64,000 nucleotides of DNA from Haloglycomyces albus DSM 45210 (GTDB taxonomy: Bacteria > Actinomycetota > Actinomycetes > Mycobacteriales > Micromonosporaceae), in assembly GCF_000527155.1 (NCBI RefSeq), contig NZ_AZUQ01000001.1, positions 3,051,889 to 3,115,888 of the forward strand. Reading direction: 5' to 3'. A model generated the notes under the pieces. That model saw only the letters and a list, made by a program, of their open reading frames with translations, was not told the origin of the DNA and searched no databases. The position numbers and the translations under genes were made by a program. Numbering within the stretch: the stretch's first letter is position 1; each line of letters starts with the position of its first letter. This document shows, in pieces, positions 1 to 64,000 of the stretch.

Positions 1-545
1 ACCGGTTCTTCGGTTTTCTTGTCGACGACGTTGGCACCCAGGTACTCGAAGGAAGTGCCTTCCCATTCGTCCGTACCTTCCGGGCAGCCGTCCTCTGGAC
101 AACCACCGTCGATCAGGCGTTGCAGTTCGTCCACGCCGCCGTCGAATTCGTGATTGCCCACCGACGATACGTCGAGGCCCATCGCTTCGACGGCTTCCAA
201 CGTCGGCTCGTCGTTGAATGCGGCCGACATGAACGGGGTCGCACCGATCAGGTCGCCGGCGGCAACGGTCGCACTGTTCGGCTGACCGTCGCGTGCTTCC
301 GCGAGGTGAGTCGCGAGGTACTCGGTACCACCTGCGGGAACCTCTTCGCCGTCCTCATTGGCCAATAGCATCGAATCGTCTGCGGCCAAACGCCCATGCA
401 GGTCGTTAAAGGCCAGCAGTTGCACTTCGACGTCGGAATCGTCCGCGCCTGATCCGGAACAGGCGCTCATCAACGTCAAGGCAGCAGCGGTACCCGCGAC
501 GGCGAGACCGCGACCGCTCCATTGCGATCGGTTCTTTCTCAACAA
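1..545 (-). CDS. 5'-nucleotidase / metallophosphatase lipoprotein (3' part cut by window edge)
   Basis: The gene runs leftwards off the window, so only the first roughly 180 residues are present. The N-terminus is a lipoprotein signal peptide: a basic n-region (RKNRSQWSGR), a hydrophobic stretch and a lipobox-like LMSAC. The calcineurin-like metallophosphatase fold follows, with the FNDLHGR metal-binding motif just after the signal peptide and GNHEFDGG later. This is the UshA/YfkN-type 5'-nucleotidase family, which hydrolyses extracellular nucleotides outside the membrane. I prefer the TTG at 545 because GGGAG lies five bases upstream. An in-frame ATG at 569 would add eight residues but has no visible ribosome binding site. 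The family assignment is firm; the substrate is not determined. Confidence 0.85.
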   Translation of the reverse strand, partial: MLRKNRSQWSGRGLAVAGTAAALTLMSACSGSGADDSDVEVQLLAFNDLHGRLAADDSMLLANEDGEEVPAGGTEYLATHLAEARDGQPNSATVAAGDLIGATPFMSAAFNDEPTLEAVEAMGLDVSSVGNHEFDGGVDELQRLIDGGCPEDGCPEGTDEWEGTSFEYLGANVVDKKTEEP

Positions 546-569
546 TGTTACTCCCAGGAGGATTCGCAT

Positions 570-824
570 TGAGCTACATGGATGCAGCTTCACTTTCAAA
601 TCCGATCATAGGATGAGCAAGCGGCAAATACAAAACCGGCTCAAATCCTGTGGGATTCAGCGTGTTCAACCCAATACGGTGTTGAAGATTCATGTACGGT
701 TCCCGGGCGCCCGCCGTCGTCGTTACTCCTTGGCCACGGTCTCGTAACCGGGTTTGGTTACGAGACCGACATGTCCTTCGCCCTGGGTAGGGGCAGGGTT
801 GCATTGTCAGGCCGACTCCGCTGG
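570..824. other. intergenic, no gene seen
   Basis: This stretch lies between the 5'-nucleotidase start and the right end of the TnpB element. I see no convincing coding sequence on either strand. It contains the inverted repeat listed at 738-767 and presumably the nucleotidase promoter. Confidence 0.6.
738..767. terminator. 12-bp perfect stem-loop
   Basis: GGTCTCGTAACC at 738-749 pairs perfectly with 756-767 around a six-base loop, and the flanking C/G adds one pair. It lies about 60 bases past the right end of the TnpB element in the direction of tnpB transcription, so it could end the tnpB/guide-RNA transcript. There is no clear U-tract. Confidence 0.5.
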
Positions 825-960
825 TTGACCTCCTCCCCGCGGCTAAGGCCGGGGGATTCCAACCGGTGAGACCGGTTGGCGCACGAGCCCTCGCGGGTGT
901 GCTGGTTCCTGCTTCACAGACTGACTCATGTCTCCGTCTCCACAGGCTGAGACCGCAAGC
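825..960 (-). ncRNA. candidate omega-RNA scaffold at the tnpB 3' end
   Basis: In TnpB systems the guide RNA overlaps the 3' end of tnpB and ends at the element's right end, with the guide copied from the flank. Here two consecutive hairpins precede the boundary: CCAACCGG/CCGGTTGG at 859-879 and the bipartite hairpin at 835-855. The related element at 20.4 kb has both hairpins with compensatory base changes, so the structure is conserved and not only the sequence. If active, the guide would begin at 824 going leftwards (CCAGCGGAGTCGG...). The 5' end of the RNA is a guess. Confidence 0.55.
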
Positions 961-2111
961 CCGGCGGCCTTAAGGATGTTTCTCGCCGCGTTCACGTCCG
1001 CATTCGCCCGATGCCCGCAGGCCGTGCAGCAGAAACTCGCTTGGCTATCGCGGTTGTTTGCTGCACAGTGCCCGCAGGCATGACAGGTCTGTGACGTGTA
1101 CGCAGGATGGATCGTGACCAGCTTGGTTCCGGTGTACCGGGCCTTGCTGGACAGTGCGAGTTCGAGCCGGTGCCATCCTTTGTCGAGGATGGCCCGGTTG
1201 AGTCCGGCTTTCGCCTTGACATTCCGCTTACTCGCACGCGCAGTCATGTTCGTGGTCTTGAGGTCTTCCAGCACGACCACGGCGTTGTCGGACGCGATCC
1301 GGTGCGCCACCTGCGCGGTGAAGTCGCCGCGCCGATCGGTGATCCGGCAGGACAGACGCCGCAGCCGCATCAACGTCCGGCCCCACGACGCCGAGCCCTT
1401 CCTCTGCCGGGCCAGCTGCTGCTGGAGGCGCTTATACCGCTTCACCTCGCCGGGCGTGACGAACGCGCGGTCATGGAACCGGCCGTCCGACGTGACCGCC
1501 GCATAGGCGACACCCCGATCGATCCCGACCGCCGCGCCAGGGTTGGCGTGCCGCTCAGGCGTGGTCTGGTCGTCGTCCACAAGAAACGATATCCACCACT
1601 GACCTGCCTTAAACGATACGGTGGCCGACCGTATTGGGCCACCGAGAGCACGTGTGGAACGGTAGGTGGCCCACCCGAGTTTGGGGAGCTTCACTCTCCC
1701 CCATTTCCGGTTGATCCGCTCCACGGCCATGGGTTTCGGGTCAGGAAACCGAAACGACGGAGACCACCGGTGCTTCACTCTCCACCGGACGGTAAACGTC
1801 CCATGCTCCCGGCACGCCCGGTCGAGATCACGAAGCGTTTGCTGGAGGAGGTGCGACGGCGCGACTTTCAGCCATTCTAGTCCGGGTTCGCGTTTCGCTT
1901 CGGCCAGTTGGCGGGCTTGTGGAACGTAGTTCGCCCATGCTCCTTTGCGACGCGCCTCCCGGCGTTGATCCAGCGCGGCATTCCACACCGCCCGGCAGAC
2001 GCCTCCGTACTCGGTGCACGCTTGGGCCTGTTCGGGGGTGAGCTTGAGACGAAAACGGCGACCGGTCAACATGCACACCACCTTATCGTTGGGGTCTGAC
2101 ATCGCGGTCAT
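843..2111 (-). CDS. tnpB: RNA-guided nuclease TnpB
   Basis: This is a 422-residue TnpB of the IS200/IS605 OrfB family, an RNA-guided DNA nuclease that promotes retention of its element. The RuvC-like catalytic triad appears intact: Asp198 (GIDRG), Glu282 (VVLEDL) and Asp372 (ADVNAARN). The zinc ribbon between them has Cys343-x2-Cys346 and Cys362-x2-Cys365. The N-terminal helix-turn-helix region begins LTPEQAQACTEYGGVCRAVWN. The last 40 or so codons run through the guide-RNA scaffold. An in-frame ATG at 2102 (MSDPND) is an alternative start; neither has a strong ribosome binding site. It looks functional, but transposition would need a TnpA acting in trans. Confidence 0.9.
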   Translation of the reverse strand: MTAMSDPNDKVVCMLTGRRFRLKLTPEQAQACTEYGGVCRAVWNAALDQRREARRKGAWANYVPQARQLAEAKREPGLEWLKVAPSHLLQQTLRDLDRACREHGTFTVRWRVKHRWSPSFRFPDPKPMAVERINRKWGRVKLPKLGWATYRSTRALGGPIRSATVSFKAGQWWISFLVDDDQTTPERHANPGAAVGIDRGVAYAAVTSDGRFHDRAFVTPGEVKRYKRLQQQLARQRKGSASWGRTLMRLRRLSCRITDRRGDFTAQVAHRIASDNAVVVLEDLKTTNMTARASKRNVKAKAGLNRAILDKGWHRLELALSSKARYTGTKLVTIHPAYTSQTCHACGHCAANNRDSQASFCCTACGHRANADVNAARNILKAAGLAVSACGDGDMSQSVKQEPAHPRGLVRQPVSPVGIPRP

Positions 2112-2122
2112 TGATGTGCTTA

Positions 2123-2142
2123 CCCCACGGCTAAAGCCAGGG
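2123..2142. repeat. left-end hairpin of the TnpB element
   Basis: On the minus strand this reads CCCT-GGC-TTTA-GCC-GTGGGG, an imperfect hairpin just upstream of tnpB. It resembles the right-end hairpin at 835-855 and the left hairpin of the deleted element at 20265-20285. Confidence 0.7.
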
Positions 2143-2186
2143 CCCTGCGCACTACGAACCTCCGATCAGTTCTCGATGGAGACGAC

Positions 2187-2226
2187 AAAAGCGCCCCGGG
2201 GAGGTACCGTGCCCGAGGCGCCTTTT
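2187..2226. terminator. bidirectional intrinsic terminator
   Basis: AAAAGCGCCCCGGG pairs with GCCCGAGGCGCCTTTT, leaving one bulge and one mismatch and A/T runs on both sides. It could end transcription of acylphosphatase from the right. The rest of the interval 2151-2405 shows no gene. Confidence 0.6.
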
Positions 2227-2405
2227 CGTGGATGCTTCCACGCAATTATTTAGTGATTTCCATTGGCGGAAGCACCTGTGAAATGATCATTGATTATCAG
2301 TGCCTCCTTCCTCACTCGTCGGAAGTCACGCCAGACGAACGTGACGGTCATAAAATTACCAATCACCTTCCCGACCGGCAATCGATTTTTCGACCAGCAC
2401 AATCG

Positions 2406-2699
2406 TCAACCGTCGAACCGCGTCATCCCGGTGGGAGCGATACGGAAGCCCCGTTCCCCTTCCGGCGGAAAGCGCACCGATTCCATCTCCCGTACTTCTG
2501 CCGCCTCCGGGCCGACCGACATCCATTCCACCATTCGCTCGACCACATCGTCATCACCTTCGAAAACACCTTCAACCGACCCGTCGATGACGTTTCTAAC
2601 CCAGCCGGAGAGCCCGTCACTCACCGCCCGTCGGGAACACGAATCTCGAAAGAACACACCCTGAACCCGGCCCACCACACGCACGTAAACCCTGATCAT
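2406..2699 (-). CDS. acyP: acylphosphatase
   Basis: This 97-residue protein hydrolyses carboxyl-phosphate bonds in the cytosol. The signature GRVQGVFFRDS supplies the phosphate-binding loop and catalytic Arg, and GWVRN supplies the catalytic Asn. Its length is typical of the family. I start it at the ATG at 2699 because the homology begins there and because TATGCT lies exactly six bases upstream, which fits a leaderless transcript. A longer reading from 2774 would add 25 residues unlike the family. It diverges from the peroxiredoxin gene. Confidence 0.85.
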   Translation of the reverse strand: MIRVYVRVVGRVQGVFFRDSCSRRAVSDGLSGWVRNVIDGSVEGVFEGDDDVVERMVEWMSVGPEAAEVREMESVRFPPEGERGFRIAPTGMTRFDG

Positions 2700-2785
2700 G
2701 CAATCAGCATAATTGACCGAAACGGCACTGTCGGACAACCGTGAACCTCTGCGACAATGAAACGACGACGACAAAGGAGACCACC

Positions 2786-3259
2786 ATGTCCAAAATCCTC
2801 AAGCCCGGCGAGAAAATCGATGACTTCGCCGTGCCGGACCAAAGCGGAACCACCCGTCGACTCTCTGAACTACTTGGCAACGGACCAGTCGTTCTATTCT
2901 TCTACCCCAAAGCCATGACCTCAGGTTGCACCGCCGAAGGGTGTCACTTCCGCGACATGGCGGCGGAATTCGAGGAAGCGGGAGCACAGCGCGTCGGCAT
3001 CAGTATGGACGACACCGATAAACAGAAAGACTTCGCCGCCCAGAACGAATTCGACTACCCACTGCTGTCCGATACCGACGGCACGGTAGCCGACCAATTC
3101 GGAGTTCGCCGCCGCCTCAAACTCGGGCCGTTGAGTGTCAAGCGAGTCACCTTCGTCATTGGCACCGACCGGACCCTACTCCACTCCATACACAGCGAAA
3201 CCAACATGACCAACCACGCCGACGAAGCGCTGAAGGTCATTCTCAATCAAGGCGACTAA
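2786..3259 (+). CDS. bcp: thioredoxin-dependent peroxiredoxin, PrxQ/BCP type
   Basis: This 157-residue cytosolic peroxiredoxin reduces hydroperoxides with thioredoxin. Peroxidatic Cys48 lies in TSGCTAEGC and the probable resolving Cys53 is five residues later, as in the PrxQ subgroup. The start at 2786 is set by AAAGGAG seven bases upstream; an upstream in-frame ATG at 2741 has no such site. It ends within a few bases of the stop of a convergent small membrane gene. A paralogue with the same Cys48/Cys53 spacing sits at 33130-33591. Confidence 0.9.
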   Translation: MSKILKPGEKIDDFAVPDQSGTTRRLSELLGNGPVVLFFYPKAMTSGCTAEGCHFRDMAAEFEEAGAQRVGISMDDTDKQKDFAAQNEFDYPLLSDTDGTVADQFGVRRRLKLGPLSVKRVTFVIGTDRTLLHSIHSETNMTNHADEALKVILNQGD

Positions 3260-3375
3260 CACGAGCCCAGCAATACCACACCGATGACGACAAGAGACAC
3301 GACCACAACGACGCGAATCAACCATCGCAGCATCGGACCTTGAGGTTGACCCATGATCGGAGGTTGTAGTCCCAT
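3256..3375 (-). CDS. 39-residue single-span membrane peptide
   Basis: A short ORF with a good ribosome binding site (AAGGGGG about seven bases before ATG at 3375) encodes a Pro/Gln-rich N-terminus, an Arg-flanked span of Val/Ile/Leu from about residue 19 to 37, and a final Gly-Ser-Cys. The stop overlaps the stop of the convergent peroxiredoxin gene. I do not recognise a family. The C-terminal Cys is odd: it resembles a lipobox cysteine with nothing after it. The ribosome binding site and membrane-like composition support it as real, but it could be chance. Confidence 0.5.
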   Translation of the reverse strand: MGLQPPIMGQPQGPMLRWLIRVVVVVSLVVIGVVLLGSC

Positions 3376-3454
3376 CGTTTCACCCCCTTAATCCCACCTT
3401 AACCGGTGCAATAGCGATAAACTACCCATTAAGAGGACGAAGGGGGGCGATATA

Positions 3455-3769
3455 GTGCCACGGCTACACGTCGAACACTGGATCACCGGCGTCTATATCG
3501 CTCTCTTGCTACTTGTCGCCTTCTACACAGTCGTGGCGACCGAGTTCGACGCTTCCGGGCTTGCCGGAGTCTGGCTGGTTCTTCTCACCGCGCCCACCTC
3601 CTACCTCATCTTCCTCACACCCGTCACCGGCCTGCCGGCCCTGGTCGCCTACTTGGCAGCCGGGATGTTCCAAGCCGTTGTCATGTTCAGCCTCCTGGGA
3701 AGCATCCGCCGTCATATCGCCGCCCGGCGTCACAGAAAAGACGAACCTCCGCCCGGACTATCGCACTAG
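3455..3769 (+). CDS. small membrane protein, SCO4225-like
   Basis: The 104-residue product has about three hydrophobic segments (residues 8-30, 35-55 and 60-83) and a basic C-terminal tail (RRHIAARRHRK). The pattern of an Ala/Gly segment followed by GVWLVLLTAPTSYL resembles the SCO4225 family of actinobacterial membrane proteins, whose function is unknown. The GTG start has an AGGGGGG ribosome binding site. Its stop overlaps the stop of the convergent hydrolase by four bases. Confidence 0.7.
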   Translation: MPRLHVEHWITGVYIALLLLVAFYTVVATEFDASGLAGVWLVLLTAPTSYLIFLTPVTGLPALVAYLAAGMFQAVVMFSLLGSIRRHIAARRHRKDEPPPGLSH

Positions 3770-4626
3770 GTCTCTGACGCCAGGAATCGCGTCAGGACCT
3801 CGTTGAACCGCTCGGGTCTCTCCAGCCCGGGAAGATGCCCACAGTCGTCAAGGTCAACCCGGTTGGCCTGGGCGATCGATTGAGAGACCGCTGTGCCCAC
3901 TTCCTGAATTTCAGGTACATCCTCCCGCCCGTTAACCACCAAGACCGGGGCCGTCACCTCCGCCAAGCGATTCACTACGTCGACCTCGGGCTCCACCCGA
4001 GCAGTCGACGGCGTCGACCAAGTCAGTCGCAAATGTGCGCCGAGCATCCGCTCCACTCCCGCCACCACCTCGGGGTCGAGGGTGTCGGCCCGCCGCCGTG
4101 GGCCGGCGACCATCCATTCGATATGCGCTCTGACGTAGGCGGCGATATCCCGGTCCAACTGGACTCCAGGCTCACCTCGACCCTCCAGGTACCGTTTCCG
4201 TCGCTCGGCGTCGATCTGCGAGTGGACCCTGGTGCGTACCTGCTCGATGAACGACTGTGGCCATTGGTAACCGGGAAGTCCCGGCGCCGCCACAACCAGA
4301 CTCTCAATCCGGTGCGGTTCGAGAAGTGCGGCTTCTAGAGCCGTTCCACCGCCCATGGAATTCCCGACCACGATCGCACGCTCGATGTCAAGGCCGTCGA
4401 GAAGCGCCAAGAGATCACGGCCTGGGCTGTACGTTCCTTCGCCCAACTCGGACTCACCGTGTCCCCGTGAGTCGTACGACAACACCCGGTGATCCTGACT
4501 AAAGTGGTCCAGTTGTTTTTCCCACGACCGACGATCGGTCAAGCCCGCGTGAACGAACACCACTGTGGGGCCGGATCCTCTAAGGTCATAGCCGATACGA
4601 ACGCCGTTGACGGAAATCGAACTCAT
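3766..4626 (-). CDS. alpha/beta hydrolase
   Basis: This 286-residue cytosolic hydrolase has the alpha/beta fold. The nucleophile elbow GNSMGG gives Ser90, the acid is Asp236 (NGREDVP), and the base is His264 (DCGHLPG). FVHAGLTDRRSW supplies the oxyanion-hole region. The closest recognisable type is the haloperoxidase/MhpC-like esterase group; the substrate is unknown. I prefer the ATG at 4626 because TATGCT lies seven bases upstream (leaderless). The ATG at 4638 would add MLTR. Confidence 0.8.
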   Translation of the reverse strand: MSSISVNGVRIGYDLRGSGPTVVFVHAGLTDRRSWEKQLDHFSQDHRVLSYDSRGHGESELGEGTYSPGRDLLALLDGLDIERAIVVGNSMGGGTALEAALLEPHRIESLVVAAPGLPGYQWPQSFIEQVRTRVHSQIDAERRKRYLEGRGEPGVQLDRDIAAYVRAHIEWMVAGPRRRADTLDPEVVAGVERMLGAHLRLTWSTPSTARVEPEVDVVNRLAEVTAPVLVVNGREDVPEIQEVGTAVSQSIAQANRVDLDDCGHLPGLERPERFNEVLTRFLASET

Positions 4627-4765
4627 ACGAGTGAGCATACTTCACGAATAGGATTCACCTGGGAGGTGGAACCAGGGGAGACTCCAAGGACCGCATGCCT
4701 ACCATGACCGGGCGGCGTCGATGACCGTGCCCCAGACCCACATAAGTCGTCCGGTTCTCGCACAT

Positions 4766-5020
4766 TCACATTCCATCGCTGACGTTCTCTTCCGCGGCAA
4801 GCTCGTCCAAAGAGACCCCCAGCGCCCGGCAGAGTCTGGCGATCGAGAAGAAATTGGGACTGAGAATGCGCCCGTTTTCGATTTTCCGCAGTGTCTCCGG
4901 AGAGATTTCGGCTTCATAGGCCACATCGTCCAGGCGTCGTTCTCCTCTTGCCGTCTTAAGGGATCGGCCCAGGATCTTTCCTTGTCGTCGTTCCTGCGGC
5001 GTCAGTTCAGGTCGAATCAT
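4766..5020 (-). CDS. XRE-family transcriptional regulator
   Basis: An 84-residue protein made almost entirely of a Cro/C1-type helix-turn-helix (RLDDVAYEAEISPETLRKIENG, roughly residues 30-55). It is transcribed away from the methionine aminopeptidase gene, and the intergenic palindrome at 5023-5038 is the likely operator. On the minus strand TATAAT sits six bases before this ATG, so the mRNA would be leaderless and repressor binding would block both promoters at once. Confidence 0.85.
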   Translation of the reverse strand: MIRPELTPQERRQGKILGRSLKTARGERRLDDVAYEAEISPETLRKIENGRILSPNFFSIARLCRALGVSLDELAAEENVSDGM

Positions 5021-5022
5021 AG

Positions 5023-5038
5023 TGGTATTATAATACCA
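5023..5038. promoter_or_regulatory. 16-bp perfect palindrome with two TATAAT boxes (XRE operator)
   Basis: TGGTATTATAATACCA is perfectly self-complementary. It contains TATAAT in both directions: 5029-5034 for the aminopeptidase gene and 5032-5027 for the regulator. A dimeric XRE repressor bound here would cover both -10 elements. The role is inferred from position. Confidence 0.7.
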
Positions 5039-5062
5039 ATACTGAGTGTGGAAGGAAAGTAC

Positions 5063-5833
5063 ATGATTGAGTTCTTCGAGGCGGACGAGATTGAAAAGAT
5101 GCGCCCCGCGGGCCGATTCGTCGCTGATACATTGACCGAACTGCGGGACGACATCGTTGACGTGGGAACCGACCTCCTGGAAATCGACGCTTTTGTGCGT
5201 GACCGGATTAAGAGCCACGGAGCGACCTCATGCTATGTGGACTACCATCCGTCCTTCGGGTCGAAACCCTTCGGCCATTACATTTGCACGTCGGTCAACG
5301 ATGCGGTCCTCCACGGTCTACCCCACAGGTACCGGCTGCGGGACGGCGATCTGGTGAGCCTCGATCTAGCCGTTAACGTCAACGGGTGGGTAGCGGACAG
5401 TGCGATCAGCTTTAACGTTGGCCAACCTCGCACCGACGACCAACGCATGATCGAAACGTGCCGGGCGGCCTTGGACGCCGCCATCGACGTCGCATTGCCC
5501 GGCAACCGAATCGGCGACATATCATCCACGATCGGCAATATACTCACTCAAGCGGGATACGGCGTCAACACCGATTTCGGTGGCCACGGAGTGGGGCGAA
5601 CGATGCACGGTGATCCGCACATACCCAATAACGGCCGTGCGGGTAAAGGTATGACCCTGAAACCGGGTCTCGCCATAGCCATCGAACCGTGGGTCCTCAA
5701 TACGACCGATCGATACCGCTTTGACTCCGATGGATGGACCTTGCGCAGTGCCGACGGATCTCGTGGCGCCCACATGGAACATACGATCGTCGTCACGGAC
5801 AACGAACCGATCGTTCTCACCGAACGCGCATGA
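5063..5833 (+). CDS. map: methionine aminopeptidase, type I
   Basis: The 256-residue enzyme removes N-terminal Met from nascent proteins. The five metal ligands of the pita-bread fold can be placed: Asp in SLDLAVNVNG, Asp in VADSA, His in GGHGVGRTMHGDP, Glu in IEPWV and Glu in MEHTIVV. CTSVNDAVLHGLP matches the substrate-side loop. GGAAGG seven bases before the ATG at 5063 decides the start. It is probably a second, regulated MAP, because it is paired with a dedicated XRE repressor instead of sitting in a ribosomal operon. Confidence 0.9.
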   Translation: MIEFFEADEIEKMRPAGRFVADTLTELRDDIVDVGTDLLEIDAFVRDRIKSHGATSCYVDYHPSFGSKPFGHYICTSVNDAVLHGLPHRYRLRDGDLVSLDLAVNVNGWVADSAISFNVGQPRTDDQRMIETCRAALDAAIDVALPGNRIGDISSTIGNILTQAGYGVNTDFGGHGVGRTMHGDPHIPNNGRAGKGMTLKPGLAIAIEPWVLNTTDRYRFDSDGWTLRSADGSRGAHMEHTIVVTDNEPIVLTERA

Positions 5834-5956
5834 CCCGCTTTTCCACGTTCGCGCCGTTCTGCCGCAGGTGGGGCGGCGCAGGACCCGATTCCTGTTCAAG
5901 CGTCAATATCTCCCGATTACCACGTACGGCGAATTTCAGTGCTCCACAATGGCAAG

Positions 5957-7273
5957 ATGAGAATTGTATCCGCCGCTCGACACCGCAGATTCTCGTCCGT
6001 ACGTGAGCATCTCCGCAACTCCTTCGTCCTGGCGCCCACCGTGGCCATTGTAGCGGCGACCGTGTTGACGGGAATGGTTTGGACAGCCGACGGCGCAACC
6101 ACTCAGATTCTACGAGAATCCGATCTCGACAGATACATCGACGATCTGTCCATTCTCATCGAACCGGCCGCGACCATGGTCAATACCGTCGCGTCCGCCA
6201 TGTTGACCTTCGTTGGCGTGATCTTCTCGATCTCTCTCGTAGCGCTTCAGATGGCGGCGAACTCATTTTCGCAACGGGTTCTCCTGCTTTTCGTTCGTTC
6301 GCGCATCACTAAAGCCACCTTGTCGATCTTTCTCGGCACCTTCGTATACTCCATGCTCATCACCTTGGAGTTCTCCGAGTATCAAAAGGACTCCGAAGTT
6401 ACCGCCATACCACTGTTCGGCTCCATCGTCGCCATCGCCTTGGTTTTCGCGAGTCTTCTGCTGTTCGTCATCTACGTCGACTCCACGATTCGGCTACTCC
6501 GTCTTTCCAAGGTCATCGAACACATTTCCCGTGACGCTCTGAAGACCGTCCAGTTCCTGAGTCGCAATTACGAACAGGGGAGAGAGGGACCAGAACCACA
6601 TTTCGACGACGAACCCTTCATTCTGGTTCACAATGGCCGATCCGGAGTTCTGCAGGACATCAATATACGCCGGATAGTCCATCACGCACGCAAACGAGAC
6701 GTGATCGTCGACATCATCCCACGCGTCGGCGACTTCATTACCACCGGAACACCGGTTGCTCGTATCTCAGGACGAAGGTTTCCTGCTAAGCAGCTTGCTC
6801 GATGCATAACGACGGGATCGGATCGGTCCATATACCAAGACGTGGCCTTCGGATTTCGCCAACTCGTCGATATCGGCGCCAAGGCTCTATCCCCAGGTGT
6901 CAACGACCCGACCACCGCAGTGCAAGTCATCGATCGTATCCAGGAACTCATCGGCAAGGTAGCCGATGAATCGTTCGAATCGGTCGCGTTCACCGACCGA
7001 ACGGACCGCGTCCGACTGATAACGCATGATCAAACCTGGACGTCACTGGTGAATTTGGCCTTCACGGAAATCCGCACGTACGGCTCGTCGTCGCCGCAGG
7101 TGACCCGACGTCTGACCGCGGCGCTCAATGACCTCATCCGTGTCACGTCCGACGAACGTCGAGAACCGCTGCAACGTCAACTCGACTTGCTACGGACCGA
7201 TGTCGCCGAATCCGTCCCCAATGCCGACGACGCCGAGTTCGCTTTGATCGCCGACCGGCAGGGAATCGGGTGA
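5957..7273 (+). CDS. DUF2254 membrane protein
   Basis: A 438-residue membrane protein. There are about four membrane segments in the first 190 residues: the N-terminal APTVAIVAATVLTG, then MLTFVGVIFSISLVALQMA, LSIFLGTFVYSMLI and a Val/Ala-rich one. A large soluble C-terminal domain follows. SFSQRVL and the region FIHxGDF-ARISG are typical of DUF2254, a family of unknown function. The start at 5957 has CACAAT six bases upstream, a weak leaderless promoter; an ATG at 5939 is an alternative. Its stop lies inside the long terminator that follows. Confidence 0.8.
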   Translation: MRIVSAARHRRFSSVREHLRNSFVLAPTVAIVAATVLTGMVWTADGATTQILRESDLDRYIDDLSILIEPAATMVNTVASAMLTFVGVIFSISLVALQMAANSFSQRVLLLFVRSRITKATLSIFLGTFVYSMLITLEFSEYQKDSEVTAIPLFGSIVAIALVFASLLLFVIYVDSTIRLLRLSKVIEHISRDALKTVQFLSRNYEQGREGPEPHFDDEPFILVHNGRSGVLQDINIRRIVHHARKRDVIVDIIPRVGDFITTGTPVARISGRRFPAKQLARCITTGSDRSIYQDVAFGFRQLVDIGAKALSPGVNDPTTAVQVIDRIQELIGKVADESFESVAFTDRTDRVRLITHDQTWTSLVNLAFTEIRTYGSSSPQVTRRLTAALNDLIRVTSDERREPLQRQLDLLRTDVAESVPNADDAEFALIADRQGIG

Positions 7274-7315
7274 ATCGTGGGTTCGACGGTACGTTCCACG
7301 TCGAACCCACGATTC
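7272..7315. terminator. 17-bp perfect inverted repeat between convergent genes
   Basis: GAATCGTGGGTTCGACG at 7272-7288 pairs perfectly with 7299-7315 around a ten-base loop. It starts on the stop codon of the DUF2254 gene and could serve as terminator in both directions. There is no U-tract. Confidence 0.7.
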
Positions 7316-7390
7316 AGCTTGGTCGTTGTGGATCGCAGATACGGCGGTACTTCCACAGCGATCGTTTCTGGTCGGTTCCCGGGCCTGTTC

Positions 7391-9229
7391 TTACTCTCCA
7401 GAAGTCCTCCGGTGCGTTATGTTGTTCCCGTCGTCATTGTGGAAAACGATGACGACGTTGGCAGAGTCATAGACGAATTCTTTCTCAATGGTGCTGTCGG
7501 TTTCCTCGACGGTTCCGGCATGGCGATGTACCAGGTCAAAGTTGATTTCAACAAGCCACACAGCGGGTAACCGGCCGTCCCAGACCGGCTCATGCGATTC
7601 AGTGACTTCGCCGTCCGCGCCGAAAACGAGAAAACGGTCGAAGCTGCGGGCGAACCATCGATCGTGTGTAACGGACAGGACGGTTCCCTCGAAGGAGGCC
7701 AGGCCTGCTTGGAGGGCCTCGGCACTTTCCAAGTCGAGATTATCGGTCGGTTCGTCGAGAAGCAGGAGTGTGGCACCCGAAAGTTCAAGTATCAGCACCA
7801 TAAACCGGGCTTGCTGACCACCGGATAGCGTTTTGAATTCCTGTTCGGATTTCGCGGCGAGTTCATAGCGGTTCAGTGCGCTCATGGCCCGTTGACGGTC
7901 GAGCGACGGCCGGTCGTCATCGCCCTCCCAGAGGATTTCCCGCAATGTTCGTCCATCGAATTCGGGGTGTTCGTGAGTCTGAGAGAAATGTGCCGGGTGG
8001 ACTCGGGCGCCAAGCCTAGCCCGCCCCTCGTGTGCCACCGGGTCGAATCTGTGTCGTCCGGCCAAGCCATCATCGGAATCAGAACCGCCTCGGGCCAACA
8101 GTCTCAGAAAGTGACTTTTACCTGTCCCATTAGCACCCAGTGCGGCTATGCGGTCGCCATACCAGACCTCTAGATCGAACGGGAACGTCAGGTCCTCAAG
8201 CTCCAGCTGTTCACAGATCACCGCTCGCTTGCCGGTCCGTCCTCCTTTAAGTCGCATCTTGAGATTCTGCGGCCTCGGAGGTAGTTGCGGTGGACCAGCG
8301 TCTTCGAATTTCTGCAAGCGAGTCTGAGCGGCCCGGTAACGGGAGGCCATGTCGGAATTGAAAGCGGCTTTGTTTTTGTACATGAGCATCAGCTCCCGAA
8401 GTTTCTGATGCTCTTCGTCCCATCGACGGCGCATTTCATAGAGGCGGTCGTGACGAGCGAGCCGTGCTTCGTGCCAGGTCGCGAATCCATCACCATGCGT
8501 CCAGGTGGTACCGGCTTCCAACGTTACGATCGACTCGGCGGTGTTTCTGAGGACTTCCCGGTCGTGAGAGACGAACAGAATTGATTTGTCGGACTCCCGG
8601 ATAGCCTGTTCAAGTTCGCGTTTAGCGGGGACATCGAGGAAGTTGTCGGGTTCGTCCAGCACGAGGACCTTGTCGGGCCCACGCAAGAGCAGTTCTAGCG
8701 CGAATCGTTTTTGTTCCCCGCCGGAGAGTGTCCGAAGTGGTCGGGATTTCGCAACATCCCAAGAGGAGCCAAGCAGTCCCATCGTGACCGTGTCACATAG
8801 AACATCAAATTCGTACCCTCCGACCTCACCCCAATCGGCGAGGGCCTGTGCATATTCGAGCTGCGCGGTTTCGCTGCCTTCGACTACCATCCGTTTTTTG
8901 GCAGCTTCATAATGTTCGGCGACCTTGCGAATATTCGAAGGCGCGAGCTCGATAGCAAGGCTCTGCAATGGGAGAGAACCTTCACGCATTCCAACGAGCT
9001 GACGCATGACACCCAGACCGCCGGAATGTGTGACCGTTCCATGGGAAGGATCCAGGTCCCCGGTGAGAATTCGCAGCAAAGTGCTTTTGCCAGTGCCGTT
9101 GGCACCGATCAATGCGACTTTCCGACCCTCTCCTACCCGAAACGACGTTTCAGAAAACAGCCGACTGCCATCGGAAAGGTGGTACGCGACGTCAGTCAAC
9201 TCCACGAAGCCCATTCGGTCATCGTACAT
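7391..9229 (-). CDS. ABC-F family ATPase
   Basis: A soluble ATPase of about 612 residues with two ABC cassettes and no membrane domain, the ABC-F architecture that acts on ribosomes. The first Walker A is GANGTGKST with signature LSGGEQKR; the second is GANGTGKSH with LSGGQQAR and LLDEPTDNLD. A charged linker (MRRRWDEEHQKLREL...) lies between the cassettes. The start is taken at 9229 (MYDDRMGFVELTDVAY) because TATATA lies six bases upstream; ATG 9214 is possible. After the second cassette there is an unusual tail of about 60 residues (VWLVEINFDLVH...). I cannot say whether it gives antibiotic resistance or is a housekeeping translation factor. Confidence 0.8.
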   Translation of the reverse strand: MYDDRMGFVELTDVAYHLSDGSRLFSETSFRVGEGRKVALIGANGTGKSTLLRILTGDLDPSHGTVTHSGGLGVMRQLVGMREGSLPLQSLAIELAPSNIRKVAEHYEAAKKRMVVEGSETAQLEYAQALADWGEVGGYEFDVLCDTVTMGLLGSSWDVAKSRPLRTLSGGEQKRFALELLLRGPDKVLVLDEPDNFLDVPAKRELEQAIRESDKSILFVSHDREVLRNTAESIVTLEAGTTWTHGDGFATWHEARLARHDRLYEMRRRWDEEHQKLRELMLMYKNKAAFNSDMASRYRAAQTRLQKFEDAGPPQLPPRPQNLKMRLKGGRTGKRAVICEQLELEDLTFPFDLEVWYGDRIAALGANGTGKSHFLRLLARGGSDSDDGLAGRHRFDPVAHEGRARLGARVHPAHFSQTHEHPEFDGRTLREILWEGDDDRPSLDRQRAMSALNRYELAAKSEQEFKTLSGGQQARFMVLILELSGATLLLLDEPTDNLDLESAEALQAGLASFEGTVLSVTHDRWFARSFDRFLVFGADGEVTESHEPVWDGRLPAVWLVEINFDLVHRHAGTVEETDSTIEKEFVYDSANVVIVFHNDDGNNITHRRTSGE

Positions 9230-9510
9230 TAGCCGTATATATTCGAAACCGTTGAGTGGCAGTCGAAATCGGTTCTTGGACCTGCTGCTCTCAGCGCATG
9301 TCGTCATAGGAGCCCCCGGTTTACCCTGGAGTCGGCATGACACGATCCAGCTTGTGTAGAAGGCTGTGGGCGTTGTCAGCACGGCGTCCTCGATTCCGGC
9401 CACACAGGCGAGCCGCACAGAAGACGATCCGGAACCTGTCAGACACAGACGACCATTGCTGTCCAGGTGTACCGCATAGAAGCGGAAACCGTAGATGGTA
9501 ACGTCATCAC

Positions 9511-10536
9511 GTGCGTACGACGAATCCGCTTGTGCCAGGAGACAAAGTGGCGGTCGTGTCGCCGTCTTCTGCCTTGCCGGCAGTTCTCCCGCTTCCTTAT
9601 GAACTAGGGTTGCAACGTCTGCGAGATGATTTCGGTCTCGATCCGGTCGAATACCCCACTACGCGCAAGCTCGGTGCTGCACCGCGGGAACGAGCGGAGG
9701 ATGTGAACAGCGCCTTCGCCGATCCCAGCATCAAAGCGGTGATCGCGTCAATCGGAGGCGACGACCAGATCACGGTCTTGCCGCATCTCGACAGGGACAC
9801 TCTCGCAGCGGGGAGCAAGCCGTTCTTCGGAAGCAGTGACAATACCAATCTGCTTGCCTACCTTGCTTCGCTTGGCGTCGTGGGCTATTACGGGGGATGC
9901 GTGATGACGTGTTTCGGGCGTCCAGGAGCGATGCACCCCGATACCGAATCGTCATTGCGGTCGGCGTTGTTCTCGCGTGGAGAATTCGTTCTGCCGGAGA
10001 TCGAGCGGTATACCACGATCGACCGTGATTGGGCCGATCCCACCACGTTTATGTCCGAGCCTCCGACCGAACCCCACCCCACGATCCACTGGCACCATTG
10101 CCAGACTGAGGTGGAGGGACAAACCTGGGGTGGTTGCCTCGAGATCGTGTCTTGGCTTTTGATGGCTGACCAATGCGTGCCGGACGATTTTTCCGATATC
10201 GTCCTCTTCTTGGAGACTTCTGAGGAAATGCCTAGTGATATCGCGGTGTATCGCATGCTGCGTAATATGGGTGAGCGGGGAATTCTTAAAAACATCAAGG
10301 CACTCGTCTGGGGCACCCCGAAAGCATCAAGTCATCGGAATCCGCTGGGGGAGAAGCAGCGAGTTCATTATCACGATTGTCAGTACGCTGCCGTCGCCCG
10401 GAGTATGGAGGAATACGCTCCACGGACTCCCTGGGTTTGGGGTGTAGATTTTGGACACACCGACCCGCAGCTGACCATCCCGTATGGAGGACGGATGCGT
10501 TTGGGCCTCGACCGCACGATCACGGTGACGTACTAA
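9511..10536 (+). CDS. S66 family LD-carboxypeptidase / MccF-like peptidase
   Basis: The 341-residue protein belongs to the S66 serine peptidases, which cleave LD-bonds in peptidoglycan tetrapeptides or, in MccF-type members, inactivate microcin C-like compounds. The Ser-Glu-His triad can be placed: Ser109 (GSSDNT), Glu235 (LFLETSEE) and His316 (FGHTDPQ). The N-terminal motif GDKVAVVSPSS is typical. The GTG start at 9511 has TAACGT six bases upstream, consistent with a leaderless mRNA. The motif SSDNTNLL is closer to the MccF branch, so a detoxification role is plausible but unproven. Confidence 0.85.
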   Translation: MRTTNPLVPGDKVAVVSPSSALPAVLPLPYELGLQRLRDDFGLDPVEYPTTRKLGAAPRERAEDVNSAFADPSIKAVIASIGGDDQITVLPHLDRDTLAAGSKPFFGSSDNTNLLAYLASLGVVGYYGGCVMTCFGRPGAMHPDTESSLRSALFSRGEFVLPEIERYTTIDRDWADPTTFMSEPPTEPHPTIHWHHCQTEVEGQTWGGCLEIVSWLLMADQCVPDDFSDIVLFLETSEEMPSDIAVYRMLRNMGERGILKNIKALVWGTPKASSHRNPLGEKQRVHYHDCQYAAVARSMEEYAPRTPWVWGVDFGHTDPQLTIPYGGRMRLGLDRTITVTY

Positions 10537-11145
10537 CCTGAAAACGAACAACGTCAACCCTCGACAACATGATGGTGAAGGCAACCGAACATGAGAGTTA
10601 GAACCGTTTGGAATCTGCCGCATACCGAGCAACAGACTTGGGGATTGCTATGCAGCTCGCAAATGTCACGAAAGCCATACAGCCCCCTGTTTCACCTTGG
10701 TCTCCCGCGCCCGGTCGAATGTCGTATACCGGAGGGCGAAGGAGGCGTCGACCGGGAACGTCGTTGTATATCAGACACCGGGTCGATCCAACAGCGTATT
10801 AGCGTATGGGAACCGAACTCCCACCTCCGATTCCATATGGTTCGTTCCGATCTCGCACAGAGCTCAATCTTTGACGAGCTCGTCGAAGATTTTCACCTCG
10901 AAAAAGCCACTCGAACGACTACCAGGGTCACGCGAATTACCACGGCACGGCTTAAATCTCGGTACTATGCACTGTGTCCGTTCGTTAAAGTCGGATTTAA
11001 AACAGTCCACGGCTATGTATTCTCGAACTGGGCGGTGAATACATAGCCGCAGTTAGGCCACTCTGAACCGGCAACTCATGCGGCCGGCCTCCTCATTGGT
11101 ACGACCAGCAATAGGTGCAGTGACGGTTTTCCAGCGTATTTGCCG
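10537..11145. other. intergenic, no gene recognised
   Basis: About 600 bases follow the S66 peptidase gene. Several open frames cross it on the plus strand, but none looks like protein (Arg/Ser-rich, no ribosome binding site, no recognisable motif). Near its right end lies the perfect inverted repeat at 11010-11049. It may hold a decayed gene that I cannot identify. Confidence 0.5.
11010..11049. terminator. 13-bp perfect stem-loop
   Basis: CGGCTATGTATTC at 11010-11022 pairs perfectly with 11037-11049 around a 14-base loop. It could terminate the leftward gene ending at 11146, or a transcript across the otherwise empty interval. Confidence 0.5.
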
Positions 11146-11538
11146 CTATTTCGACGTTTGTGTCAGACGGGAAACCGGAGTCAACGATACTCTGTCCACG
11201 ACGACACCTCTCATATCGCGCTGGTGGACTCGTTCCACCTCGTCGCCCTTCACTTCCACGAGATACTGCGATCGCGGAACCACACGACGCCTCTTTGAAT
11301 CCCAATCGCCCGGCCCGGCTTTCACGAAACCAACCTCCATAGTGGGCCTGGCCCCCTCCTTTGCCCGACTGAATGCTACGTACCGCATCACCCGGTAGTG
11401 GTTCCACAAGGGCTGATAGCAGTGCAGTAGGCCGTGTTTTTCGGTAGGAACGGCCCAGGTGCGTTTACGGCGAAATCGTGACTCGATCGCCTCGATCATG
11501 CTCGCACCCAACAGTGAGGCCACAAGGTCGTCCAACAT
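11146..11538 (-). CDS. hypothetical protein sharing a GDWD...VPR module with 15574-16470
   Basis: The 130-residue basic protein has a clear ribosome binding site (AAGGGGTG five bases before ATG at 11538). I do not recognise a domain. Residues 70-115 (KAG.GDWD..RR.VPR then an acidic strand and VxxVSLTP) resemble residues 88-135 of the larger hypothetical protein at 15574-16470, in which GDWD is followed by RKVIPR. The two may share an ancestral module. No signal peptide or membrane segment is seen. Confidence 0.6.
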   Translation of the reverse strand: MLDDLVASLLGASMIEAIESRFRRKRTWAVPTEKHGLLHCYQPLWNHYRVMRYVAFSRAKEGARPTMEVGFVKAGPGDWDSKRRRVVPRSQYLVEVKGDEVERVHQRDMRGVVVDRVSLTPVSRLTQTSK

Positions 11539-11600
11539 ACCGACACCCCTTCAATTATCATGCAAGTCAATGATTCCAGCATAAATTGAACCGGCCATAG

Positions 11601-12422
11601 TCAATATTTTCGGGCTGTCACCAGTGCAAACGAAAGGTACCGTCCGCCGTCTGAGGTAAGCATATCGATGATCGGCCCGTTTGCGGTTGCACCGTCAGGA
11701 TGGAATTCAACCCCCGCCCGTGCCCAACGCAACCGGTCCTTCCAGCCGTCCTGCTGCAGACGAGCCGAGGTAACCTCTACCAACTCGGTGATCTCCCATT
11801 GCATACGCCACCACTCGGCCGTATGCCATGCCATCGCCTCCCGTCCGACCACTTCTTTGATATGCGGCGGAATCGTCCCAAGGGCATGCGCCTCCTGCTT
11901 CATGGCCGGTGTAGCCATACCCAGCTGTCCTCCCGGTCGGATAAAACGAGTCAAATAGGGCAGGTAACCGTCCGCCGTGCCGAAGTACTCGAACGCATCG
12001 ATACTGACGACGGCGTCGAAACTTTCCTTTTCAAAGGGCAAGGCGTGAGCTTCCGCCTGTACAGCCGTCACTTGATCGCCGACCCCGACCGTTGTGAACA
12101 CGTTCTGCGCCGATTCCGCTGGAATCCACCAATCAGCCGCCACTACCTCCACGTCGTATTCGCGGGCGAGAAACACCGATGTGGCCCCTTTACCGGACCC
12201 GAGATCAAGAACCCGCATCCCTCGACGGAGATCCAGATCCCGGGCAAGGTCCTCTAGCAGCCACAGAGGATTTGGGCCCATATCCAGATCCAGCAACCAG
12301 GCCGGTTCATAGCGAGACGATCGTGGATAACGTTTGGGACGCACGAGGTCGTTCAAGGCAGACACGAACATTAAGCTACGGCCATCCCCGCCAGGGCACA
12401 ATCGAATTTTGATCGGCGGCAT
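11601..12422 (-). CDS. class I SAM-dependent methyltransferase
   Basis: A 273-residue methyltransferase. The SAM-binding motif I is VLDLGSGKGATSVFLA (about residues 72-87); the acidic residue of motif II is in VVAADWW, and DAVVSIDAFEYF is motif IV. The preceding LVRPKRYPRSSRYEP-W--D-DMGPNPLWL matches small-molecule methyltransferases of actinobacteria; the substrate is unknown. The start at 12422 is chosen for AGGGGTGA at suitable spacing; ATG 12371 (MFVSALND) is an alternative. It is divergent from another methyltransferase gene. Confidence 0.8.
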   Translation of the reverse strand: MPPIKIRLCPGGDGRSLMFVSALNDLVRPKRYPRSSRYEPAWLLDLDMGPNPLWLLEDLARDLDLRRGMRVLDLGSGKGATSVFLAREYDVEVVAADWWIPAESAQNVFTTVGVGDQVTAVQAEAHALPFEKESFDAVVSIDAFEYFGTADGYLPYLTRFIRPGGQLGMATPAMKQEAHALGTIPPHIKEVVGREAMAWHTAEWWRMQWEITELVEVTSARLQQDGWKDRLRWARAGVEFHPDGATANGPIIDMLTSDGGRYLSFALVTARKY

Positions 12423-12482
12423 CAAAGCTCACCCCTACACGGGCCAAGACATCGATCAATTCTTCACCGGACCCCAACGACG

Positions 12483-12488
12483 TATCAT
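12483..12488 (+). promoter_or_regulatory. -10 element of a leaderless gene
   Basis: TATCAT lies exactly six bases before the ATG at 12495, and no ribosome binding site is present, so transcription would start at the start codon. Confidence 0.5.
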
Positions 12489-12494
12489 TGACAC

Positions 12495-13283
12495 ATGACC
12501 GGACTGGAAGCGCGGACAACATTCGATCACCGTACTGATGACTACCACACGTTTCGCCCCGGATACCCCGGCGCCATGTTCGCGCGCCTCGAAACCGACA
12601 CTCATCTCCGACCCAATGCACGAATACTCGAAATCGGCCCTGGAACCGGACAAGCCACCCGCGACCTCCTCGATCGAGGTACAGCCGTTACCGCCGTCGA
12701 ACTCGGCAGTAAGCTGGCGCAACGCCTGGAAACAGAACTTGGCGATCGCCGTCTCACCGTCATCAATGACACCTTCGAAAAGGTTCCCCTCAAGCCCGAA
12801 TCGTTCGACCTAGCCACCTGCGCCACCGCTTTCCACTGGATCGACCCACGGGTCGCCGTTCCGAAGATCGCTGAAGCGTTGACACCGAACGGAGCATTGG
12901 CGGTGTGGTGGAACGTCTACCAAGACCCCGAACGTCACCACGAATTTCATGCCGACGTAGGGCGGCTCCTCAGGGCCTTTGATGCGGCGACCCCGCGTAC
13001 CGGAACCGGATCGCTCCCGTTTGCTCTGCAGACCGACGACCGAATAGCCGACCTATCGACGGGTGGGCACTTTACGAACATCAACGCCACTACGTATCGA
13101 TGGGTCCTCAAATTGAATGCCGACACAGTTCGTGGACTGTTCAACACATTCAGTCATGTCTCCACGATGGCATCTCCACAACGCGAGCGATTCCTCGACA
13201 AGCTGGGGGAGATGGTGGAAAACAACTACCAGGGGCACCTCGCCCTCCCATCGATCACCCGGCTGTATATCGCGCAGCGGTAA
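12495..13283 (+). CDS. class I SAM-dependent methyltransferase (methyltransferase type 11-like)
   Basis: The 262-residue protein has the SAM-binding motif ARILEIGPGTGQATRDLLDRG (about residues 43-62), AVELGSKLAQ as motif II, and FDLATCATAFHWIDP as the post-motif seen in many small-molecule methyltransferases. No membrane segment is present. The gene has a leaderless-type promoter. It is convergent with the GlxA-like regulator gene. The substrate is not predictable. Confidence 0.8.
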   Translation: MTGLEARTTFDHRTDDYHTFRPGYPGAMFARLETDTHLRPNARILEIGPGTGQATRDLLDRGTAVTAVELGSKLAQRLETELGDRRLTVINDTFEKVPLKPESFDLATCATAFHWIDPRVAVPKIAEALTPNGALAVWWNVYQDPERHHEFHADVGRLLRAFDAATPRTGTGSLPFALQTDDRIADLSTGGHFTNINATTYRWVLKLNADTVRGLFNTFSHVSTMASPQRERFLDKLGEMVENNYQGHLALPSITRLYIAQR

Positions 13284-13329
13284 CCATCGCAGGATCCACC
13301 GCCACAACGCGTGCAACGAAGTCCGACTG

Positions 13330-14325
13330 TCAGTTCGATCCAATGCTCGCGGCAGAAACGTCATCGTCACGGACACTGAATCTCCTGCGATACTGTGACG
13401 GGCTGAGTCCGAAACGGTCGCGAAAGTGCCGCCGCAGGACGGTTCCTGAACCGAACCCAACCTGCGTAGCCACACGATCGATACCGATATCCGTCGTCTC
13501 CAGCCACGTTCTGGCTCGCTCGATTCGCTGCTCCTTTAGCCATTCCGTCGGGCTGAGCCCCGTTTCGGCGCGGAAACGTCGCGTCAAGGTCCGTCGGCTC
13601 ATACACGCCCGGTGCGCCATTACGTCAATCGACATTCGTCGGTGCAAATTGTCTCCCAGCCACGCCCGCACTTCAGAAGTACTCGTCACCTGAGACGACG
13701 GCACCGGACGTTCGATGAACTGTGCCTGCCCACCATCTCGCCACGGCGCCACCACACATTTTCGAGCAGCGACATTCGCAACCTCACTACCGTAATCCTG
13801 CCTCACCATATGCAGACAGAGATCTATAGCAGCCGCTGCCCCGGCCGAGGTCAATACCGACCCCTCATCCACGTACAGAACATCCTCGACTACATCCACA
13901 CCTATGTTCCGCAATCGGTCCGACAACAACCAATGCGTCGTCGCCGACCGGCCCTCCAGGTAACCTAGCTCCGCCAATAGGAACGCCGCCGAGCAAAACG
14001 ACACCAATCGCGCGTTCGAGCGCATCGTAGCGAGAACGTCCGCCACACCAGGAACCGTCGTTGGGGGATCGTAAGGGTCAGCAGACGTATGAACGGTCGG
14101 AACGACCACAATATCGGCCTCGGAAATCAACGATTCATCGCGCTGCGGACCTATCTCCAGCCCACATTCCGTATTGACAGGTCGCCCACCAATTGTGCAG
14201 ACCTCTGTGCGATATCGAGGAACGTCACCTGGATGGTTTGCAGCGGAGAAAACTCGTGGGGCGATTCCCAAATCGAACGGCACTACGCCATCCAATGCCA
14301 ATACGGCCACCACCGACGCAGACAT
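13330..14325 (-). CDS. GlxA-family AraC-type regulator (DJ-1/PfpI + HTH)
   Basis: The 331-residue regulator has an N-terminal DJ-1/PfpI-like domain (VAVLALDGVVPFDLGIAPRVF; SFCSAAFLLAELG around the nucleophile elbow) and two C-terminal AraC helix-turn-helices (IDVMAHRACMSRRTLTRRFRAETG and IDRVATQVGFGSGTVLRRHFRDRFG). ATG 14325 is chosen because TATGAT lies six bases upstream; an upstream in-frame start would add a non-homologous tail. It diverges from the oxidoreductase gene starting at 14418, which is the likely target. Confidence 0.9.
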   Translation of the reverse strand: MSASVVAVLALDGVVPFDLGIAPRVFSAANHPGDVPRYRTEVCTIGGRPVNTECGLEIGPQRDESLISEADIVVVPTVHTSADPYDPPTTVPGVADVLATMRSNARLVSFCSAAFLLAELGYLEGRSATTHWLLSDRLRNIGVDVVEDVLYVDEGSVLTSAGAAAAIDLCLHMVRQDYGSEVANVAARKCVVAPWRDGGQAQFIERPVPSSQVTSTSEVRAWLGDNLHRRMSIDVMAHRACMSRRTLTRRFRAETGLSPTEWLKEQRIERARTWLETTDIGIDRVATQVGFGSGTVLRRHFRDRFGLSPSQYRRRFSVRDDDVSAASIGSN

Positions 14326-14331
14326 GGCCCA

Positions 14332-14337
14332 ATCATA
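14332..14337 (-). promoter_or_regulatory. -10 element of a leaderless gene
   Basis: On the minus strand TATGAT is followed by six bases and the ATG of the GlxA-like regulator gene. Confidence 0.5.
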
Positions 14338-14417
14338 TCGAAGAGTGGCCCACGGGCCAATGCCACTTGACCACAACCAAATGGACCATTGACGGGAACA
14401 GGAAGGACAACACCACA

Positions 14418-15344
14418 ATGCGACAAGTCATTCAGAACGAACTCGGTGGCCCCGACGTCCTCACCACCGTCAACTCCGACATACCCACACCCCTCCCCGG
14501 CGAAGTCCTTATTCAAGTCAAAGCCGCAGGGCTCAACCCGGTCGACTCCAAAACCCGCGAATCCGGAGGGATTCTCGACTCCACACCACCGTTCAGTCTC
14601 GGCTGGGACGTCTCCGGAACCATTGCGGCAGTCGGATTCGGCGTCACCATCCACAAAATCGGAGACGAGGTTTACGGATTCCCCAGGTTTCCACACTTCG
14701 CCGCAGCATACAGCGACTACATCACTGCTCCCGCTCGCCACTTCACCGCAAAACCGTCACGCCTCAGCCACGTCGAAGCAGCCGCCCTGCCCCTCACTGG
14801 GCTGACCGCGTGGCAGGCACTGAACGACCGAACACCAGTACTACCGCAACAACGGGTCCTGATCCATGCCGCTGGAGGGGGAGTAGGGCATCTGGCAGTA
14901 CAAATCGCCAAAGCAAAAGGCGCCTACGTCATAGCAACCGCGAGCCAAGCCAAACACGACACCGTGCTCGCCCTCGGCGCCGACGAAGTCATCGACTACC
15001 GAACCCACAACTTCGAAGACCAGACCGGCGATATCGATATTGCCTTCGACCCCGTCGGAGACGATTACGCCACACGGTCAGCACACCTCGTGGTCGACGG
15101 TGGTGCCGTCACCAGTATTCTTCCCGACGCCGAACCAATCAGTGACCACGACGCGCAAAGAGTAGACTATGCGGTATTGCTCGCCGAACCCGACCGCATG
15201 GGGCTAATGGCGCTCGCCGACCTAGTGGAACAGGATAAATTGAAACCAATCATCAGTGCGGTGTACCCACTGGAGGACGTAGTCGAGGCCCACCGGGCGC
15301 TCGATAATGGGAGCATTTTGGGAAAGATCGTGCTGGAATTGTAA
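14418..15344 (+). CDS. NADP-dependent zinc-free alcohol dehydrogenase / quinone oxidoreductase-like enzyme
   Basis: The 308-residue protein is an MDR-superfamily enzyme of the quinone oxidoreductase type. The N-terminal GroES-like domain contains AGLNPVDSKTRE and GWDVSGTIAAVG; the nucleotide-binding motif is HAAGGGVGHLAVQIAKAKG, followed by GADEVIDYR. The catalytic-zinc cysteines of alcohol dehydrogenases are absent, as expected for this branch. GGAAGGA lies upstream of the ATG. The divergent GlxA-like regulator suggests induction by a reactive aldehyde or quinone; this is inference. Confidence 0.85.
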   Translation: MRQVIQNELGGPDVLTTVNSDIPTPLPGEVLIQVKAAGLNPVDSKTRESGGILDSTPPFSLGWDVSGTIAAVGFGVTIHKIGDEVYGFPRFPHFAAAYSDYITAPARHFTAKPSRLSHVEAAALPLTGLTAWQALNDRTPVLPQQRVLIHAAGGGVGHLAVQIAKAKGAYVIATASQAKHDTVLALGADEVIDYRTHNFEDQTGDIDIAFDPVGDDYATRSAHLVVDGGAVTSILPDAEPISDHDAQRVDYAVLLAEPDRMGLMALADLVEQDKLKPIISAVYPLEDVVEAHRALDNGSILGKIVLEL

Positions 15345-15371
15345 CTGTAGCAACTCCTCGGCTAAACAGGT

Positions 15372-15404
15372 TGAAACCAGCGTACTGAAATCAGCGCTGT
15401 TTCA
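15372..15404 (+). terminator. stem-loop after the oxidoreductase gene
   Basis: TGAAAC-AGCG at 15372-15382 (one bulged C) pairs with CGCTGTTTCA at 15395-15404. It lies 27 bases past the stop. The remaining 170 bases to 15573 show no gene. Confidence 0.5.
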
Positions 15405-15573
15405 TACTTGCAATGCGAAGAGGCCCGAGCGTCCGTGCTGGAAATTGTTACAGCATTACGGTACGGTTGCGGCGCTTACTTGATGTGACTAACCCGTTCG
15501 GCTTCATGGTCACTGATCGTAAAGCGGGGAGCGAAGCGCCGCAGCCTAACGTCCTATTCGTCCAGCGGGACAC

Positions 15574-16470
15574 TTACGGTTTATCTTGCCGAAGTATCCG
15601 ATCGGCCGGTTCGAGGTCGCTTTCGATGGCTGCCCACCCTGCTTTGTCGACCGCCCATCTGCGTATTAGGCCGCCTTCAATGGGGCCATCAGATCGGTGA
15701 TGTACGCCCACCGAATCATCGTTAAACAATACGAATTCCTCATCGTCGTCGAGTCTGCGACGAGTTTCCCAGCTTTGTGAGCCCACTTTGATAATCGAAT
15801 ATTCCGTCAGTTCAATTCCAGGGCGACCTGTAAAGATGCTTGCACATAGCACCATAACGCATGTGAAGACAGACGAGCCCATGAAGAACCCCTGTGCTGG
15901 TGCCAATGCAGATACGATGACGCCAAGATTGAGGAATACCAAACTTACGATCGCTGGAATCAAGGGAATTATCAGCAGTTTCATAGGTCGGTACAGTTTT
16001 ATCAATAGAGACTTCTGCTCGCTAGAAATTTTCAGTGACGGATCCTCTCTTGGCGGCAATGTTCTCACCACAAGACCGACAACTTGATCTACTGGACACG
16101 GCCCAAGCGTGCGGGAGTCAGGTCCATCGTTGTCCGATTTCAACCAAACGTGCCCTCTAGGGATTACTTTCCTAGCGACCGGGTCCCAATCTCCGCCTTT
16201 GGCGGTCAAAGTCCGTGCCACGTAGGATGTGGACTGTCCGTCGTGTGGTTCCATCCAGCCACCTGGTTCGGCACGAACCACGACACCGGAAGGTGGAGTG
16301 ACAGAATCACCAGGTCGAGGTCGGTCGAACAGAACCCGGGTATCAATCTCAGGGGCGGCACGGTATCCGGTGTCGGCCAGTTCAACCCACTTAGGAACGT
16401 CTGGCTCGGTCCATTTCATCGCATCTTCGTAGCGGAATCGTATCCACCAGGGTGGGCGTGATGAGGACAT
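15574..16470 (-). CDS. hypothetical membrane protein with two central spans
   Basis: The 298-residue protein has a soluble N-terminal half, two membrane segments at about residues 165-190 and 193-215 (LLIIPLIPAIVSLVFLNLGVIVSAL; FFMGSSVFTCVMVLCASIF), and a hydrophilic C-terminus. Residues 88-135 (KGGDWDPVARKVIPR...) resemble the 130-residue hypothetical protein at 11146. I recognise no catalytic motif. The start has a purine-rich GGAAGGTAGG upstream. It may be a sensor or structural membrane protein; the function is unknown. Confidence 0.6.
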   Translation of the reverse strand: MSSSRPPWWIRFRYEDAMKWTEPDVPKWVELADTGYRAAPEIDTRVLFDRPRPGDSVTPPSGVVVRAEPGGWMEPHDGQSTSYVARTLTAKGGDWDPVARKVIPRGHVWLKSDNDGPDSRTLGPCPVDQVVGLVVRTLPPREDPSLKISSEQKSLLIKLYRPMKLLIIPLIPAIVSLVFLNLGVIVSALAPAQGFFMGSSVFTCVMVLCASIFTGRPGIELTEYSIIKVGSQSWETRRRLDDDEEFVLFNDDSVGVHHRSDGPIEGGLIRRWAVDKAGWAAIESDLEPADRILRQDKP

Positions 16471-16795
16471 CCGGTCGACCTACCTTCCATGCCAGTAGTC
16501 GACGAAGGTTGGCAGGCTTCTGCTCAGAAGCAAACTGCACTGGTGAAACCGCAATGAGGGGCGCAATCTCGCTGACCCCACGGCCACAACCTTCGAGGAG
16601 CTCGAATTCTATGTTGCACGCTCATATTAGCGCGGGGGAGCGCTCGGAATCGTGGCCTCCAATTAGGAGTTACCCGAGGCGAGGATGCCGCTAGTTCGTT
16701 TGCGGCTATGAGAATACGCAATCGATGTCAGGCTGAATTTTGATACGGTGGATCGAAATCCAGTGAGAATGAGGCAATTGTTCGTACCAATTTGC
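16471..16795. other. intergenic, no gene recognised
   Basis: Short open frames exist on both strands, but none has a ribosome binding site or recognisable motif. It separates two leftward genes and ends in the terminator at 16796-16843. Confidence 0.5.
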
Positions 16796-16843
16796 ATCCC
16801 GTGACGTTCATTGTTCGGCGCGACACAATAAACGTCACGGGAT
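16796..16843. terminator. 13-bp perfect stem-loop after the acyl-CoA ligase gene
   Basis: ATCCCGTGACGTT at 16796-16808 pairs perfectly with 16831-16843, and an inner ATTGT/ACAAT pairing (16810-16814 with 16825-16829) extends it. It lies seven bases beyond the ligase stop. Confidence 0.7.
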
Positions 16844-16849
16844 TTCGCC

Positions 16850-18391
16850 TTAACGCAACTCCCGCTTTAGAACCTTCCCTGTGCTGGTCATAGGTAGTTG
16901 GTCGCGGAATTCGACCATGCGAGGATACTTGTAACCTGCCATGTTCTCCTTGCACCATGCAACGAGGTCGTTCTCGGAAATCTCAGTCTCCTGCTCGCGA
17001 ACTACGACGGCTTTGATTTCCTCTCCATGCCTCTGGTGTGGAATGCCGATGACGGCCACCAGACTGACGGCCGGGTGGGTCATCATGACCTCCTCCAGTT
17101 CGCGGGGGTACACATTGAACCCACCACGTACGATCATGTCCTTGGCCCGGTCGACTATTGAATAGTAACCTTCCTCGTCGCGCCGACCGATGTCGCCGGT
17201 ACGGAACCACCCGTCGCGAATCGATTCAGCTGTCGCTTCAGGCCTGCCGAGGTAGCCCTTCATGATGTTGTGTCCGCGTATCGCAATCTCGCCGGTTTCA
17301 CCTTCGGGGACATCGTTCCAGTTCTCGTCGACCAGTTTCATCTCGACGCCCCAGATCGGCTGTCCGATGGTACCGGGCTTGACCTTTTTACCCGGGTGGT
17401 TGAATGAGGCGACGGGACTGGTTTCCGACAGGCCGTAGCCCTCCCGGATCTGAACTCCGAATTCTTCCTCGACCTGCCGCAGGATCTCCACGGGTAGTGC
17501 GGCACCTCCCGAAATCGCTCGTCGTAGATTCTGCGCAATCGCCGATACGTCACGCTTTGATTTGTCGGCCGACAGAAGTCCCCAATACATCGTAGGAACA
17601 CCGGCGAAGAAGGAGACTTGTTCGCTCTCCATGAGACCGAGTGCCTGATCGGCATCGAACCGGGGGAGAAGTACCAGGGTAGCGCCCGAACCGAACCCGG
17701 CGTTCAGTTGCACGGTTTGACCGAAGGAATGGAACAGCGGCAACGCCACCAGATGTACATCGTGGTCGACGGTGCCGAAAAGCTTATGACACGTCACGGC
17801 GTTCATTGTCATGTTCGCGTGGGTCAATTCCGCGCCTTTAGGCCGGCCGGTTGTACCACTGGTGTAAAGCACCACGGCAGTATCGTTTGCGTCGACAACG
17901 GGTCCTTCGAATGTCGTTGGCAGGTCCTTCGTCGCCTCCGCAAACGTTGTCACGCCTTCGATCGGAGTGGATGCCGTGGGATCGGCGGTAATCATAAAAA
18001 AGTGTTCGCACTCGTCGGACTCGGCAAACCCTTCGTAGCCCTCCTGTCCGATCGGCATTTCAGCCGTGCCCTCAAAACAAAAATACGCCTTGGCTCCCGA
18101 ATCGGCGAGATGGTAGGCGACTTCGCGAGACTTGAAGAGCACGTTGAGCGGAACGACAATCGCACCGGCCTTGAGAATGCCGTAATAGACGATGGGGAAG
18201 TATGGCAGGTTCGGGCAGGACAACGCGACCCGGTCTCCCGGACCGATACCACGCGACGACAATAGCTGCGCGACTTGGTTTGCGGCGGCATTGACCGCTG
18301 CGTAGGAAAGCCGTTTGTCCCCGAGGACGACCGCATCGCGGTCAGGTAGGCGCCTGGCGGTATCTTCCAGCATCATGGCGAGATTCAGCAT
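16850..18391 (-). CDS. long-chain fatty acyl-CoA ligase (acyl-adenylating enzyme)
   Basis: This 513-residue ANL-superfamily enzyme activates a carboxylic acid as acyl-AMP and transfers it to CoA. The P-loop is YTSGTTGRPKGAELTH; GYGLSETSPV is motif A5; the hinge region is GWFRTGDIGRRDEEGYYSIVDRAKDMI, followed by RGGFNVYPRELE. The catalytic Lys is in STGKVLKREL at the extreme C-terminus. CAAAGGAG eight bases before the ATG at 18391 decides the start. It stands alone; the palindromes at 18529 and 18618 suggest TetR-type control. FadD-like function is likely, but chain-length preference cannot be read. Confidence 0.9.
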   Translation of the reverse strand: MLNLAMMLEDTARRLPDRDAVVLGDKRLSYAAVNAAANQVAQLLSSRGIGPGDRVALSCPNLPYFPIVYYGILKAGAIVVPLNVLFKSREVAYHLADSGAKAYFCFEGTAEMPIGQEGYEGFAESDECEHFFMITADPTASTPIEGVTTFAEATKDLPTTFEGPVVDANDTAVVLYTSGTTGRPKGAELTHANMTMNAVTCHKLFGTVDHDVHLVALPLFHSFGQTVQLNAGFGSGATLVLLPRFDADQALGLMESEQVSFFAGVPTMYWGLLSADKSKRDVSAIAQNLRRAISGGAALPVEILRQVEEEFGVQIREGYGLSETSPVASFNHPGKKVKPGTIGQPIWGVEMKLVDENWNDVPEGETGEIAIRGHNIMKGYLGRPEATAESIRDGWFRTGDIGRRDEEGYYSIVDRAKDMIVRGGFNVYPRELEEVMMTHPAVSLVAVIGIPHQRHGEEIKAVVVREQETEISENDLVAWCKENMAGYKYPRMVEFRDQLPMTSTGKVLKRELR

Positions 18392-18528
18392 CTGGTTCTC
18401 CTTTGAACAGAGATCGGCGGGTGTAATGCGGTAGGGAGGTTCAGGGGGCTCGACGCGTCGAACACGTCTCGGCACCCGCCGGGACCTCCTTCTCGCACAC
18501 CCTACCAATTGACGGGTGGACATACCAT

Positions 18529-18540
18529 TACTGTTCAGTA
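18529..18540. promoter_or_regulatory. candidate TetR-type operator TACTGTTCAGTA
   Basis: The 12-base sequence TACTG-TT-CAGTA has perfect five-base half-sites and lies about 140 bases upstream of the acyl-CoA ligase start, where its promoter would be. Fatty-acid TetR regulators use short symmetrical sites of this kind. No cognate regulator is adjacent. Confidence 0.4.
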
Positions 18541-18617
18541 GCTGCGGGAACAGGGGAGATCCTGCGCCCGCCATTGAAGTCACACACGCCTGAATCGACA
18601 ATCGCATCAGGGAAACA

Positions 18618-18639
18618 GTGAGTGCCGATCGGCACTCAC
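18618..18639. promoter_or_regulatory. 22-bp perfect palindrome
   Basis: The half-site GTGAGTGCCGA is followed immediately by its exact complement, giving a 22-base perfect palindrome without spacer. It lies between the divergent acyl-CoA ligase and small zinc-finger-like membrane genes. It is a good candidate for a dimeric regulator's operator. Confidence 0.55.
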
Positions 18640-18721
18640 GGAACCCACGGGTCGCGCCACGGTCCTTCACCACTCCAATAAATAGCGAAATATAAGTACA
18701 ATGAATTTGGAGGTGGTACCC

Positions 18722-18940
18722 ATGGAACTGCTATGCGTCATCGTCGTCGCCATCATCATCATTTGGATCGCCGTCAAGGCGTCTGGAGGAAACAACAACT
18801 ATCGCAACTCGTGTGGTGAATGCCGGTACAGAACCACATGGTCAACGCAGTCCCAGGCAGAACGCGATATCGTCGAGCACTACCGAAACAGTCATCCCGA
18901 TATCGACCCCGGAGGTAGGCAGCATTACCGTGGCCGGTAA
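18722..18940 (+). CDS. small membrane protein with a C2H2-like cytoplasmic motif
   Basis: The 72-residue product has one N-terminal membrane span (residues 3-18, CVIVVAIIIIWIAV) and a soluble tail with Cys31-x2-Cys34-x18-His53-x4-His58, which could bind zinc in a zinc-finger-like arrangement. GGAGG seven bases before the ATG at 18722 decides the start; an in-frame ATG at 18701 lies upstream of that site. I do not recognise a named family. The tail sequence TTWSTQSQAERDIVEHYRNSHP resembles a short C2H2 finger helix. Confidence 0.6.
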   Translation: MELLCVIVVAIIIIWIAVKASGGNNNYRNSCGECRYRTTWSTQSQAERDIVEHYRNSHPDIDPGGRQHYRGR

Positions 18941-19165
18941 CGCCGGTTCTGCGCTGTCGTTATGTAACCATCGCCGTCCGGACTTAATCGGAACGTGCAC
19001 TGCCGTTGCCATGCTTTCCCTTCTCCAGACTCTTCACGGCAATATCCATCATGCCGAAACAAGATCGCCGCTCCGAACCTCAGACACTTATACTTCCGTC
19101 CGCCTGCGAGAGGCTGCGACAAGCTACCGGTGGAGACTGCAGTCCGCCCCCAGAAACAACAGCGG

Positions 19166-19171
19166 TATCCT
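19166..19171 (+). promoter_or_regulatory. -10 element of a leaderless gene
   Basis: TATCCT is followed by six bases and the ATG of the broken DUF1990 gene. Confidence 0.4.
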
Positions 19172-19177
19172 GACACC

Positions 19178-19674
19178 ATGGCCGTCACATACCCCGAGGT
19201 CGGTGCAACTCGAACCCCGGAGCTCCCCGTCGGATACCGCCATATCGACCAGACCGTCACGCTCACAGGACCGTTTGACGCGCTCGCGGACTTTCTTTTC
19301 TCGTGGGGTCTTCATGAGGCGTGCGGACTTCGGCCCAGGAGCAGTGACCACGCAACAGTCGGAACGGACGTCACTTTGTACTTTCACCGGCTTCCTGTCC
19401 CGTGCCGTGTGGTGTGGTGTGGTCGGAAAATACCAACAATAAGGCCGCTTTCGCGTACGGCTCGTTGCCTGGGCATCCCGAACAAGGCGAGGCCGCGTTC
19501 ATCTTGGCGCGCGTCGACGACTACACGGCGACGTTTACTCTCCGGTCATTTTCCCGGCCGGGAGCCTGGTGGAGTAACGCCGTCGCGCCGCTGACTCGAC
19601 TTCTCCAGACCAGGGCCACTCGACGGTTCATCACTACCATGCGCGACCATGCGATCTACCTGAACGGCAAGTAG
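19178..19674 (+). pseudogene. DUF1990 protein gene, frameshifted by a GTGTG repeat
   Basis: The first frame encodes MAVTYPEVGATRTPELPVGYR and continues to LPVPCRVVW; the second frame continues SENTNNKAAFAYGSLPGHPE... to FSRPGAWW...RATRRF. Together they make one full DUF1990 protein of about 163 residues. The frame changes inside three tandem copies of GTGTG at 19407-19421. Removing one copy restores PCRVVW-SENTNNK without any other change. DUF1990 proteins are of unknown function. The gene is either a recent pseudogene, a slippage-switched gene, or a sequencing error in a repeat. Confidence 0.8.
19407..19421. repeat. three tandem GTGTG copies inside the DUF1990 gene
   Basis: GTGTG occurs three times in a row. 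Because the unit is five bases, gain or loss of a copy changes the reading frame; two copies give an intact gene. Confidence 0.8.
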
Positions 19675-20254
19675 CGGACGCAGTCAGTCCACACGCTGCT
19701 CGGGATGTTCCAGCGGCTCTATTAGTTCGATGAGATGGCTCATCGGCCCGTTTCCGCTATTTTGCATTCAGGGTCCGTCGACCACCCCTGAATCGCCCAC
19801 CTCTTGGGGCAGGCGTTTTTCAGGATTACTTGCGGGAACTACACTTCTCGTAAGTTACATTGTGGACAGTCGTGAGTATCTTTTTTAGCTTTTTTATTTT
19901 CTTTTTCCCGAAATTAAAAATAATCCAATAAATCGGCCCTCACGATGCCGTTGCTACATTCAGATTACGGAGACACCTAGCTCCCGCCGTATTGACGGAT
20001 ACTTCTGGTCGCGATGCTTTCGCAGCCCTCGTTCGGCCGACCCACATCTCGAAGCCAAGGTCTCCAGACGTGCTCGATAAAAGAGTCTCGCGCCAAATTT
20101 CCGGCAGACAGGATCGTTTGTACCTGGGGTTGAGTACGGCCGGCCGCTTTCCGGGCCGTCTACGGCGGCCTCAGGGCGTTAATGCAGTTCAAAGCAGGTG
20201 AAAACCGGGCGAGCGTCTGCCCGAACGACATCGTTTTCCTGATCGGAGATTCCA
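19675..20254. other. gene-poor stretch with an AT-rich tract
   Basis: I see no credible gene on either strand. At 19880-19945 there is a run rich in T followed by A (TTTTTTAGCTTTTTTATTTT then AAATTAAAAATAATCC), far more AT-rich than its surroundings. It could be an upstream promoter element for a transcript, a nucleoid-protein site or a remnant of a transferred segment. Confidence 0.5.
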
Positions 20255-20532
20255 GCGGCGCAGACCTCCGGATTTGTCCGTGGGGTTAGCCGTTCACAAC
20301 GGTGCGCGGTTGAATACTTGAGTCCGAAGCAAGCCGCCCGCGCAATATCAGTAAACGGTATCCGGGCAACTGCGATAGCCAAGCAACCGCCTACGCCGCA
20401 GGGCTTGCGGTGTCAGCCTGTGGAGACCGCGCCACCGGGAGGTCGACGAATCAGGAACCAGTGGCCCCGCGAGGGGACCATGCCAACCTTCGGGTTGGAA
20501 TCCCCCGGATTTATCCGTGGGGAGGAGGTCAA
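20255..20532 (+). mobile_element. tnpB-derived MITE with omega-RNA-like end
   Basis: The element is bounded by two related hairpins: left at 20265-20285 (CCTC-CGGA-TTTG-TCCG-T-GGGG) and right at 20502-20522 (CCCC-CGGA-TTTA-TCCG-T-GGGG), ending in GGAGGAGGTCAA like the intact TnpB element at 825. Between them only the last part of tnpB remains, reading CDSQA directly joined to AAGLAVSACGD and then TNQEPVAPRG. The intact copy has about 22 residues between these two motifs and some 350 residues before them. In both elements the left and right hairpins share the same inner stem (GGA/TCC here, GGC/GCC in the intact one). It is a non-autonomous element that may still make a guide RNA. Confidence 0.75.
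20483..20532 (+). ncRNA. solo omega-RNA 3' scaffold candidate
   Basis: Two hairpins precede the element's right end: CCAACC-TTCG-GGTTGG at 20483-20498 and the bipartite hairpin at 20502-20522. The intact element has the same pair, but with stem CCAACCGG/CCGGTTGG and a different loop, and with G-C in place of A-T pairs in the second hairpin. The predicted guide would start at 20533 (TGTTGTCCGATGC...). Whether it is transcribed is unknown. Confidence 0.5.
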
Positions 20533-20611
20533 TGTTGTCCGATGCTTCAGCGCCCACGTCGGGATTGATATCAGTGGAGTCGCGTGGAATCCGAGTCAAT
20601 AACGCTTTAGT

Positions 20612-20649
20612 GATGTTGTCCTGGCGAACTAGTTACCCAGGACAACATC
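20612..20649. terminator. 13-bp perfect stem-loop
   Basis: GATGTTGTCCTGG at 20612-20624 pairs perfectly with 20637-20649. It lies just past the 3' end of the VOC fragment and was probably that gene's terminator. Confidence 0.65.
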
Positions 20650-20660
20650 GAATGTGGGAG

Positions 20661-20850
20661 CTAATCCACGGGTGTCACCCGGATCAGGTTTCCGTCGGGG
20701 TCGGTCGTAATGAAGGTACGTCCGAAAGGGGCGTCTTCGGGTTCCAGCACAACGGTGACGTCTCTTGCCTTCCATTCGGCGAATCTTGTGTCAATGGCTT
20801 GTGTACCGCGCAGTATGGTGAGGCAGACCTCGCTCGGTCGCGACGAATCC
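20661..20850 (-). pseudogene. VOC-family protein, 3' fragment
   Basis: The readable part is the C-terminal half of a glyoxalase/VOC domain: PSEVCLTI...IDTRFAEWKARDVTVVLEPEDAPFGRTFITTDPDGNLIRV. Upstream in the same frame the translation stops resembling a VOC N-terminus, although it stays open to 21029 (122 residues). On the opposite strand the same DNA encodes the end of a WYL regulator. The two 3' ends are fused back to back, so the VOC gene has lost its 5' half. Confidence 0.65.
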
Positions 20851-21119
20851 TCGGCAATCGGTTGTCGGTGCACGCCAATGGCGACGATCAGTGGGTCGAA
20901 GCAGATCTTCGGTATCGAGAACTCGATGACGTCAGACAGATCCTGGGATTTGCCACGAGCGTCGAGGTGATCTCGCCCCCGGAGGCCCGTCACCGGTTGA
21001 CGGAACTCGCACGAGAAATTCTCCACCATTATGGCGAGCGCGCCTTATTCGACCCAACGAGTCTTCTTTCAGGCCCCGTCGGCGGCGCTGTGGTTGTATC
21101 TGTGTCTTTCGGCGGTTGA
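20850..21119 (+). pseudogene. WYL-domain regulator (YafY-like), 3' fragment
   Basis: The plus strand encodes NGDDQWVEADLRYRELDDVR, then QILGFATSVEVISPPEARHR and LTELAREILHHYGE, a clear match to the WCX C-terminal domain of WYL/YafY-type transcription regulators. No helix-turn-helix or WYL core precedes it; to the left lies the VOC fragment on the other strand. VOC and YafY-type genes often occur as divergent neighbours, so one deletion spanning both 5' ends explains the arrangement. Confidence 0.65.
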
Positions 21120-21127
21120 TTCGGTTT

Positions 21128-21193
21128 ATCGGAGAGGGTCGGTGGGGCGCGTTTGATGAGGGTTGTGGATGTGGTTTTCCGGCCCTCTCCGAT
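21128..21193. terminator. 11-bp stem with long loop after the SulP gene
   Basis: ATCGGAGAGGG at 21128-21138 pairs perfectly with 21183-21193. It lies immediately past the stop of the leftward SulP gene. Confidence 0.45.
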
Positions 21194-21197
21194 GGCG

Positions 21198-22702
21198 TTA
21201 GTGTGCTGTGGTGAGTTCTCCTGAGAGGGTTTCGTGGATGTCTTTGGAGGCTTTGTTGAATCCGATGATTTCGACTTTCTTGTCGGCTTTGTGGAATTTT
21301 TCTTGGACTGCGTCGAGGGCGGCGACGGCGGAGGAGTCCCAGATGTGTGCGTCGGTGAGGTCGATGACGATCGCGTTGGCTTGGTCGTGGTAGTCGAATG
21401 CTTCGACTAGTTGGTTGGAGGAGGCGAAGAATAGTTGTCCGGTGACGGCGTAGACTTCGGTTCGGCCGTCGGGGTCGGTGACGCTGGTGACTTCGACGAG
21501 GTTGGAGGCTTTTCGGGCGAAGACGATCATGGCGACCATGACGCCTACGCCTACTCCGATGGCGAGGTTGTGTGTGGCGACGGTGGCGGCCACTGTCGCG
21601 ATCATGGTGATTGTTTCGCTGGTGGGCATTTTTTTGAGTGTTTTGAGGCTGATGGAGTGCCAGTCGAAGGTTACGAAGGCGACGAGGACGGCCATGGGGA
21701 TCATGCCTACGACGTCGCGGAGTGCGACGACGAGTAGTAGTAGGAATCCTCCGGCTGCGAATGTTGATAGGCGTGTTTTGGCGCCGGATTTCACGTTGAC
21801 CATTGTTTGGCCGACCATGGCGCAGGAGGCCATGCCGCCGAAGGCGCCGACGAGTGTGTTGCCGATTCCTTGTCCGAGTGATTCGCGGGTTTTGGAGGAG
21901 TGGGTGTCGGTGGCGTCGTCGACGACTTTCGCGGTCATGAGGGATTCTAGGAGTCCGACGAGGGCCAGCCCTAGTGCGTAGGGGGCGATGGTTTGGAGTG
22001 TTTCGAGGTTGAGTGGTATGCCGGGCAGTGTCAGCCAGGGTAGTCCGCTGGGTAGTTCGCCCATTGATGAGACGGTGGGGACTGCGATGGTGAATACGGC
22101 TGTCATTGCGGTGAGGGCGATGATGGCGACCAGTGGGGCTGGGATGGCTTTGGTGATCAGTGGGAATAGTCCGATAATGGCGAGGGCGCCGGCGGCGATG
22201 GCCCAGACTGGCCAGGGTTCGCCTTTGAGGTGTGGGATTTGGGCGAGGAAGATGAGGATTGCCAGGGCGTTTTGATGAAGCCGACGAATACGCTGCGTGG
22301 GATGTAGCGCATGACTTTGGCGATGCCGGTCAGGGCGAGGATGATTTGGATGATTCCGGCTAGGAGTGTTGCGGCGATCATGTGGCCGACGCCGTGGGAG
22401 GCGACGAGGGGTGCGACGACGAGTGCCATGGCGCCGGTGGCGGCTGAGATCATGGCCGGTCGTCCGCCGAGGAAGGCGATGGATACGGTCATGATGATGG
22501 GGGAGAATAGTCCTACGCTGGGGTCGACTCCGGCGATGATGGAGAAGGCGATGGTTTCGGGGATGAGTGCGACGGCTACGAGTAGTCCGGCCAGTAGTTC
22601 AGTTCGTATGAATGGGATAAATGGTTTGGGTAGCGTAAAGCGGCGCTGTGTGGTGACAGGTTTCAATAATCTTCCAGGGATGGTCGTGGGCGCGCGATGC
22701 AT
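21198..22702 (-). pseudogene. SulP-family anion transporter with STAS domain, frameshifted
   Basis: Two frames together make a complete SulP transporter of about 500 residues. Frame one runs from 22702 through LLAGLLVAVALIPETIAFSI and ISAATGAMALVVAPLV to YIPRSVFVGFI. The other frame continues ALAILIFLAQIPHLK... and ends with a STAS domain (IVIDLTDAHIWDSSAVAALD). The frame changes at a run of four T (plus strand 22270-22273; AAAA in the coding strand). Removing two of these bases gives the family sequence VGFINALAIL. SulP proteins carry sulfate, bicarbonate or other anions. It may be a true pseudogene or a homopolymer sequencing error. Confidence 0.8.
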
Positions 22703-22891
22703 CGTTGGGTAGCGCTGGGAATAATTAAGGCCTTTTAGGTAATTTTATCCCGTTGCGTACTCCCATGACCACTGAAAATGACTCTGAACACGTGCCGTCG
22801 CTTATGGATCACGACATGTCTTGTGTAGTTTGTTTGGTTTTCTGGTTGGTGTAAAGCCGTATTTAGTCCTTATTGGATTTTGGTTCGCTTG

Positions 22892-23605
22892 TTATCGTTG
22901 TGCGAGATAAACGGTGTTTGAGGATTGTCCTCCCGTGAAGGGGTTGTGGAACCAGACTCGGTGGGCTTCGATGTCGCTGAATGCTGTGTCGAGTACCGCC
23001 ATGAATTCGTCTTCGGGTGGGTCGTCGGACCACATGGCGAAGATGCCGTCTGGTGCGAGGAAGCGTTCTAGTTCTTGGAGGCCTGACGGCATGTAGAAGG
23101 GGCGGTGGGATTCGTTGAGTACGTGTTGTGGCGAGTGGTCGATGTCCAATAGGATCGCGTCGTATTGTCGGCCGGGGTGATCGGGGTCGAAACCTATCTC
23201 TCCCGCGGCGGAGGCGAAGAAGTCGGCGCATCTGAGCGTGGTGCGGGGGTCTGCGGCCAGGCCTGCAGTGTCGGGAATGAGGTTGTCTCGGTTCCAATCG
23301 ATGAGTACATCGGAGTATTCCATGACCGTTAGGTCTGCGACTCGATCGTCGCTCAGGGCCGCCTTTGCCGTGTATCCCAAGCCGAGACCACCGACTAGGA
23401 CGGATAGCGCATCGCCGTGGAGACGTTCGAGTGCGCGATGAGCCAGTTCTTCTTCGGCAACCGGAAAGAGGCTGGACATGAGGAAATCGTCGTCGAGTTT
23501 CACTTCGTATACATCGGTCTGAACGATCGGGTCGTAGCGGCGCCGTAGAGTGATCTCACCGAGAGGTGTCGACTGCCATCCGAGTTCTTCCACGCGTCTA
23601 TTCAC
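22892..23605 (-). CDS. spermidine synthase-like (aminopropyltransferase-fold) protein
   Basis: The 237-residue protein has the Rossmann fold of polyamine synthases: VLVGGLGLGYTAKAAL (nucleotide-binding motif), LTVMEYSDVLIDWNR (acidic residue after strand 2) and YDAILLDIDHSP. There is no N-terminal beta-barrel of the usual length, so it resembles the shorter spermidine synthase-like proteins whose product is unknown. The promoter region contains GATAAC seven bases before the ATG. It diverges from a MazG-like gene. Confidence 0.75.
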   Translation of the reverse strand: MNRRVEELGWQSTPLGEITLRRRYDPIVQTDVYEVKLDDDFLMSSLFPVAEEELAHRALERLHGDALSVLVGGLGLGYTAKAALSDDRVADLTVMEYSDVLIDWNRDNLIPDTAGLAADPRTTLRCADFFASAAGEIGFDPDHPGRQYDAILLDIDHSPQHVLNESHRPFYMPSGLQELERFLAPDGIFAMWSDDPPEDEFMAVLDTAFSDIEAHRVWFHNPFTGGQSSNTVYLAQR

Positions 23606-23708
23606 GCCGTTATCTAATCATGACTCCATCGAGGAGAGGCACGGGGATACGGTGTTATCGAACCAAAACGTATGATCGATTTTTGCTCGTTTTAGTTGAA
23701 GGGCACAC

Positions 23709-24026
23709 ATGGATATTGAGAAGTTGACCGAGAAGGTCGACCAAGTATGCCAAGGATATGTGGACAAATTCGGCATCGAGCCCGACGACAATTGGCACGT
23801 TCTGAAACTTCAGGAAGAAGTAGGAGAGCTGACGCAGGTGTACCTGCAGATGAAAGGACAGGCGCGACTTAAAGGCAAGAACAATGAGGAAATTCATGCG
23901 GATTTCCGTGCTGAAGTGGCCGACGTGTTCTGCCAGATACTGTTGCTTGCCCATCACCATGGTATTGATTTGGCTGCGGAAGTCGATACGAAATGGCTTG
24001 CCTGGCTTCCCAAAGGACAGCAATGA
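23709..24026 (+). CDS. MazG-like nucleotide pyrophosphohydrolase
   Basis: The 105-residue all-alpha protein has the EExxE motif in LQEEVGELTQVY and the ExxD motif in EVADVFCQILLLA that bind magnesium in the MazG/dUTPase-like superfamily. The family hydrolyses nucleoside triphosphates to monophosphates and pyrophosphate, often as house-cleaning. GAAGGG lies eight bases before the ATG. The next 260 bases to the TetR gene show no convincing coding sequence. Confidence 0.8.
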   Translation: MDIEKLTEKVDQVCQGYVDKFGIEPDDNWHVLKLQEEVGELTQVYLQMKGQARLKGKNNEEIHADFRAEVADVFCQILLLAHHHGIDLAAEVDTKWLAWLPKGQQ

Positions 24027-24286
24027 TTTATAAGCCAAGCCGTCGCGTCACGGAACGTCCGTGGCGAACCGTAGAGACCCAGTCAGGCTAGAGAATAGTG
24101 GTTTCGACCCGGCCACATGCCGAATGGCTACACTCCGAGAACTCCTCGCGCCTCGGGTCCTGAAATCATCGTCGACGGGGCTTGGGCGACGGGAAAGACG
24201 CTCCGCGACATGTCCTGCTGCGCACCGTCAATCCAGCGAGCATGATCCGACGGTTGCCGTATCGCCGTCGGACCATCGGCGTCTCC

Positions 24287-24895
24287 CTAGCCGTTGAGAA
24301 AGGTCCGTTCCAGCATGAACGCCAACTTGACGCCGAACTTGTCGCTATCCCAGTTGCGTTCGTTGATCAATGCGTCCATCATGTCGGTCGACACCAACGA
24401 CCAGAGCATGTCAACGGCATCCTCCACCGTCCATTCGGGCGACAGATTACCTTCGTCGGCCAGCATTCCAATTATGAAACGGCAGTTGTCCAGCTGCCGT
24501 TCGGCGGTATCCAGGCGGTATTGCCGCACGACCGGGTCGGATTGCTGCGAGTAGCGCACCGCTCGGTCCACTTCCAACACGTTCGTGTGCACCCGTGCCA
24601 GATGATAAGCCCATTCCCGCAAGGCCTCCGGGCCGTTCGCGGCGTTCCATACGTGTTCGAGGGAATCGACCAACCCCAGCTCTTCCACAACGTGGTCGTG
24701 CAGCGCGGGAATGAGATCCGGCCGGTTCGCAAAATGCAGATAGACGGCCCGCCGGCTGACTCCGGCTCGTTTGGCCACCTCCCCCATGGTGAGTGCGTCG
24801 AATCCGTCGGCTTCAACGATTTCGGCAATGGCGTTCAGCAGAGCGGCCCGAGTCCGCCGCCCGCGGGAGTTTTGCGGATCAGATGTATTTGTCAT
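24287..24895 (-). CDS. TetR-family repressor
   Basis: The 202-residue regulator has an N-terminal TetR helix-turn-helix (TMGEVAKRAGVSRRAVYLHFANRPDL, about residues 37-62) and a helical ligand-binding domain. AAGGA precedes overlapping GTG/ATG starts at 24898 and 24895. It is divergent from an MFS transporter gene, and the palindrome at 24943-24966 lies between them, the classical arrangement of a repressor controlling an exporter. Confidence 0.85.
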   Translation of the reverse strand: MTNTSDPQNSRGRRTRAALLNAIAEIVEADGFDALTMGEVAKRAGVSRRAVYLHFANRPDLIPALHDHVVEELGLVDSLEHVWNAANGPEALREWAYHLARVHTNVLEVDRAVRYSQQSDPVVRQYRLDTAERQLDNCRFIIGMLADEGNLSPEWTVEDAVDMLWSLVSTDMMDALINERNWDSDKFGVKLAFMLERTFLNG

Positions 24896-24942
24896 CACTC
24901 ATGTCCTTATTTTGCTTGCCTAAAACTTCTCAGGTTGTGTAG

Positions 24943-24966
24943 TTTACAAGGTACACACCTTGTGAA
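24943..24966. promoter_or_regulatory. TetR operator between regulator and transporter genes
   Basis: TTTACAAGGT-ACAC-ACCTTGTGAA is an inverted repeat with seven-base perfect inner arms (ACAAGGT/ACCTTGT) and two more matching bases after one mismatch. It ends 22 bases before the transporter start codon. Confidence 0.7.
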
Positions 24967-24988
24967 GTTTAAGGAAGGAACCAGACCA

Positions 24989-26344
24989 GTGACACACCCC
25001 GACGTTCTTCCCCGAATACAGAACCGGTGGATCCATGTCATCGGCGCGGGCCTGCTGCTGTTCATGATCCAATTGGACGCACTGACCGTCAGCGCCTCCA
25101 TCCCGACGATTACCACCCAGCTCGACACCACACCGGCAGTGGCACAATGGGCACTCTTGGGCTACACCCTCCCGGCGATTGCCTTCGCCTATCCGGCCGG
25201 CCGGTGGCTCTCGACCATAGGACAACGAACGGCACTGCTCTATTCCATCACCGGGTTCGCCGGAATCGGAATTCTCGCGGCCTTGTCCCCCACCATCGAA
25301 TTGCTCATCACCGCTCGGGTCGGTCAGGGCTGTTTCGCCGCCCTGACCTTCGTCCTCATGCCCCTCTGGGCCAGCGACGCAGTACAGCCGGAAAAACGCG
25401 GCCGCGCCATGGGAATCGTCTTCACCATCGGACCCCTCGGAGGACTCCTCGGCCCCTTCATCGGTGGACAATTGACCGACCTCTTCGGATGGCAGCCGAT
25501 CTTCCTTCTCAACCTGCCGGTCGCCGTAGTCACCCTCGCCATCGCCGCCACTCTTCCCGCTGATGGACGCCTCCACACCCCCAACGGAGAGACCATAAAA
25601 GACGCGCTACTGATGACCGCTGCAGCCGGCGTGGTCATGGTCAGCCTGACACTCGCGTCGGAAACACATCTCGCCTACCTCGCCGGGCTACTCGTCGCCG
25701 TCCCCATTCTGATCACCTGGCTGCGGCTTCCAGCGGGCGAACAGATCAAACGACTGCTGGCCATCACAACCGTTCGCGGCTCACTGACGGCACTGTGGGC
25801 CCAGACGGCCGTACAGCTGGGCATCAGCCTACTCATTCCCTTCTTCGCACAACGCGAACTCGGTGCCTCGGCCGGTGAGACCGGAATACTGCTGACCGTA
25901 TTGGCACTGGGGATGATCGTGGGAAGCCCCGCCTCCGGCTGGCTCAGTGACTACTGGGGAGCACGTCAGACCGCAGCCACCGGAATGATCGGCATCGCCC
26001 TGGGCGCTCTCAGCCTGGTGGGGTTGAACGCCGACTGGTCCCTTCTCGACGTGACCTGGCGAATGGGGATCCTCGGGTTGGGAATCGGCTTGTTCGCGGG
26101 AGCCCAGACGGCACTGACGATTTCAGCCGTACCCGCCAACCTTGCCTCGGCCGTATCAGGTGCGATCAGTTTGGCACGACAATGTGCGATCGGTACGGCC
26201 CCCGCGTTGGCCACCATCGCGTGGAGCCTAGGCGACTACGGGATAACGGGAATGCGCATGGCCATTATCGGTGCCGCGATCATCGCCGTCATCGGATTCG
26301 TCGCCGTCGTCAAAGGACGAACGGAACAGGCGGCCCACACCTAA
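24989..26344 (+). CDS. MFS drug-efflux-type transporter (DHA2-like)
   Basis: The 451-residue integral membrane protein has an N-terminal segment LLLFMIQLDALTVSASIPTI and QWALLGYTLPAIAFAYPAGR, typical of DHA-type exporters. GPLGGLLGPFIGGQLTDLFGWQPIFLLNLP corresponds to motif C and the start of helix 6. A second half has similar hydrophobic segments, giving 12-14 spans. The GTG start at 24989 has AAGGAAGG upstream; GTG 24962 would lie inside the operator. The TetR neighbour suggests induction by the exported compound. Confidence 0.85.
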   Translation: MTHPDVLPRIQNRWIHVIGAGLLLFMIQLDALTVSASIPTITTQLDTTPAVAQWALLGYTLPAIAFAYPAGRWLSTIGQRTALLYSITGFAGIGILAALSPTIELLITARVGQGCFAALTFVLMPLWASDAVQPEKRGRAMGIVFTIGPLGGLLGPFIGGQLTDLFGWQPIFLLNLPVAVVTLAIAATLPADGRLHTPNGETIKDALLMTAAAGVVMVSLTLASETHLAYLAGLLVAVPILITWLRLPAGEQIKRLLAITTVRGSLTALWAQTAVQLGISLLIPFFAQRELGASAGETGILLTVLALGMIVGSPASGWLSDYWGARQTAATGMIGIALGALSLVGLNADWSLLDVTWRMGILGLGIGLFAGAQTALTISAVPANLASAVSGAISLARQCAIGTAPALATIAWSLGDYGITGMRMAIIGAAIIAVIGFVAVVKGRTEQAAHT

Positions 26345-26362
26345 CGATCACAACCACGCGTC

Positions 26363-26440
26363 ACACCTAAACCACCCCGCGAGCGCCGATACCGATTCCC
26401 GGCATAGTGCCGGAAGGCGCTCGCGGGGTGGTTTAGGTGT
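26363..26440. terminator. 25-bp perfect inverted repeat between convergent genes
   Basis: The 25 bases at 26363-26387 are exactly complementary to 26416-26440, and inside the loop CCGGCA-TAG-TGCCGG (26399-26413) forms a second hairpin. The right arm covers the last two codons and stop of the UvrA-like gene. It would act as a very strong terminator in both directions. CACACCTAA is also duplicated at the transporter stop (26336-26344) and in the left arm. Confidence 0.75.
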
Positions 26441-28796
26441 TGCTGTTGTCGGCGAGGTGTTTGCCGGTGAGTGTGGTGGGGTTGTCGATGAGTTGTTGTG
26501 GTGTGCCTTGGAAGACGATGTGTCCACCGTCGTGGCCGGCTTCGGGGCCGAGGTCGATGATGTGGTCGGCGTGTGCGATGACGGCTTGGTTGTGTTCGAT
26601 GATGATGACGGTTTTTCCGTTGTCGACGAGGTGGTCGAGTAGGTTGAGGAGTTGTTGGACGTCGGTGGGGTGGAGTCCGGTGGTGGGTTCGTCGAGGAGG
26701 TAGGTTCCGGCTTTGTCTTTCATGTGGGTGGCGAGTTTGAGGCGTTGTCGTTCGCCTCCGGAGAGGGTGGTGAGGGGTTGTCCGAGGTGGAGGTAGCCGA
26801 GTCCGACGTCGTTGAGGTGGGTGAGGATGGTGTGGGCGGGTTTGAGTGGGGCGGGTCCGTTGGGGTGGAAGAATTGTTGGGCTTCGGTGACGGGCATGGC
26901 GAGGATGTCGCTGATGTTTTTGTTGCCGAGGTGGTAGTTGAGGACGTCGGGTTGGTAGCGTTTGCCGTCGCATTCTTCGCAGGTGGTGGTGACGCTGGCC
27001 ATCATGCCGAGGTCGGTGTAGATGAGGCCGGCGCCGTTGCAGGCGGGGCAGGCGCCTTTGGAGTTGGCGCTGAATAGGGCTGGTTTGACGTTGTTGGCTT
27101 TGGCGAAGGCTTTTCGGATGGGTTCGAGGAGTCCGGTGTAGGTGGCGGGGTTGCTGCGTCGGGAGCCGCGGATGGTGCTTTGGTCGATGGCGATGGTGGT
27201 GTTGTCGTGTGGCATGGAGTCGTGGATGAGGGAGCTTTTTCCGGAGCCGGCGACTCCGGTGACGGCGGTGAGGATGCCGAGGGGGATGTCGACGTTGATG
27301 TTTTTGAGGTTGTGGGTGTTGGCGTTGCGGATTTCGATGGTGCCGTTGGGGGTGCGTGGGTTGGTGTTGAGGGTGATGTGGTCGTTGAGGTGTTGTCCGG
27401 TGAGGGTGTTGCTGTTGGTGAGTTGTGGGACGGTGCCTTCGAAGCAGATGTGTCCGCCGTCGGGTCCGGCTTTGGGGCCGAGGTCGACGATGTGGTCGGC
27501 GATGGTGATGGTTTCGGGTTCGTGTTCGACGACGAGGACGGTGTTGCCTTTGTCGCGTAGTCGGGTGAGGAGGGTGTTCATGCGTTGGATGTCGTGGGGG
27601 TGGAGTCCGGCGGTGGGTTCGTCGAATATGTAGGTGATGTCGGTGAGTGGGGAGCCGAGGTGGCGGATCATTTTGGTGCGTTGGGCTTCTCCTCCGGAGA
27701 GGCTTCCGGTGGGTCGGTCGAGGGAGAGGTATCCGAGTCCGATTTCGACGAAGGAGTTGAGGGTGTGTTGGAGGGTGTTGATGAGGGGTGTGACGGTGGG
27801 TTCGTGGAGGGTTGTGGCCCATTCGGCGAGGTCGTTGATTTGCATGGCGCAGGCGTCGGCGATGTTTTTTCCGTTGATGGTGGAGGTTCGGGCGGTTTCG
27901 TTGAGGCGGGTTCCGTGGCATCCGGGGCATTCGGTGTAGGTGACGGCGCGGTCGACGAAGGCGCGGATGTGGGGTTGCATGGCGTCGGGGTCTTTGTTGA
28001 GGAATGATTTTTTGACTCTGGGGATGAGTCCTTCGTAGGTGAGGTTGGTGTTTTCGATTTTGATTTTGGTGGGTTCGCGGTAGAGGAAGTCGTTGAGTTC
28101 TTTTTTGGTGTAGTTGCGGATGGGTTTGTTTCCGTCGACGTATCCGGATTGGGTGATGGTGCGGACGAGCCAGCCGTCGGGTTTGTAGTTGGGGATGGTG
28201 ATGGCGCCTTCGTTGAGAGTTTTGGTGTCGTCGTAGAGTTCGGTGAGGTCGAGGTCGGTGATGTGGCCGCGGCCTTCGCAGTGTGGGCACATTCCGCCGT
28301 TGACGGTGTAGGTTTTGTGTTCTGTTTTGCGGTTTCCGCGTTCGACGGTCATGGCTCCGCTGGCGCGTATGGTGGGGACGTTGAAGGAGTAGGCGTTGGG
28401 TGGTCCGATGTGGGGTTGGGCGATGCGGCTGTAGAGGATGCGTAGGATCGCGTTGGCGTCGGTGGCGGTTCCGACGGTGGACATGGTGTTGGCTCCCATG
28501 GGTTCTTGGTCGACGATGATGGCGGTGGTGAGTCCTTCGAGGACGTCGACGTCGGGTCGGGCGAGTGTGGGCATGAATCCTTGGAGGAAGGCGCTGTAGG
28601 TTTCGTTGATGAGTCGTTGGGATTCGGCGGCGATGGTGTCGAAGACGAGGGAGCTTTTTCCTGATCCTGATACGCCGGTGAAGACGGTGAGTCGGTGTTT
28701 GGGTAGTGCGATGTTGATGTTTTTGAGGTTGTGTTCGCGGGCGCCTTGGACGCGGATGTGGTTGTGTTGGTCGGCGCGGTGTTGTGCGGTGTTCAT
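26433..28796 (-). CDS. UvrA-like ABC ATPase (UvrA2/DrrC type)
   Basis: The 787-residue protein has the UvrA architecture of two ABC cassettes with inserted zinc modules. First Walker A GVSGSGKSS, zinc Cys in CPHCEGRG and CPGCHGTR, signature GSLSGGEAQR. Second Walker A GVAGSGKSS, zinc Cys in CPACNGAG and CEECDGKRY, signature LSGGERQR, then DEPTTGLHP. It is clearly shorter than housekeeping UvrA, which suggests loss of the UvrB-interaction insert as in the DrrC/UvrA2 group linked to DNA-binding drug tolerance. A GAAGGAG ribosome binding site precedes the ATG. The coding strand is extremely A/C-rich. Confidence 0.85.
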   Translation of the reverse strand: MNTAQHRADQHNHIRVQGAREHNLKNINIALPKHRLTVFTGVSGSGKSSLVFDTIAAESQRLINETYSAFLQGFMPTLARPDVDVLEGLTTAIIVDQEPMGANTMSTVGTATDANAILRILYSRIAQPHIGPPNAYSFNVPTIRASGAMTVERGNRKTEHKTYTVNGGMCPHCEGRGHITDLDLTELYDDTKTLNEGAITIPNYKPDGWLVRTITQSGYVDGNKPIRNYTKKELNDFLYREPTKIKIENTNLTYEGLIPRVKKSFLNKDPDAMQPHIRAFVDRAVTYTECPGCHGTRLNETARTSTINGKNIADACAMQINDLAEWATTLHEPTVTPLINTLQHTLNSFVEIGLGYLSLDRPTGSLSGGEAQRTKMIRHLGSPLTDITYIFDEPTAGLHPHDIQRMNTLLTRLRDKGNTVLVVEHEPETITIADHIVDLGPKAGPDGGHICFEGTVPQLTNSNTLTGQHLNDHITLNTNPRTPNGTIEIRNANTHNLKNINVDIPLGILTAVTGVAGSGKSSLIHDSMPHDNTTIAIDQSTIRGSRRSNPATYTGLLEPIRKAFAKANNVKPALFSANSKGACPACNGAGLIYTDLGMMASVTTTCEECDGKRYQPDVLNYHLGNKNISDILAMPVTEAQQFFHPNGPAPLKPAHTILTHLNDVGLGYLHLGQPLTTLSGGERQRLKLATHMKDKAGTYLLDEPTTGLHPTDVQQLLNLLDHLVDNGKTVIIIEHNQAVIAHADHIIDLGPEAGHDGGHIVFQGTPQQLIDNPTTLTGKHLADNSNT

Positions 28797-28857
28797 GGTG
28801 TGCTCCTTCGTGGTGGTTGGTTGGGCTCGGGTCGTTTTTATCGTGTGGGTGTGACGT

Positions 28858-29394
28858 TTATTTAATCTGATTTGTGGGTTGGTTGGGTGGGTTTGGTGGT
28901 GTTGGAGTGAGTGAGTGGTAGTCGGTGATTTGGTATCGGCGTTGTTGTTGTGTTTGGTAGAGGGCGAGTGCTGTGGCGGTCCAGCTGGTGGATTGCCAGT
29001 GTTGTAGTGGGGTGGTGTCGTTGGGGTGGGTGTTGTGGGCGAGGGTGAGGTGTGGGAGGAATGGGCGGGTGTCGTGGTGTAGTCCTCGGTTGTTGAGTTG
29101 GTGGCGGAGTTCGTTGGCGAGGTTGGTGAGGGTGGTGATGTCGCCGTCGAGTCCGGTGCAGAGGTGGCCGCTGAGGTGGAATGCTCCGGTGCAGGTGAGT
29201 GTGGGTGCGGGGTGGTGTTGGGCGGTGTGTCGTAGGATTTCGGTGGTGGTGTGGTGTTGGTCGTTGGTGAGGTTTCCGAGGTAGGCGAGGGTGATGTGCC
29301 AGCTGTCGGGGTCGTAGAGTGTGGTGTTGGCGTTGAGGGTGGGGAGTTCGTTGTATATGGTTGTGGGGACTGGGAGTCCGATGAAGTAGTGCAT
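28858..29394 (-). CDS. 2'-5' RNA ligase / 2H phosphoesterase family protein
   Basis: This protein of about 178 residues has the two HxT motifs of the 2H superfamily: His33-Ile-Thr (SWHITLAYLG) and His115-Leu-Thr (PHLTLAH). The family includes LigT/ThpR RNA ligases and cyclic phosphodiesterases. The C-terminal tail is Pro/Asn/Thr-rich. I start it at ATG 29394 (MHYFIGLPVP); GTG 29430 would add twelve residues. It has the same A/C-rich codon style as the UvrA-like gene downstream and may be cotranscribed with it. Confidence 0.8.
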   Translation of the reverse strand: MHYFIGLPVPTTIYNELPTLNANTTLYDPDSWHITLAYLGNLTNDQHHTTTEILRHTAQHHPAPTLTCTGAFHLSGHLCTGLDGDITTLTNLANELRHQLNNRGLHHDTRPFLPHLTLAHNTHPNDTTPLQHWQSTSWTATALALYQTQQQRRYQITDYHSLTPTPPNPPNQPTNQIK

Positions 29395-29458
29395 GTGGGG
29401 ACCGCCGATTCTGTTACTGGTGGGTATCACTTCAGGAATTGAGTCATTACCGGTGGTA

Positions 29459-29464
29459 TATACT
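29459..29464 (+). promoter_or_regulatory. -10 element of a leaderless gene
   Basis: TATACT is followed by CAAATA and the ATG at 29471. There is no ribosome binding site. It is the clearest leaderless promoter in the window. Confidence 0.6.
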
Positions 29465-29470
29465 CAAATA

Positions 29471-30253
29471 ATGTCTAATGTTAGTGATGATCGCCCGATT
29501 GCGTTGGTAACGGGCGCGACGGCGGGTATCGGTACGGCGTTTTGTCGGGCGTTGGCGGCCGACGGATATCGTTTGGTCCTTTCGGCACGCAATGAGGAGC
29601 GCTTGAAGGAATTGGCGGAGTCGTTCGACGGCGCTGAAGTGTTGCCACTGGATCTGTCCACTGACGATGGTATGGGCCGACTGGAGCGGTTCGCCGCCTC
29701 ACGTCGTATCGATATGCTGGTGAACAATGCGGGTTTCGGTTTGAGCGGCACGTTTTTGAAGGTGCCCGCCGCGGATGAAGTGGCGATGCACCGCCTGCAC
29801 ACCGAAGCGGTGCTACGGGGGACCTTGGCGGTTCTGCCCGGCATGGTGGAGCGCGGCGGCGGTCGTATCGTCAATACCGCCTCGGTGGCGGCGTTCTTCC
29901 CCGGCAGCACCTATGCGGCGTCGAAATCGTGGGTGGTGAGCTTCAGCCAGTCGGTGGCGTCGGAAGTGGCCGCCCACGGAGTCAACGTCACCGCCCTGTG
30001 CCCGGGTTTCACCCGCACGGAGTTCCACCAACGCGCCGGAATGAATATGAGTAAGCTTCCGGAGTTCATGTGGTTGGACGCCGATCGAGTCGTCAAGGTC
30101 GGTTTGCACCATAACCGTCACGGCAAAGCCGTCTCGGTGCCCGCCCTGCAGTACAAGGCCATGTCGACACTGGGTCGATTGTTGCCCATGGGCCTCAGCT
30201 CCAAGGTGTTGGGGACCATCAGCCGCCGGCGCGTCGAATCGGCACGCCACTGA
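29471..30253 (+). CDS. short-chain dehydrogenase/reductase
   Basis: The 260-residue classical SDR has cofactor motif TGATAGIG (residues 14-21), NNAG (85-88) and the catalytic Ser138, Tyr148-x3-Lys152 (YAASK). The RN in LSARNEERL points to NADP preference. LCPGFTRTEF follows the active site. The substrate is unknown; such proteins are often annotated as ketoacyl reductase-like. It is leaderless by promoter position and ends before a perfect stem-loop. Confidence 0.85.
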   Translation: MSNVSDDRPIALVTGATAGIGTAFCRALAADGYRLVLSARNEERLKELAESFDGAEVLPLDLSTDDGMGRLERFAASRRIDMLVNNAGFGLSGTFLKVPAADEVAMHRLHTEAVLRGTLAVLPGMVERGGGRIVNTASVAAFFPGSTYAASKSWVVSFSQSVASEVAAHGVNVTALCPGFTRTEFHQRAGMNMSKLPEFMWLDADRVVKVGLHHNRHGKAVSVPALQYKAMSTLGRLLPMGLSSKVLGTISRRRVESARH

Positions 30254-30273
30254 GCCTGATCGGATCACAATCA

Positions 30274-30322
30274 TTATGTCGTCCGAGGGACGATCAGGCG
30301 GTCCGTTACTCGGACGACATAA
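30274..30322. terminator. 14-bp perfect stem-loop after the SDR gene
   Basis: TTATGTCGTCCGAG at 30274-30287 pairs perfectly with 30309-30322. Confidence 0.7.
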
Positions 30323-30375
30323 GATAAGCGATAGGCAAACGTTCAGCTTTGTCATTGCCCGGTATCGTTAATACC

Positions 30376-32691
30376 ATGCACGCGACTTCGACAACCTCCG
30401 CCCTGGGTATCGACTTCGGAACGACTCATACGGTCGCCCACCTACGTCACCACGACAATCGCATTACCGCGCAATTGTTCGACGGGAATACTCTGTTGCC
30501 ATCGGCCGTCTTCGCCGAAACCGACGGCTCTCTCACCACCGGTCGCGATGCGGTCGACAGTGGACGACATAACCCCGAACGTCTCGAACTCAACCCCAAA
30601 CGCCGCATCGACGACGGCAGTGTCTTCCTCGGAGCCGACGACTACCCCCTGGAACAACTGGTCGCCGCCGTCCTATCGCGAGTAAAAACCGAATGCGAAC
30701 GCACCGCCGCCGCGCTGGGACCGGTGACGATCACCGTTCCCGCCTCATGGGGTGCGACCCGGCGCCTGGTGATTCAGGATGCCGCCTCACAGGCCGGTTT
30801 CGGCCAGGTGACGTTGGTACCCGAGCCGGTAGCCGCAGCCAATCATTTTCTGAGCCTCAGCAATGTTTCGGTGCCCGACGGTGGCGCGGTGGTCGTGTAC
30901 GACTTCGGCGCGGGCACGTTCGACGCTACCGTTCTACAACGACAGGGTGGTGCGTTGAACGTGGTGGCATTGGACGGTTCTGATTCTCTCGGTGGTTTGG
31001 ACGTCGATCAGGCGTTGGTGGAATACCTGGTCGGTCAATATCCGGATGAGGATTGGTCATGGCTGAACTCCCCCGCTGGCACGCAACAACAACGTTGGGT
31101 ACGGGAATTCTTCGACGCGGTTCGTACCGCGAAAGAACGGCTGTCACGGCAGACGACTGCAGAGGTTCATCTACCGCATGGCAGCTCCGCCACTCATCTC
31201 ACCCGTGCTGAGCTCGACGAGGTGGTCGCTCCGCTGATTCGTCGTACGGTACGCACCACGCAAGGAGTGATTCGCGCCAGCGGTATCGGCCCTGACGCCG
31301 TAGCGGGTATTTTTCTAGTCGGCGGTTCTTCACGTATGCCCATTGTGGCCACAACCGTTCATGAACAGTTGGGCATGGCTCCCGTTGCTCTCGAACAGCC
31401 CGAGTTGGCCGTATCAGAAGGGGCGTTGGTCAATCCCGCCGCGGCAGCATCACCGCCTTCTCCTCCCCCTCAGGCATTTAGTCCTCCAGCCCCAGTGGAG
31501 CCGAATCGACCTCGTCGCCTACGTACGATGGCGGCCGTCAGTTCCGTCGCGGCCGTGGCAGTGGTAGCTCTAGTGGTCGCATTCGTGTTGCTTCCCGGTG
31601 ACGACAACGGTGACGGGACCGGTGGCCACATCGATGATGCCGCGAATTCGTCCTCTAGCGACGATACGACGGAGAGCTCGTCTCCCTCTACCGGACCGGA
31701 CGATGAGGTCGTCGACGATCCCGATTCAGACGTCGTCGACATCGATCAAGCGGCCTGGAACGACCCGGTATTGGAAGTCGACCCCGAGTTCACCGGAAAT
31801 ATCACCGCTACCACCTCGGTCGAAACCGCCTCCGGTCGAATGTTCGCCCTCGGCAGTCAAGGAGGGCGCGTGAGCCTGTGGGACGACGAGATGGGCCAGC
31901 ACATCGGTACCTTCACCCAACATTCGGAGGAAATACACACCATCCGTTTCGTCAGCTATGACGACACGCTTTGGGTTCTGTCACAGACCGACAGCGACGT
32001 GTACGTGTGGAACAGCTCCGATACCGGCGATTACACTGAAATCGAGCAGGATTACGACTACGACGCCGTTAAATGGGTCGGCCAGTATCGCGGCCAGATC
32101 GCCGTAGCCGAAGGCCATAAAAACGTGACCTTCCGAGGTCTTTTCACCGGCGAAAAAATCGATACCGTCCGTGGCGGCTGTTCCAACAACGCAGGTTCGG
32201 CCGTTGTCGAACAGGACGATACCGTCTACGTCGTTGCCATGTTCGACTGCGATGACGAACGCATCGGTGTCGTCAACGCTTCCGACGACGACGCCCCCAC
32301 CGTCGTCGAATCACAAATCCTCGACGAAACGGTCCGCGAACTCGGCGTCAACATCGTCAACGACAAAGCCTACGTCGCTTCCTATCAATCCAACGGACGC
32401 CTCCGGCTATGGTCGTTGGACAACCTGACGTTGATCCCCAATAACGTCACCGACCAATATCAAACCGTTGAGTGGGTAAAACCAATCAGACTGGACGGAC
32501 ACGTCGGGCTCGCGTGGAACGGCGATCAAGGGAGCGTGAAGTTCGCCGGGACCGAAAGCCCCACACCCGTCGGAGAGATCGAGCTGGACTCCGACGCGAC
32601 GCTCGGGCCGGTTTTCACCTACCGTGGCCATCCCGTGGTCTTGATCGCCACCGCGCAAGGAATGATCGAGTTCCGAAGTCTCGCTCACTGA
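30376..32691 (+). CDS. membrane-anchored Hsp70-type ATPase with predicted extracellular beta-propeller
   Basis: The 771-residue protein has an Hsp70/actin-fold ATPase domain (residues 10-352): phosphate 1 loop GIDFGTTHT, connect motif VVYDFGAGTFDATVL and adenosine motif GIFLVGGSSRMP. The substrate-binding domain of DnaK is missing. A Pro-rich linker (355-380), a basic stop and one membrane span (about 385-407) follow instead. After an acidic Ser/Asp linker (410-460) come repeated beta-strand units such as GGRVSLWDDEMGQHIGTF and TDSDVYVWNSSDTGDY, which look like WD40-type blades to the end. Topology suggests ATPase inside and propeller outside. TATCGT lies seven bases before the ATG (leaderless). 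Confidence 0.75.
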   Translation: MHATSTTSALGIDFGTTHTVAHLRHHDNRITAQLFDGNTLLPSAVFAETDGSLTTGRDAVDSGRHNPERLELNPKRRIDDGSVFLGADDYPLEQLVAAVLSRVKTECERTAAALGPVTITVPASWGATRRLVIQDAASQAGFGQVTLVPEPVAAANHFLSLSNVSVPDGGAVVVYDFGAGTFDATVLQRQGGALNVVALDGSDSLGGLDVDQALVEYLVGQYPDEDWSWLNSPAGTQQQRWVREFFDAVRTAKERLSRQTTAEVHLPHGSSATHLTRAELDEVVAPLIRRTVRTTQGVIRASGIGPDAVAGIFLVGGSSRMPIVATTVHEQLGMAPVALEQPELAVSEGALVNPAAAASPPSPPPQAFSPPAPVEPNRPRRLRTMAAVSSVAAVAVVALVVAFVLLPGDDNGDGTGGHIDDAANSSSSDDTTESSSPSTGPDDEVVDDPDSDVVDIDQAAWNDPVLEVDPEFTGNITATTSVETASGRMFALGSQGGRVSLWDDEMGQHIGTFTQHSEEIHTIRFVSYDDTLWVLSQTDSDVYVWNSSDTGDYTEIEQDYDYDAVKWVGQYRGQIAVAEGHKNVTFRGLFTGEKIDTVRGGCSNNAGSAVVEQDDTVYVVAMFDCDDERIGVVNASDDDAPTVVESQILDETVRELGVNIVNDKAYVASYQSNGRLRLWSLDNLTLIPNNVTDQYQTVEWVKPIRLDGHVGLAWNGDQGSVKFAGTESPTPVGEIELDSDATLGPVFTYRGHPVVLIATAQGMIEFRSLAH

Positions 32692-33056
32692 TCGAGTGGT
32701 CGCCCCTCGCGGTAGGCTCCCTCCACCTCCCGCACGAACGCCCAACGCGTGCCGATCCATACCTGCCAGGCGTCGTAGGCACCGCTCGGTGAGCCGGTCA
32801 AGGCCCGCATCGCCGCCGACGGAGTGCGAAACCGCCCCAAATGCGCGATCCTAATGTAGCCGTCACGTTCCACGCTCGCCTCAATCGTCCGCGAACCCAC
32901 ACGAATACGCATCTGAGCACCCGGATCGAACAGCCCGTCGGCCATGAAGTCGGCGAACTTCACATACATGGCGTCTCGGCGGTGGGGACGCCGCCAGCTC
33001 AACGGCGGCGTCCCCGGCAGAAACTCACGCGGCGGCGGTGGAATCTCATCGTCACT
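32685..33056 (-). CDS. small protein with RAMA/DUF4357-like domain
   Basis: The 123-residue protein has a region (about residues 45-100) reading FADFMADGLFDPGAQMRIRV, then EASVERDGYIRIAHLGRFRTPSAAMRALTG, YDAWQVW. This pattern (a short level helix, dG-i--g--f-tPSaAm---tG, W--W) resembles the RAMA/DUF4357 domain found with modification methylases and other nucleic-acid proteins. The start is GTG 33056 with TACGGT six bases upstream. It overlaps the stop of the convergent Hsp70 gene. The assignment is by pattern only. Confidence 0.5.
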   Translation of the reverse strand, partial: SDDEIPPPPREFLPGTPPLSWRRPHRRDAMYVKFADFMADGLFDPGAQMRIRVGSRTIEASVERDGYIRIAHLGRFRTPSAAMRALTGSPSGAYDAWQVWIGTRWAFVREVEGAYREGRPLDQ

Positions 33057-33129
33057 CACTCCCCCACCGTATCCGCCCCACAACGTGCCGACTCTCAATT
33101 GAGACCAACCCCGCCTCCCCCGCTGGGAG

Positions 33130-33591
33130 TTATCGCAACGCCGCCAACGCCGCGTCGGCATGGCGGTTCATATTGGATTCGTCGTGAACGTGCGTGACGA
33201 CGCGCCGGTCGGTACCGATCACAAAGGTATCGCGGGTCACTTGTGTCGAACCGTCGGCGTTGGTGATGAGAACTCCGAACAGTTCGGCAACCCTGCCCTC
33301 GACATCGGACAGCAAGGGGAAATCAAAACCATGAGTATCGGCGAACTCCGTCTGCCGCGCAACATCGTCCATGCTGATACCCACACTATGAGCTCCCGCC
33401 TGCCGAAACTCCGCGTTCATGTCACGAAAACGGCACGCCTCAGCCGTGCATCCCGGCGTCATCGCCGCCGGATAGAAAAACAACACCACGGGACCGTCGA
33501 CAAGCAGTTCGGACAGTCGTTGGGCACGACCCCGCTGGTCAGGGAGAGTGAAGTCGGCGACGGTATCGCCCTCGGAAGGTGGTGTGGTCAT
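33130..33591 (-). CDS. bcp: thioredoxin-dependent peroxiredoxin, PrxQ/BCP type (second copy)
   Basis: The 153-residue peroxiredoxin has peroxidatic Cys48 (TPGCTAEAC) and resolving Cys53, the same spacing as the protein at 2786-3259. The two sequences align nearly end to end (DQ-G---RLSELL--GPVVLFFYP-AMT-GCTAE-C-FRDM). It begins three bases after the stop of the upstream prenyltransferase-like gene, so the two are probably cotranscribed. Confidence 0.9.
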   Translation of the reverse strand: MTTPPSEGDTVADFTLPDQRGRAQRLSELLVDGPVVLFFYPAAMTPGCTAEACRFRDMNAEFRQAGAHSVGISMDDVARQTEFADTHGFDFPLLSDVEGRVAELFGVLITNADGSTQVTRDTFVIGTDRRVVTHVHDESNMNRHADAALAALR

Positions 33592-33594
33592 GTG

Positions 33595-34494
33595 TCACTC
33601 CTTGTCGTCGTTGTCGTCGATACGTCCCCAATTATGGAGAACCGTCAGCGTGTTCAAGGTGATAAAACCAGCCCATTCACAGCGGACAGCATCTGTCCAC
33701 ATAGGGAAGTTAGCAGGCCATCCGCCGTCGTCCTGTTGCGCCTCGACCAACACGTCAAGGTGCCGATCGATCGTTGCGGTGTCGAACAACCCCGCAGCGA
33801 GAGTACCGGGACGGCCGGCCAGGTCGAGCGGAAAATGCACATGGCCGGACGCGTGTGGATCAAGACTGACGGTCGCGAGAATCTCTGGAATACACCGCTC
33901 CAGGGCCCGCAGCGCGCGCTCGCGGTCGGGAACGTATTCGAGAAAGGTGAGCAGGCACTTAGCCGCATAACCGTCGGAGACGGTTCCGTGTTCGGCGTAG
34001 TCCCAGCAATACTGTTCGGCGCTCGCGCGCCAGGCGGAATCATGATGCAAGGCGTGTAGGAAACCGACGACGGCACCGGTGGGATTGATAGAGGCCTTCA
34101 GACTCCCGTCGGAGTAGGTCTGCGGCTGCCACCAGGGCGCGTGAGGTTGATCGGTAATGGTGTCGAGGACCCACGGGAGCGCCTTGTCAATGGCGTGGGA
34201 GTCACACCATCCGGTGAGACCGTCAAGAACCGTGGAATCGGACGAGCTTATCTCATTGAGGTGATGAAGCGCGATTTCGGCGTGCTGCGGTTGACTGGTG
34301 GGCCCACGCAGATCCGGCTCCAACGCCCAGGCGAAACCACCGTCAGGGTTTTGGTACCCCCGCAGAACGTCCAGGACGGGAGCGCTCGGACCACCGCGGT
34401 GCAGGTATTCGGAACGCCGCAGGTCGATCAGGCGAGCGTTACGGTACAGAAAATCAACGGCGTTATGGTACGCCTGCGGAGAAAGAGTCTTCAT
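33595..34494 (-). CDS. prenyltransferase/squalene-oxidase-repeat-like protein
   Basis: The 299-residue alpha-helical protein contains QW-like repeat motifs: YQNPDGGFAWALEPDLR near residue 48 and AQQDDGGWPANFPMW near residue 255, similar to the alpha/alpha toroid repeats of terpene cyclases and prenyltransferases. There is no DCTAE/DxDD catalytic motif, so cyclase activity is not supported. TAGGCT lies six bases before the ATG (leaderless). The function is unknown; it is coupled to a peroxiredoxin gene. Confidence 0.65.
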   Translation of the reverse strand: MKTLSPQAYHNAVDFLYRNARLIDLRRSEYLHRGGPSAPVLDVLRGYQNPDGGFAWALEPDLRGPTSQPQHAEIALHHLNEISSSDSTVLDGLTGWCDSHAIDKALPWVLDTITDQPHAPWWQPQTYSDGSLKASINPTGAVVGFLHALHHDSAWRASAEQYCWDYAEHGTVSDGYAAKCLLTFLEYVPDRERALRALERCIPEILATVSLDPHASGHVHFPLDLAGRPGTLAAGLFDTATIDRHLDVLVEAQQDDGGWPANFPMWTDAVRCEWAGFITLNTLTVLHNWGRIDDNDDKE

Positions 34495-34590
34495 GGCCGT
34501 AGCCTAACGATAGGCTCCGACATCCACCCGGTATTCCAGGTAGGAGACGCTAGTGTGGAGAGTATCGTCTACTGTGAGGAGTATTGTGTC

Positions 34591-35256
34591 ATGCGTGTGG
34601 TTATAGCCGGCGGTCACGGTCAGATAGCTCTGTTGTTGGAACGCCTTCTAGCCGACCGAGGCGACACCCCGGTAGGGATCGTCCGCAATCCCGACCACGT
34701 CCCCGACGTCACCGCCACCGGCGCCGAAGCGGTGGTATTGGATCTGGAGGAGGCCTCCGTCTCCGAACTGGCCGAGCAACTGTCCGGAGCCGACGCGGTC
34801 GTATTCGCTGCCGGAGCCGGGCCCGGCAGTGGTATTGAACGGAAGGAAACAGTGGACAAAGCGGCGGCGGTTCTACTGGCCGACGCCGCCGAAAGAGCCG
34901 GAGTACCCCGATATGTGATGATATCGGCGCGGCGCGTCGACGACCCGACCGCCGCCGATCAGTCGAATCCGGTGTTCGCCGCCTACCTACGAGCGAAAGC
35001 CGCCGCCGATCAAGAGGTGCGCGCGCGTCGTTCCTTGCAGACGACGATCGTGCGTCCCGGCAAACTGACCGACGAGACGGCGACCGGTCGAGTGCGGGTC
35101 GCCCGCCAGACGGGCACCGGCTCGATTCCACGGGCCGACGTGGCCGCCATGGTGGCGGAGACGTTGAACCGACCCGAAACAGCCGGTCACACCTTCGAAC
35201 TCGTGTCCGGTGACACCTCGATCGATCAGGCGTTCGCCCAAGTCGCCGGATGGTAA
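34591..35256 (+). CDS. NAD(P)-binding atypical SDR (NmrA/HSCARG-like)
   Basis: The 221-residue protein starts with the nucleotide-binding motif VIAGGHGQIALLLERLL (GxxGxxA type) and has VVFAAGAG and YVMISARRVDD, typical of atypical SDRs of group a5 related to ywnB/YhfK. Residue YLRAKAAAD replaces the YxxxK of classical SDRs. Such proteins sense or reduce with NADPH, function often unclear. GAGGAG lies ten bases before the ATG at 34591. Confidence 0.8.
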   Translation: MRVVIAGGHGQIALLLERLLADRGDTPVGIVRNPDHVPDVTATGAEAVVLDLEEASVSELAEQLSGADAVVFAAGAGPGSGIERKETVDKAAAVLLADAAERAGVPRYVMISARRVDDPTAADQSNPVFAAYLRAKAAADQEVRARRSLQTTIVRPGKLTDETATGRVRVARQTGTGSIPRADVAAMVAETLNRPETAGHTFELVSGDTSIDQAFAQVAGW

Positions 35257-35337
35257 CCGCTCCAGCAACGTTGGAAGGTCGATTTCGGCGACCGTCTGCG
35301 CCTGGACGCGAAATTCACTAGGCTCTTGACCAGCTAT

Positions 35338-35360
35338 GGCCCCAGCGAACAGCTGGGGCT
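35338..35360. terminator. stem-loop GGCCCCAGC/GCTGGGGCT
   Basis: Nine bases at 35338-35346 pair with 35352-35360 (one G-T pair) about 80 bases after the NAD(P)-binding gene. Confidence 0.5.
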
Positions 35361-35414
35361 CACACTTCAGTATTGGTGCCGCATCGGCTCGATGCGGTGG
35401 TGAGGAGCCGATAG

Positions 35415-36869
35415 ATGAGTGACGACCCGAAGACGACATTGACGTCAGGCATTGAAGTCGCCAGCGACGAGAACTCGTTGAGTGTGGGCCGTGACGGCCC
35501 ACTCCTGTTGCACGACGTACATCTGGTGGAAAAACTCGCACAGTTCAATCGCGAGCGCGTTCCGGAGCGGGTGGTGCATGCGAAGGGTGGTGGGGCGTAT
35601 GGTGCGTTTGAAGTGACCAATGACGTCAGTGATTTCACGTCGGCGTGTGTTTTTCAGCCGGGGGCGCGGACTCCTATGTTGGCGCGGTTTTCGTCGGTGG
35701 CCGGGGAGTTGGGGAGTCCGGATACGTGGCGTGATCCGCGTGGTTTTGCTTTGCGGTTTTTTACCGATGAAGGTAATTACGACATGGTGGGTAATAATAC
35801 CCCGGTGTTTTTCATGCGGGATCCGACGAAGTTCCCTGATTTTATTCGGTCGCAGAAGCGGCATCCGGTGACTCATTTGCGTGATCATGATATGCAGTGG
35901 GATTATTGGTCTTTGTCGCCTGAGTCGGCGCATCAGGTGACGTGGTTGATGGGGGATCGTGGGCTTCCGGCGTCGTGGCGGCATATGGACGGGTTTTCGT
36001 CGCATACGTATATGTGGATCAATGCGGCGGGGCGGCGGTTTTGGGTGAAGTATCATTTCCGCACCGATCAGGGTAATGATTTCTTGCCGCAGGATGAGGC
36101 GGATCGTTTGGCGGGGGTGGACGCGGATTATTATCTGCGTGATCTGTATACGGCGATTTCGCAGCGGGAGTGTCCTTCTTGGACTTTGTCGGTGCAGGTG
36201 ATGCCGTTTGAGGATGCGGCGGATTATCGGTTTAATCCGTTTGATTTGACGAAGGTGTGGCCGCATGCCGATTATCCGTTGATCGAGGTGGGTCGGATGC
36301 GGTTGGATTCGGTTCCGGAGAATTATCATGTTCACATTGAGCAGGCGGCGTTTTCTCCGTCGAACTTTATTTCCGGGATTGGTCCGTCTCCGGACAAGAT
36401 GCTGCTGTCGCGTATGTTCGCTTATGCCGATACGCATCGTTATCGGGTGGGTGTGAACGCGGGTGAGTTGCCGCCGAACCGTCCTGCTTCGGTGGTGCGG
36501 TCGTATGCGAAGGATGGCGCGATGCGGCAGGTCCCGGCGAACGTGGGGGCGGTGTATCACCCGAATTCGTATGGTGGCCCGTCGGCCGGTGGGCAGGAGA
36601 GGACGGCTGAGGCGACGTGGACGGTGGAGGAGGCGGATTTGGTGTTTCATGCCTATTCCAAGCGTCGCGATGACGATGATTTCTCGCAGGCGGGCACGTT
36701 GGTGCGGGAGGTTATGGATGATGCCGCTCGTGACCGGTTGGTGTCGAATGTGGCGGGGCATTTGTCGCAGGACGTGTCCGAGCCGGTATTGCAGCGTTCG
36801 TTGGAGTATTGGCGTTCGATTGATGCGACGGTGGCTGATCGGGTGGCGCAGCGGCTGTCGGAGGCGTAG
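35415..36869 (+). CDS. katA: monofunctional heme catalase (small-subunit clade)
   Basis: The 484-residue enzyme disproportionates hydrogen peroxide. FNRERVPERVVHAKG contains the distal His signature, VGNNTPVFFMRDP gives the distal Asn, and RMFAYADTHRYRVG holds the proximal Tyr heme ligand. The length matches small-subunit catalases. A GAGGAG ribosome binding site precedes the ATG. Codon choice switches from mixed to strongly G/T-ending about 50 codons in (near 35560) and stays so to the end. A strong terminator follows. Confidence 0.95.
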   Translation: MSDDPKTTLTSGIEVASDENSLSVGRDGPLLLHDVHLVEKLAQFNRERVPERVVHAKGGGAYGAFEVTNDVSDFTSACVFQPGARTPMLARFSSVAGELGSPDTWRDPRGFALRFFTDEGNYDMVGNNTPVFFMRDPTKFPDFIRSQKRHPVTHLRDHDMQWDYWSLSPESAHQVTWLMGDRGLPASWRHMDGFSSHTYMWINAAGRRFWVKYHFRTDQGNDFLPQDEADRLAGVDADYYLRDLYTAISQRECPSWTLSVQVMPFEDAADYRFNPFDLTKVWPHADYPLIEVGRMRLDSVPENYHVHIEQAAFSPSNFISGIGPSPDKMLLSRMFAYADTHRYRVGVNAGELPPNRPASVVRSYAKDGAMRQVPANVGAVYHPNSYGGPSAGGQERTAEATWTVEEADLVFHAYSKRRDDDDFSQAGTLVREVMDDAARDRLVSNVAGHLSQDVSEPVLQRSLEYWRSIDATVADRVAQRLSEA

Positions 36870-36873
36870 TTGT

Positions 36874-36903
36874 CCGGGCGGGGCTACACCAAGCCCCGCC
36901 CGG
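36874..36903. terminator. 12-bp perfect GC-rich stem-loop between convergent genes
   Basis: CCGGGCGGGGCT at 36874-36885 pairs perfectly with 36892-36903 around a six-base loop, five bases past the catalase stop. Confidence 0.75.
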
Positions 36904-36909
36904 TTGTGG

Positions 36910-39189
<2,280 letters not shown>

Positions 39190-39236
39190 TCACGGCGGCC
39201 GTATCGTCTATACAGGCGACTACCGAAGGAGAAATC

Positions 39237-39713
39237 ATGAAAAAGATCATCACGAACCTGTGGTATGACACCGACGCCCTCGCGGCGGCCGAATTCTATT
39301 GCTCGCTGTTTGACGACTCCGAGATCATCTCAACCAGCTATTTCGGTGAAGCCGGGCCGCGTGAGGCCGGAATGGTGTTGGAGGTGCACTTCCGTCTGGC
39401 CGATCAGGAGTTCGTCGCACTCAACGGCGGTCCGGGCTATACCTACACTCACGCGATGAGCCTGTATGTCAACTGCGACGATCAGGCCGAAATCGATCGA
39501 TTGTGGGAGGGGCTGCTCGCCGACGGCGGTTCTGAGATCGAATGCGGCTGGCTCAAGGACCGTTGGGGTGTGCATTGGCAGATCATTCCCACCGTTCTGC
39601 CTGAGCTGATCAGCGCGCCCGACCGAGACGCGGCCAACCGAGCCATGAAGGCGATGCTGGGGATGAAGAAAATCGACATTGCCGCGCTCCACAGCGCCTA
39701 CGACGGAAAATAG
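39237..39713 (+). CDS. PhnB-like VOC-family protein
   Basis: The 158-residue protein starts ITNLWYDTDALAAAEFYCSLF and contains FVALNGGPGYTYTHAMSLYV and CGWLKDRWGVHWQIIPTVLPEL, the hallmarks of the PhnB/3-demethylubiquinone-methyltransferase-like subgroup of the vicinal oxygen chelate superfamily. The reaction is unknown. GAAGGAG lies six bases before the ATG. A perfect terminator follows. Confidence 0.85.
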   Translation: MKKIITNLWYDTDALAAAEFYCSLFDDSEIISTSYFGEAGPREAGMVLEVHFRLADQEFVALNGGPGYTYTHAMSLYVNCDDQAEIDRLWEGLLADGGSEIECGWLKDRWGVHWQIIPTVLPELISAPDRDAANRAMKAMLGMKKIDIAALHSAYDGK

Positions 39714-39714
39714 A

Positions 39715-39756
39715 CCATTGTGTCTGGTCGTGTATTGCATTGACCAGACACAATGG
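39715..39756. terminator. 15-bp perfect stem-loop
   Basis: CCATTGTGTCTGGTC at 39715-39729 pairs perfectly with 39742-39756, starting at the stop codon of the PhnB-like gene. Confidence 0.7.
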
Positions 39757-39900
39757 ATTCAACATGGACGCTACTTTTATTGCACACCATGCAAAAATCC
39801 AGCGCTTCCCGCCTCTTCAATGGACCTACAAGTCGAACAAAAGTAGGAATATGCTACTCTCTGGTGGCCCATTTGAAAGAATCTCTCAAGGAGTAAAAGC

Positions 39901-40281
39901 ATGGCCGCACCACAGGCCCCCGAAAAGAAAAGTAACGGCTTGGCCGTTACCGGTCTCGTTCTCGGTATCATCGCCCTCGTTCTCGGTATCATCCCCCTTG
40001 TCAACGTCATCTCGTTCATCATCGCCCCCTTGGCGATCATCTTCGGCATCATTGGCATGGTCAAGGCCAAAAAGGCCGGAACCGGAAAAGGCATGGGAAT
40101 CGCCGGCCTGGTGACCGGTGTCCTCGCGCTCGCCATCACCACGATCATGTACGTGGCGTTCTTCAGTGCAGTCAGCGAGGTCTGTGAAGACTACGAAGCA
40201 GAAACCGGCCAGAGCTGCGAGGACCTCGATAAGGATACCGAAGAGCTCGAAAAGGAACTGGAAGAGCTCCAGAACAAGTAA
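39901..40281 (+). CDS. DUF4190 membrane protein
   Basis: The 126-residue protein has a Lys-rich N-terminus and the DUF4190 pattern: two hydrophobic helices GLAVTGLVLGIIALVLGIIP and ISFIIAPLAIIFGIIGMVKA, a loop GTGKGMGIAG, and a third span LVTGVLALAITTIMYVAFF. The C-terminal tail is acidic and probably coiled (DTEELEKELEELQNK) with two Cys. The function is unknown. AAGGAG precedes the ATG. An intrinsic terminator with U-tract follows. Confidence 0.8.
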   Translation: MAAPQAPEKKSNGLAVTGLVLGIIALVLGIIPLVNVISFIIAPLAIIFGIIGMVKAKKAGTGKGMGIAGLVTGVLALAITTIMYVAFFSAVSEVCEDYEAETGQSCEDLDKDTEELEKELEELQNK

Positions 40282-40293
40282 TTCCGTATGTCA

Positions 40294-40325
40294 AGATCCA
40301 CCCGTGTGGTGGGTCTTTTATTTTA
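40294..40325 (+). terminator. intrinsic terminator with U-tract
   Basis: AGATCCACC at 40294-40302 pairs with GGTGGGTCT at 40308-40316 (one G-T pair), followed by TTTATTTTAT. One of the few classical rho-independent terminators here. Confidence 0.8.
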
Positions 40326-41234
40326 TCCACAATCGTCGATGACGATGTCGAATTCCTCCTCCACCGCTCCGATGGGATTGGCGATGCCGCTCAGGCCGTC
40401 CGGTGTACCGGCGAAATACAGTCCCACGATACGTCGATCCGGCCCCAGAACCACCGAACCAGAGTCGCCGCCCAGGCCGAACGCCTCGGAATCGGCCGCC
40501 ACCGACAACTGATCGACCAGGCGATGACGGCCCACGTCGCCACCGTAATCAATCGACACGTTCGCTTCGATGCCGTCGATGATTCCACTCCGCACTCCGG
40601 TCGTACGCCCGACCTTGGACACCTCCATTCCCAACTCGGCGGCCGTCGATCCCGCCGTCAGCCCCATCCCGCGCACGTAGGGCACCGCTTCCCTCGCCTC
40701 ACATGACACGAGCGCCGCATCGACGCGCTCATTCAGCACCGCCGCTTCAAGAGACCCGAAAACATCGTCCGGACACGATCCACCATCCAATTGAGATGGT
40801 TGAACCATGTCGTCTCGCGGCGACCAGTCACCGTCGACGGCGGCCACGTGCCAATTGGTCAAACCAAACCACACCCCGTTCGAACGCGACCGTACGATCG
40901 CTCCCAACGTTCCCGCCAAGGGTGATCCGTGCGGCTGTCGGCACGGGCCCATCGACACCCCTCCGATCAACGGCCGGTAACGCCGCTCGTCGGCATTCGG
41001 CCGCACGGCGCGTTCCACCACATCGGTCGCCACGCCGTCGAGATCGGATGGTAGATGCTGCCCTGCGGGGATGTAGCCGCCTTTACGTTCCACCCACAGC
41101 CGCAGGCACACTTCGTCGCGCCTCGTGCCCTCACGGAAACGGTATCCGATATCGACACCCGTCACGCCCGCGAACGACAGGAGGCGATCGGCATGTCGCT
41201 GCTTGACCGCACGGACGTCATCGATACGAGCCAT
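40323..41234 (-). CDS. trypsin-fold serine protease without signal peptide
   Basis: The 303-residue protein has a chymotrypsin-like catalytic triad: His129 (TNWHVAA), Asp172 (RVDAAL) and Ser258 (GGDSGSVV). An N-terminal domain of about 90 residues (VKQRHADRLLSFAGVTGVDIG...) precedes it. No signal peptide or membrane span is present, so the protein should stay in the cytosol, unlike most actinobacterial trypsins. The layout resembles Nal1-like and similar intracellular trypsin-fold proteins. GAGGTGG precedes the ATG. Confidence 0.75.
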   Translation of the reverse strand: MARIDDVRAVKQRHADRLLSFAGVTGVDIGYRFREGTRRDEVCLRLWVERKGGYIPAGQHLPSDLDGVATDVVERAVRPNADERRYRPLIGGVSMGPCRQPHGSPLAGTLGAIVRSRSNGVWFGLTNWHVAAVDGDWSPRDDMVQPSQLDGGSCPDDVFGSLEAAVLNERVDAALVSCEAREAVPYVRGMGLTAGSTAAELGMEVSKVGRTTGVRSGIIDGIEANVSIDYGGDVGRHRLVDQLSVAADSEAFGLGGDSGSVVLGPDRRIVGLYFAGTPDGLSGIANPIGAVEEEFDIVIDDCG

Positions 41235-41321
41235 CGCTACACCACCTCACACAATGTTAGATGTATCGATTATTTTCCCCTGAAAATACGGCGAAGGCAA
41301 CCTCCGCCGTTGTAGAGCCGT

Positions 41322-41723
41322 TTACGGACGGGTGACGGCCACTTTCCAGACGTTCAAACGCTCACCGTAACGCTGCTGTGCCACGGCGGCCGCATCACGC
41401 TGATGGGGAACCATGGTCGCTTCGATTCCACAGTCACAGCCCTCGTCCTCACAGGCGAAACGATCGTCTTCGCCGATACGGCCCTGCTGGCGAACGCGGT
41501 GCACCAGCACCTGCAAAAACATCTGCCAGTCCTGGACGCTTCCGTCCAGGCCCGACGTGGCGTCCATGTACAGCTCGGGCAGACCGTGGTCGGTGAGACC
41601 GATGGAGTACACGTGAGCATCGTCGTGGTCGACGCCGAGGAACGTCACCCCGTACTGCTCCAAGCGCGAATCAATCTGAGCCAAAAGATCGTCGGGAGCC
41701 TGCCCTTCGCAGATCTGACACAT
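41322..41723 (-). CDS. DUF4262-like protein
   Basis: The 133-residue protein has AHVYSIGLTDHGLPELYMD, the pattern of DUF4262, plus Cys pairs MCQIC at the start and CEDEGCDCG later that could bind a metal. AGGAGG precedes the ATG. The function of the family is unknown. Confidence 0.7.
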   Translation of the reverse strand: MCQICEGQAPDDLLAQIDSRLEQYGVTFLGVDHDDAHVYSIGLTDHGLPELYMDATSGLDGSVQDWQMFLQVLVHRVRQQGRIGEDDRFACEDEGCDCGIEATMVPHQRDAAAVAQQRYGERLNVWKVAVTRP

Positions 41724-41924
41724 GGGAACCTCCTGCTGGATACGTTTTCAATCCTCCACATTGTCACTCGATCCCGGTCGTGAGCGCGGTATCGCGGTGG
41801 GCGATTTGGGCGTTTTCAACGTCGCCGGCCGATCCGACGTCGCCTCCATCCGGACGTTTGCGCCCTAGCGCCGACCGCGATCGCCTACGATCGTCCACAC
41901 CAGCCGAGTCAGTCAGGAGAGACG

Positions 41925-42260
41925 ATGTCTAAAACGTCATTGCCCGCTATAGGTCGACAGCTCGCCCACCAGGCCCAAGAGGCCACGTCCGGTCGCGCGG
42001 CCATATCTTTGACCCCCGGACACGACAAGCACCTACGCCATACGCTGATGTACCTCACCGACGGCACCTCCACGTCGCCGCACAACGGTCGTGACGAGGC
42101 AACCGTGCACGTATTGGAAGGACGTATCCGACTGTCGACCGACGACGACCAATGGGACGTACTGGCAGGAGACCTGTTGCCCCTCCCCCACAACAGCCAC
42201 CACATCACCGCTCACTCCGACAGCCTGGTGTTGCTCACCACCATCGTCGTAGACGAGTAA
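41925..42260 (+). CDS. small cupin-domain protein
   Basis: The 111-residue single-domain cupin has SPHNGRDEATVHVLEGRIRL as the first cupin motif region and AGDLLPLPHNSHHITAHSD as the second. The glutamate and histidines for metal binding are partly present. The function may be sensing or a small isomerase; it cannot be inferred. AGGAGAG precedes the ATG. Confidence 0.75.
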   Translation: MSKTSLPAIGRQLAHQAQEATSGRAAISLTPGHDKHLRHTLMYLTDGTSTSPHNGRDEATVHVLEGRIRLSTDDDQWDVLAGDLLPLPHNSHHITAHSDSLVLLTTIVVDE

Positions 42261-42401
42261 CCACACTGCGCCAAACATACTTAACCGCCTGGAATCTCCA
42301 TTGTGTCCTGCCGCGCCCGGACCTGTCCTGCTCTCGCGGTGTCTGACCGGTGCGATATCAATGAACCAAAGAGAGTTCGTTGACCCGCAGGGAGAGAAGA
42401 C

Positions 42402-43082
42402 ATGTCGCTATCGGACCACGATGTGGACCATATCGAGCAAGTAGTGCGATCGGGGAAACGCCCCCGAGTCGTCTTTTGTGACAGTGCCGGTCAAATCGCC
42501 GGACAGGTCGGCAAGGTCGTCGCGATCGCCGACGACCGCACCGGCGAGTTCCTGACCGTCGAATTCGGCTCCGACCGCTTGGAGTTCGGCCCCGACGAAA
42601 TCCGCCTACCCGAACGCGGGGAACTGTCACGGCGCAAGAAGAAAACAGACGAACCCGCAGCCGAACCACGACAACCCTCCGGACCACCGTTGCTGGACGA
42701 CACCACCGAACCGCCGGAAAAAACGACCCGGGCCACACCACAACCACCGAAAACACCTCCACAGCGCGCCACCACACCACGGCAGTCCACGCCACGACGC
42801 AAACCGAAAACCCGCGGCCAGTCGGTGTCGGTAACGGTCTCGTTTGACGGCGAGAAATGGACCATGAGCGCCTCACGCGGAGCGAAAACAGCAGTAAAGG
42901 CCCACGACATCGACCATCGACGGGCCCTGGAAGTGGCACGGGCATCCGGCAGTGCCGAGGTGGAACAAGTGGTGTTCGACGTGTTGGAACAGATCAAAAC
43001 CGATGCCGAGGCCGAAGCCGAACGCCTACGGGCGCAACTGTCGGAAGTCGAAGAACGGGTGGCCGATCTCGGTCAGCTCTGA
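42402..43082 (+). CDS. basic linker-rich protein, DUF6319-like
   Basis: The 226-residue protein has three parts: an N-terminal domain (residues 1-75, RPRVVFCDSAGQIAGQVGKV...EFLTVEFGSDRLEFGPDEIRLP), a long Pro/Thr/Arg/Lys linker (75-145), and a C-terminal domain SVTVSFDGEKWTMSASRG followed by a helix that ends in a probable coiled coil (QIKTDAEAEAERLRAQLSEVEERV). The pattern resembles the DUF6319 family; I am not certain. The basic linker could contact nucleic acid. GGGAGAG precedes the ATG. Its stop overlaps the convergent regulator gene by ten bases. Confidence 0.6.
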   Translation: MSLSDHDVDHIEQVVRSGKRPRVVFCDSAGQIAGQVGKVVAIADDRTGEFLTVEFGSDRLEFGPDEIRLPERGELSRRKKKTDEPAAEPRQPSGPPLLDDTTEPPEKTTRATPQPPKTPPQRATTPRQSTPRRKPKTRGQSVSVTVSFDGEKWTMSASRGAKTAVKAHDIDHRRALEVARASGSAEVEQVVFDVLEQIKTDAEAEAERLRAQLSEVEERVADLGQL

Positions 43083-43579
43083 TCGCCAATGCGATTGGTG
43101 AAGGCGATGACGGCCTCCCGAGTCGTGGTGACACCGAGTTTCTTCCGCGCCGCGGCGATCCGCCGATTGGCCGTACGCAGAGCCACGAATTCGGCCTTCG
43201 CGGCGGCGGCGATGGTGGAACCGTCCGCCAGATGACGCAAAAGGGCCTCCTCTTCGACCGTCAGGATGGACGCGGGGGCGACGTCGGCGGCGCTCGCGGG
43301 TGCTTCCAAGCGGTGTAGGTCGTCGGCGAGCGCCTCGGCCAGTGGGGTGTGGGCGGTGGCGATGATGCCGCATCCTCGGGTGGCGGCGAGGAGGGCTTGG
43401 CCGAGTGCGTGTTCGTCGGCCACGGGGCCGTGGCAGACGATGCGTTGTTTTTCGAGGTCCCAGGTAGGGGTGGGGAGGGCGAATCCGGCGTGGGCCCGCC
43501 AGCCGCCGCGTACGGCGGTGCGGAGGAGGCCGGCGGCGTCGTTGGGATTGTTGCACACGTGTAGGGGCCGGTCGGTCAT
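43073..43579 (-). CDS. LuxR-type HTH protein
   Basis: The 168-residue protein has a C-terminal helix-turn-helix of LuxR type in which the usual motif is divergent (ILTVEEEALLRHLADGSTIAAAAKAEFVALRTANRRIAAARKKLGV). The N-terminal part has no recognised receiver domain. Its ATG overlaps the stop of the large LuxR regulator gene upstream (ATGA), so the two are cotranscribed and may act together. Confidence 0.7.
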   Translation of the reverse strand: MTDRPLHVCNNPNDAAGLLRTAVRGGWRAHAGFALPTPTWDLEKQRIVCHGPVADEHALGQALLAATRGCGIIATAHTPLAEALADDLHRLEAPASAADVAPASILTVEEEALLRHLADGSTIAAAAKAEFVALRTANRRIAAARKKLGVTTTREAVIAFTNRIGDQS

Positions 43580-45891
43580 GTTGTGTGTCCCTTTTGGTAT
43601 TTGACGGCGGCTTCGGTGCGGGTTTTTGCTCCGAGTTTACGCATGGCGCTGCGGATGTGTGTTTCGACCGTTTCGGAGGTGATGCCGAGGGTTTCGGCGA
43701 TGCGTCGGGTGGGGTGGCCGGCGGAGATGTGGTGGAGGATTTGTTGTTCGCGGCCGGTGAGGTCCATTCCACGGCTGGAGCGTTGGTCGCGTCGTAGTCC
43801 GAGACGGCGGAGGGCGCGTTTGATTTTGCCGTCGAGGACGGTCAGTCCGGCGTCTTCGGCGAGGTTTTCGGCGTCGAGGAGCAGTTGGGTGGCGGCGTCG
43901 CCGTCGGCGTGGTAGCCCGCGGCGAGGAGGGCGCGGATTTTTTCGCGAAGGCTGATGCCGTCCCATTGTTCGGCGGCGGTGTGGAAGTCGTCGGCGCGGC
44001 GTTGTTTCCAGGCGGTGAGGGTGTTGTCGACGGGGGTGGGCCAGCGGCCGCTGAGGGGAGTGGTGGGGGTGTGTCCTTGGTCGTAGGACAGCCATTGGTT
44101 GGTGATGTGGGTGAGTCCGGTGGCGAGGTCGACGGTGGGGGCGGTGTGTCGGGGTGGTTGGTGTTGGCCGTCCAGCCAGGCGTATTCGGCTTCGATCCAG
44201 GAGACGAGGGGGTGGGTGCGTCCGATGCCGTCGAGGTGGCGGGCGGCTTGGCCGAGGTCGCCGGTGTCGGCGGTGGCGAGGGCGAGGGTGGCGGCCAGGA
44301 GGGTGGCGATATCGTCGGGGAGGGGTCCGGATTCGGCGCGTTTGACCGAGGCGATGAGGTTGTCCAGTTGGGTTGACGATAGGGCGTTGGTGAGGGCGGC
44401 GAGGGCGAGGAAGCGGGCTTTCCAGGTGAGGTGTCCGCTGTTTCCGGCGTCGGCGGCGGCGGTGAGGGCGCGTTGTTTGGCGTCGGGCAGTTGGGCGTTG
44501 TTGACCGCTTGGTTGGTGCTTTTCCAGCGGCACCAGTAGGCGATGGTGTAGGCGCCTTCGGAGGCGGCTTGTTCGGCGGCGGCGTCGAGTCCTTGTCCGC
44601 GGGTGGCGGCGAGGGCGGCGTGGAGCGTGGGGTGGTCGGGTTCGCTGCCGTGGCGTTTGGTGATGTCGTCGATCATTTCGCTGGGGTTGGGGTGGGTGAG
44701 GAGGCGGAGGGCGTCGGTTTCGGGGTGGGTGTCGTTGAGTTGGTCGGTGAGGCCGCGGGCGGCGAGTGGGTTGGCGAGGGTGAGGTGGGCGTAGATTTTG
44801 GTGCGGACGGCGGCGGGGGTGTCGTCGTCGGCGAGGAGGCGGAGGGCGTGGGTGGGTTGGTGGTCTTTGATGGCGGCTTTGGCGGCGGGGAGTTTGTGTT
44901 GGTCGTTGATGGTGGCGGCGAGGGTGAGGGCGGCGGTGGCGTGGGTGGGTTCGCTGTCGGCGGCGGCCAGTGCGGTGGTTTCGGCTTGGGTGAGGTTTCC
45001 GGCGGCCCAGTGGTGGCGGGCGGATTCGAGTCCGTTGGTGGCTTCGGCGAGTTTGGCGTGGAGGGCGAGTCGTTGGGTGTCGTTGAGTGCACCGGCGGCG
45101 ATGGCGGCCATCCAGGGGCTGGTGGGTGAGAGGTAGTCGCCGTCGGTGTCGGCGAGTCCGGAGTCGCGGAGGCCGGTGGTGGCGGTGTCGCCGAGGAGGC
45201 TGTGGTGGGCGGGGCGGCCGAGGAGCCCGAGGGTGGCCAGGCCGGTGCGGAGGCCGGCGTCGGCGGCGGCGAGCGCGGTGGCGATGGAGTGGGCGGGGTC
45301 GCGTGGGGTGGTGTCTTTGGTGGTGTCGGGGGTGCGGGCGAGGGTGGCGAGGGCGAGGGGGTGGACGCCGGCGTGTTGGCGGATGTGTTGTTTTTGGTTG
45401 TCGGTGAGGTGGGGGTTGACGGTGTGGAGGAGGGTGTTGATGCTGTTGTCGTCGAGGGCGGGGATGCGGTGTATGTGGGCGCTGTCGGTCAGGTCGCGGG
45501 CGAGTTCGATGCCGGTGGTTCCGGCGGCGAGGATGGGGAGGTGTTGTGCCAGGTGTGGTAGCGCGGCTTGGGTGTGCGGATCACACCATTGAATATCGTC
45601 GATAACGAGGGTGGTGTTTTTCAGTCGTGATAGGGCCGCGGCGGCGAGGACGGTGGGTGAGTCGCTGGGTAGTCCGGCTTTGGTGGCGCGGATGAGTGCG
45701 AGGGCGGGGTGGTGGCGGAGGGCGGCGAGTCCTCCGGTGTGGACGACGCGTTGTCGCAGTTGCGCGCTGATGCGCTGTAGTAGGTGGGTGCGCCCCCACC
45801 CGGGTGGTCCGGTGAGGAGCTGCAACCCTGGTTGGGTGAGAGCGTGGACGGTGTGGTCGATAAGTTTGTCACGATCAGCAGGTGAACGCAC
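43576..45891 (-). CDS. large LuxR-family regulator with AAA/NTPase domain (LAL-like)
   Basis: The 771-residue protein has an N-terminal NTPase domain and a long helical middle, then a canonical C-terminal LuxR helix-turn-helix (LTGREQQILHHISAGHPTRRIAETLGITSETVETHIRSAMRKLGAKTRTEA). The Walker A reads GPPGWGRT (28-35), with Arg where Lys is expected, so ATP hydrolysis is doubtful; Walker B is VIDDIQW (96-102). The middle is rich in Ala/Leu/Thr and His, probably TPR-like. The GTG start has AAGGAG upstream. It diverges from the dynamin operon, 112 bases apart, and is the obvious candidate to regulate it. Confidence 0.8.
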   Translation of the reverse strand: MRSPADRDKLIDHTVHALTQPGLQLLTGPPGWGRTHLLQRISAQLRQRVVHTGGLAALRHHPALALIRATKAGLPSDSPTVLAAAALSRLKNTTLVIDDIQWCDPHTQAALPHLAQHLPILAAGTTGIELARDLTDSAHIHRIPALDDNSINTLLHTVNPHLTDNQKQHIRQHAGVHPLALATLARTPDTTKDTTPRDPAHSIATALAAADAGLRTGLATLGLLGRPAHHSLLGDTATTGLRDSGLADTDGDYLSPTSPWMAAIAAGALNDTQRLALHAKLAEATNGLESARHHWAAGNLTQAETTALAAADSEPTHATAALTLAATINDQHKLPAAKAAIKDHQPTHALRLLADDDTPAAVRTKIYAHLTLANPLAARGLTDQLNDTHPETDALRLLTHPNPSEMIDDITKRHGSEPDHPTLHAALAATRGQGLDAAAEQAASEGAYTIAYWCRWKSTNQAVNNAQLPDAKQRALTAAADAGNSGHLTWKARFLALAALTNALSSTQLDNLIASVKRAESGPLPDDIATLLAATLALATADTGDLGQAARHLDGIGRTHPLVSWIEAEYAWLDGQHQPPRHTAPTVDLATGLTHITNQWLSYDQGHTPTTPLSGRWPTPVDNTLTAWKQRRADDFHTAAEQWDGISLREKIRALLAAGYHADGDAATQLLLDAENLAEDAGLTVLDGKIKRALRRLGLRRDQRSSRGMDLTGREQQILHHISAGHPTRRIAETLGITSETVETHIRSAMRKLGAKTRTEAAVKYQKGHTT

Positions 45892-46003
45892 CGCGTCTCC
45901 TTGGTAGTGGCACGAATCAGGGATGATGACTGTGCGAAGGGTCGTTTACGGTAGGGGTGAACACTATTTTATTGGCTGTTAACTTGTGCGAAAGGACGGG
46001 TAA

Positions 46004-47506
46004 GTGTCGGGTTCGTTGGCGATGAAACTTAAACAGGCGGCGGAAGCGGTGTCGGGGTCGCTCACTCCTGAATCGAAGTCGGTCGCCGATGAAGTCGCCC
46101 AACGACTCTCTCAACCACTCACCGTAGCAGTAGCTGGACGTCTTTCCTCAGGCAAGTCCACCCTCGTGAATGCGCTCATCGGCCAACGGGTCGCGCCGAC
46201 CGCCGCGGGTGAATGCACCCGTGTGGTGACTCGTTTCCGTTATGGTCCGGCCGATCGCATCGAGGTGGTCACGAAATCGGGTGAACGGACACCTGTGCTG
46301 TTCGATGCCGACCATATGATACCCGCCTCGTTGCCGTGCCCGGTGGAGGAGGTTGACATGGTCGACGTGCAGTTGGCCTCCCAGGTGTTGGAAAATCTCG
46401 TGGTGCTGGATACGCCCGGTTTGCAGTCGGTGAACTCCGAGGTGTCCGATAAGGCCGCCGACACGCTTTTCGCCGCACCGTTTTCCGCCTCCACCGACGA
46501 GGGTTCGAAGGGAGCGGTCGCGGCCGCTGAGGCGATCATCTATGTGTTCACTCAGGCGGTGAAGTCCGATGACGTGGAGGCGTTGGAGGCGTTTTCCGCG
46601 GCCTCACATGCCGTATCGGGAACGCCCATGAATTCTTTGGCTCTGTTCAACAAGGTCGACAAGCTTGCTGCCGACGCCGGTTCCGACCCGTGGCCGGTGG
46701 CGACACCGTTGGCCGATGAACAGCTGACCTTGCTGCGACGTGTCGTTTGTGATGTGGTCCCGTTGGTGGGCCTGTTGGCCGAAACGTCCCAGGCGGGCCT
46801 GTTGACCGCCGCTGACGGTGAGGCTTTGCGGACTCTGGCGGGGATGGATGAGACCCAGTTGACCGTCATGTTGGCGTCGACCGAATTGTTCCACACTCAA
46901 CCGGCCCCTGTCGACGGTGAGGTTCGGCGTCGTCTTTTGGATCGTCTGGACCTGTACGGCATCAGCTTCGCCATCGCGCAGTTGCGTTCGCAGCCGCGCA
47001 TGTCGACCGGTGAACTGGTGCGTCTCCTGCAGGCCGCCTCCGGTCTGCCCCGTCTGCATTCCACTCTGCACCAGGTGTTCGCCAGTCGTGCCGACGTCAT
47101 CAAGGCCGGCTGGGGTCTGTCGCGGTTGCGTTCGCATGCGGCACAAGCGCAGGAGTCCGATCGCGATCTTCTCCACAACCTGGTGGAAGACATCGTTGCC
47201 GACCCCGCTTATCATCGACTTAAGGTCCTGCAGGCGGCCGGTCAGGTCACCAGCGGTCAGGTACGTCTCGAACCCGACATGGAAGCCGAGGCCGCTCGGC
47301 TGGCGCTGTCTCAGGATCCCGCGACGGTCTTGGGGATGCCTTCCGCCGGGACACAGGATCTGGCCGAGGCCGCCATCAAGGCGGCGGGCCGGTGGCGGGC
47401 GTTCGCCAATGGTGCCGCCTCGCCCCCTCAAGCGCGCGTCGCCCAGGAGATGGTGCGTGGCTTCAGCCTGATAGCGCGACAGCTGCGTTCTGCCGACAAC
47501 CAGTGA
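46004..47506 (+). CDS. dynamin-like GTPase, first of pair
   Basis: The 500-residue protein has a large GTPase domain: G1 GRLSSGKST (45-53), G2 Thr72 (GECTRVVT), G3 DTPG (136-139) and G4 NKVD (216-219). The C-terminal half is helical without a membrane segment. It resembles the bacterial dynamin-family proteins that occur as side-by-side pairs in actinobacteria (DynA/DynB of Streptomyces, IniA/IniC of mycobacteria). The GTG start has an AAAGGA ribosome binding site. The partner gene starts 40 bases downstream. Confidence 0.85.
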   Translation: MSGSLAMKLKQAAEAVSGSLTPESKSVADEVAQRLSQPLTVAVAGRLSSGKSTLVNALIGQRVAPTAAGECTRVVTRFRYGPADRIEVVTKSGERTPVLFDADHMIPASLPCPVEEVDMVDVQLASQVLENLVVLDTPGLQSVNSEVSDKAADTLFAAPFSASTDEGSKGAVAAAEAIIYVFTQAVKSDDVEALEAFSAASHAVSGTPMNSLALFNKVDKLAADAGSDPWPVATPLADEQLTLLRRVVCDVVPLVGLLAETSQAGLLTAADGEALRTLAGMDETQLTVMLASTELFHTQPAPVDGEVRRRLLDRLDLYGISFAIAQLRSQPRMSTGELVRLLQAASGLPRLHSTLHQVFASRADVIKAGWGLSRLRSHAAQAQESDRDLLHNLVEDIVADPAYHRLKVLQAAGQVTSGQVRLEPDMEAEAARLALSQDPATVLGMPSAGTQDLAEAAIKAAGRWRAFANGAASPPQARVAQEMVRGFSLIARQLRSADNQ

Positions 47507-47545
47507 CCGAACGACCCAACCGGCGGTGAGAAGAAAGTACACACT

Positions 47546-49435
47546 ATGACCGACAGCGACAACGACAGCAGCAATACCGAAAAACTGGCGAATCTGCGGG
47601 CCCTGTGCACCAAGGCCGCTTCCGCCGCGCAGGCTTCTCTCCGGTCGGTGGACTCCGCGGCCGCCGCCGAGGTCGACCAGGTGGCCCGCTGGCAGCCCGA
47701 TCGTCCTGTCACCGTCGTGGTCGGAGAAACCAAACGCGGGAAGTCGTCGCTGGTCAATTCGCTTCTCGGTACCCCCGGTCTCTCCCCTGTCGACGTGCGG
47801 GTCGCCACCAACTCCTACCTCGAATTCGCCTACGCCGAAGCCTCCAGTGTCCGCGCCTGGCTGCCGGGCAACAGTGAGCCGCTGCTGCTGTCGACCGGCG
47901 ATCTTCGCAACTGGGCCACCGCGCTCGGCGACTATCCGACCGGCTACGACCTGCCGCGTCGCATGCTCGTCGGTCACCCCGCGCCGTTGTTGAAATACGT
48001 CTCCCTGGTCGACACCCCTGGAACGGGTGGGTTGGAACCCGATCACGCGCAGATTGCTTTGGAGGCCGTCTCGCGTGCCACGTGTCTTCTCATGGTCACC
48101 GACGCGTCCTGTCCGTTGACCAAAACCGAACTTGATTTCCTCGCCGAAGCCTCCAGCCGAGTCAACTTCGTCGTCTTCGTGCTCACCAAGACCGACTCCT
48201 ACCCCGGTTGGAGAGACATCCTCGCGGAAAACCGGGCTCTGATCGACGCGCACGCTCCCCGGTTCCGTACCGCCCCGCATTTCCCCGTCTCCGCGTTGTT
48301 GGCCGAGAAAGCCCTCGCGTCCAACGGGACGGTCCGCCAAACCCTCGCGAAGGAATCCGGGATCGGCACGTTGCAGCGTTCGCTCGCCAAAATGGCCAAC
48401 GCGGGCGAGGCCCTGTTGGCCGCCAACGTCGCCCGAGCGGCTCGGTCCGAGTTCGCCCGTCTGGCCGCCAACGCCTCCGAAGAGGTCAAAGCCTATAATC
48501 CCGACCCTGACAAAGCCAAGGAACTCAAAGCGGAGAAAAAACGCGTCCTGGAAACCAAACAGGCCGAAACCCGCAAAGCCAATCTCGCCCTGCAGGTGGA
48601 AACCAACCGCGCGAAGGTCGAGATGACCACCACCGCACGCGAACACTTGACCGCGTTGCAGGAGCAGATCACCGGAGAGCTCGAAAAAGCCGATAAAACC
48701 ACCATCGAAGCGATGCCGCAGCGCATGGACATCGCTCTGCAAGCGGTATCGTCACGTCTGAGCGAGCAACTGCACCACCGGTTCATGCTGCTGGCCGACC
48801 GGGTTCTGCGGCAAGTGTTCACCGACGCGGAAATGCAGCAGGCGACCTCGCAGATTCAAACGCAACTACGTGCCGCCGAAGCCGGCCGCGCCACCAAGGA
48901 CTCCAACCCCGACGGGGCGCTCATGGTCGCCAGCGTCGGCGGTATGGCCTTCATGGCCGGACGTACCGCCGCAGGCGGACTCAGCGCCGGGCTCGGAGCC
49001 GTCGGCCTCGGTGTCGCCGGAGGAGCCGCCGGGATCGCACTGTCGGCCACCGGAGTCGGCCTTGGACTCGCCGCCGGGGCGTTTCTCCTCGCCAAACGTA
49101 AAATCGCCGGAAACCGGCAGGCCGCCAAAACCTGGGCGCGTGAAGTCATCACCGACGCCCGGGCATCGTTGAACGAAGAGATCTCTCTGCGGTTCAACGA
49201 AGTGCAGTACATCTTCTCCTCCACCCTCGATGAGGCGCTCCGCAGGCGCGGCAACGAATACGACTCCCGCATCGACGCCGCAGAAAGCGCCGTCGCCGCC
49301 GACAAAGCCGCGCGCAAAAAGAAACAGGAATCCCTCAAACAGCGGCGCGACTCCATGACCAAAAAAGTCAAACAACTCGACGAAGTACTCGCCAAAACTC
49401 GCGGCCTACTACCGAAGGAGAGCACCGATGGATGA
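47546..49435 (+). CDS. dynamin-like GTPase, second of pair, with membrane hairpin
   Basis: The 629-residue protein has G1 GETKRGKSS (60-68), G3 DTPG (156-159) and G4 TKTD (214-217). A long coiled-coil stalk (KAKELKAEKKRVLETKQAET...) follows, then a Gly/Ala-rich hydrophobic double span (about 460-515) and a charged C-terminal coil (KKKQESLKQRRDSMTKKVKQLDE). Such paired dynamins remodel or protect membranes, for example at sporulation septa or during stress. The hydrophobic paddle suggests this partner anchors the complex. Confidence 0.85.
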   Translation: MTDSDNDSSNTEKLANLRALCTKAASAAQASLRSVDSAAAAEVDQVARWQPDRPVTVVVGETKRGKSSLVNSLLGTPGLSPVDVRVATNSYLEFAYAEASSVRAWLPGNSEPLLLSTGDLRNWATALGDYPTGYDLPRRMLVGHPAPLLKYVSLVDTPGTGGLEPDHAQIALEAVSRATCLLMVTDASCPLTKTELDFLAEASSRVNFVVFVLTKTDSYPGWRDILAENRALIDAHAPRFRTAPHFPVSALLAEKALASNGTVRQTLAKESGIGTLQRSLAKMANAGEALLAANVARAARSEFARLAANASEEVKAYNPDPDKAKELKAEKKRVLETKQAETRKANLALQVETNRAKVEMTTTAREHLTALQEQITGELEKADKTTIEAMPQRMDIALQAVSSRLSEQLHHRFMLLADRVLRQVFTDAEMQQATSQIQTQLRAAEAGRATKDSNPDGALMVASVGGMAFMAGRTAAGGLSAGLGAVGLGVAGGAAGIALSATGVGLGLAAGAFLLAKRKIAGNRQAAKTWAREVITDARASLNEEISLRFNEVQYIFSSTLDEALRRRGNEYDSRIDAAESAVAADKAARKKKQESLKQRRDSMTKKVKQLDEVLAKTRGLLPKESTDG

Positions 49436-49934
49436 GTTCGACGTACCCGATGACAACAACGACAATGCCGATACCTCCCCCTCGCCCGGCATTGACGACA
49501 CCGATCCGTTCGACCTCACCGACATCGCCGTGCCCGACGACCTCAACACCGACCACGACGGTGACCTCAACGTCGACGACGACCCGTGGGACGAACACAC
49601 CGACACGACCGACAACGACCCCACCGGCACCGACGACCTCGGTGACGCCGAACCCGACCTGTTCCTCGACGGCCCCGACCCCACCGCCACCGGAGACGTC
49701 GACGCCGGCACCGACCCCGATACCAACCCCTACCAAAGCGAAACCCTGCCGCCACCGGCCGACCCCACCGGCCACTGGCCCGAACAGCTCGACTTCCCCA
49801 CCCCCAACACCCACGACGGATCCGACTGGATCAACCTCGACGCCCTCGGCGACACCGAAACCCAACCGTGGCAACCCACCATCGACACCGACGCCCTCCC
49901 CGACGTGATCGACGCCCTCCAACACCTCACGTGA
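49428..49934 (+). CDS. very acidic low-complexity protein
   Basis: The 168-residue protein is dominated by Asp, Thr, Pro and Asn (for example DIAVPDDLNTDHDGDLNVDD), ending in a short more ordered segment DWINLDALGDTETQPWQPT and a Leu-containing helix VIDALQHL. Its ATG overlaps the end of the second dynamin gene by eight bases, so translation is coupled. I recognise no family. It may be a disordered adaptor whose C-terminal helix binds a partner. Confidence 0.7.
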   Translation: MDEFDVPDDNNDNADTSPSPGIDDTDPFDLTDIAVPDDLNTDHDGDLNVDDDPWDEHTDTTDNDPTGTDDLGDAEPDLFLDGPDPTATGDVDAGTDPDTNPYQSETLPPPADPTGHWPEQLDFPTPNTHDGSDWINLDALGDTETQPWQPTIDTDALPDVIDALQHLT

Positions 49935-50004
49935 CCGCGCTTGCTAGGCTGACAACCCCTCACATGACGACACCGCCCCCGGCGAGAGTCCGAAAGACAC
50001 CACC

Positions 50005-51195
50005 GTGAAAAAACGACCACCGCACTACCAGACGCTCGACATACCCACCGACGCCGACCACACCACCGTCAAAGCCGCCTGGCAACGCGCCGCCCGCGCC
50101 ACCCACCCCGACCACGGCGGTGACGCCGAACAGTTCCAACGCGCCGCCACCGCCTACGCCGTCCTGTCCGACCCGCACTCCCGCGCCGAATACGACCTCC
50201 AACACCTCCCCCACAAACGCCGACGCCACCGGCCGAAACACCGCATCAAATCCTATAACCTCTCCCCCACCGAAAGCACCGGCACCGACCTCGCCCCCGT
50301 CCCCTGGCACCAACGCCACGCCACCTACGCGCGCCCCCGCCCCACACCCGTCAGCGCCCTGACACAACTGGCCGCCTGCGTACTCCTCTACCTCACCGGA
50401 GCCACCGCACTGCTCACCATCGCCGCACCCACCGGACTCATCGCCGCGGCCGCCACCCTTCCAGCCACCCTGATCTGCAGCTTCATCACCGTCGCGATCA
50501 CACTGTCAACCAACGGACACTACACCCCACAACAACCGCCCCGCCCCACCGCCGCCCACCTCATCGCCCCCAGCGTCAGCGCCACCGCCGCACTCCTCAT
50601 CATCGGCGTCGACCACCCCGGAGCATGGGCCGCCGCACTCACCCTCGCGGCCGCCACCCTCATCCCCTTCACCGCCCGACGCGCCCACTACACCACCACT
50701 ATATGGAAAAACGTCAAAGAAGCCGCGCGCAGCTACAACACCTTCGCCCCACCCGGACCACAACCCACCGTCCCCACCCCCGTCACCACCGTATTCAAAG
50801 AAATCCTCACCCACGTACACGGAACCAAACTATTCATCAACCTCCCCGCCGCCGACCGCACCATCCCCTACACCCTCCTCACCGGACGCCACCTCGCCCT
50901 CCTCACCACCACCGACACCCAGCCACAACAACACACCCCACACACCCTCCACCACGCCGAACACGCCCTCCAAGCCGCCTACCCCAACATCACCGTCACC
51001 ACCCACACCCTCTACCAACACCACCAACCCACCGGCCCCCACCACACCACCCTCCACGACCTCGACGACCGCCCATGCGAACAAATCGGCCAACTACTCA
51101 CCCACCACAACCACCACATCGACAACCAACTCCTCTACCTCCTCCGCCGCCGACTCGCCCACACCCCACAACCCCACCCCAGTCACACACCATGA
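50005..51195 (+). CDS. membrane J-domain protein
   Basis: The 396-residue protein starts with a J-domain: YQTLDIPTDADHTTVKAAWQRAARATHPD with the HPD at 34-36 and FQRAATAYAVLSDPHSRAEYD. It is followed by four hydrophobic segments in two hairpins (about 115-165 and 185-225) and a C-terminal soluble domain of about 170 residues rich in His, Thr and Leu. A J-domain should stimulate an Hsp70; a membrane Hsp70 without substrate domain lies at 30376. The GTG start has only a weak purine stretch upstream. Its stop overlaps the next start (ATGA). The C-terminal domain is unrecognised. Confidence 0.8.
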   Translation: MKKRPPHYQTLDIPTDADHTTVKAAWQRAARATHPDHGGDAEQFQRAATAYAVLSDPHSRAEYDLQHLPHKRRRHRPKHRIKSYNLSPTESTGTDLAPVPWHQRHATYARPRPTPVSALTQLAACVLLYLTGATALLTIAAPTGLIAAAATLPATLICSFITVAITLSTNGHYTPQQPPRPTAAHLIAPSVSATAALLIIGVDHPGAWAAALTLAAATLIPFTARRAHYTTTIWKNVKEAARSYNTFAPPGPQPTVPTPVTTVFKEILTHVHGTKLFINLPAADRTIPYTLLTGRHLALLTTTDTQPQQHTPHTLHHAEHALQAAYPNITVTTHTLYQHHQPTGPHHTTLHDLDDRPCEQIGQLLTHHNHHIDNQLLYLLRRRLAHTPQPHPSHTP

Positions 51196-52526
51196 ACCAC
51201 GACGCCGACACCGTCCTCACCCAACGACTCACCCACAACGCCCGCCTCGAAAACCTCCCCACCCCACCCCACAACGACACCACCGCCCACCTCATCGCCG
51301 CCCACATCAGCGCCCACCACCCTCACCGACGACGCTTCACCACCGACATCGCCCGCGCCCACACCGGCACCCGCCTCGCGCTCGCCGCCGCCACCACCCA
51401 CCCCGACCGGCCGTGGAAACACGCCCACCACGCCCACCACGACGACAGCGTCTGGTTTGAACAGTGCCTCCTTCTCGGCCACCCGCTCCACCCCCTCGCC
51501 CGCCTACGCGGCCATTTCAGCGCCGACGACATCATCGCCTACGCACCCGAACATCAAGCCCGATTCCCACTCGGCCTCTACCGGCTCCCACAGGTCACCG
51601 CCGACAACGACTGGCCCTGGTCCGACCGACACGGCCCCCTGCTCCCCCTCCACCCCTGGCAGGCACGCCGCTACGGCCTCACCGCCGTCGACGCCATCGA
51701 CCAAGCCGCCCCACTGTCGGGCCTGCGCACAGTATCGACCGGAACCCACCACGTCAAATGCTCCCTCGACGCTCAACTGACCTCGGCGATACGACACGTC
51801 TCCCCCACCGCACTACACGCCACCCGACTCACTCCCCGCCTCGCCGGTGTCCTCGACGATTTCGACATCACCCTGCAGAAAGAAACCGCCTGCTACGCCC
51901 ACGACGCCACCGGCAGGCCCCTGCCGCATTTGGCCGCCATCAGCAGACAGGCACCACCGGCCCGCACGCTACCGCTCGCCGCCGGCTGCGAGACCTGCCC
52001 GACCACCGGCGAACCACTGCTGGCTAAACTCCACCCCCATAACCCCCGGCAATGGTTCACCCGCCTGCTCGACCGCTGGCTGACTCCCTGCCTACGCCTG
52101 TTCGACCACACCGGAGTCGCCCTGGAAGCCCACGGTCAAAACTGCCTGACAACCTGCGACGACGACGGACTCCCCGACCGGCTCGTCTACCGCGACCTCG
52201 GAGGAGTCGCCTTCAGCCGCCACCACCACGCTCCCGACGGACTGACCCCGTCATTCCCCGAGGCACGTCGCCGCCTCACCGCCGCCGTATCCACCACCCT
52301 CCACCAATACGTCGACATCCTCGGCCACCACACCACCACGCCCGCACCGACCTGGTGGACACTGGTCGCCGACCACCTCACCAACCTCGGCGGCCCCACC
52401 GCAGAATTCCTCCTCACCCGACCCTGGCCACACAAAGCCCTCCTGAGGATGCGACTAGCCCATCGGCCCACCCACAACCAATGGGTTGACCGCCCGAACC
52501 CCTTGGGTCACAATATTGAACCATGA
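51192..52526 (+). CDS. NIS siderophore synthetase (IucA/IucC family), first
   Basis: The 444-residue protein belongs to the NRPS-independent siderophore synthetases, which join a carboxylate to an amine or alcohol via an acyl-adenylate. GHPLHPLARLRGHFSADDIIAYAPEH is the ATP-binding start motif, LPLHPWQ follows, and VALEAHGQNCL with YRDLGGVAFSR is the C-terminal active-site region. It is shorter than typical members at the N-terminus. Its ATG overlaps the stop of the J-domain gene, so it belongs to that operon. Confidence 0.85.
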   Translation: MNHDADTVLTQRLTHNARLENLPTPPHNDTTAHLIAAHISAHHPHRRRFTTDIARAHTGTRLALAAATTHPDRPWKHAHHAHHDDSVWFEQCLLLGHPLHPLARLRGHFSADDIIAYAPEHQARFPLGLYRLPQVTADNDWPWSDRHGPLLPLHPWQARRYGLTAVDAIDQAAPLSGLRTVSTGTHHVKCSLDAQLTSAIRHVSPTALHATRLTPRLAGVLDDFDITLQKETACYAHDATGRPLPHLAAISRQAPPARTLPLAAGCETCPTTGEPLLAKLHPHNPRQWFTRLLDRWLTPCLRLFDHTGVALEAHGQNCLTTCDDDGLPDRLVYRDLGGVAFSRHHHAPDGLTPSFPEARRRLTAAVSTTLHQYVDILGHHTTTPAPTWWTLVADHLTNLGGPTAEFLLTRPWPHKALLRMRLAHRPTHNQWVDRPNPLGHNIEP

Positions 52527-52548
52527 TCGACCCACCGGTGGCATCGAC

Positions 52549-54021
52549 ATGGTGACCCCCGCCGAACAACTTCTCCGCGCCGCCTGGCGCGAAGGACTCG
52601 GTGACGTACGAGCCCAACCCCCCGACGGCTACCGCCTCACCGACCTCCCCCTCAACCAAGCCCGCGTCGTCGAGCGCCCCACCACACCGCCCCACCCCGC
52701 CGACCTATCCGAGCACCTGTTCGGTCCCCATCCGGGGCTACAGGCCGAACTCCACAGCGCCCACACCGGCCACACCCTCGCCCACCAACGCCGGCAACGC
52801 CGCCAACACCTGTGGCGAGCGCTCGCCCGCCACAACCACCTGACCACCTTCGTCGACCTCGTCACCCGTTACGTCGACGACCCCAACCGTCGAGCCCGCT
52901 GGTTCGAACTCCTACAACCGCTCGGCCACCCCCTGCACCCGTGCGCACGCACCCGACTCGGCTGGACACACCATGACATGCGCTCCTACGACATCGAAAC
53001 GCCACGCCCGGTCGCCCTCGTCGTCGCCTATCACGACGGAGCCCTCCACCGCCACGACCCGGACGGCTTGTTGACCGTCGACGGCCGACCGGCAACGGTC
53101 ATGCACCCATGGCAATGGCGGACGACCGACCGGGGCGATCTCATCGATTCGGGCCGACGCCTACCGGCCTGGCCGACCACGTCGGTACGCACGCTGTACA
53201 GCCCTGATCTCAACGCCTATCTCAAAACCTCTCTTGACGTGTCGATTACCTCGACCCGACGAACCATCACCCCCCGCACCGCACGCTTGACCCCGCCGCT
53301 CAGCCAACATATTCAGCGCCACCTGGCCCTACCGTCCCACCGCCTGCTGGAGGAACGCGCCTCCACCTGGCATCCCGCCGACGGCAACCACACCCTCGTG
53401 CTGCGCGCTCCGCTCCCCGACACCAACGACGGGGTGACGGTTCCGTGCCATGCGCTTCCGTCCGCTTCCCCGGTGACCGGACGCAGTATCGCCGCGGAGT
53501 TGGCGCTTGCCGATCGTCGGGGGCCGCGCCGGTGGTGGCGTGATTATGTGTGGACGGTGTTGCCGCCGTTGTTTCATCTTTTGGTGGGGCACGGTATTGC
53601 GTTGGAGGCTCATGGGCAGAATTGTCTGGTGGAGTTTCGTTCGTCGCGGTCGTGGCGTTTGTGGAGTCGCGATTTCGGTGGGGTGCGGTTGTATCGGGCC
53701 CATGTGCCCGCTGTGGTGCGGCCGGAGTCCGTCGGTGTGTGGTTGACGGATTTTTGGGGCCTGCGGCACCATCTGTCGGCGAGTTTGTTTCATAATCATT
53801 TGGCGCCGATTGTGGTGGCATTGTCTGATGACGTGGGAGGGTCGCCGTCGTCGTGGTGGAGGACGGTGGGTCGTTGTCTGCGTGGCATGGGTTTGCCGCG
53901 AACCGATCGGGATTTCTTCGAGCGTGCGCCGTTGCCGGGGAAGGCTTTGTTGACCGCGAAGCTGAAGGGCGCGACCGGCGTGATGTTGTCGGCTCCCAAT
54001 CCTTTGTGGAGCGCGTCGTGA
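52549..54021 (+). CDS. NIS siderophore synthetase (IucA/IucC family), second
   Basis: The 490-residue protein has GHPLHPCARTRLGW, MHPWQW, GIALEAHGQNCLVEF and SRDFGGVRLYR, the same landmarks as its neighbour. ATG 52549 is taken as start with a GGTGG upstream; the in-frame reading upstream has no homology. The next gene's GTG overlaps this stop by four bases. Base composition of the coding strand changes from C-ending to G/T-ending codons near 53490, inside the gene, with no break in the protein family match. Confidence 0.85.
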   Translation: MVTPAEQLLRAAWREGLGDVRAQPPDGYRLTDLPLNQARVVERPTTPPHPADLSEHLFGPHPGLQAELHSAHTGHTLAHQRRQRRQHLWRALARHNHLTTFVDLVTRYVDDPNRRARWFELLQPLGHPLHPCARTRLGWTHHDMRSYDIETPRPVALVVAYHDGALHRHDPDGLLTVDGRPATVMHPWQWRTTDRGDLIDSGRRLPAWPTTSVRTLYSPDLNAYLKTSLDVSITSTRRTITPRTARLTPPLSQHIQRHLALPSHRLLEERASTWHPADGNHTLVLRAPLPDTNDGVTVPCHALPSASPVTGRSIAAELALADRRGPRRWWRDYVWTVLPPLFHLLVGHGIALEAHGQNCLVEFRSSRSWRLWSRDFGGVRLYRAHVPAVVRPESVGVWLTDFWGLRHHLSASLFHNHLAPIVVALSDDVGGSPSSWWRTVGRCLRGMGLPRTDRDFFERAPLPGKALLTAKLKGATGVMLSAPNPLWSAS

Positions 54022-55157
54022 CGCGGTTGTGGGATTGGGTTGGTAACCGGTGTCGTTCGGGTGCGATGTGGGTGTGGGAGCCGTGGCGGTTTGTTGAGCG
54101 TATGGAGCTGTTGCGGCGTTGTTTTCCGCAGTGGACGTTTCTTTACGCGCAGAAGGCCAATCGTAGTTTCGTGGATGTTGCCGCTCGTGTCGCCGACGGG
54201 GTCGAGTGTGCGTCGGCCGGTGAGGTCAAGCGGGCGTTGGCGGTGGGGGTGCGTCGTATTGCGGTGGCCGGTCCGGTGATGACGCGGGAGTTTCTGGCGT
54301 GGTTGTCTGGGTGTGCGGTGGAGGTGACGGTGCATGTGGAGAGCCTGCAGCAGCTGCGGTTGTTGGGAAGTGTGGACTGGTCGCGCCCGGTGGCGTTGCG
54401 GGTGAACGCGTCGGTGGCGTCTGAACTTCCGGCGACGCATCATATGACCGGTCTGGTGCCGTTCGGTATTGAGCCCGAGCGGATTCCACTCGCGGTGGAG
54501 ATGGCGCACGCCGTGGGGTTGGAAGTGATGGGGTTCAGCCATCATGCCGTGTCCAATTGCCTGGATGCCGAGGCGTATGCGGAGCATGTGGCGCGGTCGG
54601 TAGGTCTGTCGTGGGAGTTGGCCCGCCTCGGCGGTATCGAGTTGCGTTATATCAATGTCGGGGGAGGTTTGGGTTCGGATCCGAGGGGAGAGTGCATTGA
54701 TGTGGTGCGGCTGGCGGGTTTGGTTCCCTCACTTCCCGCCGGGGTGGAGTTGGTGTGTGAGCCGGGGCGGTTTCTCGCGGCTCCGGCGGGCCACTACGTC
54801 TGTGAGGTGGTTGATGTCAAGTCCGCCGGTGGTCTGACGTTTGTTCTGGTCAAGGGCGGTACGCATCATTTTCGTCTGCCGGCGGCGTGGGGTTACGGGC
54901 ATCCGTTCACCGTGGTGCCCGATGGGTGGTGGCCGTATGAGTGGGATCGCCCGGAGGTGGTCGATCGCGAGGTGCGGGTGTGTGGGGAGTTGTGCACGCC
55001 GCGGGACGTGTTGCATCCGGGGCAGTATGTGTCGCGGTTGCGGGTGGGCGATCGCCTGGTTTTTTCACACGCGGGCGCCTATGGACGCGATATTTCCCAT
55101 TCGCAGTTTCTGTCGCATGAGAAAGCCGGAACCGTCACTCTCGATACGTGGCGTTAG
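54018..55157 (+). CDS. PLP-dependent group IV (fold III) decarboxylase, DAP/ornithine-decarboxylase-like
   Basis: The 379-residue protein has the PLP lysine in FLYAQKANRS (Lys46), the His/Gly loop INVGGGLGSDP, ELVCEPGRFLAAPAG for phosphate binding and CGELCTPRDVL with the conserved active-site Cys. In siderophore operons such enzymes (for example SbnH of the staphyloferrin B pathway) decarboxylate an amino-acid intermediate to give an amine for the NIS enzymes. The GTG start overlaps the preceding stop (GTGA). It has strongly G/T-ending codons. Confidence 0.85.
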   Translation: MTRLWDWVGNRCRSGAMWVWEPWRFVERMELLRRCFPQWTFLYAQKANRSFVDVAARVADGVECASAGEVKRALAVGVRRIAVAGPVMTREFLAWLSGCAVEVTVHVESLQQLRLLGSVDWSRPVALRVNASVASELPATHHMTGLVPFGIEPERIPLAVEMAHAVGLEVMGFSHHAVSNCLDAEAYAEHVARSVGLSWELARLGGIELRYINVGGGLGSDPRGECIDVVRLAGLVPSLPAGVELVCEPGRFLAAPAGHYVCEVVDVKSAGGLTFVLVKGGTHHFRLPAAWGYGHPFTVVPDGWWPYEWDRPEVVDREVRVCGELCTPRDVLHPGQYVSRLRVGDRLVFSHAGAYGRDISHSQFLSHEKAGTVTLDTWR

Positions 55158-55178
55158 TCACTTAAATTGGGCCTTGCG

Positions 55179-55195
55179 GTTGACGCGATGTCAAC
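55179..55195. promoter_or_regulatory. inverted repeat GTTGAC-5-GTCAAC upstream of the MerR gene
   Basis: GTTGAC and its complement GTCAAC are separated by five bases, 42 bases before the MerR start codon. MerR regulators bind short dyads in their own promoters, so this is a candidate operator. Confidence 0.5.
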
Positions 55196-55236
55196 GGACA
55201 TGCTGGTGAAGCAATGGCAACAGCGAGAGGAACGGT

Positions 55237-55995
55237 ATGAGCGAGGAATGGTCGATCGGTGAGCTCGCGCGAATGTCGGGCCTGTCGACGCGGACGTTGC
55301 GACATTGGGACGCGAAGGGACTACTGACTCCGGTGCGTACCGATGCCGGTCGTGTGCGTTATTACGGCCGAGCGGAACTATTGCGTCTGCAGGAAATCGT
55401 CTTGTATCGACGCATGGCTATGAGCTTGGATTCGATTCGATCAATTGTCGACGGCCATACCGATCATGTGGACGCATTGCGTGGTCATCGTGAACGGCTG
55501 CGGCAGGCGCGGGAGCACGTCGCGGCGTTGGAACGCACCGTTGCGTCCACTATCGCGCAATTGGAGGGAGACGAAGCGATGGAACCGGCAACATGGTTTG
55601 ACCGATTGGACGGAGAGACAGTGGAACGTTATGAGGCGGAGGCTCGCACCCGGTGGGGCGACGAACGCGTCGACCGTTCCCGGGAGAATCTGGAGGCGAT
55701 GACCGATCGGGAGCGCGACGAGGTGATAGAGCGTTTTCAATCCATCGTCGACCGTCTCGCGCGCCTGTACCGCGACGGTGCCTACAGTGACGATACGGCC
55801 GTCGACACGGTTATCGGCGATCACTATTCCTGGTTGAGCGGAATGTGGGAGGCCGACCGCGAGGCGTACGTGGGCTTGGGTCGCCTCTATGCCGACGATG
55901 AGCGATTCGCCCGACAATTCGATGCCGCCACCGACGGCCTGGCCGCCTTCACCGCCTCGGCGATGGAGGCATGGGCGCAACGTCATTTGTCGTAA
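55237..55995 (+). CDS. MerR-family regulator with TipAS-like domain
   Basis: The 252-residue protein has an N-terminal MerR winged helix (WSIGELARMSGLSTRTLRHWDAKGLLTPVRTD), a coiled-coil dimer helix (about 85-110) and a C-terminal helical domain resembling the TipAS antibiotic-recognition domain (WFDRLDGETVERYEAEARTRWG...YARQFDA-TDGLAAFTASAMEAWA). TipA proteins respond to thiopeptides and other drugs. It precedes an ABC-F gene, a plausible partner in antibiotic tolerance. Confidence 0.85.
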   Translation: MSEEWSIGELARMSGLSTRTLRHWDAKGLLTPVRTDAGRVRYYGRAELLRLQEIVLYRRMAMSLDSIRSIVDGHTDHVDALRGHRERLRQAREHVAALERTVASTIAQLEGDEAMEPATWFDRLDGETVERYEAEARTRWGDERVDRSRENLEAMTDRERDEVIERFQSIVDRLARLYRDGAYSDDTAVDTVIGDHYSWLSGMWEADREAYVGLGRLYADDERFARQFDAATDGLAAFTASAMEAWAQRHLS

Positions 55996-56362
55996 TCGTT
56001 CACAGGGAGGCGTCACGAAAAACCTCTTGCGCCTCCCCACGCGAGGCGATACAGTAAGATCGTTCGTGTTCCCGACCGAAGGATGATCAGTGAAGTCATA
56101 ACCGACAGGCACCGCGTCGCTTGGTTTCGCGCCCCGTCTATGAGACGTGTGCGCCCATGTGTGACGTTCTGTTCGGTTATGGTCCGGTGATTCGGTCGCA
56201 TTCCCTCAAACGCTCTCTTTTGCGCCCTGCGGCGCGATGCCTTGATAGATGTTCGTAATTCTCTGTGACATCAATTCATCCGATTTCTGAGGTCCCCGGT
56301 GACGTGTGCTTCCTACCGCGCATGGTCACCTACTCGACCGTCGGATGCGAAAGGAATCGCCC
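55996..56362 (+). promoter_or_regulatory. long leader region of the ABC-F gene
   Basis: A TACAGT -10-like element at about 56050 would leave a leader of some 300 bases before the ABC-F start. It contains two short ORFs, 56083-56190 (35 codons after CCGAAGG) and 56249-56290 (13 codons, MFVILCDINSSDF), and a small GCGCC-CTGC-GGCGC hairpin near 56222-56235. Long leaders with short ORFs control many antibiotic-resistance ABC-F genes by ribosome stalling. That function is inferred here. Confidence 0.4.
56005..56037. terminator. stem-loop after the MerR gene
   Basis: GGGAGGCG at 56005-56012 pairs with CGCCTCCC at 56030-56037, ten bases past the stop. Confidence 0.5.
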
Positions 56363-58021
56363 ATGTTGACAACCGTGGCAGCGCATCGACTCAGTTTTTC
56401 CTGGCCGGACGGCACGTCGGTATTCAGTAACCTTGATATGGCCTTGTCTCACGGAGTCACCGCTCTCATCGGGGACAACGGCTCTGGTAAATCAACCTTG
56501 CTGGAGGTCGTAGCCGGGCTACGGCCGGCCGGTTCAGGGCATGTGGAACGCACCGGACGGATAGCCTACGTGCCACAGCACCAGTCGGTACGGTCGGCCC
56601 CCACCGTGGCGCACCTACTGGGAGTCGCCGACGTGTTCCACGCCTTGGCCGCAGTGGAGAGTGGACAGACCGATGCGGAGTTGTTCGACCGCATCGGCGA
56701 CGACTGGGACATCGTCGAACGCACCCACCGGCACCTGGACCGCCTGGGACTGGGCCACATCGAGCCCACCCGAGCCACCGACGGACTCTCAGGCGGCGAG
56801 CGCACGCTTGTAGCGTTGGCCGGTCGATTGCTGCAGCGTCCCGACATCCTACTGCTCGACGAACCGTCGAACAATCTCGACGCCACGGCACGCGGCTATC
56901 TCTACCGAGCAATCGAGACGTTCGGCGGTACGGTCCTGGTCGTCTCACACGACCGTGAACTACTCGACCGGGTCGATACGATCGCGGAGTTGCGGTCTGG
57001 TCGCCTGCGCACGTTTAAAGGCAATTTCGCCGATTACCGCCGGGCCATCGAGACCGAACAGAACGCGATTCGACGCGACGTTCGCGACGCTACCGCTCAT
57101 TTTCGCAAGCAGAAACAGGAATGGATCGAAGCGCAAACCAAATTGGCGCGACGCGAACGCACCGGCCGCAAACGCTATAACAACGCCGCCGAACCACGTG
57201 CGGTCATGCGGGAACGTCAACGTGCCGCACAGGTATCGGGCGGCAAACATCGCATAGAAAAGGAGGATGACCTGTCCGAAGCCAAGAGCGCATTGGAAGA
57301 CACCAAAGACCGCCTACGCGACGATACGTCCATCCGAATCGATCTGCCGGAAACACACCTCGCGCCGTCGGCGCTCGCGGTACGACTGAACGCATGGGCC
57401 CGCCACGGAGTCTACGACGGTACATTGACATACGGACCCGACGGAGTCGACCTCGACATCGTGGGACCCGAACGGATCGCGATATCAGGAGACAACGGCA
57501 GCGGTAAAACGACACTGGTCAACGAACTATTGCAGCAAAGCCGAGTCACGGCCGGCTACCTGACACAAACGATGGATCTACCGCTTCCCGACGGCACGGT
57601 ATTGGACAATGTGCGCCACCGCGCCCCCGACGTCGATCAGGGACTTCTGCGAACCCGACTGTCGCGGTTCCATTTGCGGCGCCGCTCGGTCTTCCGTCCC
57701 GTCTCCACACTGTCGGGAGGCGAACGCCTGCGGACAGCCCTGGCGACCGTCCTGTCGGCCGAACCGCCGCCACGCCTACTGGTGTTGGACGAGCCGACCA
57801 ACAACCTCGATTTGACGTCGGTCGAACAACTACGACAAGCGCTGAGCGCCTTCGAGGGGGCTCTGGTGGTGATCAGCCACGATCAAGCGTTCGTCGACGG
57901 CCTCGGAGTGACGCGCCGGATTCACCTGGAACGAAACCGCGGAGTCGTCAGTGACGTCCGAGGCGGGGTGGAAACCGTGCATCGCCCCGCCGAGCCGGCG
58001 GCGAACAACGGCGGATTCTGA
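56363..58021 (+). CDS. ABC-F ribosomal-protection-type ATPase
   Basis: The 552-residue protein has two ABC cassettes and no membrane part: Walker A GDNGSGKST with signature LSGGERT and DEPSNNLD, then GDNGSGKTT with LSGGERLR and DEPTNNLD. The linker between them is long, helical and basic (RRDVRDATAHFRKQKQEW...RRERTGRKRYNNAAEP), which is where ABC-F resistance proteins reach into the ribosome. AAAGGAATCGCCC precedes the ATG at 56363. Position behind a TipA-like regulator and a long leader makes a ribosome-protection role likely. Confidence 0.85.
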   Translation: MLTTVAAHRLSFSWPDGTSVFSNLDMALSHGVTALIGDNGSGKSTLLEVVAGLRPAGSGHVERTGRIAYVPQHQSVRSAPTVAHLLGVADVFHALAAVESGQTDAELFDRIGDDWDIVERTHRHLDRLGLGHIEPTRATDGLSGGERTLVALAGRLLQRPDILLLDEPSNNLDATARGYLYRAIETFGGTVLVVSHDRELLDRVDTIAELRSGRLRTFKGNFADYRRAIETEQNAIRRDVRDATAHFRKQKQEWIEAQTKLARRERTGRKRYNNAAEPRAVMRERQRAAQVSGGKHRIEKEDDLSEAKSALEDTKDRLRDDTSIRIDLPETHLAPSALAVRLNAWARHGVYDGTLTYGPDGVDLDIVGPERIAISGDNGSGKTTLVNELLQQSRVTAGYLTQTMDLPLPDGTVLDNVRHRAPDVDQGLLRTRLSRFHLRRRSVFRPVSTLSGGERLRTALATVLSAEPPPRLLVLDEPTNNLDLTSVEQLRQALSAFEGALVVISHDQAFVDGLGVTRRIHLERNRGVVSDVRGGVETVHRPAEPAANNGGF

Positions 58022-58035
58022 AGCGCTCACAAAAG

Positions 58036-58076
58036 CGGTGTGGGGTGACCTGATTTGTCCAGGTCACCCCACACCG
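58036..58076. terminator. 17-bp perfect inverted repeat between convergent genes
   Basis: CGGTGTGGGGTGACCTG at 58036-58052 pairs perfectly with 58060-58076 around a seven-base loop. It serves the ABC-F gene and the sdh operon coming from the right. Confidence 0.8.
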
Positions 58077-58094
58077 TGGTTTAAACCGATGCGA

Positions 58095-58841
58095 TTAACG
58101 AGCCGCCATTCCCGCCTTGCGGAAGTCGCGGTTCAATTGACCGATCACATCGAGACCGATTTCCTTCGGACAGGCGGCAGAGCATTCCCCGGTGTTGGTG
58201 CAGCCACCAAAGCCGGCGTTGTCGTGCTCTTCGACCATGCCGATAACCCGAGTGTTGTGTTCGGGCTGTCCCTGCGGCATGAGCCCCAGGTGCGCGACCT
58301 TAGCCGCCATGAACAGCATTCCCGAACCGTTCGGGCAGGCCGCAACACAGGCCCCGCAACCGATACAGGCGGCCGCCGAGAACGCCGCGTCGGCGTTCTG
58401 CTTCGGCACCAGGTGGGTGTGGGCGTCAGGGGCGGTACCGGTCGGTGCGGTGACGTACCCTCCGGCCTCAATGATGCCGTCGAAGGCGCTGCGATCCACC
58501 ACCAAGTCCTTCACCACGGGGAAAGGACGGGCCCGCCACGGTTCGATGTCGATGACATCGCCGTCTTTATAGTGGCGCATGTGCAGCTGACAGGTCGTCG
58601 TCGCCGCATTCGGGCCGTGCGGCTGACCGTCGATCACCAACGAACAGGCACCGCAGATGCCTTCACGACAATCGTGATCGAAGGCGACCGGGTCCTCTCC
58701 GTCGGAGATCAGACGTTCGTTGAGTACATCCAGCATCTCCAGAAAGGACATGTCCGGGTTGACGTTTTGAATTTCGTACGTGACCATCCGGCCACTGGCG
58801 TCTGCGGAGGGCTGACGCCAAATACGCAGCGTAAGATTCAC
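58095..58841 (-). CDS. sdhB: succinate dehydrogenase / fumarate reductase iron-sulfur subunit
   Basis: The 248-residue subunit carries electrons from the flavoprotein to the membrane subunit. The [2Fe-2S] ligands are in [11 protein letters not shown], and the two other clusters use [12 protein letters not shown] and [15 protein letters not shown]. The GTG start at 58841 has GGAG upstream and overlaps the sdhA stop (GTGA). It is the last gene of sdhCAB. Confidence 0.92.
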
Positions 58842-60772
58842 TTGTAGCTCCGTTGGGTGGGCTTGACATAATCGAATTGAAGTTGTTCTTTGTGGAGAGT
58901 CGGCTTGTCGCCGTATTCCCACGCCGCGACATAAGAGAAATTCTCATCATCGCGCTTGGCCTCCCCGTCCTCAGTCTGCGACTCAGCGCGGAAATGACCA
59001 CCACACGACTCCGAACGGTGCAACGCGTCAATACACATCAATTCCGCCAACTCGAAGAAGTCCGCCACACGACCGGCCTTCTCCAACTGCTGATTCAACT
59101 CAGAACCACTACCGGGCACCTTCAGACGAGTCCAGAACTCCTCCCGCAGATCCCGAATCAGCCCAATGGCCTTCCGCAAACCCGCATCAGTGCGCTCCAT
59201 ACCGCAGTACTCCCACATGAGACTACCCAGCTCACGGTGGAACGAATCCGCCGAACGATCCCCATCGATCGACAAGAACTTCTCCAGCCGATCGTCAACA
59301 GCCTGGCGCGCCGCCGCCACCTGCTCATTCGACTCATCCAAGTCCTCAAAAGGACCCGCAGTAAGATAATTGCTGATCGTATTCGGCAAAACGAAATAAC
59401 CATCAGCCAACCCCTGCATCAACGCACTCGCACCCAAACGGTTCGCACCATGATCAGAGAAGTTCGCCTCCCCCGTCACAAACAACCCGGGGATATTCGA
59501 CTGCAGATCATAATCAACCCACAGACCACCCATCGTGTAATGCACCGCAGGATAAATACGCATCGGACGCTCATACGGATTCTCACCGGTAATCCGCTCA
59601 TACATATCGAACAGATTCCCGTACTTCGCCTTCACAGCATCCTGACCAAGACGCTTAATGGCATCCGCGAAATCCAGATACACACCCAGACCCGTCGGAC
59701 CAACCCCACGACCCTCATCACAAACGGCCTTCGCCGCCCGCGAAGCGATATCACGCGGCACCAAATTACCGAACGCCGGATAACGACGCTCCAGATAGTA
59801 GTCGCGCTCGCTTTCCGGGATGTCCCACGGCTTACGATCGTCGCCCGCCTTCTTCGGCACCCAGACGCGACCGTCGTTACGCAGCGACTCACTCATCAAG
59901 GTCAGTTTCGACTGATAATCCCCCGACACCGGAATACAGGTCGGGTGAATCTGCGTGTAACAGGGATTCGCGAAATACGCGCCCTTGCGATGCGCCCGCC
60001 AGGCGGCCGTCACATTGCAGCCCTTGGCATTGGTCGACAGGAAGAACACGTTCCCGTAACCACCGCTGGCCAATACGACCGCGTCGGCCAACTCGGTCGA
60101 AATCTCACCGGTCACCAAATCACGCACGACAATACCGCGAGCGCGACCATCGACGACGACCAGTTCCAACATCTCATGACGGGTATGCAAATCGACCCGA
60201 CCGGCGGCCACCTGACGTTCCAAGGCCTGATACGCCCCCAGCAGCAACTGCTGACCGGTCTGACCACGTGCGTAAAACGTACGCGACACCTGTGCGCCCC
60301 CGAACGAACGGTTATCCAGTAGACCACCGTATTCGCGAGCGAACGGCACTCCCTGGGAGACGCACTGATCGATAATATTGCCCGACACCTCCGCCAAACG
60401 ATGCACGTTCGACTCACGGGCGCGGAAATCCCCGCCCTTGATCGTGTCGTAGAAAAGACGGTGGACGCTGTCGCCGTCGTTGCGGTAGTTCTTAGCGGCG
60501 TTGATACCGCCCTGAGCCGCAATCGAATGCGCCCGACGCGGAGAATCCTGGAAACAGTAGTTACTCACGCGGTAACCCAGTTCGCCCAACGTCGCGGCAG
60601 CGGACGAGCCGGCCAGACCCGTACCCACCACAATCACATGGAGCTTACGCCGGTTCGCCGGATTCACCAGCTTGCCGGAAAAACGACGCTTCTCCCACCG
60701 CTGATCGATCGGCCCCTCCGGAGCCGCCTCATCGGCGATATCGGCACCGTGTTCAAAAAAGTCTTCAGCCAT
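58838..60772 (-). CDS. sdhA: succinate dehydrogenase / fumarate reductase flavoprotein subunit
   Basis: The 644-residue subunit oxidises succinate with covalent FAD. The FAD-binding motif is [19 protein letters not shown] near residue 48; the His for covalent FAD is in [15 protein letters not shown]; the end of the FAD fold is [17 protein letters not shown]. Size and sequence fit the B-type/E. coli FrdA-related SdhA used with a one-piece cytochrome b. The start lies one base after the sdhC stop. Confidence 0.95.
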
Positions 60773-60773
60773 G

Positions 60774-61490
60774 TCAGCTCACCAATCCGAAAGTGACGGA
60801 CAAGGGAACGACCAGGAATCCCACCAACAGGACCACCGCCGTTACCCAAGCAATAATCTGAGTGCGTCGACGCCACGCGTTGCCCGGCCCCGCGATCGTC
60901 TGCACCGCCGACCAAATTCCATGCCGCACGTGAAGAGATACGAAGATGACCGCGAGGACGTAGAAAATCGTGACCCACCAACGCTCGGGAGCAAAACCCT
61001 GCACCACGGCGTTGTACACGTCCGGAACCTCATCCACCGGATTCACCACGCGAAGCGTCAAATCCAGCAAGTGCCAGACGACGAACAGAAAGATGATCAC
61101 GCCGCCCCACCGCATGGTGCGAGCCGCATACGACCCCTCCCCCTTGACCGGAGGACGGTGTGCGTACTTCACCGGGCGGGCCGCCTTGGCCCGTCGAGTC
61201 AATACCACGGCGCTGGCGATATGGGCGATCACCGACGCCAGCAGCACCACACGCACGATCCACAACAGGCCCTCGTGCGGCAAAATCGGTTCACCGAAAC
61301 TCCGCAGACCTTCCGCGTACTTGTCCAGATCGGCGGCACCGGCAAAGGCCTTCAGATTGCCCAGCATATGGACAATCAAATACGCCACCATGATCAGGCC
61401 GGACACTGCCATCGTAATTTTCGCTCCAATGGACGAGACCCGTACAGGTTTCGCCCGCGTTGGAGGCTTTGATTTAACTTCCAAAGACAC
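60774..61490 (-). CDS. sdhC: succinate dehydrogenase cytochrome b subunit
   Basis: The membrane subunit of about 238 residues has five spans and heme-ligand histidines such as [24 protein letters not shown] and VSLHVRHG, as in di-heme B-type enzymes that need no SdhD. GTG 61490 is preferred because TAGTCT lies seven bases upstream (leaderless); GTG 61520 would add ten residues. It is the first gene of the operon and diverges from a LysR gene. Confidence 0.88.
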
Positions 61491-61568
61491 GCCCACCAGA
61501 CTAGGAGAGGGCGGCGTCACTCGTCTAATTCATGGCAGCCGGTGTGATCATTCCATACAGTTATCACC

Positions 61569-62501
61569 ATGCGCCCGCAACAACTCAAAACCTTCCTCAC
61601 CGTTGCTGACAACAGGCACTTCACCCGAGCCGCCGAACAACTCAATATCAGCCAACCCGCGCTCTCCAAACAAATCCAGGCCCTGGAAGCCACCATCGGT
61701 GCGAGCCTTTTCACACGACACGGCGGTCAAGTACACCTCACCGACATCGGCCACACGCTTGTTCCTCACGCTCGCCGCATCGTCACCGCCACCGACGACG
61801 CACTCAGCGACCTACACAATCACGTCGCGCTTGCCAAGGGGAGGCTACGGATCGGCGCGACGCCGACGATATGTTCCTGGTTGATACCACCGCTGTTGGC
61901 CACCTACCACGAGAACCACCCGGGAGTGGACATCAGCCTCACCGAATCCGGATCCTCCGACCTCACCGAGTTGTTGAAACGTGGAGACGTCGAGGTCGCC
62001 TTGACCGCACACCCCTTGCATTATGAAGCGTCGGCGGCGATCGACAGCACCCCGCTTCTCCATGAGTCCCTCGTGATCGCCCAGACGAATCGGCAACCGC
62101 CTCTGGCCGCCCAAGCCTGTATCGGGCTCGGGCAACTGTCCCAGCAGCCGTTCATCCTTCCCACCACCGGTTTCGATTTGCGCACCTTGACCTTGGAAGC
62201 CTGTCGCCAGGCCGGTTTTCAACCGAGAATCGCCATCGACGGGGGAAACACCGACACCATCGTCGACCTCGTGGCCACCGGAATGGGAGTGGCCCTGCTA
62301 CCGGCCATGACCGCCACCCAGGACCCACGCATCCGCACCACCCCGCTGGCACCGCCCGGCGCGGTGCGGACGATCGCGATGGAACGCGCTTGTGACACTC
62401 CGAGGACCAAGGCGGCCGCCGCCTTCGAGAAAACCCTTGACGAGCACCTCATGCGGCGCCATGCCTGGGGTCAGATTCCCTCCGGTCTGCACATCATCTG
62501 A
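61569..62501 (+). CDS. LysR-family regulator
   Basis: The 310-residue regulator has an N-terminal winged helix (QLKTFLTVADNRHFTRAAEQLNISQPALSKQIQALE) and a substrate-binding domain (RLRIGATPTICSWLIPPLL...). It resembles CynR/CysL-type regulators. It diverges from sdhC, so it may control succinate dehydrogenase, or only share the intergenic region. TACAGT lies seven bases before the ATG (leaderless). It is convergent with the ankyrin gene, three bases apart. Confidence 0.88.
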   Translation: MRPQQLKTFLTVADNRHFTRAAEQLNISQPALSKQIQALEATIGASLFTRHGGQVHLTDIGHTLVPHARRIVTATDDALSDLHNHVALAKGRLRIGATPTICSWLIPPLLATYHENHPGVDISLTESGSSDLTELLKRGDVEVALTAHPLHYEASAAIDSTPLLHESLVIAQTNRQPPLAAQACIGLGQLSQQPFILPTTGFDLRTLTLEACRQAGFQPRIAIDGGNTDTIVDLVATGMGVALLPAMTATQDPRIRTTPLAPPGAVRTIAMERACDTPRTKAAAAFEKTLDEHLMRRHAWGQIPSGLHII

Positions 62502-62504
62502 AAC

Positions 62505-62876
62505 CTACAGATCCACCGACGGGCGATTGAACATCCCGGCGATCTCCTTGGCGTTCGGACTGCCGGCTTCCGGGTCGGCACCGTGTCCCAGCAGGACGGT
62601 CACGACTTCTCCATAGTCTTTGAAGACCGCACCGGCCAGGGGCGACTGGCCACGGTCGTTCAGTTTGTTCACATCGGCTCCACGGGCGATCAAGGCTCGA
62701 ACCGTGGCCGGGTGGCCATGATAGGCCGCCAGCATCAACAGTGAATCTCCGCTGCCGTTCACCAAGTCGATCGGCAGTCCCGCGTCGAGAAACTGTTCCA
62801 GACGGACGGTTTCGCCCATTCGGGCGAGATCGAACGCCCGATCGGCGATCTCTTGAAAATCTTCCTCGTCACTCAC
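62505..62876 (-). CDS. ankyrin-repeat protein
   Basis: The 123-residue protein contains about three ankyrin repeats: GETVRLEQFLDAGLPIDLVN, GSGDSLLMLAAYHGHPATVR, and GQSPLAGAVFKDYGEVVTVL with GADVNKLND between them. It is a small protein-interaction scaffold of unknown partner. GTG 62876 is chosen because GACAAT lies six bases upstream (leaderless); an in-frame ATG at 62915 adds thirteen unlikely residues. Confidence 0.85.
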   Translation of the reverse strand: MSDEEDFQEIADRAFDLARMGETVRLEQFLDAGLPIDLVNGSGDSLLMLAAYHGHPATVRALIARGADVNKLNDRGQSPLAGAVFKDYGEVVTVLLGHGADPEAGSPNAKEIAGMFNRPSVDL

Positions 62877-63150
62877 GACAACATTGTCCCATATCCGTCT
62901 CATCGCCAATGTCAAAAGATCCGGCGGTCACGACGCAACCGCTTCCGCCCTACTGAGAGCCCTGACAATCGGTTTCCACCCGCGCGGACGTCGCTCGCCG
63001 GGACGATCGCGCGGACATGTGTATTGACAATCCTCGACCGGACCCACCACTATAAGAGTCGTCACAGCGTACAGCTGCAGATCCACCGCTACCGACAGCA
63101 ACCAACGCGGTGAGATCCGATTACAGGTGGGAATGACAATGAGGATGACA

Positions 63151-63417
63151 ATGAACCGACACGAATCGACCAGTCTTGGTCGGTTTCAATTGGGGCACCG
63201 CACCATTGAGGCCACCAGAGGCAATGGCACGACCGTCTGGATCAAACGGCTCCATCCGTTTCCGGAAATGGAGCTAGGGTGCGTCACACAGGTGGATACC
63301 CCCACCCCACGATTGCGCCTCGACCTCGCCGAATGGGACGACACCACTCGTCGTGAGGCTAAAGAACACGTCCAGAAGCTCTGGGAGGAAGCCGGAAACG
63401 CCGTCCATTCCAGCTGA
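63151..63417 (+). CDS. hypothetical small protein
   Basis: The 88-residue protein (MNRHESTSLGRFQLGHRTIE...) has a beta-rich N-terminal half and a C-terminal helix (TTRREAKEHVQKLWEEAGNAV). I recognise no family. ATG 63151 is chosen for GAGGA five bases upstream; ATGs at 63133, 63139 and 63145 and GTG 63127 lie in frame. A strong terminator follows directly, which supports a real gene. Confidence 0.55.
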   Translation: MNRHESTSLGRFQLGHRTIEATRGNGTTVWIKRLHPFPEMELGCVTQVDTPTPRLRLDLAEWDDTTRREAKEHVQKLWEEAGNAVHSS

Positions 63418-63422
63418 CGAGC

Positions 63423-63460
63423 GACCGCGCCCCATGGAGACCGGACCGTGGGGCGCGGTC
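63423..63460. terminator. 12-bp perfect stem-loop between convergent genes
   Basis: GACCGCGCCCCA at 63423-63434 pairs perfectly with 63449-63460. Confidence 0.7.
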
Positions 63461-63486
63461 TCATCGCTACGCCAACGATGACATTG

Positions 63487-64000
63487 TCAACCCGGAGTGT
63501 CGTCAGCCGCTCGCAGTGCGGAGCGAACGCCTTCGGCTTTGGCCGTCGCCTCAGCGACTTCCTCGGCCGCGATCGACCGCCACGTTATTCCCCCACCTGC
63601 CCACAAATGCAGGCGAGAATCGTCGCCCGCTATCGTGCGAATCGACAGACCCAGCCGGACGTCGGACGGCGAGGCGGCAAAACCCATCGCTCCCATCGCC
63701 GGTCCTCGCCCCACCGGCTCCAGGTGAGCGATCACCTCGGCCGCCCGCGGCTTAGGCGTACCCGTCACCGATCCGGGCGGGCAGAGCGCGCCGATGACGT
63801 CGCTCAACACGGATCCGGAGCGCAGTCGGCCCACAATAGCCGACTCGGCCTGCCACAATGCTCCCCATCGGCGCAGATAGAAAAGACGCTCAACGTCGAC
63901 CGAACCAGGCTCACATACCTGGGACATGTCGTTGCGCAGGAGATCGACGACCATGGTGTGTTCGGCGCGTTCTTTCACCGAACCAAGCAACCGTTCCCGA
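63487..64000 (-). CDS. chorismate-utilising enzyme, PabB/TrpE type (C-terminal part)
   Basis: The gene enters from the right edge. The visible C-terminal part has ERAEHTMVVDLLRND, the PPGSVTGTPKPRA motif, and GFAASPSDVRLGLSIRTI, which place it in the chorismate-binding family (aminodeoxychorismate or anthranilate synthase component I). DLLRND with CEPGSV is closest to PabB-like enzymes for p-aminobenzoate. Without the N-terminus I cannot choose between PabB and TrpE. Confidence 0.85.
   Translation of the reverse strand, partial: RERLLGSVKERAEHTMVVDLLRNDMSQVCEPGSVDVERLFYLRRWGALWQAESAIVGRLRSGSVLSDVIGALCPPGSVTGTPKPRAAEVIAHLEPVGRGPAMGAMGFAASPSDVRLGLSIRTIAGDDSRLHLWAGGGITWRSIAAEEVAEATAKAEGVRSALRAADDTPG

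Follow-up and report, generated by a model that had tools for sequence, protein, structure and literature searches.

TnpB uses an RNA from the right end of its transposon, with a guide derived from the flanking DNA, and cuts beside a transposon-associated motif (TAM); TnpB and guide RNA supplied from separate plasmids form an active complex, and the target of ISDra2 is TTGAT (PMC8612924). The omega-RNA, or reRNA, of IS200/IS605 TnpB (ISDra2, PMC8612924; survey, PMC10278001) is about 150 nt long, with a scaffold made up of the 3' end of tnpB and the right end of the element, a subterminal hairpin beside the guide and a guide taken from the flank. PATEs (palindrome-associated transposable elements), known from Haloquadratum (PMC3119063), and a PATE-like element known from Halanaerobium hydrogeniformans (PMC7290912), are short transposase-free derivatives of IS605 elements with subterminal palindromes and no target duplication, and some of them also keep the tnpB 3' end and the full right end (PMC3119063, PMC7290912). 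MITEs mobilised in trans are multicopy, carry no coding gene and have ends in common with an autonomous relative.

We have analysed a stretch of 64,000 nucleotides from Haloglycomyces albus DSM 45210 (contig NZ_AZUQ01000001.1; hereafter the window) that holds a short element resembling all of these. It shares the features listed above for PATEs, but while no guide RNA, promoter or P0-like stem-loop has been described for PATEs, this element has a complete covarying omega-RNA. That RNA has the same scaffold as the omega-RNAs of TnpB, and is of similar length with the same hairpin and guide arrangement, but it occurs without tnpB, has a -10-like box of its own, and has the coding spacer between a stem-loop, P0, and the first scaffold helix, P1, cut to 3 nt. 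Unlike trans-mobilised MITEs, which it resembles in copy number, lack of a gene and ends, it has no terminal inverted repeats or target duplication (as in the Y1 type) and contains a functional-looking RNA gene. PATEs and omega-RNAs are known kinds, and we regard the guide-only combination as a variant of them. A search of the openly accessible literature found no earlier description of guide-only TnpB elements. For IscB, a related nuclease, mention has been made of omega-RNAs that stand alone.

From the comparisons presented here we consider it probable that the element is a non-autonomous IS200/IS605 element of the PATE type that acts as a mobile, self-promoted guide-RNA gene, served in trans by TnpB and formerly also by TnpA. 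Its parts would be a left-end hairpin, a short spacer, a -10-like box, an RNA of ~170 nt comprising P0 and helices P1-P6, and a guide read from the flank (Table 1).

Copies and insertion sites of the guide-only element

A DNA search of the single-contig genome (3,535,419 bases) found, besides the window copy, five further full copies of 289-290 nt at 95-97% identity, so the window element is not a chance occurrence; the same search matched the right-end regions of three TnpB elements at 74-75% identity, together with several short fragments. Agreement among the six copies runs from CGGAG to GGTCAA between unrelated flanks, and no target is duplicated on the right. The preliminary description had placed the element at 20255-20532 and proposed a genome search for further copies. 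All the copies found end at the same base, in keeping with 20532 as the end; the start proves to be 20244, after TGAT at 20240-20243, and position 20255 falls within the left hairpin. To the left of the copies, TGAT is replaced by TTGAT followed by T in L002 and by TTAT in L006; TGAT also lies 5' of the TnpB elements and of most of the tiny elements described below. A left target without duplication fits IS200/IS605 insertion 3' of a short target.

The element is multicopy, too short to encode a transposase, and bears near-terminal palindromes like those of the TnpB element; its only trace of tnpB is a 42-aa match to the tail, which sets it apart from an autonomous IS605 element. The fused tail (NCDSQA..AAGLAVSACGD) is present as first described, as is the end GGGGAGGAGGTCAA common to the guide-only and TnpB elements, and within each element the left and right hairpins do share an inner stem (GGA/TCC in the short element, GGC/GCC in the TnpB element). 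Derivation from tnpB as a MITE is borne out by the five further copies, the covariance models and the pair counts. In L005 the left-end stem carries a compensatory double change (AGCGAC/GTCGCT), pointing to selection on the transposon ends as well.

Table 1. Positions of the guide-only element, its parts and related features (window coordinates, unless a locus is named)
Feature	Position	Strand	Basis
Whole guide-only element, 289 nt, one of six genomic copies	20244..20532	+	Copy search (95-97% identity) and alignment
TGAT, presumed target site / TAM, 5' of element	20240..20243	+	Precedes 4 of 6 copies
Left-end hairpin: outer stem AGCGGC...GCCGTT, inner CCGGA..TCCG	20254..20294	+	Folding z -2.8
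-10-like box	20352..20357	+	TAAACT in five copies, TAAACG in window copy
Stem-loop P0: GGGC / GCCT, inner TGC/GCA, loop GATAGCCAA	20364..20392	+	52/52 pairs, 13 standalone sequences
Omega-RNA scaffold P1-P6 of guide-only element, 137-138 nt, ending at guide boundary	20396..20532	+	R1 E 1.9e-18
Right-end hairpin P6 (TCCCCCGGA..TCCGTGGGGA)	20501..20526	+	Alignment, pair counts
Presumed guide (flank, different per copy)	20533..20552	+	Divergence right after GGTCAA; ISDra2 guide convention (PMC8612924)
Intact TnpB-only element, same group as guide-only element	825..2164	-	Right end 825, left end 2164, TGAT 2165-2168
tnpB, 422 aa; OrfB_IS605 and Cas12f1-like TNB domains	843..2111	-	Domain matches
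Omega-RNA scaffold of TnpB element	825..967	-	Covariance model E 1.6e-25
P0 counterpart inside tnpB zinc-finger codons	1022..1068	-	10-bp stem, same 9-nt loop GATAGCCAA, z -5.06
Tiny elements	L010 G000:C1:1025191; L013 3356403; L014 1913613; L015 718035; L037 2067224		

Scaffold, P0 stem-loop and -10-like box

The genome holds three intact TnpBs, the other two being 95-96% identical to that of the window. The scaffold folds into helices P1 (CCGCA/TGCGG), P2 (CCTG/CAGG), P3, P4, P5 and P6, which is the fold of the TnpB-subfamily scaffold, and its subterminal hairpin lies at most 10 nt from the guide, as in an omega-RNA. When the scaffolds of the six copies are aligned with those of the three resident TnpB elements, the orphan L012 and L053 from a relative, pairing is found in 96.4% of 411 cells, and 8 of 38 pairs (23 cells) have changed on both sides with pairing kept; no shuffle out of 500 gave two-sided counts as high, and sliding the partner makes every measure collapse. 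Between the MITE and resident TnpB scaffolds, 5 of the 38 pairs have changed two-sidedly with pairing kept (P ~1e-5 under random placement). The best compensatory changes had gone unmentioned in the preliminary description and lie in helix P4 (G66/U88, U67/A87, G68/C86 and G69/C85). The hairpin pair that it did cite, GGC/GCC versus GGA/TCC, is a true compensatory change. Its other example, CCAACCGG/CCGGTTGG versus CCAACC/GGTTGG, we reject as covariation: the stem is shortened and the loop differs, with no compensatory change. The scaffolds of TnpB relatives with 54-58% protein identity covary in P1, P2, P3 and P6.

R1, a covariance model built from TnpB-linked scaffolds only, matches all six copies at E 1.7e-20 to 1.9e-18 and the orphan L012 at 2.4e-16, the E-values of these home-made models being rough. 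Together with the pair counts, the models support the view that a covarying omega-RNA scaffold has been kept. The R1 search of the genome returned no further TnpB-less scaffold below E 0.01; six copies and one orphan are without tnpB, and hence so are seven of the ten scaffolds in the genome. Among the matches listed for relatives, which were searched with stricter filters than the home genome, a TnpB of at least 300 aa lies upstream in 79 of 95 scaffold loci, and several of the others end at contig ends. Single-sequence folding of the scaffolds gives modest z-scores (-1 to -2.3), which we do not use as support. No Rfam family reaches its gathering score in the window, and the loci give only weak sub-gathering matches, which shows that no described Rfam family covers this scaffold; membership of Rfam is not required of omega-RNAs. 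We note a weak match to the archaeal HgcC RNA in L001, the locus of the window's guide-only element (1694-1816 of that locus; 23.8 bits, E 0.09, gathering score 50), which is probably due to chance. The orphan L012 (G000:C1:152629-152773, minus strand) is single-copy; the DNA upstream of its scaffold could form a left-end-like hairpin before P1, and no P0 was seen there.

P0 was compared in 13 standalone sequences, namely ten loci from another genus, g12, the window-type element and two Streptomyces versions; these loci are partly related by descent (L235, L237 and L240 are orthologous) and are not fully independent. In all 13, P1 is directly preceded by a stem-loop whose loop is conserved (GCGANAACCAAGC; GCGATAGCCAAGC in the window-type element), with exactly 3 nt between the two. 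The four outer pairs are kept in all 52 cells across nine sequence versions, a count that none of 20,000 shuffles reached (shuffled mean 42.3). A TANNNT box lies 6-7 nt upstream of P0 in 12 of the 13 loci, against a background of 0.2% per position; in a consensus scan no -35 element or sigma-70 promoter passed. In the resident TnpB genes, the counterpart of P0 is located ~70 nt before P1, inside the coding sequence, so the guide-only elements give the impression of having lost the coding spacer that separates P0 from P1. We also considered whether P0 corresponds to the inhibitory mRNA region of AmaTnpB and dropped the idea, as that region adjoins RuvC-II and P0 lies in zinc-finger codons.

Mobility and related loci in other genomes

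A domain search of the genome found no Y1 transposase (PF01797). The genome has one serine recombinase domain; the open frame that contains it, at C1:24466, is 520 aa long, far exceeding the length of a typical IS607 TnpA. On a Mycobacterium avium plasmid there is a complete related element with a Y1 tnpA and a TnpB 53.6% identical, and a Y1 TnpA is therefore the likely helper that the genome would have lost. A TnpB search of a wider contig set found only distant Aerococcaceae loci, and a loose search with the left-end pattern gave mostly noise.

Several tiny elements of ~55 bases consist of a left-end hairpin fused with the terminal bases of the right end. They resemble the 52-bp terminal-only PATEs of Haloquadratum, which have been attributed to repeat-mediated deletion (PMC3119063), and are probably solo forms that arose by deletion between the two hairpins. 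At L011 (G000:C1:2032838) there is a 40-base near-palindrome in which the right-end hairpin stands between GGTCAA in both orientations.

A second mobile family is found on the plasmid NZ_CP108478.1 of Streptomyces mirabilis NBC_01248, which gives 17 matches to the standalone RNA and 23 to the whole element. The ~240 kb of it that were examined contain six full 339-nt copies at 98-100% identity and one partial copy, and no TnpB match was found in these stretches. Each 339-nt copy has different upstream DNA, starts at TCAT|CGGGAT (TCAT being the left target of this family), ends in GTCAA and is followed by a different flank. A copy on the plasmid NZ_CP109486.1, at 83% identity, differs at 38 of 76 spacer sites (50%) versus 18 of 191 RNA sites (9%; Fisher 3e-12), and its changes in the outer stem of P0 keep pairing. 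With the sensitivity used, the standalone RNA was not matched in viral contigs or phage records.

In g12, a single-copy scaffold locus (L167, the same as L230) led to further TnpB-less loci. L230, L231, L232, L234, L235, L237, L238, L240, L242 and L245 have the layout of the window-type element: box, P0, 3 nt, scaffold and guide. R3, a model built on the standalone RNAs of g12 and Streptomyces with the window-type element left out, matches all six copies (E ~1e-11, 50-53 bits), whereas the TnpB-linked scaffolds of the same genome score 35-40 bits. The preliminary description had proposed a guide-only unit mobilised and guided in trans, and this proposal is supported indirectly by the TnpB-less layout in other genera, by the multicopy Streptomyces element and by the presence of TnpBs without a Y1 transposase.

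Three of the g12 loci, L240, L237 and L235 (in G068, G186 and G084), are orthologous standalone loci in three species, with RNA identity of 73-78% versus 26-55% for the DNA just upstream; two of them have guides that match at 17 of 20 bases, and L235 has a 46-base insertion with another P0 after the RNA. The three loci are possibly domesticated. Elsewhere, L165 (G169:C1:1177269-1177570) is a single-copy, clean internal deletion of tnpB with its junction ~5 nt before P1 of the scaffold.

Alternative explanations and meaning

In the alignment of the six copies, variable sites number 20 in the first 101, 1 in the 50 that cover the box and P0, and 9 in the 139 of the scaffold. The first 101 sites differ from the remainder (10 variable sites of 189; best-split permutation p 0.0035) and from the box/P0 block (p 0.002); the scaffold compared alone with everything upstream gives p 0.05 with six copies. 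In both mobile families the RNA segment is 4-5 times less variable than the 5' or spacer part. The conserved structure could have been inherited from a tnpB-bearing ancestor, and the element might then be an inert end-remnant, an ordinary PATE in which a deletion happened to leave the omega-RNA and whose fold was maintained only for as long as it carried tnpB, with no RNA active today. The literature describes IS605 elements that lost their core by repeat-mediated deletion (PMC3119063) and a PATE-like element in which the tnpB tail survives together with the entire right end (PMC7290912); relatives also have single 5'-truncated remnants, and the genome is without a transposase. We nevertheless consider an inert remnant unlikely: the copies vary least in the promoter/P0 block, the Streptomyces element has a preserved RNA segment beside a spacer that has diverged to 50%, P0 covaries in loci that have no TnpB, and the layout of box, P0 and scaffold recurs.

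We note that the box/P0 block varies at one site only, namely the final base of the -10-like box, and that the copy with the change is that of the window. The window copy also has three changes in helix P3. Because of the changed box and these three changes it is probably the least functional of the six, and it may be inactive.

Another reading is that the RNA binds TnpB mainly to titrate or redirect it, sparing other sites or regulating genes, in the manner of TldR-type derivatives. The orthology of the g12 loci in three species, and the guide match in two of them, are what such a regulator might show, but in the mobile families the insertion site gives each copy a guide of its own, which suits retention and not a fixed target; we regard a decoy or regulator as somewhat less probable still than an inert remnant. 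Y1 transposases of IS200/IS605 elements need subterminal hairpins, and the left- and right-end hairpins covary as expected of their sites, but that only single-stranded DNA structure is selected for transposase binding, with the RNA fold as a by-product, is very improbable, given that P0 and P1-P5 lie outside the subterminal hairpins and yet covary, and that the tiny elements with end hairpins alone have no P0-P5.

If the element is a mobile guide-RNA gene, its RNA would be transcribed from its own internal promoter and would bind TnpB made by intact elements elsewhere in the genome; the ribonucleoprotein would then cut the donor site that excision leaves empty (TGAT plus flank), and repair from the sister copy would restore the element. 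Mobility would have come from a Y1 TnpA acting in trans and since lost from the genome. The MITE scaffold is only ~75% identical to the resident TnpB scaffolds, so that the resident TnpBs may or may not accept it.

We are inclined, by a modest margin of belief, to see in these loci a class of actinobacterial mobile elements, consisting of ends and a self-promoted guide-RNA gene, that would exploit the transposase and nuclease of others and would have arisen or spread in at least three lineages (the window genome, g12 and Streptomyces). The pattern suggests small DNA parasites that borrow the RNA-guided scissors of another element. If this is true, the RNA helix P0 upstream of the usual scaffold merits testing in TnpB tools, and the natural trans action of TnpB guide RNAs becomes directly testable. 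Such elements would be an intermediate stage between omega-RNAs that are tied to a transposon and guides that are encoded apart, like those of CRISPR, and a guide RNA alone would be a selectable selfish unit, with a MITE persisting by reprogramming a foreign nuclease to its own empty site.

Follow-up and report, generated by a model that had tools for sequence, protein, structure and literature searches.

In mycobacteria, the iniR-iniBAC locus encodes a large AAA/LuxR regulator beside a pair of dynamin-like proteins, and in M. smegmatis a dnaK-like gene lies next to iniR (PMC5760070). IniA of M. smegmatis is reported to be a membrane-fission dynamin (PMC6715688). Low iron induces IniA and IniC in M. 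tuberculosis, where both are required for the formation of vesicles in which the lipid siderophore mycobactin exits the cell (PMC12124568, PMC9132128, PMC11077946). Two further kinds of described systems are relevant here, namely the class C J-domain proteins with a membrane anchor, and the staphyloferrin B, achromobactin and Francisella rhizoferrin pathways, in which NIS synthetases act together with a decarboxylase of the SbnH/AcsE/FigC group.

Here, we analyzed a 64,000-nucleotide stretch of the Haloglycomyces albus DSM 45210 genome (the window), whose locus is made up of three blocks: an Ini-type dynamin locus, a membrane J-protein, and an operon of two NIS synthetases and a decarboxylase (NIS1-NIS2-dec). 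A preliminary description had listed seven tightly packed genes in one direction, and all seven are indeed present on the forward strand, with the overlaps exactly as given: 8 bases between dyn2 and the acidic gene (49428-49435), ATGA between J and NIS1 (51192-51195), and GTGA between NIS2 and dec (54018-54021). The gene assignments were likewise upheld by Pfam, which identified two Dynamin_N proteins, a DnaJ domain, two proteins with IucA_IucC and FhuF domains, and an Orn/DAP decarboxylase. The neighborhood, which is real and conserved, combines known kinds of parts in a new way, and we consider it probable that it comprises three units rather than one machine.

The dynamin locus and its chaperone neighbors

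The dynamin locus opens with a LuxR-type regulator of 771 aa with an AAA domain (43576-45891, reverse strand), which is divergent from the dynamins and matches the Pfam families GerE (E 3e-15) and, below the curated cut-off, AAA_16 (E 2e-6). It is followed by dyn1 (46004-47506, forward strand; 500 aa; Dynamin_N, E 6e-15) and, after a gap of 39 bp, by dyn2 (47546-49435, forward strand; 629 aa; Dynamin_N, E 7e-15), both encoding dynamin-like GTPases. A comparison of dyn2 with M. smegmatis IniA (6j72) gave an E-value of 1e-21 over residues 52-608, which is most of the protein. The last member of the block is an acidic low-complexity protein (49428-49934, forward strand) with 49 Asp or Glu residues and not a single Lys or Arg, for which no family match was found in Pfam or NCBIfam. 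In the window and in its relatives alike, these acidic proteins contain almost no basic residues; those of the relatives share a conserved (S/A)LARFW-like tail at the C-terminus, of which the window has a degenerate form.

The resemblance to iniR-iniBAC thus extends over several genes. The regulator is IniR-like in its Pfam architecture and conserved position beside the dynamin pair, dyn2 is a sequence relative of IniA, the adjacent dyn1 can be likened to IniC by its size and Dynamin_N domain, and a gene of the Hsp70 family is found at many of the loci studied here, as the dnaK-like gene is beside iniR. The two arrangements differ in that the short dynamin comes first here, in that the acidic protein is present and no IniB was recognized, and in that a GrpE-like gene occurs in relatives and a J-protein and a NIS operon are attached. 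Across the GTDB family, the regulator, dyn1 and dyn2 occur together in nearly all sampled dynamin loci. The same block, usually including the acidic gene, stands without J and NIS genes in 24 sampled loci of other genera, and relatives of the acidic protein follow dyn2 in about 29 loci, with J and NIS either present or absent.

Chaperone genes were also found in this region. In about half of the relatives' loci, counting separate small open reading frames only (the iterated HMM also pulled in dyn2 sequences), a small GrpE-like gene lies between dyn1 and dyn2 (among them L023, 5803-6369; L056, 4393-4959; L060, 4327-4917; L063, 14037-14606; L067, 4324-4938; L090, 14073-14720), and all six of the GrpE-like proteins tested scored above the Pfam cut-off. 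The gene is absent from the window, where the dyn1-dyn2 gap leaves no room for it. An Hsp70-family gene lies close to the dynamin locus in many genera, and the Hsp70-family protein of the window (30349-32691, forward strand; PF00012, E 4e-41), which carries a WD40/beta-propeller-like C-terminus, is 45% identical over 346 aa to its counterpart near the dynamin locus of another genome (G006). Given these GrpE-like and Hsp70-family genes at the loci of relatives, chaperone genes therefore accompany the dynamin locus beyond the J-protein.

The membrane J-protein and the probable siderophore operon

The J-protein (50005-51195, forward strand; PF00226, E 1e-13) begins 70 bp after the acidic gene and bears an HPD motif, a tripeptide that is invariant in an alignment of 16 orthologues. 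In its structural model, the J domain is predicted with confidence; the model also has four long hydrophobic helices, which we interpret as membrane segments, and, at the C-terminus, an alpha-beta domain. A fold search with the whole model returned matches to the J domain only. When the C-terminal part was searched separately, the matches were mostly to PD-(D/E)XK nucleases and non-significant (E 0.07 or more, Z below 8), and so a PD-(D/E)XK fold is only suggested for this domain; its strands have no invariant acidic residues, and the catalytic residues would accordingly be missing from such a fold. The HPD-bearing J domain, the hydrophobic helices and the lack of a zinc-finger domain are shared with class C J-domain proteins that have a membrane anchor. 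The C-terminal alpha-beta domain, resembling a dead PD-(D/E)XK fold, sets this protein apart from them, as does its confinement to one actinobacterial clade, where, among the matches listed, it always lies beside NIS genes. As a partner, the J-protein could recruit the Hsp70-family protein encoded in the window or any of the other four among the five Hsp70-type genes in the genome.

The NIS operon starts with NIS1 (51192-52526, forward strand), a short-form NIS synthetase of 444 aa (IucA_IucC, E 6e-20; FhuF, E 7e-23). It is followed by NIS2 (about 52516-54021, forward strand; IucA_IucC, E 5e-23; FhuF, E 2e-22), with alternative starts at TTG 52516 and ATG 52549 that give 501 and 490 aa, respectively. 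Both domains exceed the Pfam cut-off in both proteins. The NIS1 motifs GHPxHP, LRT, EAHGQN and YRD are invariant across orthologues, and NIS2 also retains its active-site motifs. The third gene, dec (54018-55157, forward strand), encodes a PLP decarboxylase of the SbnH/FigC type with the N- and C-terminal Orn/DAP decarboxylase domains, and its closest solved relatives are 6knh and 6knk (E 2e-47), the latter being SbnH (PMC7857480). In SbnH, Arg304, Trp309 and His379 contact or lie near the citryl carboxylates of the ligand (PMC7857480). As read from the alignment, dec keeps these three residues and replaces Lys347 with Arg. Since an SbnH-like decarboxylase retains the citryl residues and both NIS enzymes retain their motifs, the predicted product of the operon is likely a citrate-based siderophore.

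In its enzymes the operon resembles the staphyloferrin B, achromobactin and rhizoferrin pathways, and the citryl-binding residues of SbnH are largely preserved. Three features differ: the NIS enzymes of 444 and 501 aa are shorter than the about 580-620 aa of those pathways, neither precursor nor exporter genes were recognized alongside, and a DtxR/IdeR-like box is present in some relatives of the window. The genes of the operon overlap by 4 bases at both junctions in most loci. In five Glycomyces loci (L124, L127, L128, L129 and L131) NIS2 and dec are fused into a single gene, and in L055 NIS1 and NIS2 apparently form one open reading frame of 973 aa.

Several other features of the window were recorded. 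Third codon positions in the regulator, acidic, J and NIS1 genes (43576-45891 and 49428-52526) are rich in C (0.67-0.75) and poor in G (0.06-0.14), and this usage is reversed in dec (G 0.54, C 0.18; 46004-47506 and 54018-55157 served as the contrast set); the GC skew swings from +0.44 to -0.50 inside 8 kb. On the reverse strand, 26433-28796 encodes an ABC ATPase, possibly UvrA-like, that shows weak similarity to the DnaJ CXXCXGXG pattern. Also on the reverse strand, 36910-39117 encodes a terpene synthase in which the C-terminal domain of family 2 is matched in two stretches; it may be a two-domain enzyme of the geosmin type.

Conservation and predicted transcription of the linkage

When about 85,000 species genomes were scanned, the full-length J-protein was, among the matches listed, confined to the clade of the window, a group of soil and salt-loving actinobacteria, and 396 genomes from elsewhere in the phylum yielded J-domain matches only. 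In the dyn2 tree, a 100/100 branch separates the entries that bear the J-protein from the rest. The genes J, NIS1, NIS2 and dec follow the dynamins in six genera, namely that of the window, Glycomyces, Stackebrandtia, Phytomonospora, Actinorhabdospora and one more, and the neighborhood of J-domain and IucA/IucC genes proposed earlier as a check thus recurs in at least six genera and in many other genomes. NIS genes follow J in all of the at least 26 named J loci whose contig continues, which disposes of the objection that no second genome might carry the linkage and rules out chance gene proximity. In one genome (G004) the contig ends within the J gene, and the assembly yielded no IucA_IucC gene. 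As J never occurs away from NIS genes among the matches listed, some link between them is favored.

The converse does not hold, and NIS1-NIS2-dec is found without J in g7 (Actinoplanes-like) genomes and in g9. In g7 about 20-25 kb separate the dynamins from the operon, which is downstream on the same strand. In g9, which is without a close dyn2 homologue, the operon lies close to a gene that is the neighbor of the regulator in other loci, as in a remnant of the same region. The dec tree is compatible with vertical descent. These observations bear on the view that the neighbors were simply co-inherited from an ancestor of the family and have no functional relation, to which we give a little less than an even chance. 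Both the g7 arrangement, which suggests that the region may be ancestral, and the dec tree speak for co-inheritance; it sits less well with the gene order having been kept even though the J orthologues share only about 22-31% identity with that of the window and the genes flanking the locus differ between genera. The simplest history would be an old neighborhood that became tighter in the ancestor of Glycomyces and Stackebrandtia.

The preliminary description had further proposed that translational coupling of all these genes in one operon was the basis of a joint function, a proposal that the relatives contradict with separate promoter-like elements, intergenic gaps and separate occurrence of the parts. 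The J/NIS1 ATGA overlap is unique to the window among 18 loci measured, and in the 17 relatives the gap between J and NIS1 is 39 to 179 bp. Many loci also have extra genes between the acidic gene and J. We scored these regions with a general DtxR/IdeR iron-box consensus. All six loci of Stackebrandtia, Phytomonospora and Actinorhabdospora carry a box with 13-15 of 19 matching positions, located 10-91 bp after J and ahead of NIS1 (shuffle P of 0 to 0.003 each; background of 0.3 per 10 kb). The NIS operons of the window, Glycomyces, g14, g7 and g9 yielded no such box. In most Glycomyces loci the -10 element TACAGT lies a few bases ahead of the NIS1 start. Upstream of NIS1, g7 loci share a different motif, GCGTCCTAGGACGCTAGGTT, of which g9 has an altered version (L107, L110, L116); this suggests another regulator there. 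Upstream of J, conserved TAG-TT elements are present (GGTAGATTGG in Glycomyces and GTAGTAGGTTC in Stackebrandtia). Judged from sequence, the NIS genes of the relatives hence seem to start from their own promoter, and gap lengths, iron boxes and -10 elements together rule out one conserved operon for them. Near dyn1 no iron box was found, which likewise rules out co-regulation of the dynamins through such a box.

For the genus of the window itself the picture may differ. The ATGA overlap and the lack of a clear NIS1 promoter on sequence inspection mean that J and NIS1 may be read from a single transcript there. One could go further and suppose that the NIS promoter was lost in this genus, that J-NIS1-NIS2-dec is one translationally coupled transcript, and that this transcript is possibly driven by envelope stress via the IniR-like regulator. 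The uniqueness of the overlap, the absence of both an iron box and a clear -10 element upstream of NIS1, and the common strand of all the genes are consistent with this scenario. The 70-bp stretch between the acidic gene and J, where a separate J transcript may have its -10 (TAGGCT, 49945-49950, forward strand; weak in the window), argues against it, as does the reliance on one genome of the genus, in which promoters of other types could be missed. We regard it as possible, and on balance lean against it.

Three probable units and a possible dynamin-siderophore tie

We therefore return to the reading that we prefer, a conserved neighborhood of three units. In the first unit, the IniR-like regulator would control the IniC/IniA-like dynamin pair and its acidic partner; the dynamins probably remodel membrane or shed it when the envelope is stressed, and in many relatives would be helped by GrpE-like and Hsp70-family proteins. 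The second unit would be the J-protein confined to this clade, which probably recruits Hsp70 from its anchored position in the membrane. In the third, the two NIS synthetases and the SbnH-like decarboxylase would build the citrate-based siderophore, from an operon presumably iron-regulated in some relatives. Early in the history of the family, the NIS operon would have been located in the same chromosomal region as the dynamins; in the ancestor of the Glycomyces/Stackebrandtia clade it would have moved directly downstream of them, with J in between, and the position would then have been retained.

A tighter relation has been considered as well, in which the dynamins, J and Hsp70 bud siderophore-carrying vesicles and the NIS product is exported by way of the dynamin block. 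An export or iron-linked membrane role keeps some force because M. tuberculosis needs its iron-induced IniA and IniC to form vesicles that carry siderophore (PMC12124568, PMC9132128). In support of this notion, mycobactin is packed into low-iron vesicles there, the adjacency has been retained in every checkable named locus despite large sequence divergence, and no siderophore exporter was recognized among the window genes adjoining the NIS operon. The fit is nevertheless poor, as mycobactin is hydrophobic and a citrate siderophore is expected to be water-soluble; moreover, the iron boxes are found at NIS1 and not at dyn1, the dynamins occur without NIS genes in most genera, and NIS genes occur without J in others. 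A functional link between dynamins and siderophore is plausible though unproven, and we judge vesicle export as such unlikely. The fuller version, in which the dynamin pair with its own Hsp70-GrpE-J set sheds vesicles or reshapes the membrane and thereby releases the citrate siderophore of the adjoining operon, we likewise hold to be improbable. If true, it would be a dynamin-driven siderophore release system with both halves chromosomally fixed across one actinobacterial clade.

Beyond this locus, the chaperone neighbors raise the question of whether the dynamins of bacteria depend on chaperones in the way that eukaryotic vesicle proteins do. The literature that we searched contained no discussion of this question, and nothing linking a dynamin with GrpE in an operon or with DnaJ/Hsp70. 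Most work on Ini-type dynamins comes from mycobacteria, in which they have been tied to iron-induced, siderophore-carrying vesicles. A clade of other actinobacteria in which Ini-type dynamins stand beside a siderophore operon is a simple and safe setting in which to test how general the tie between dynamins and siderophores may be.
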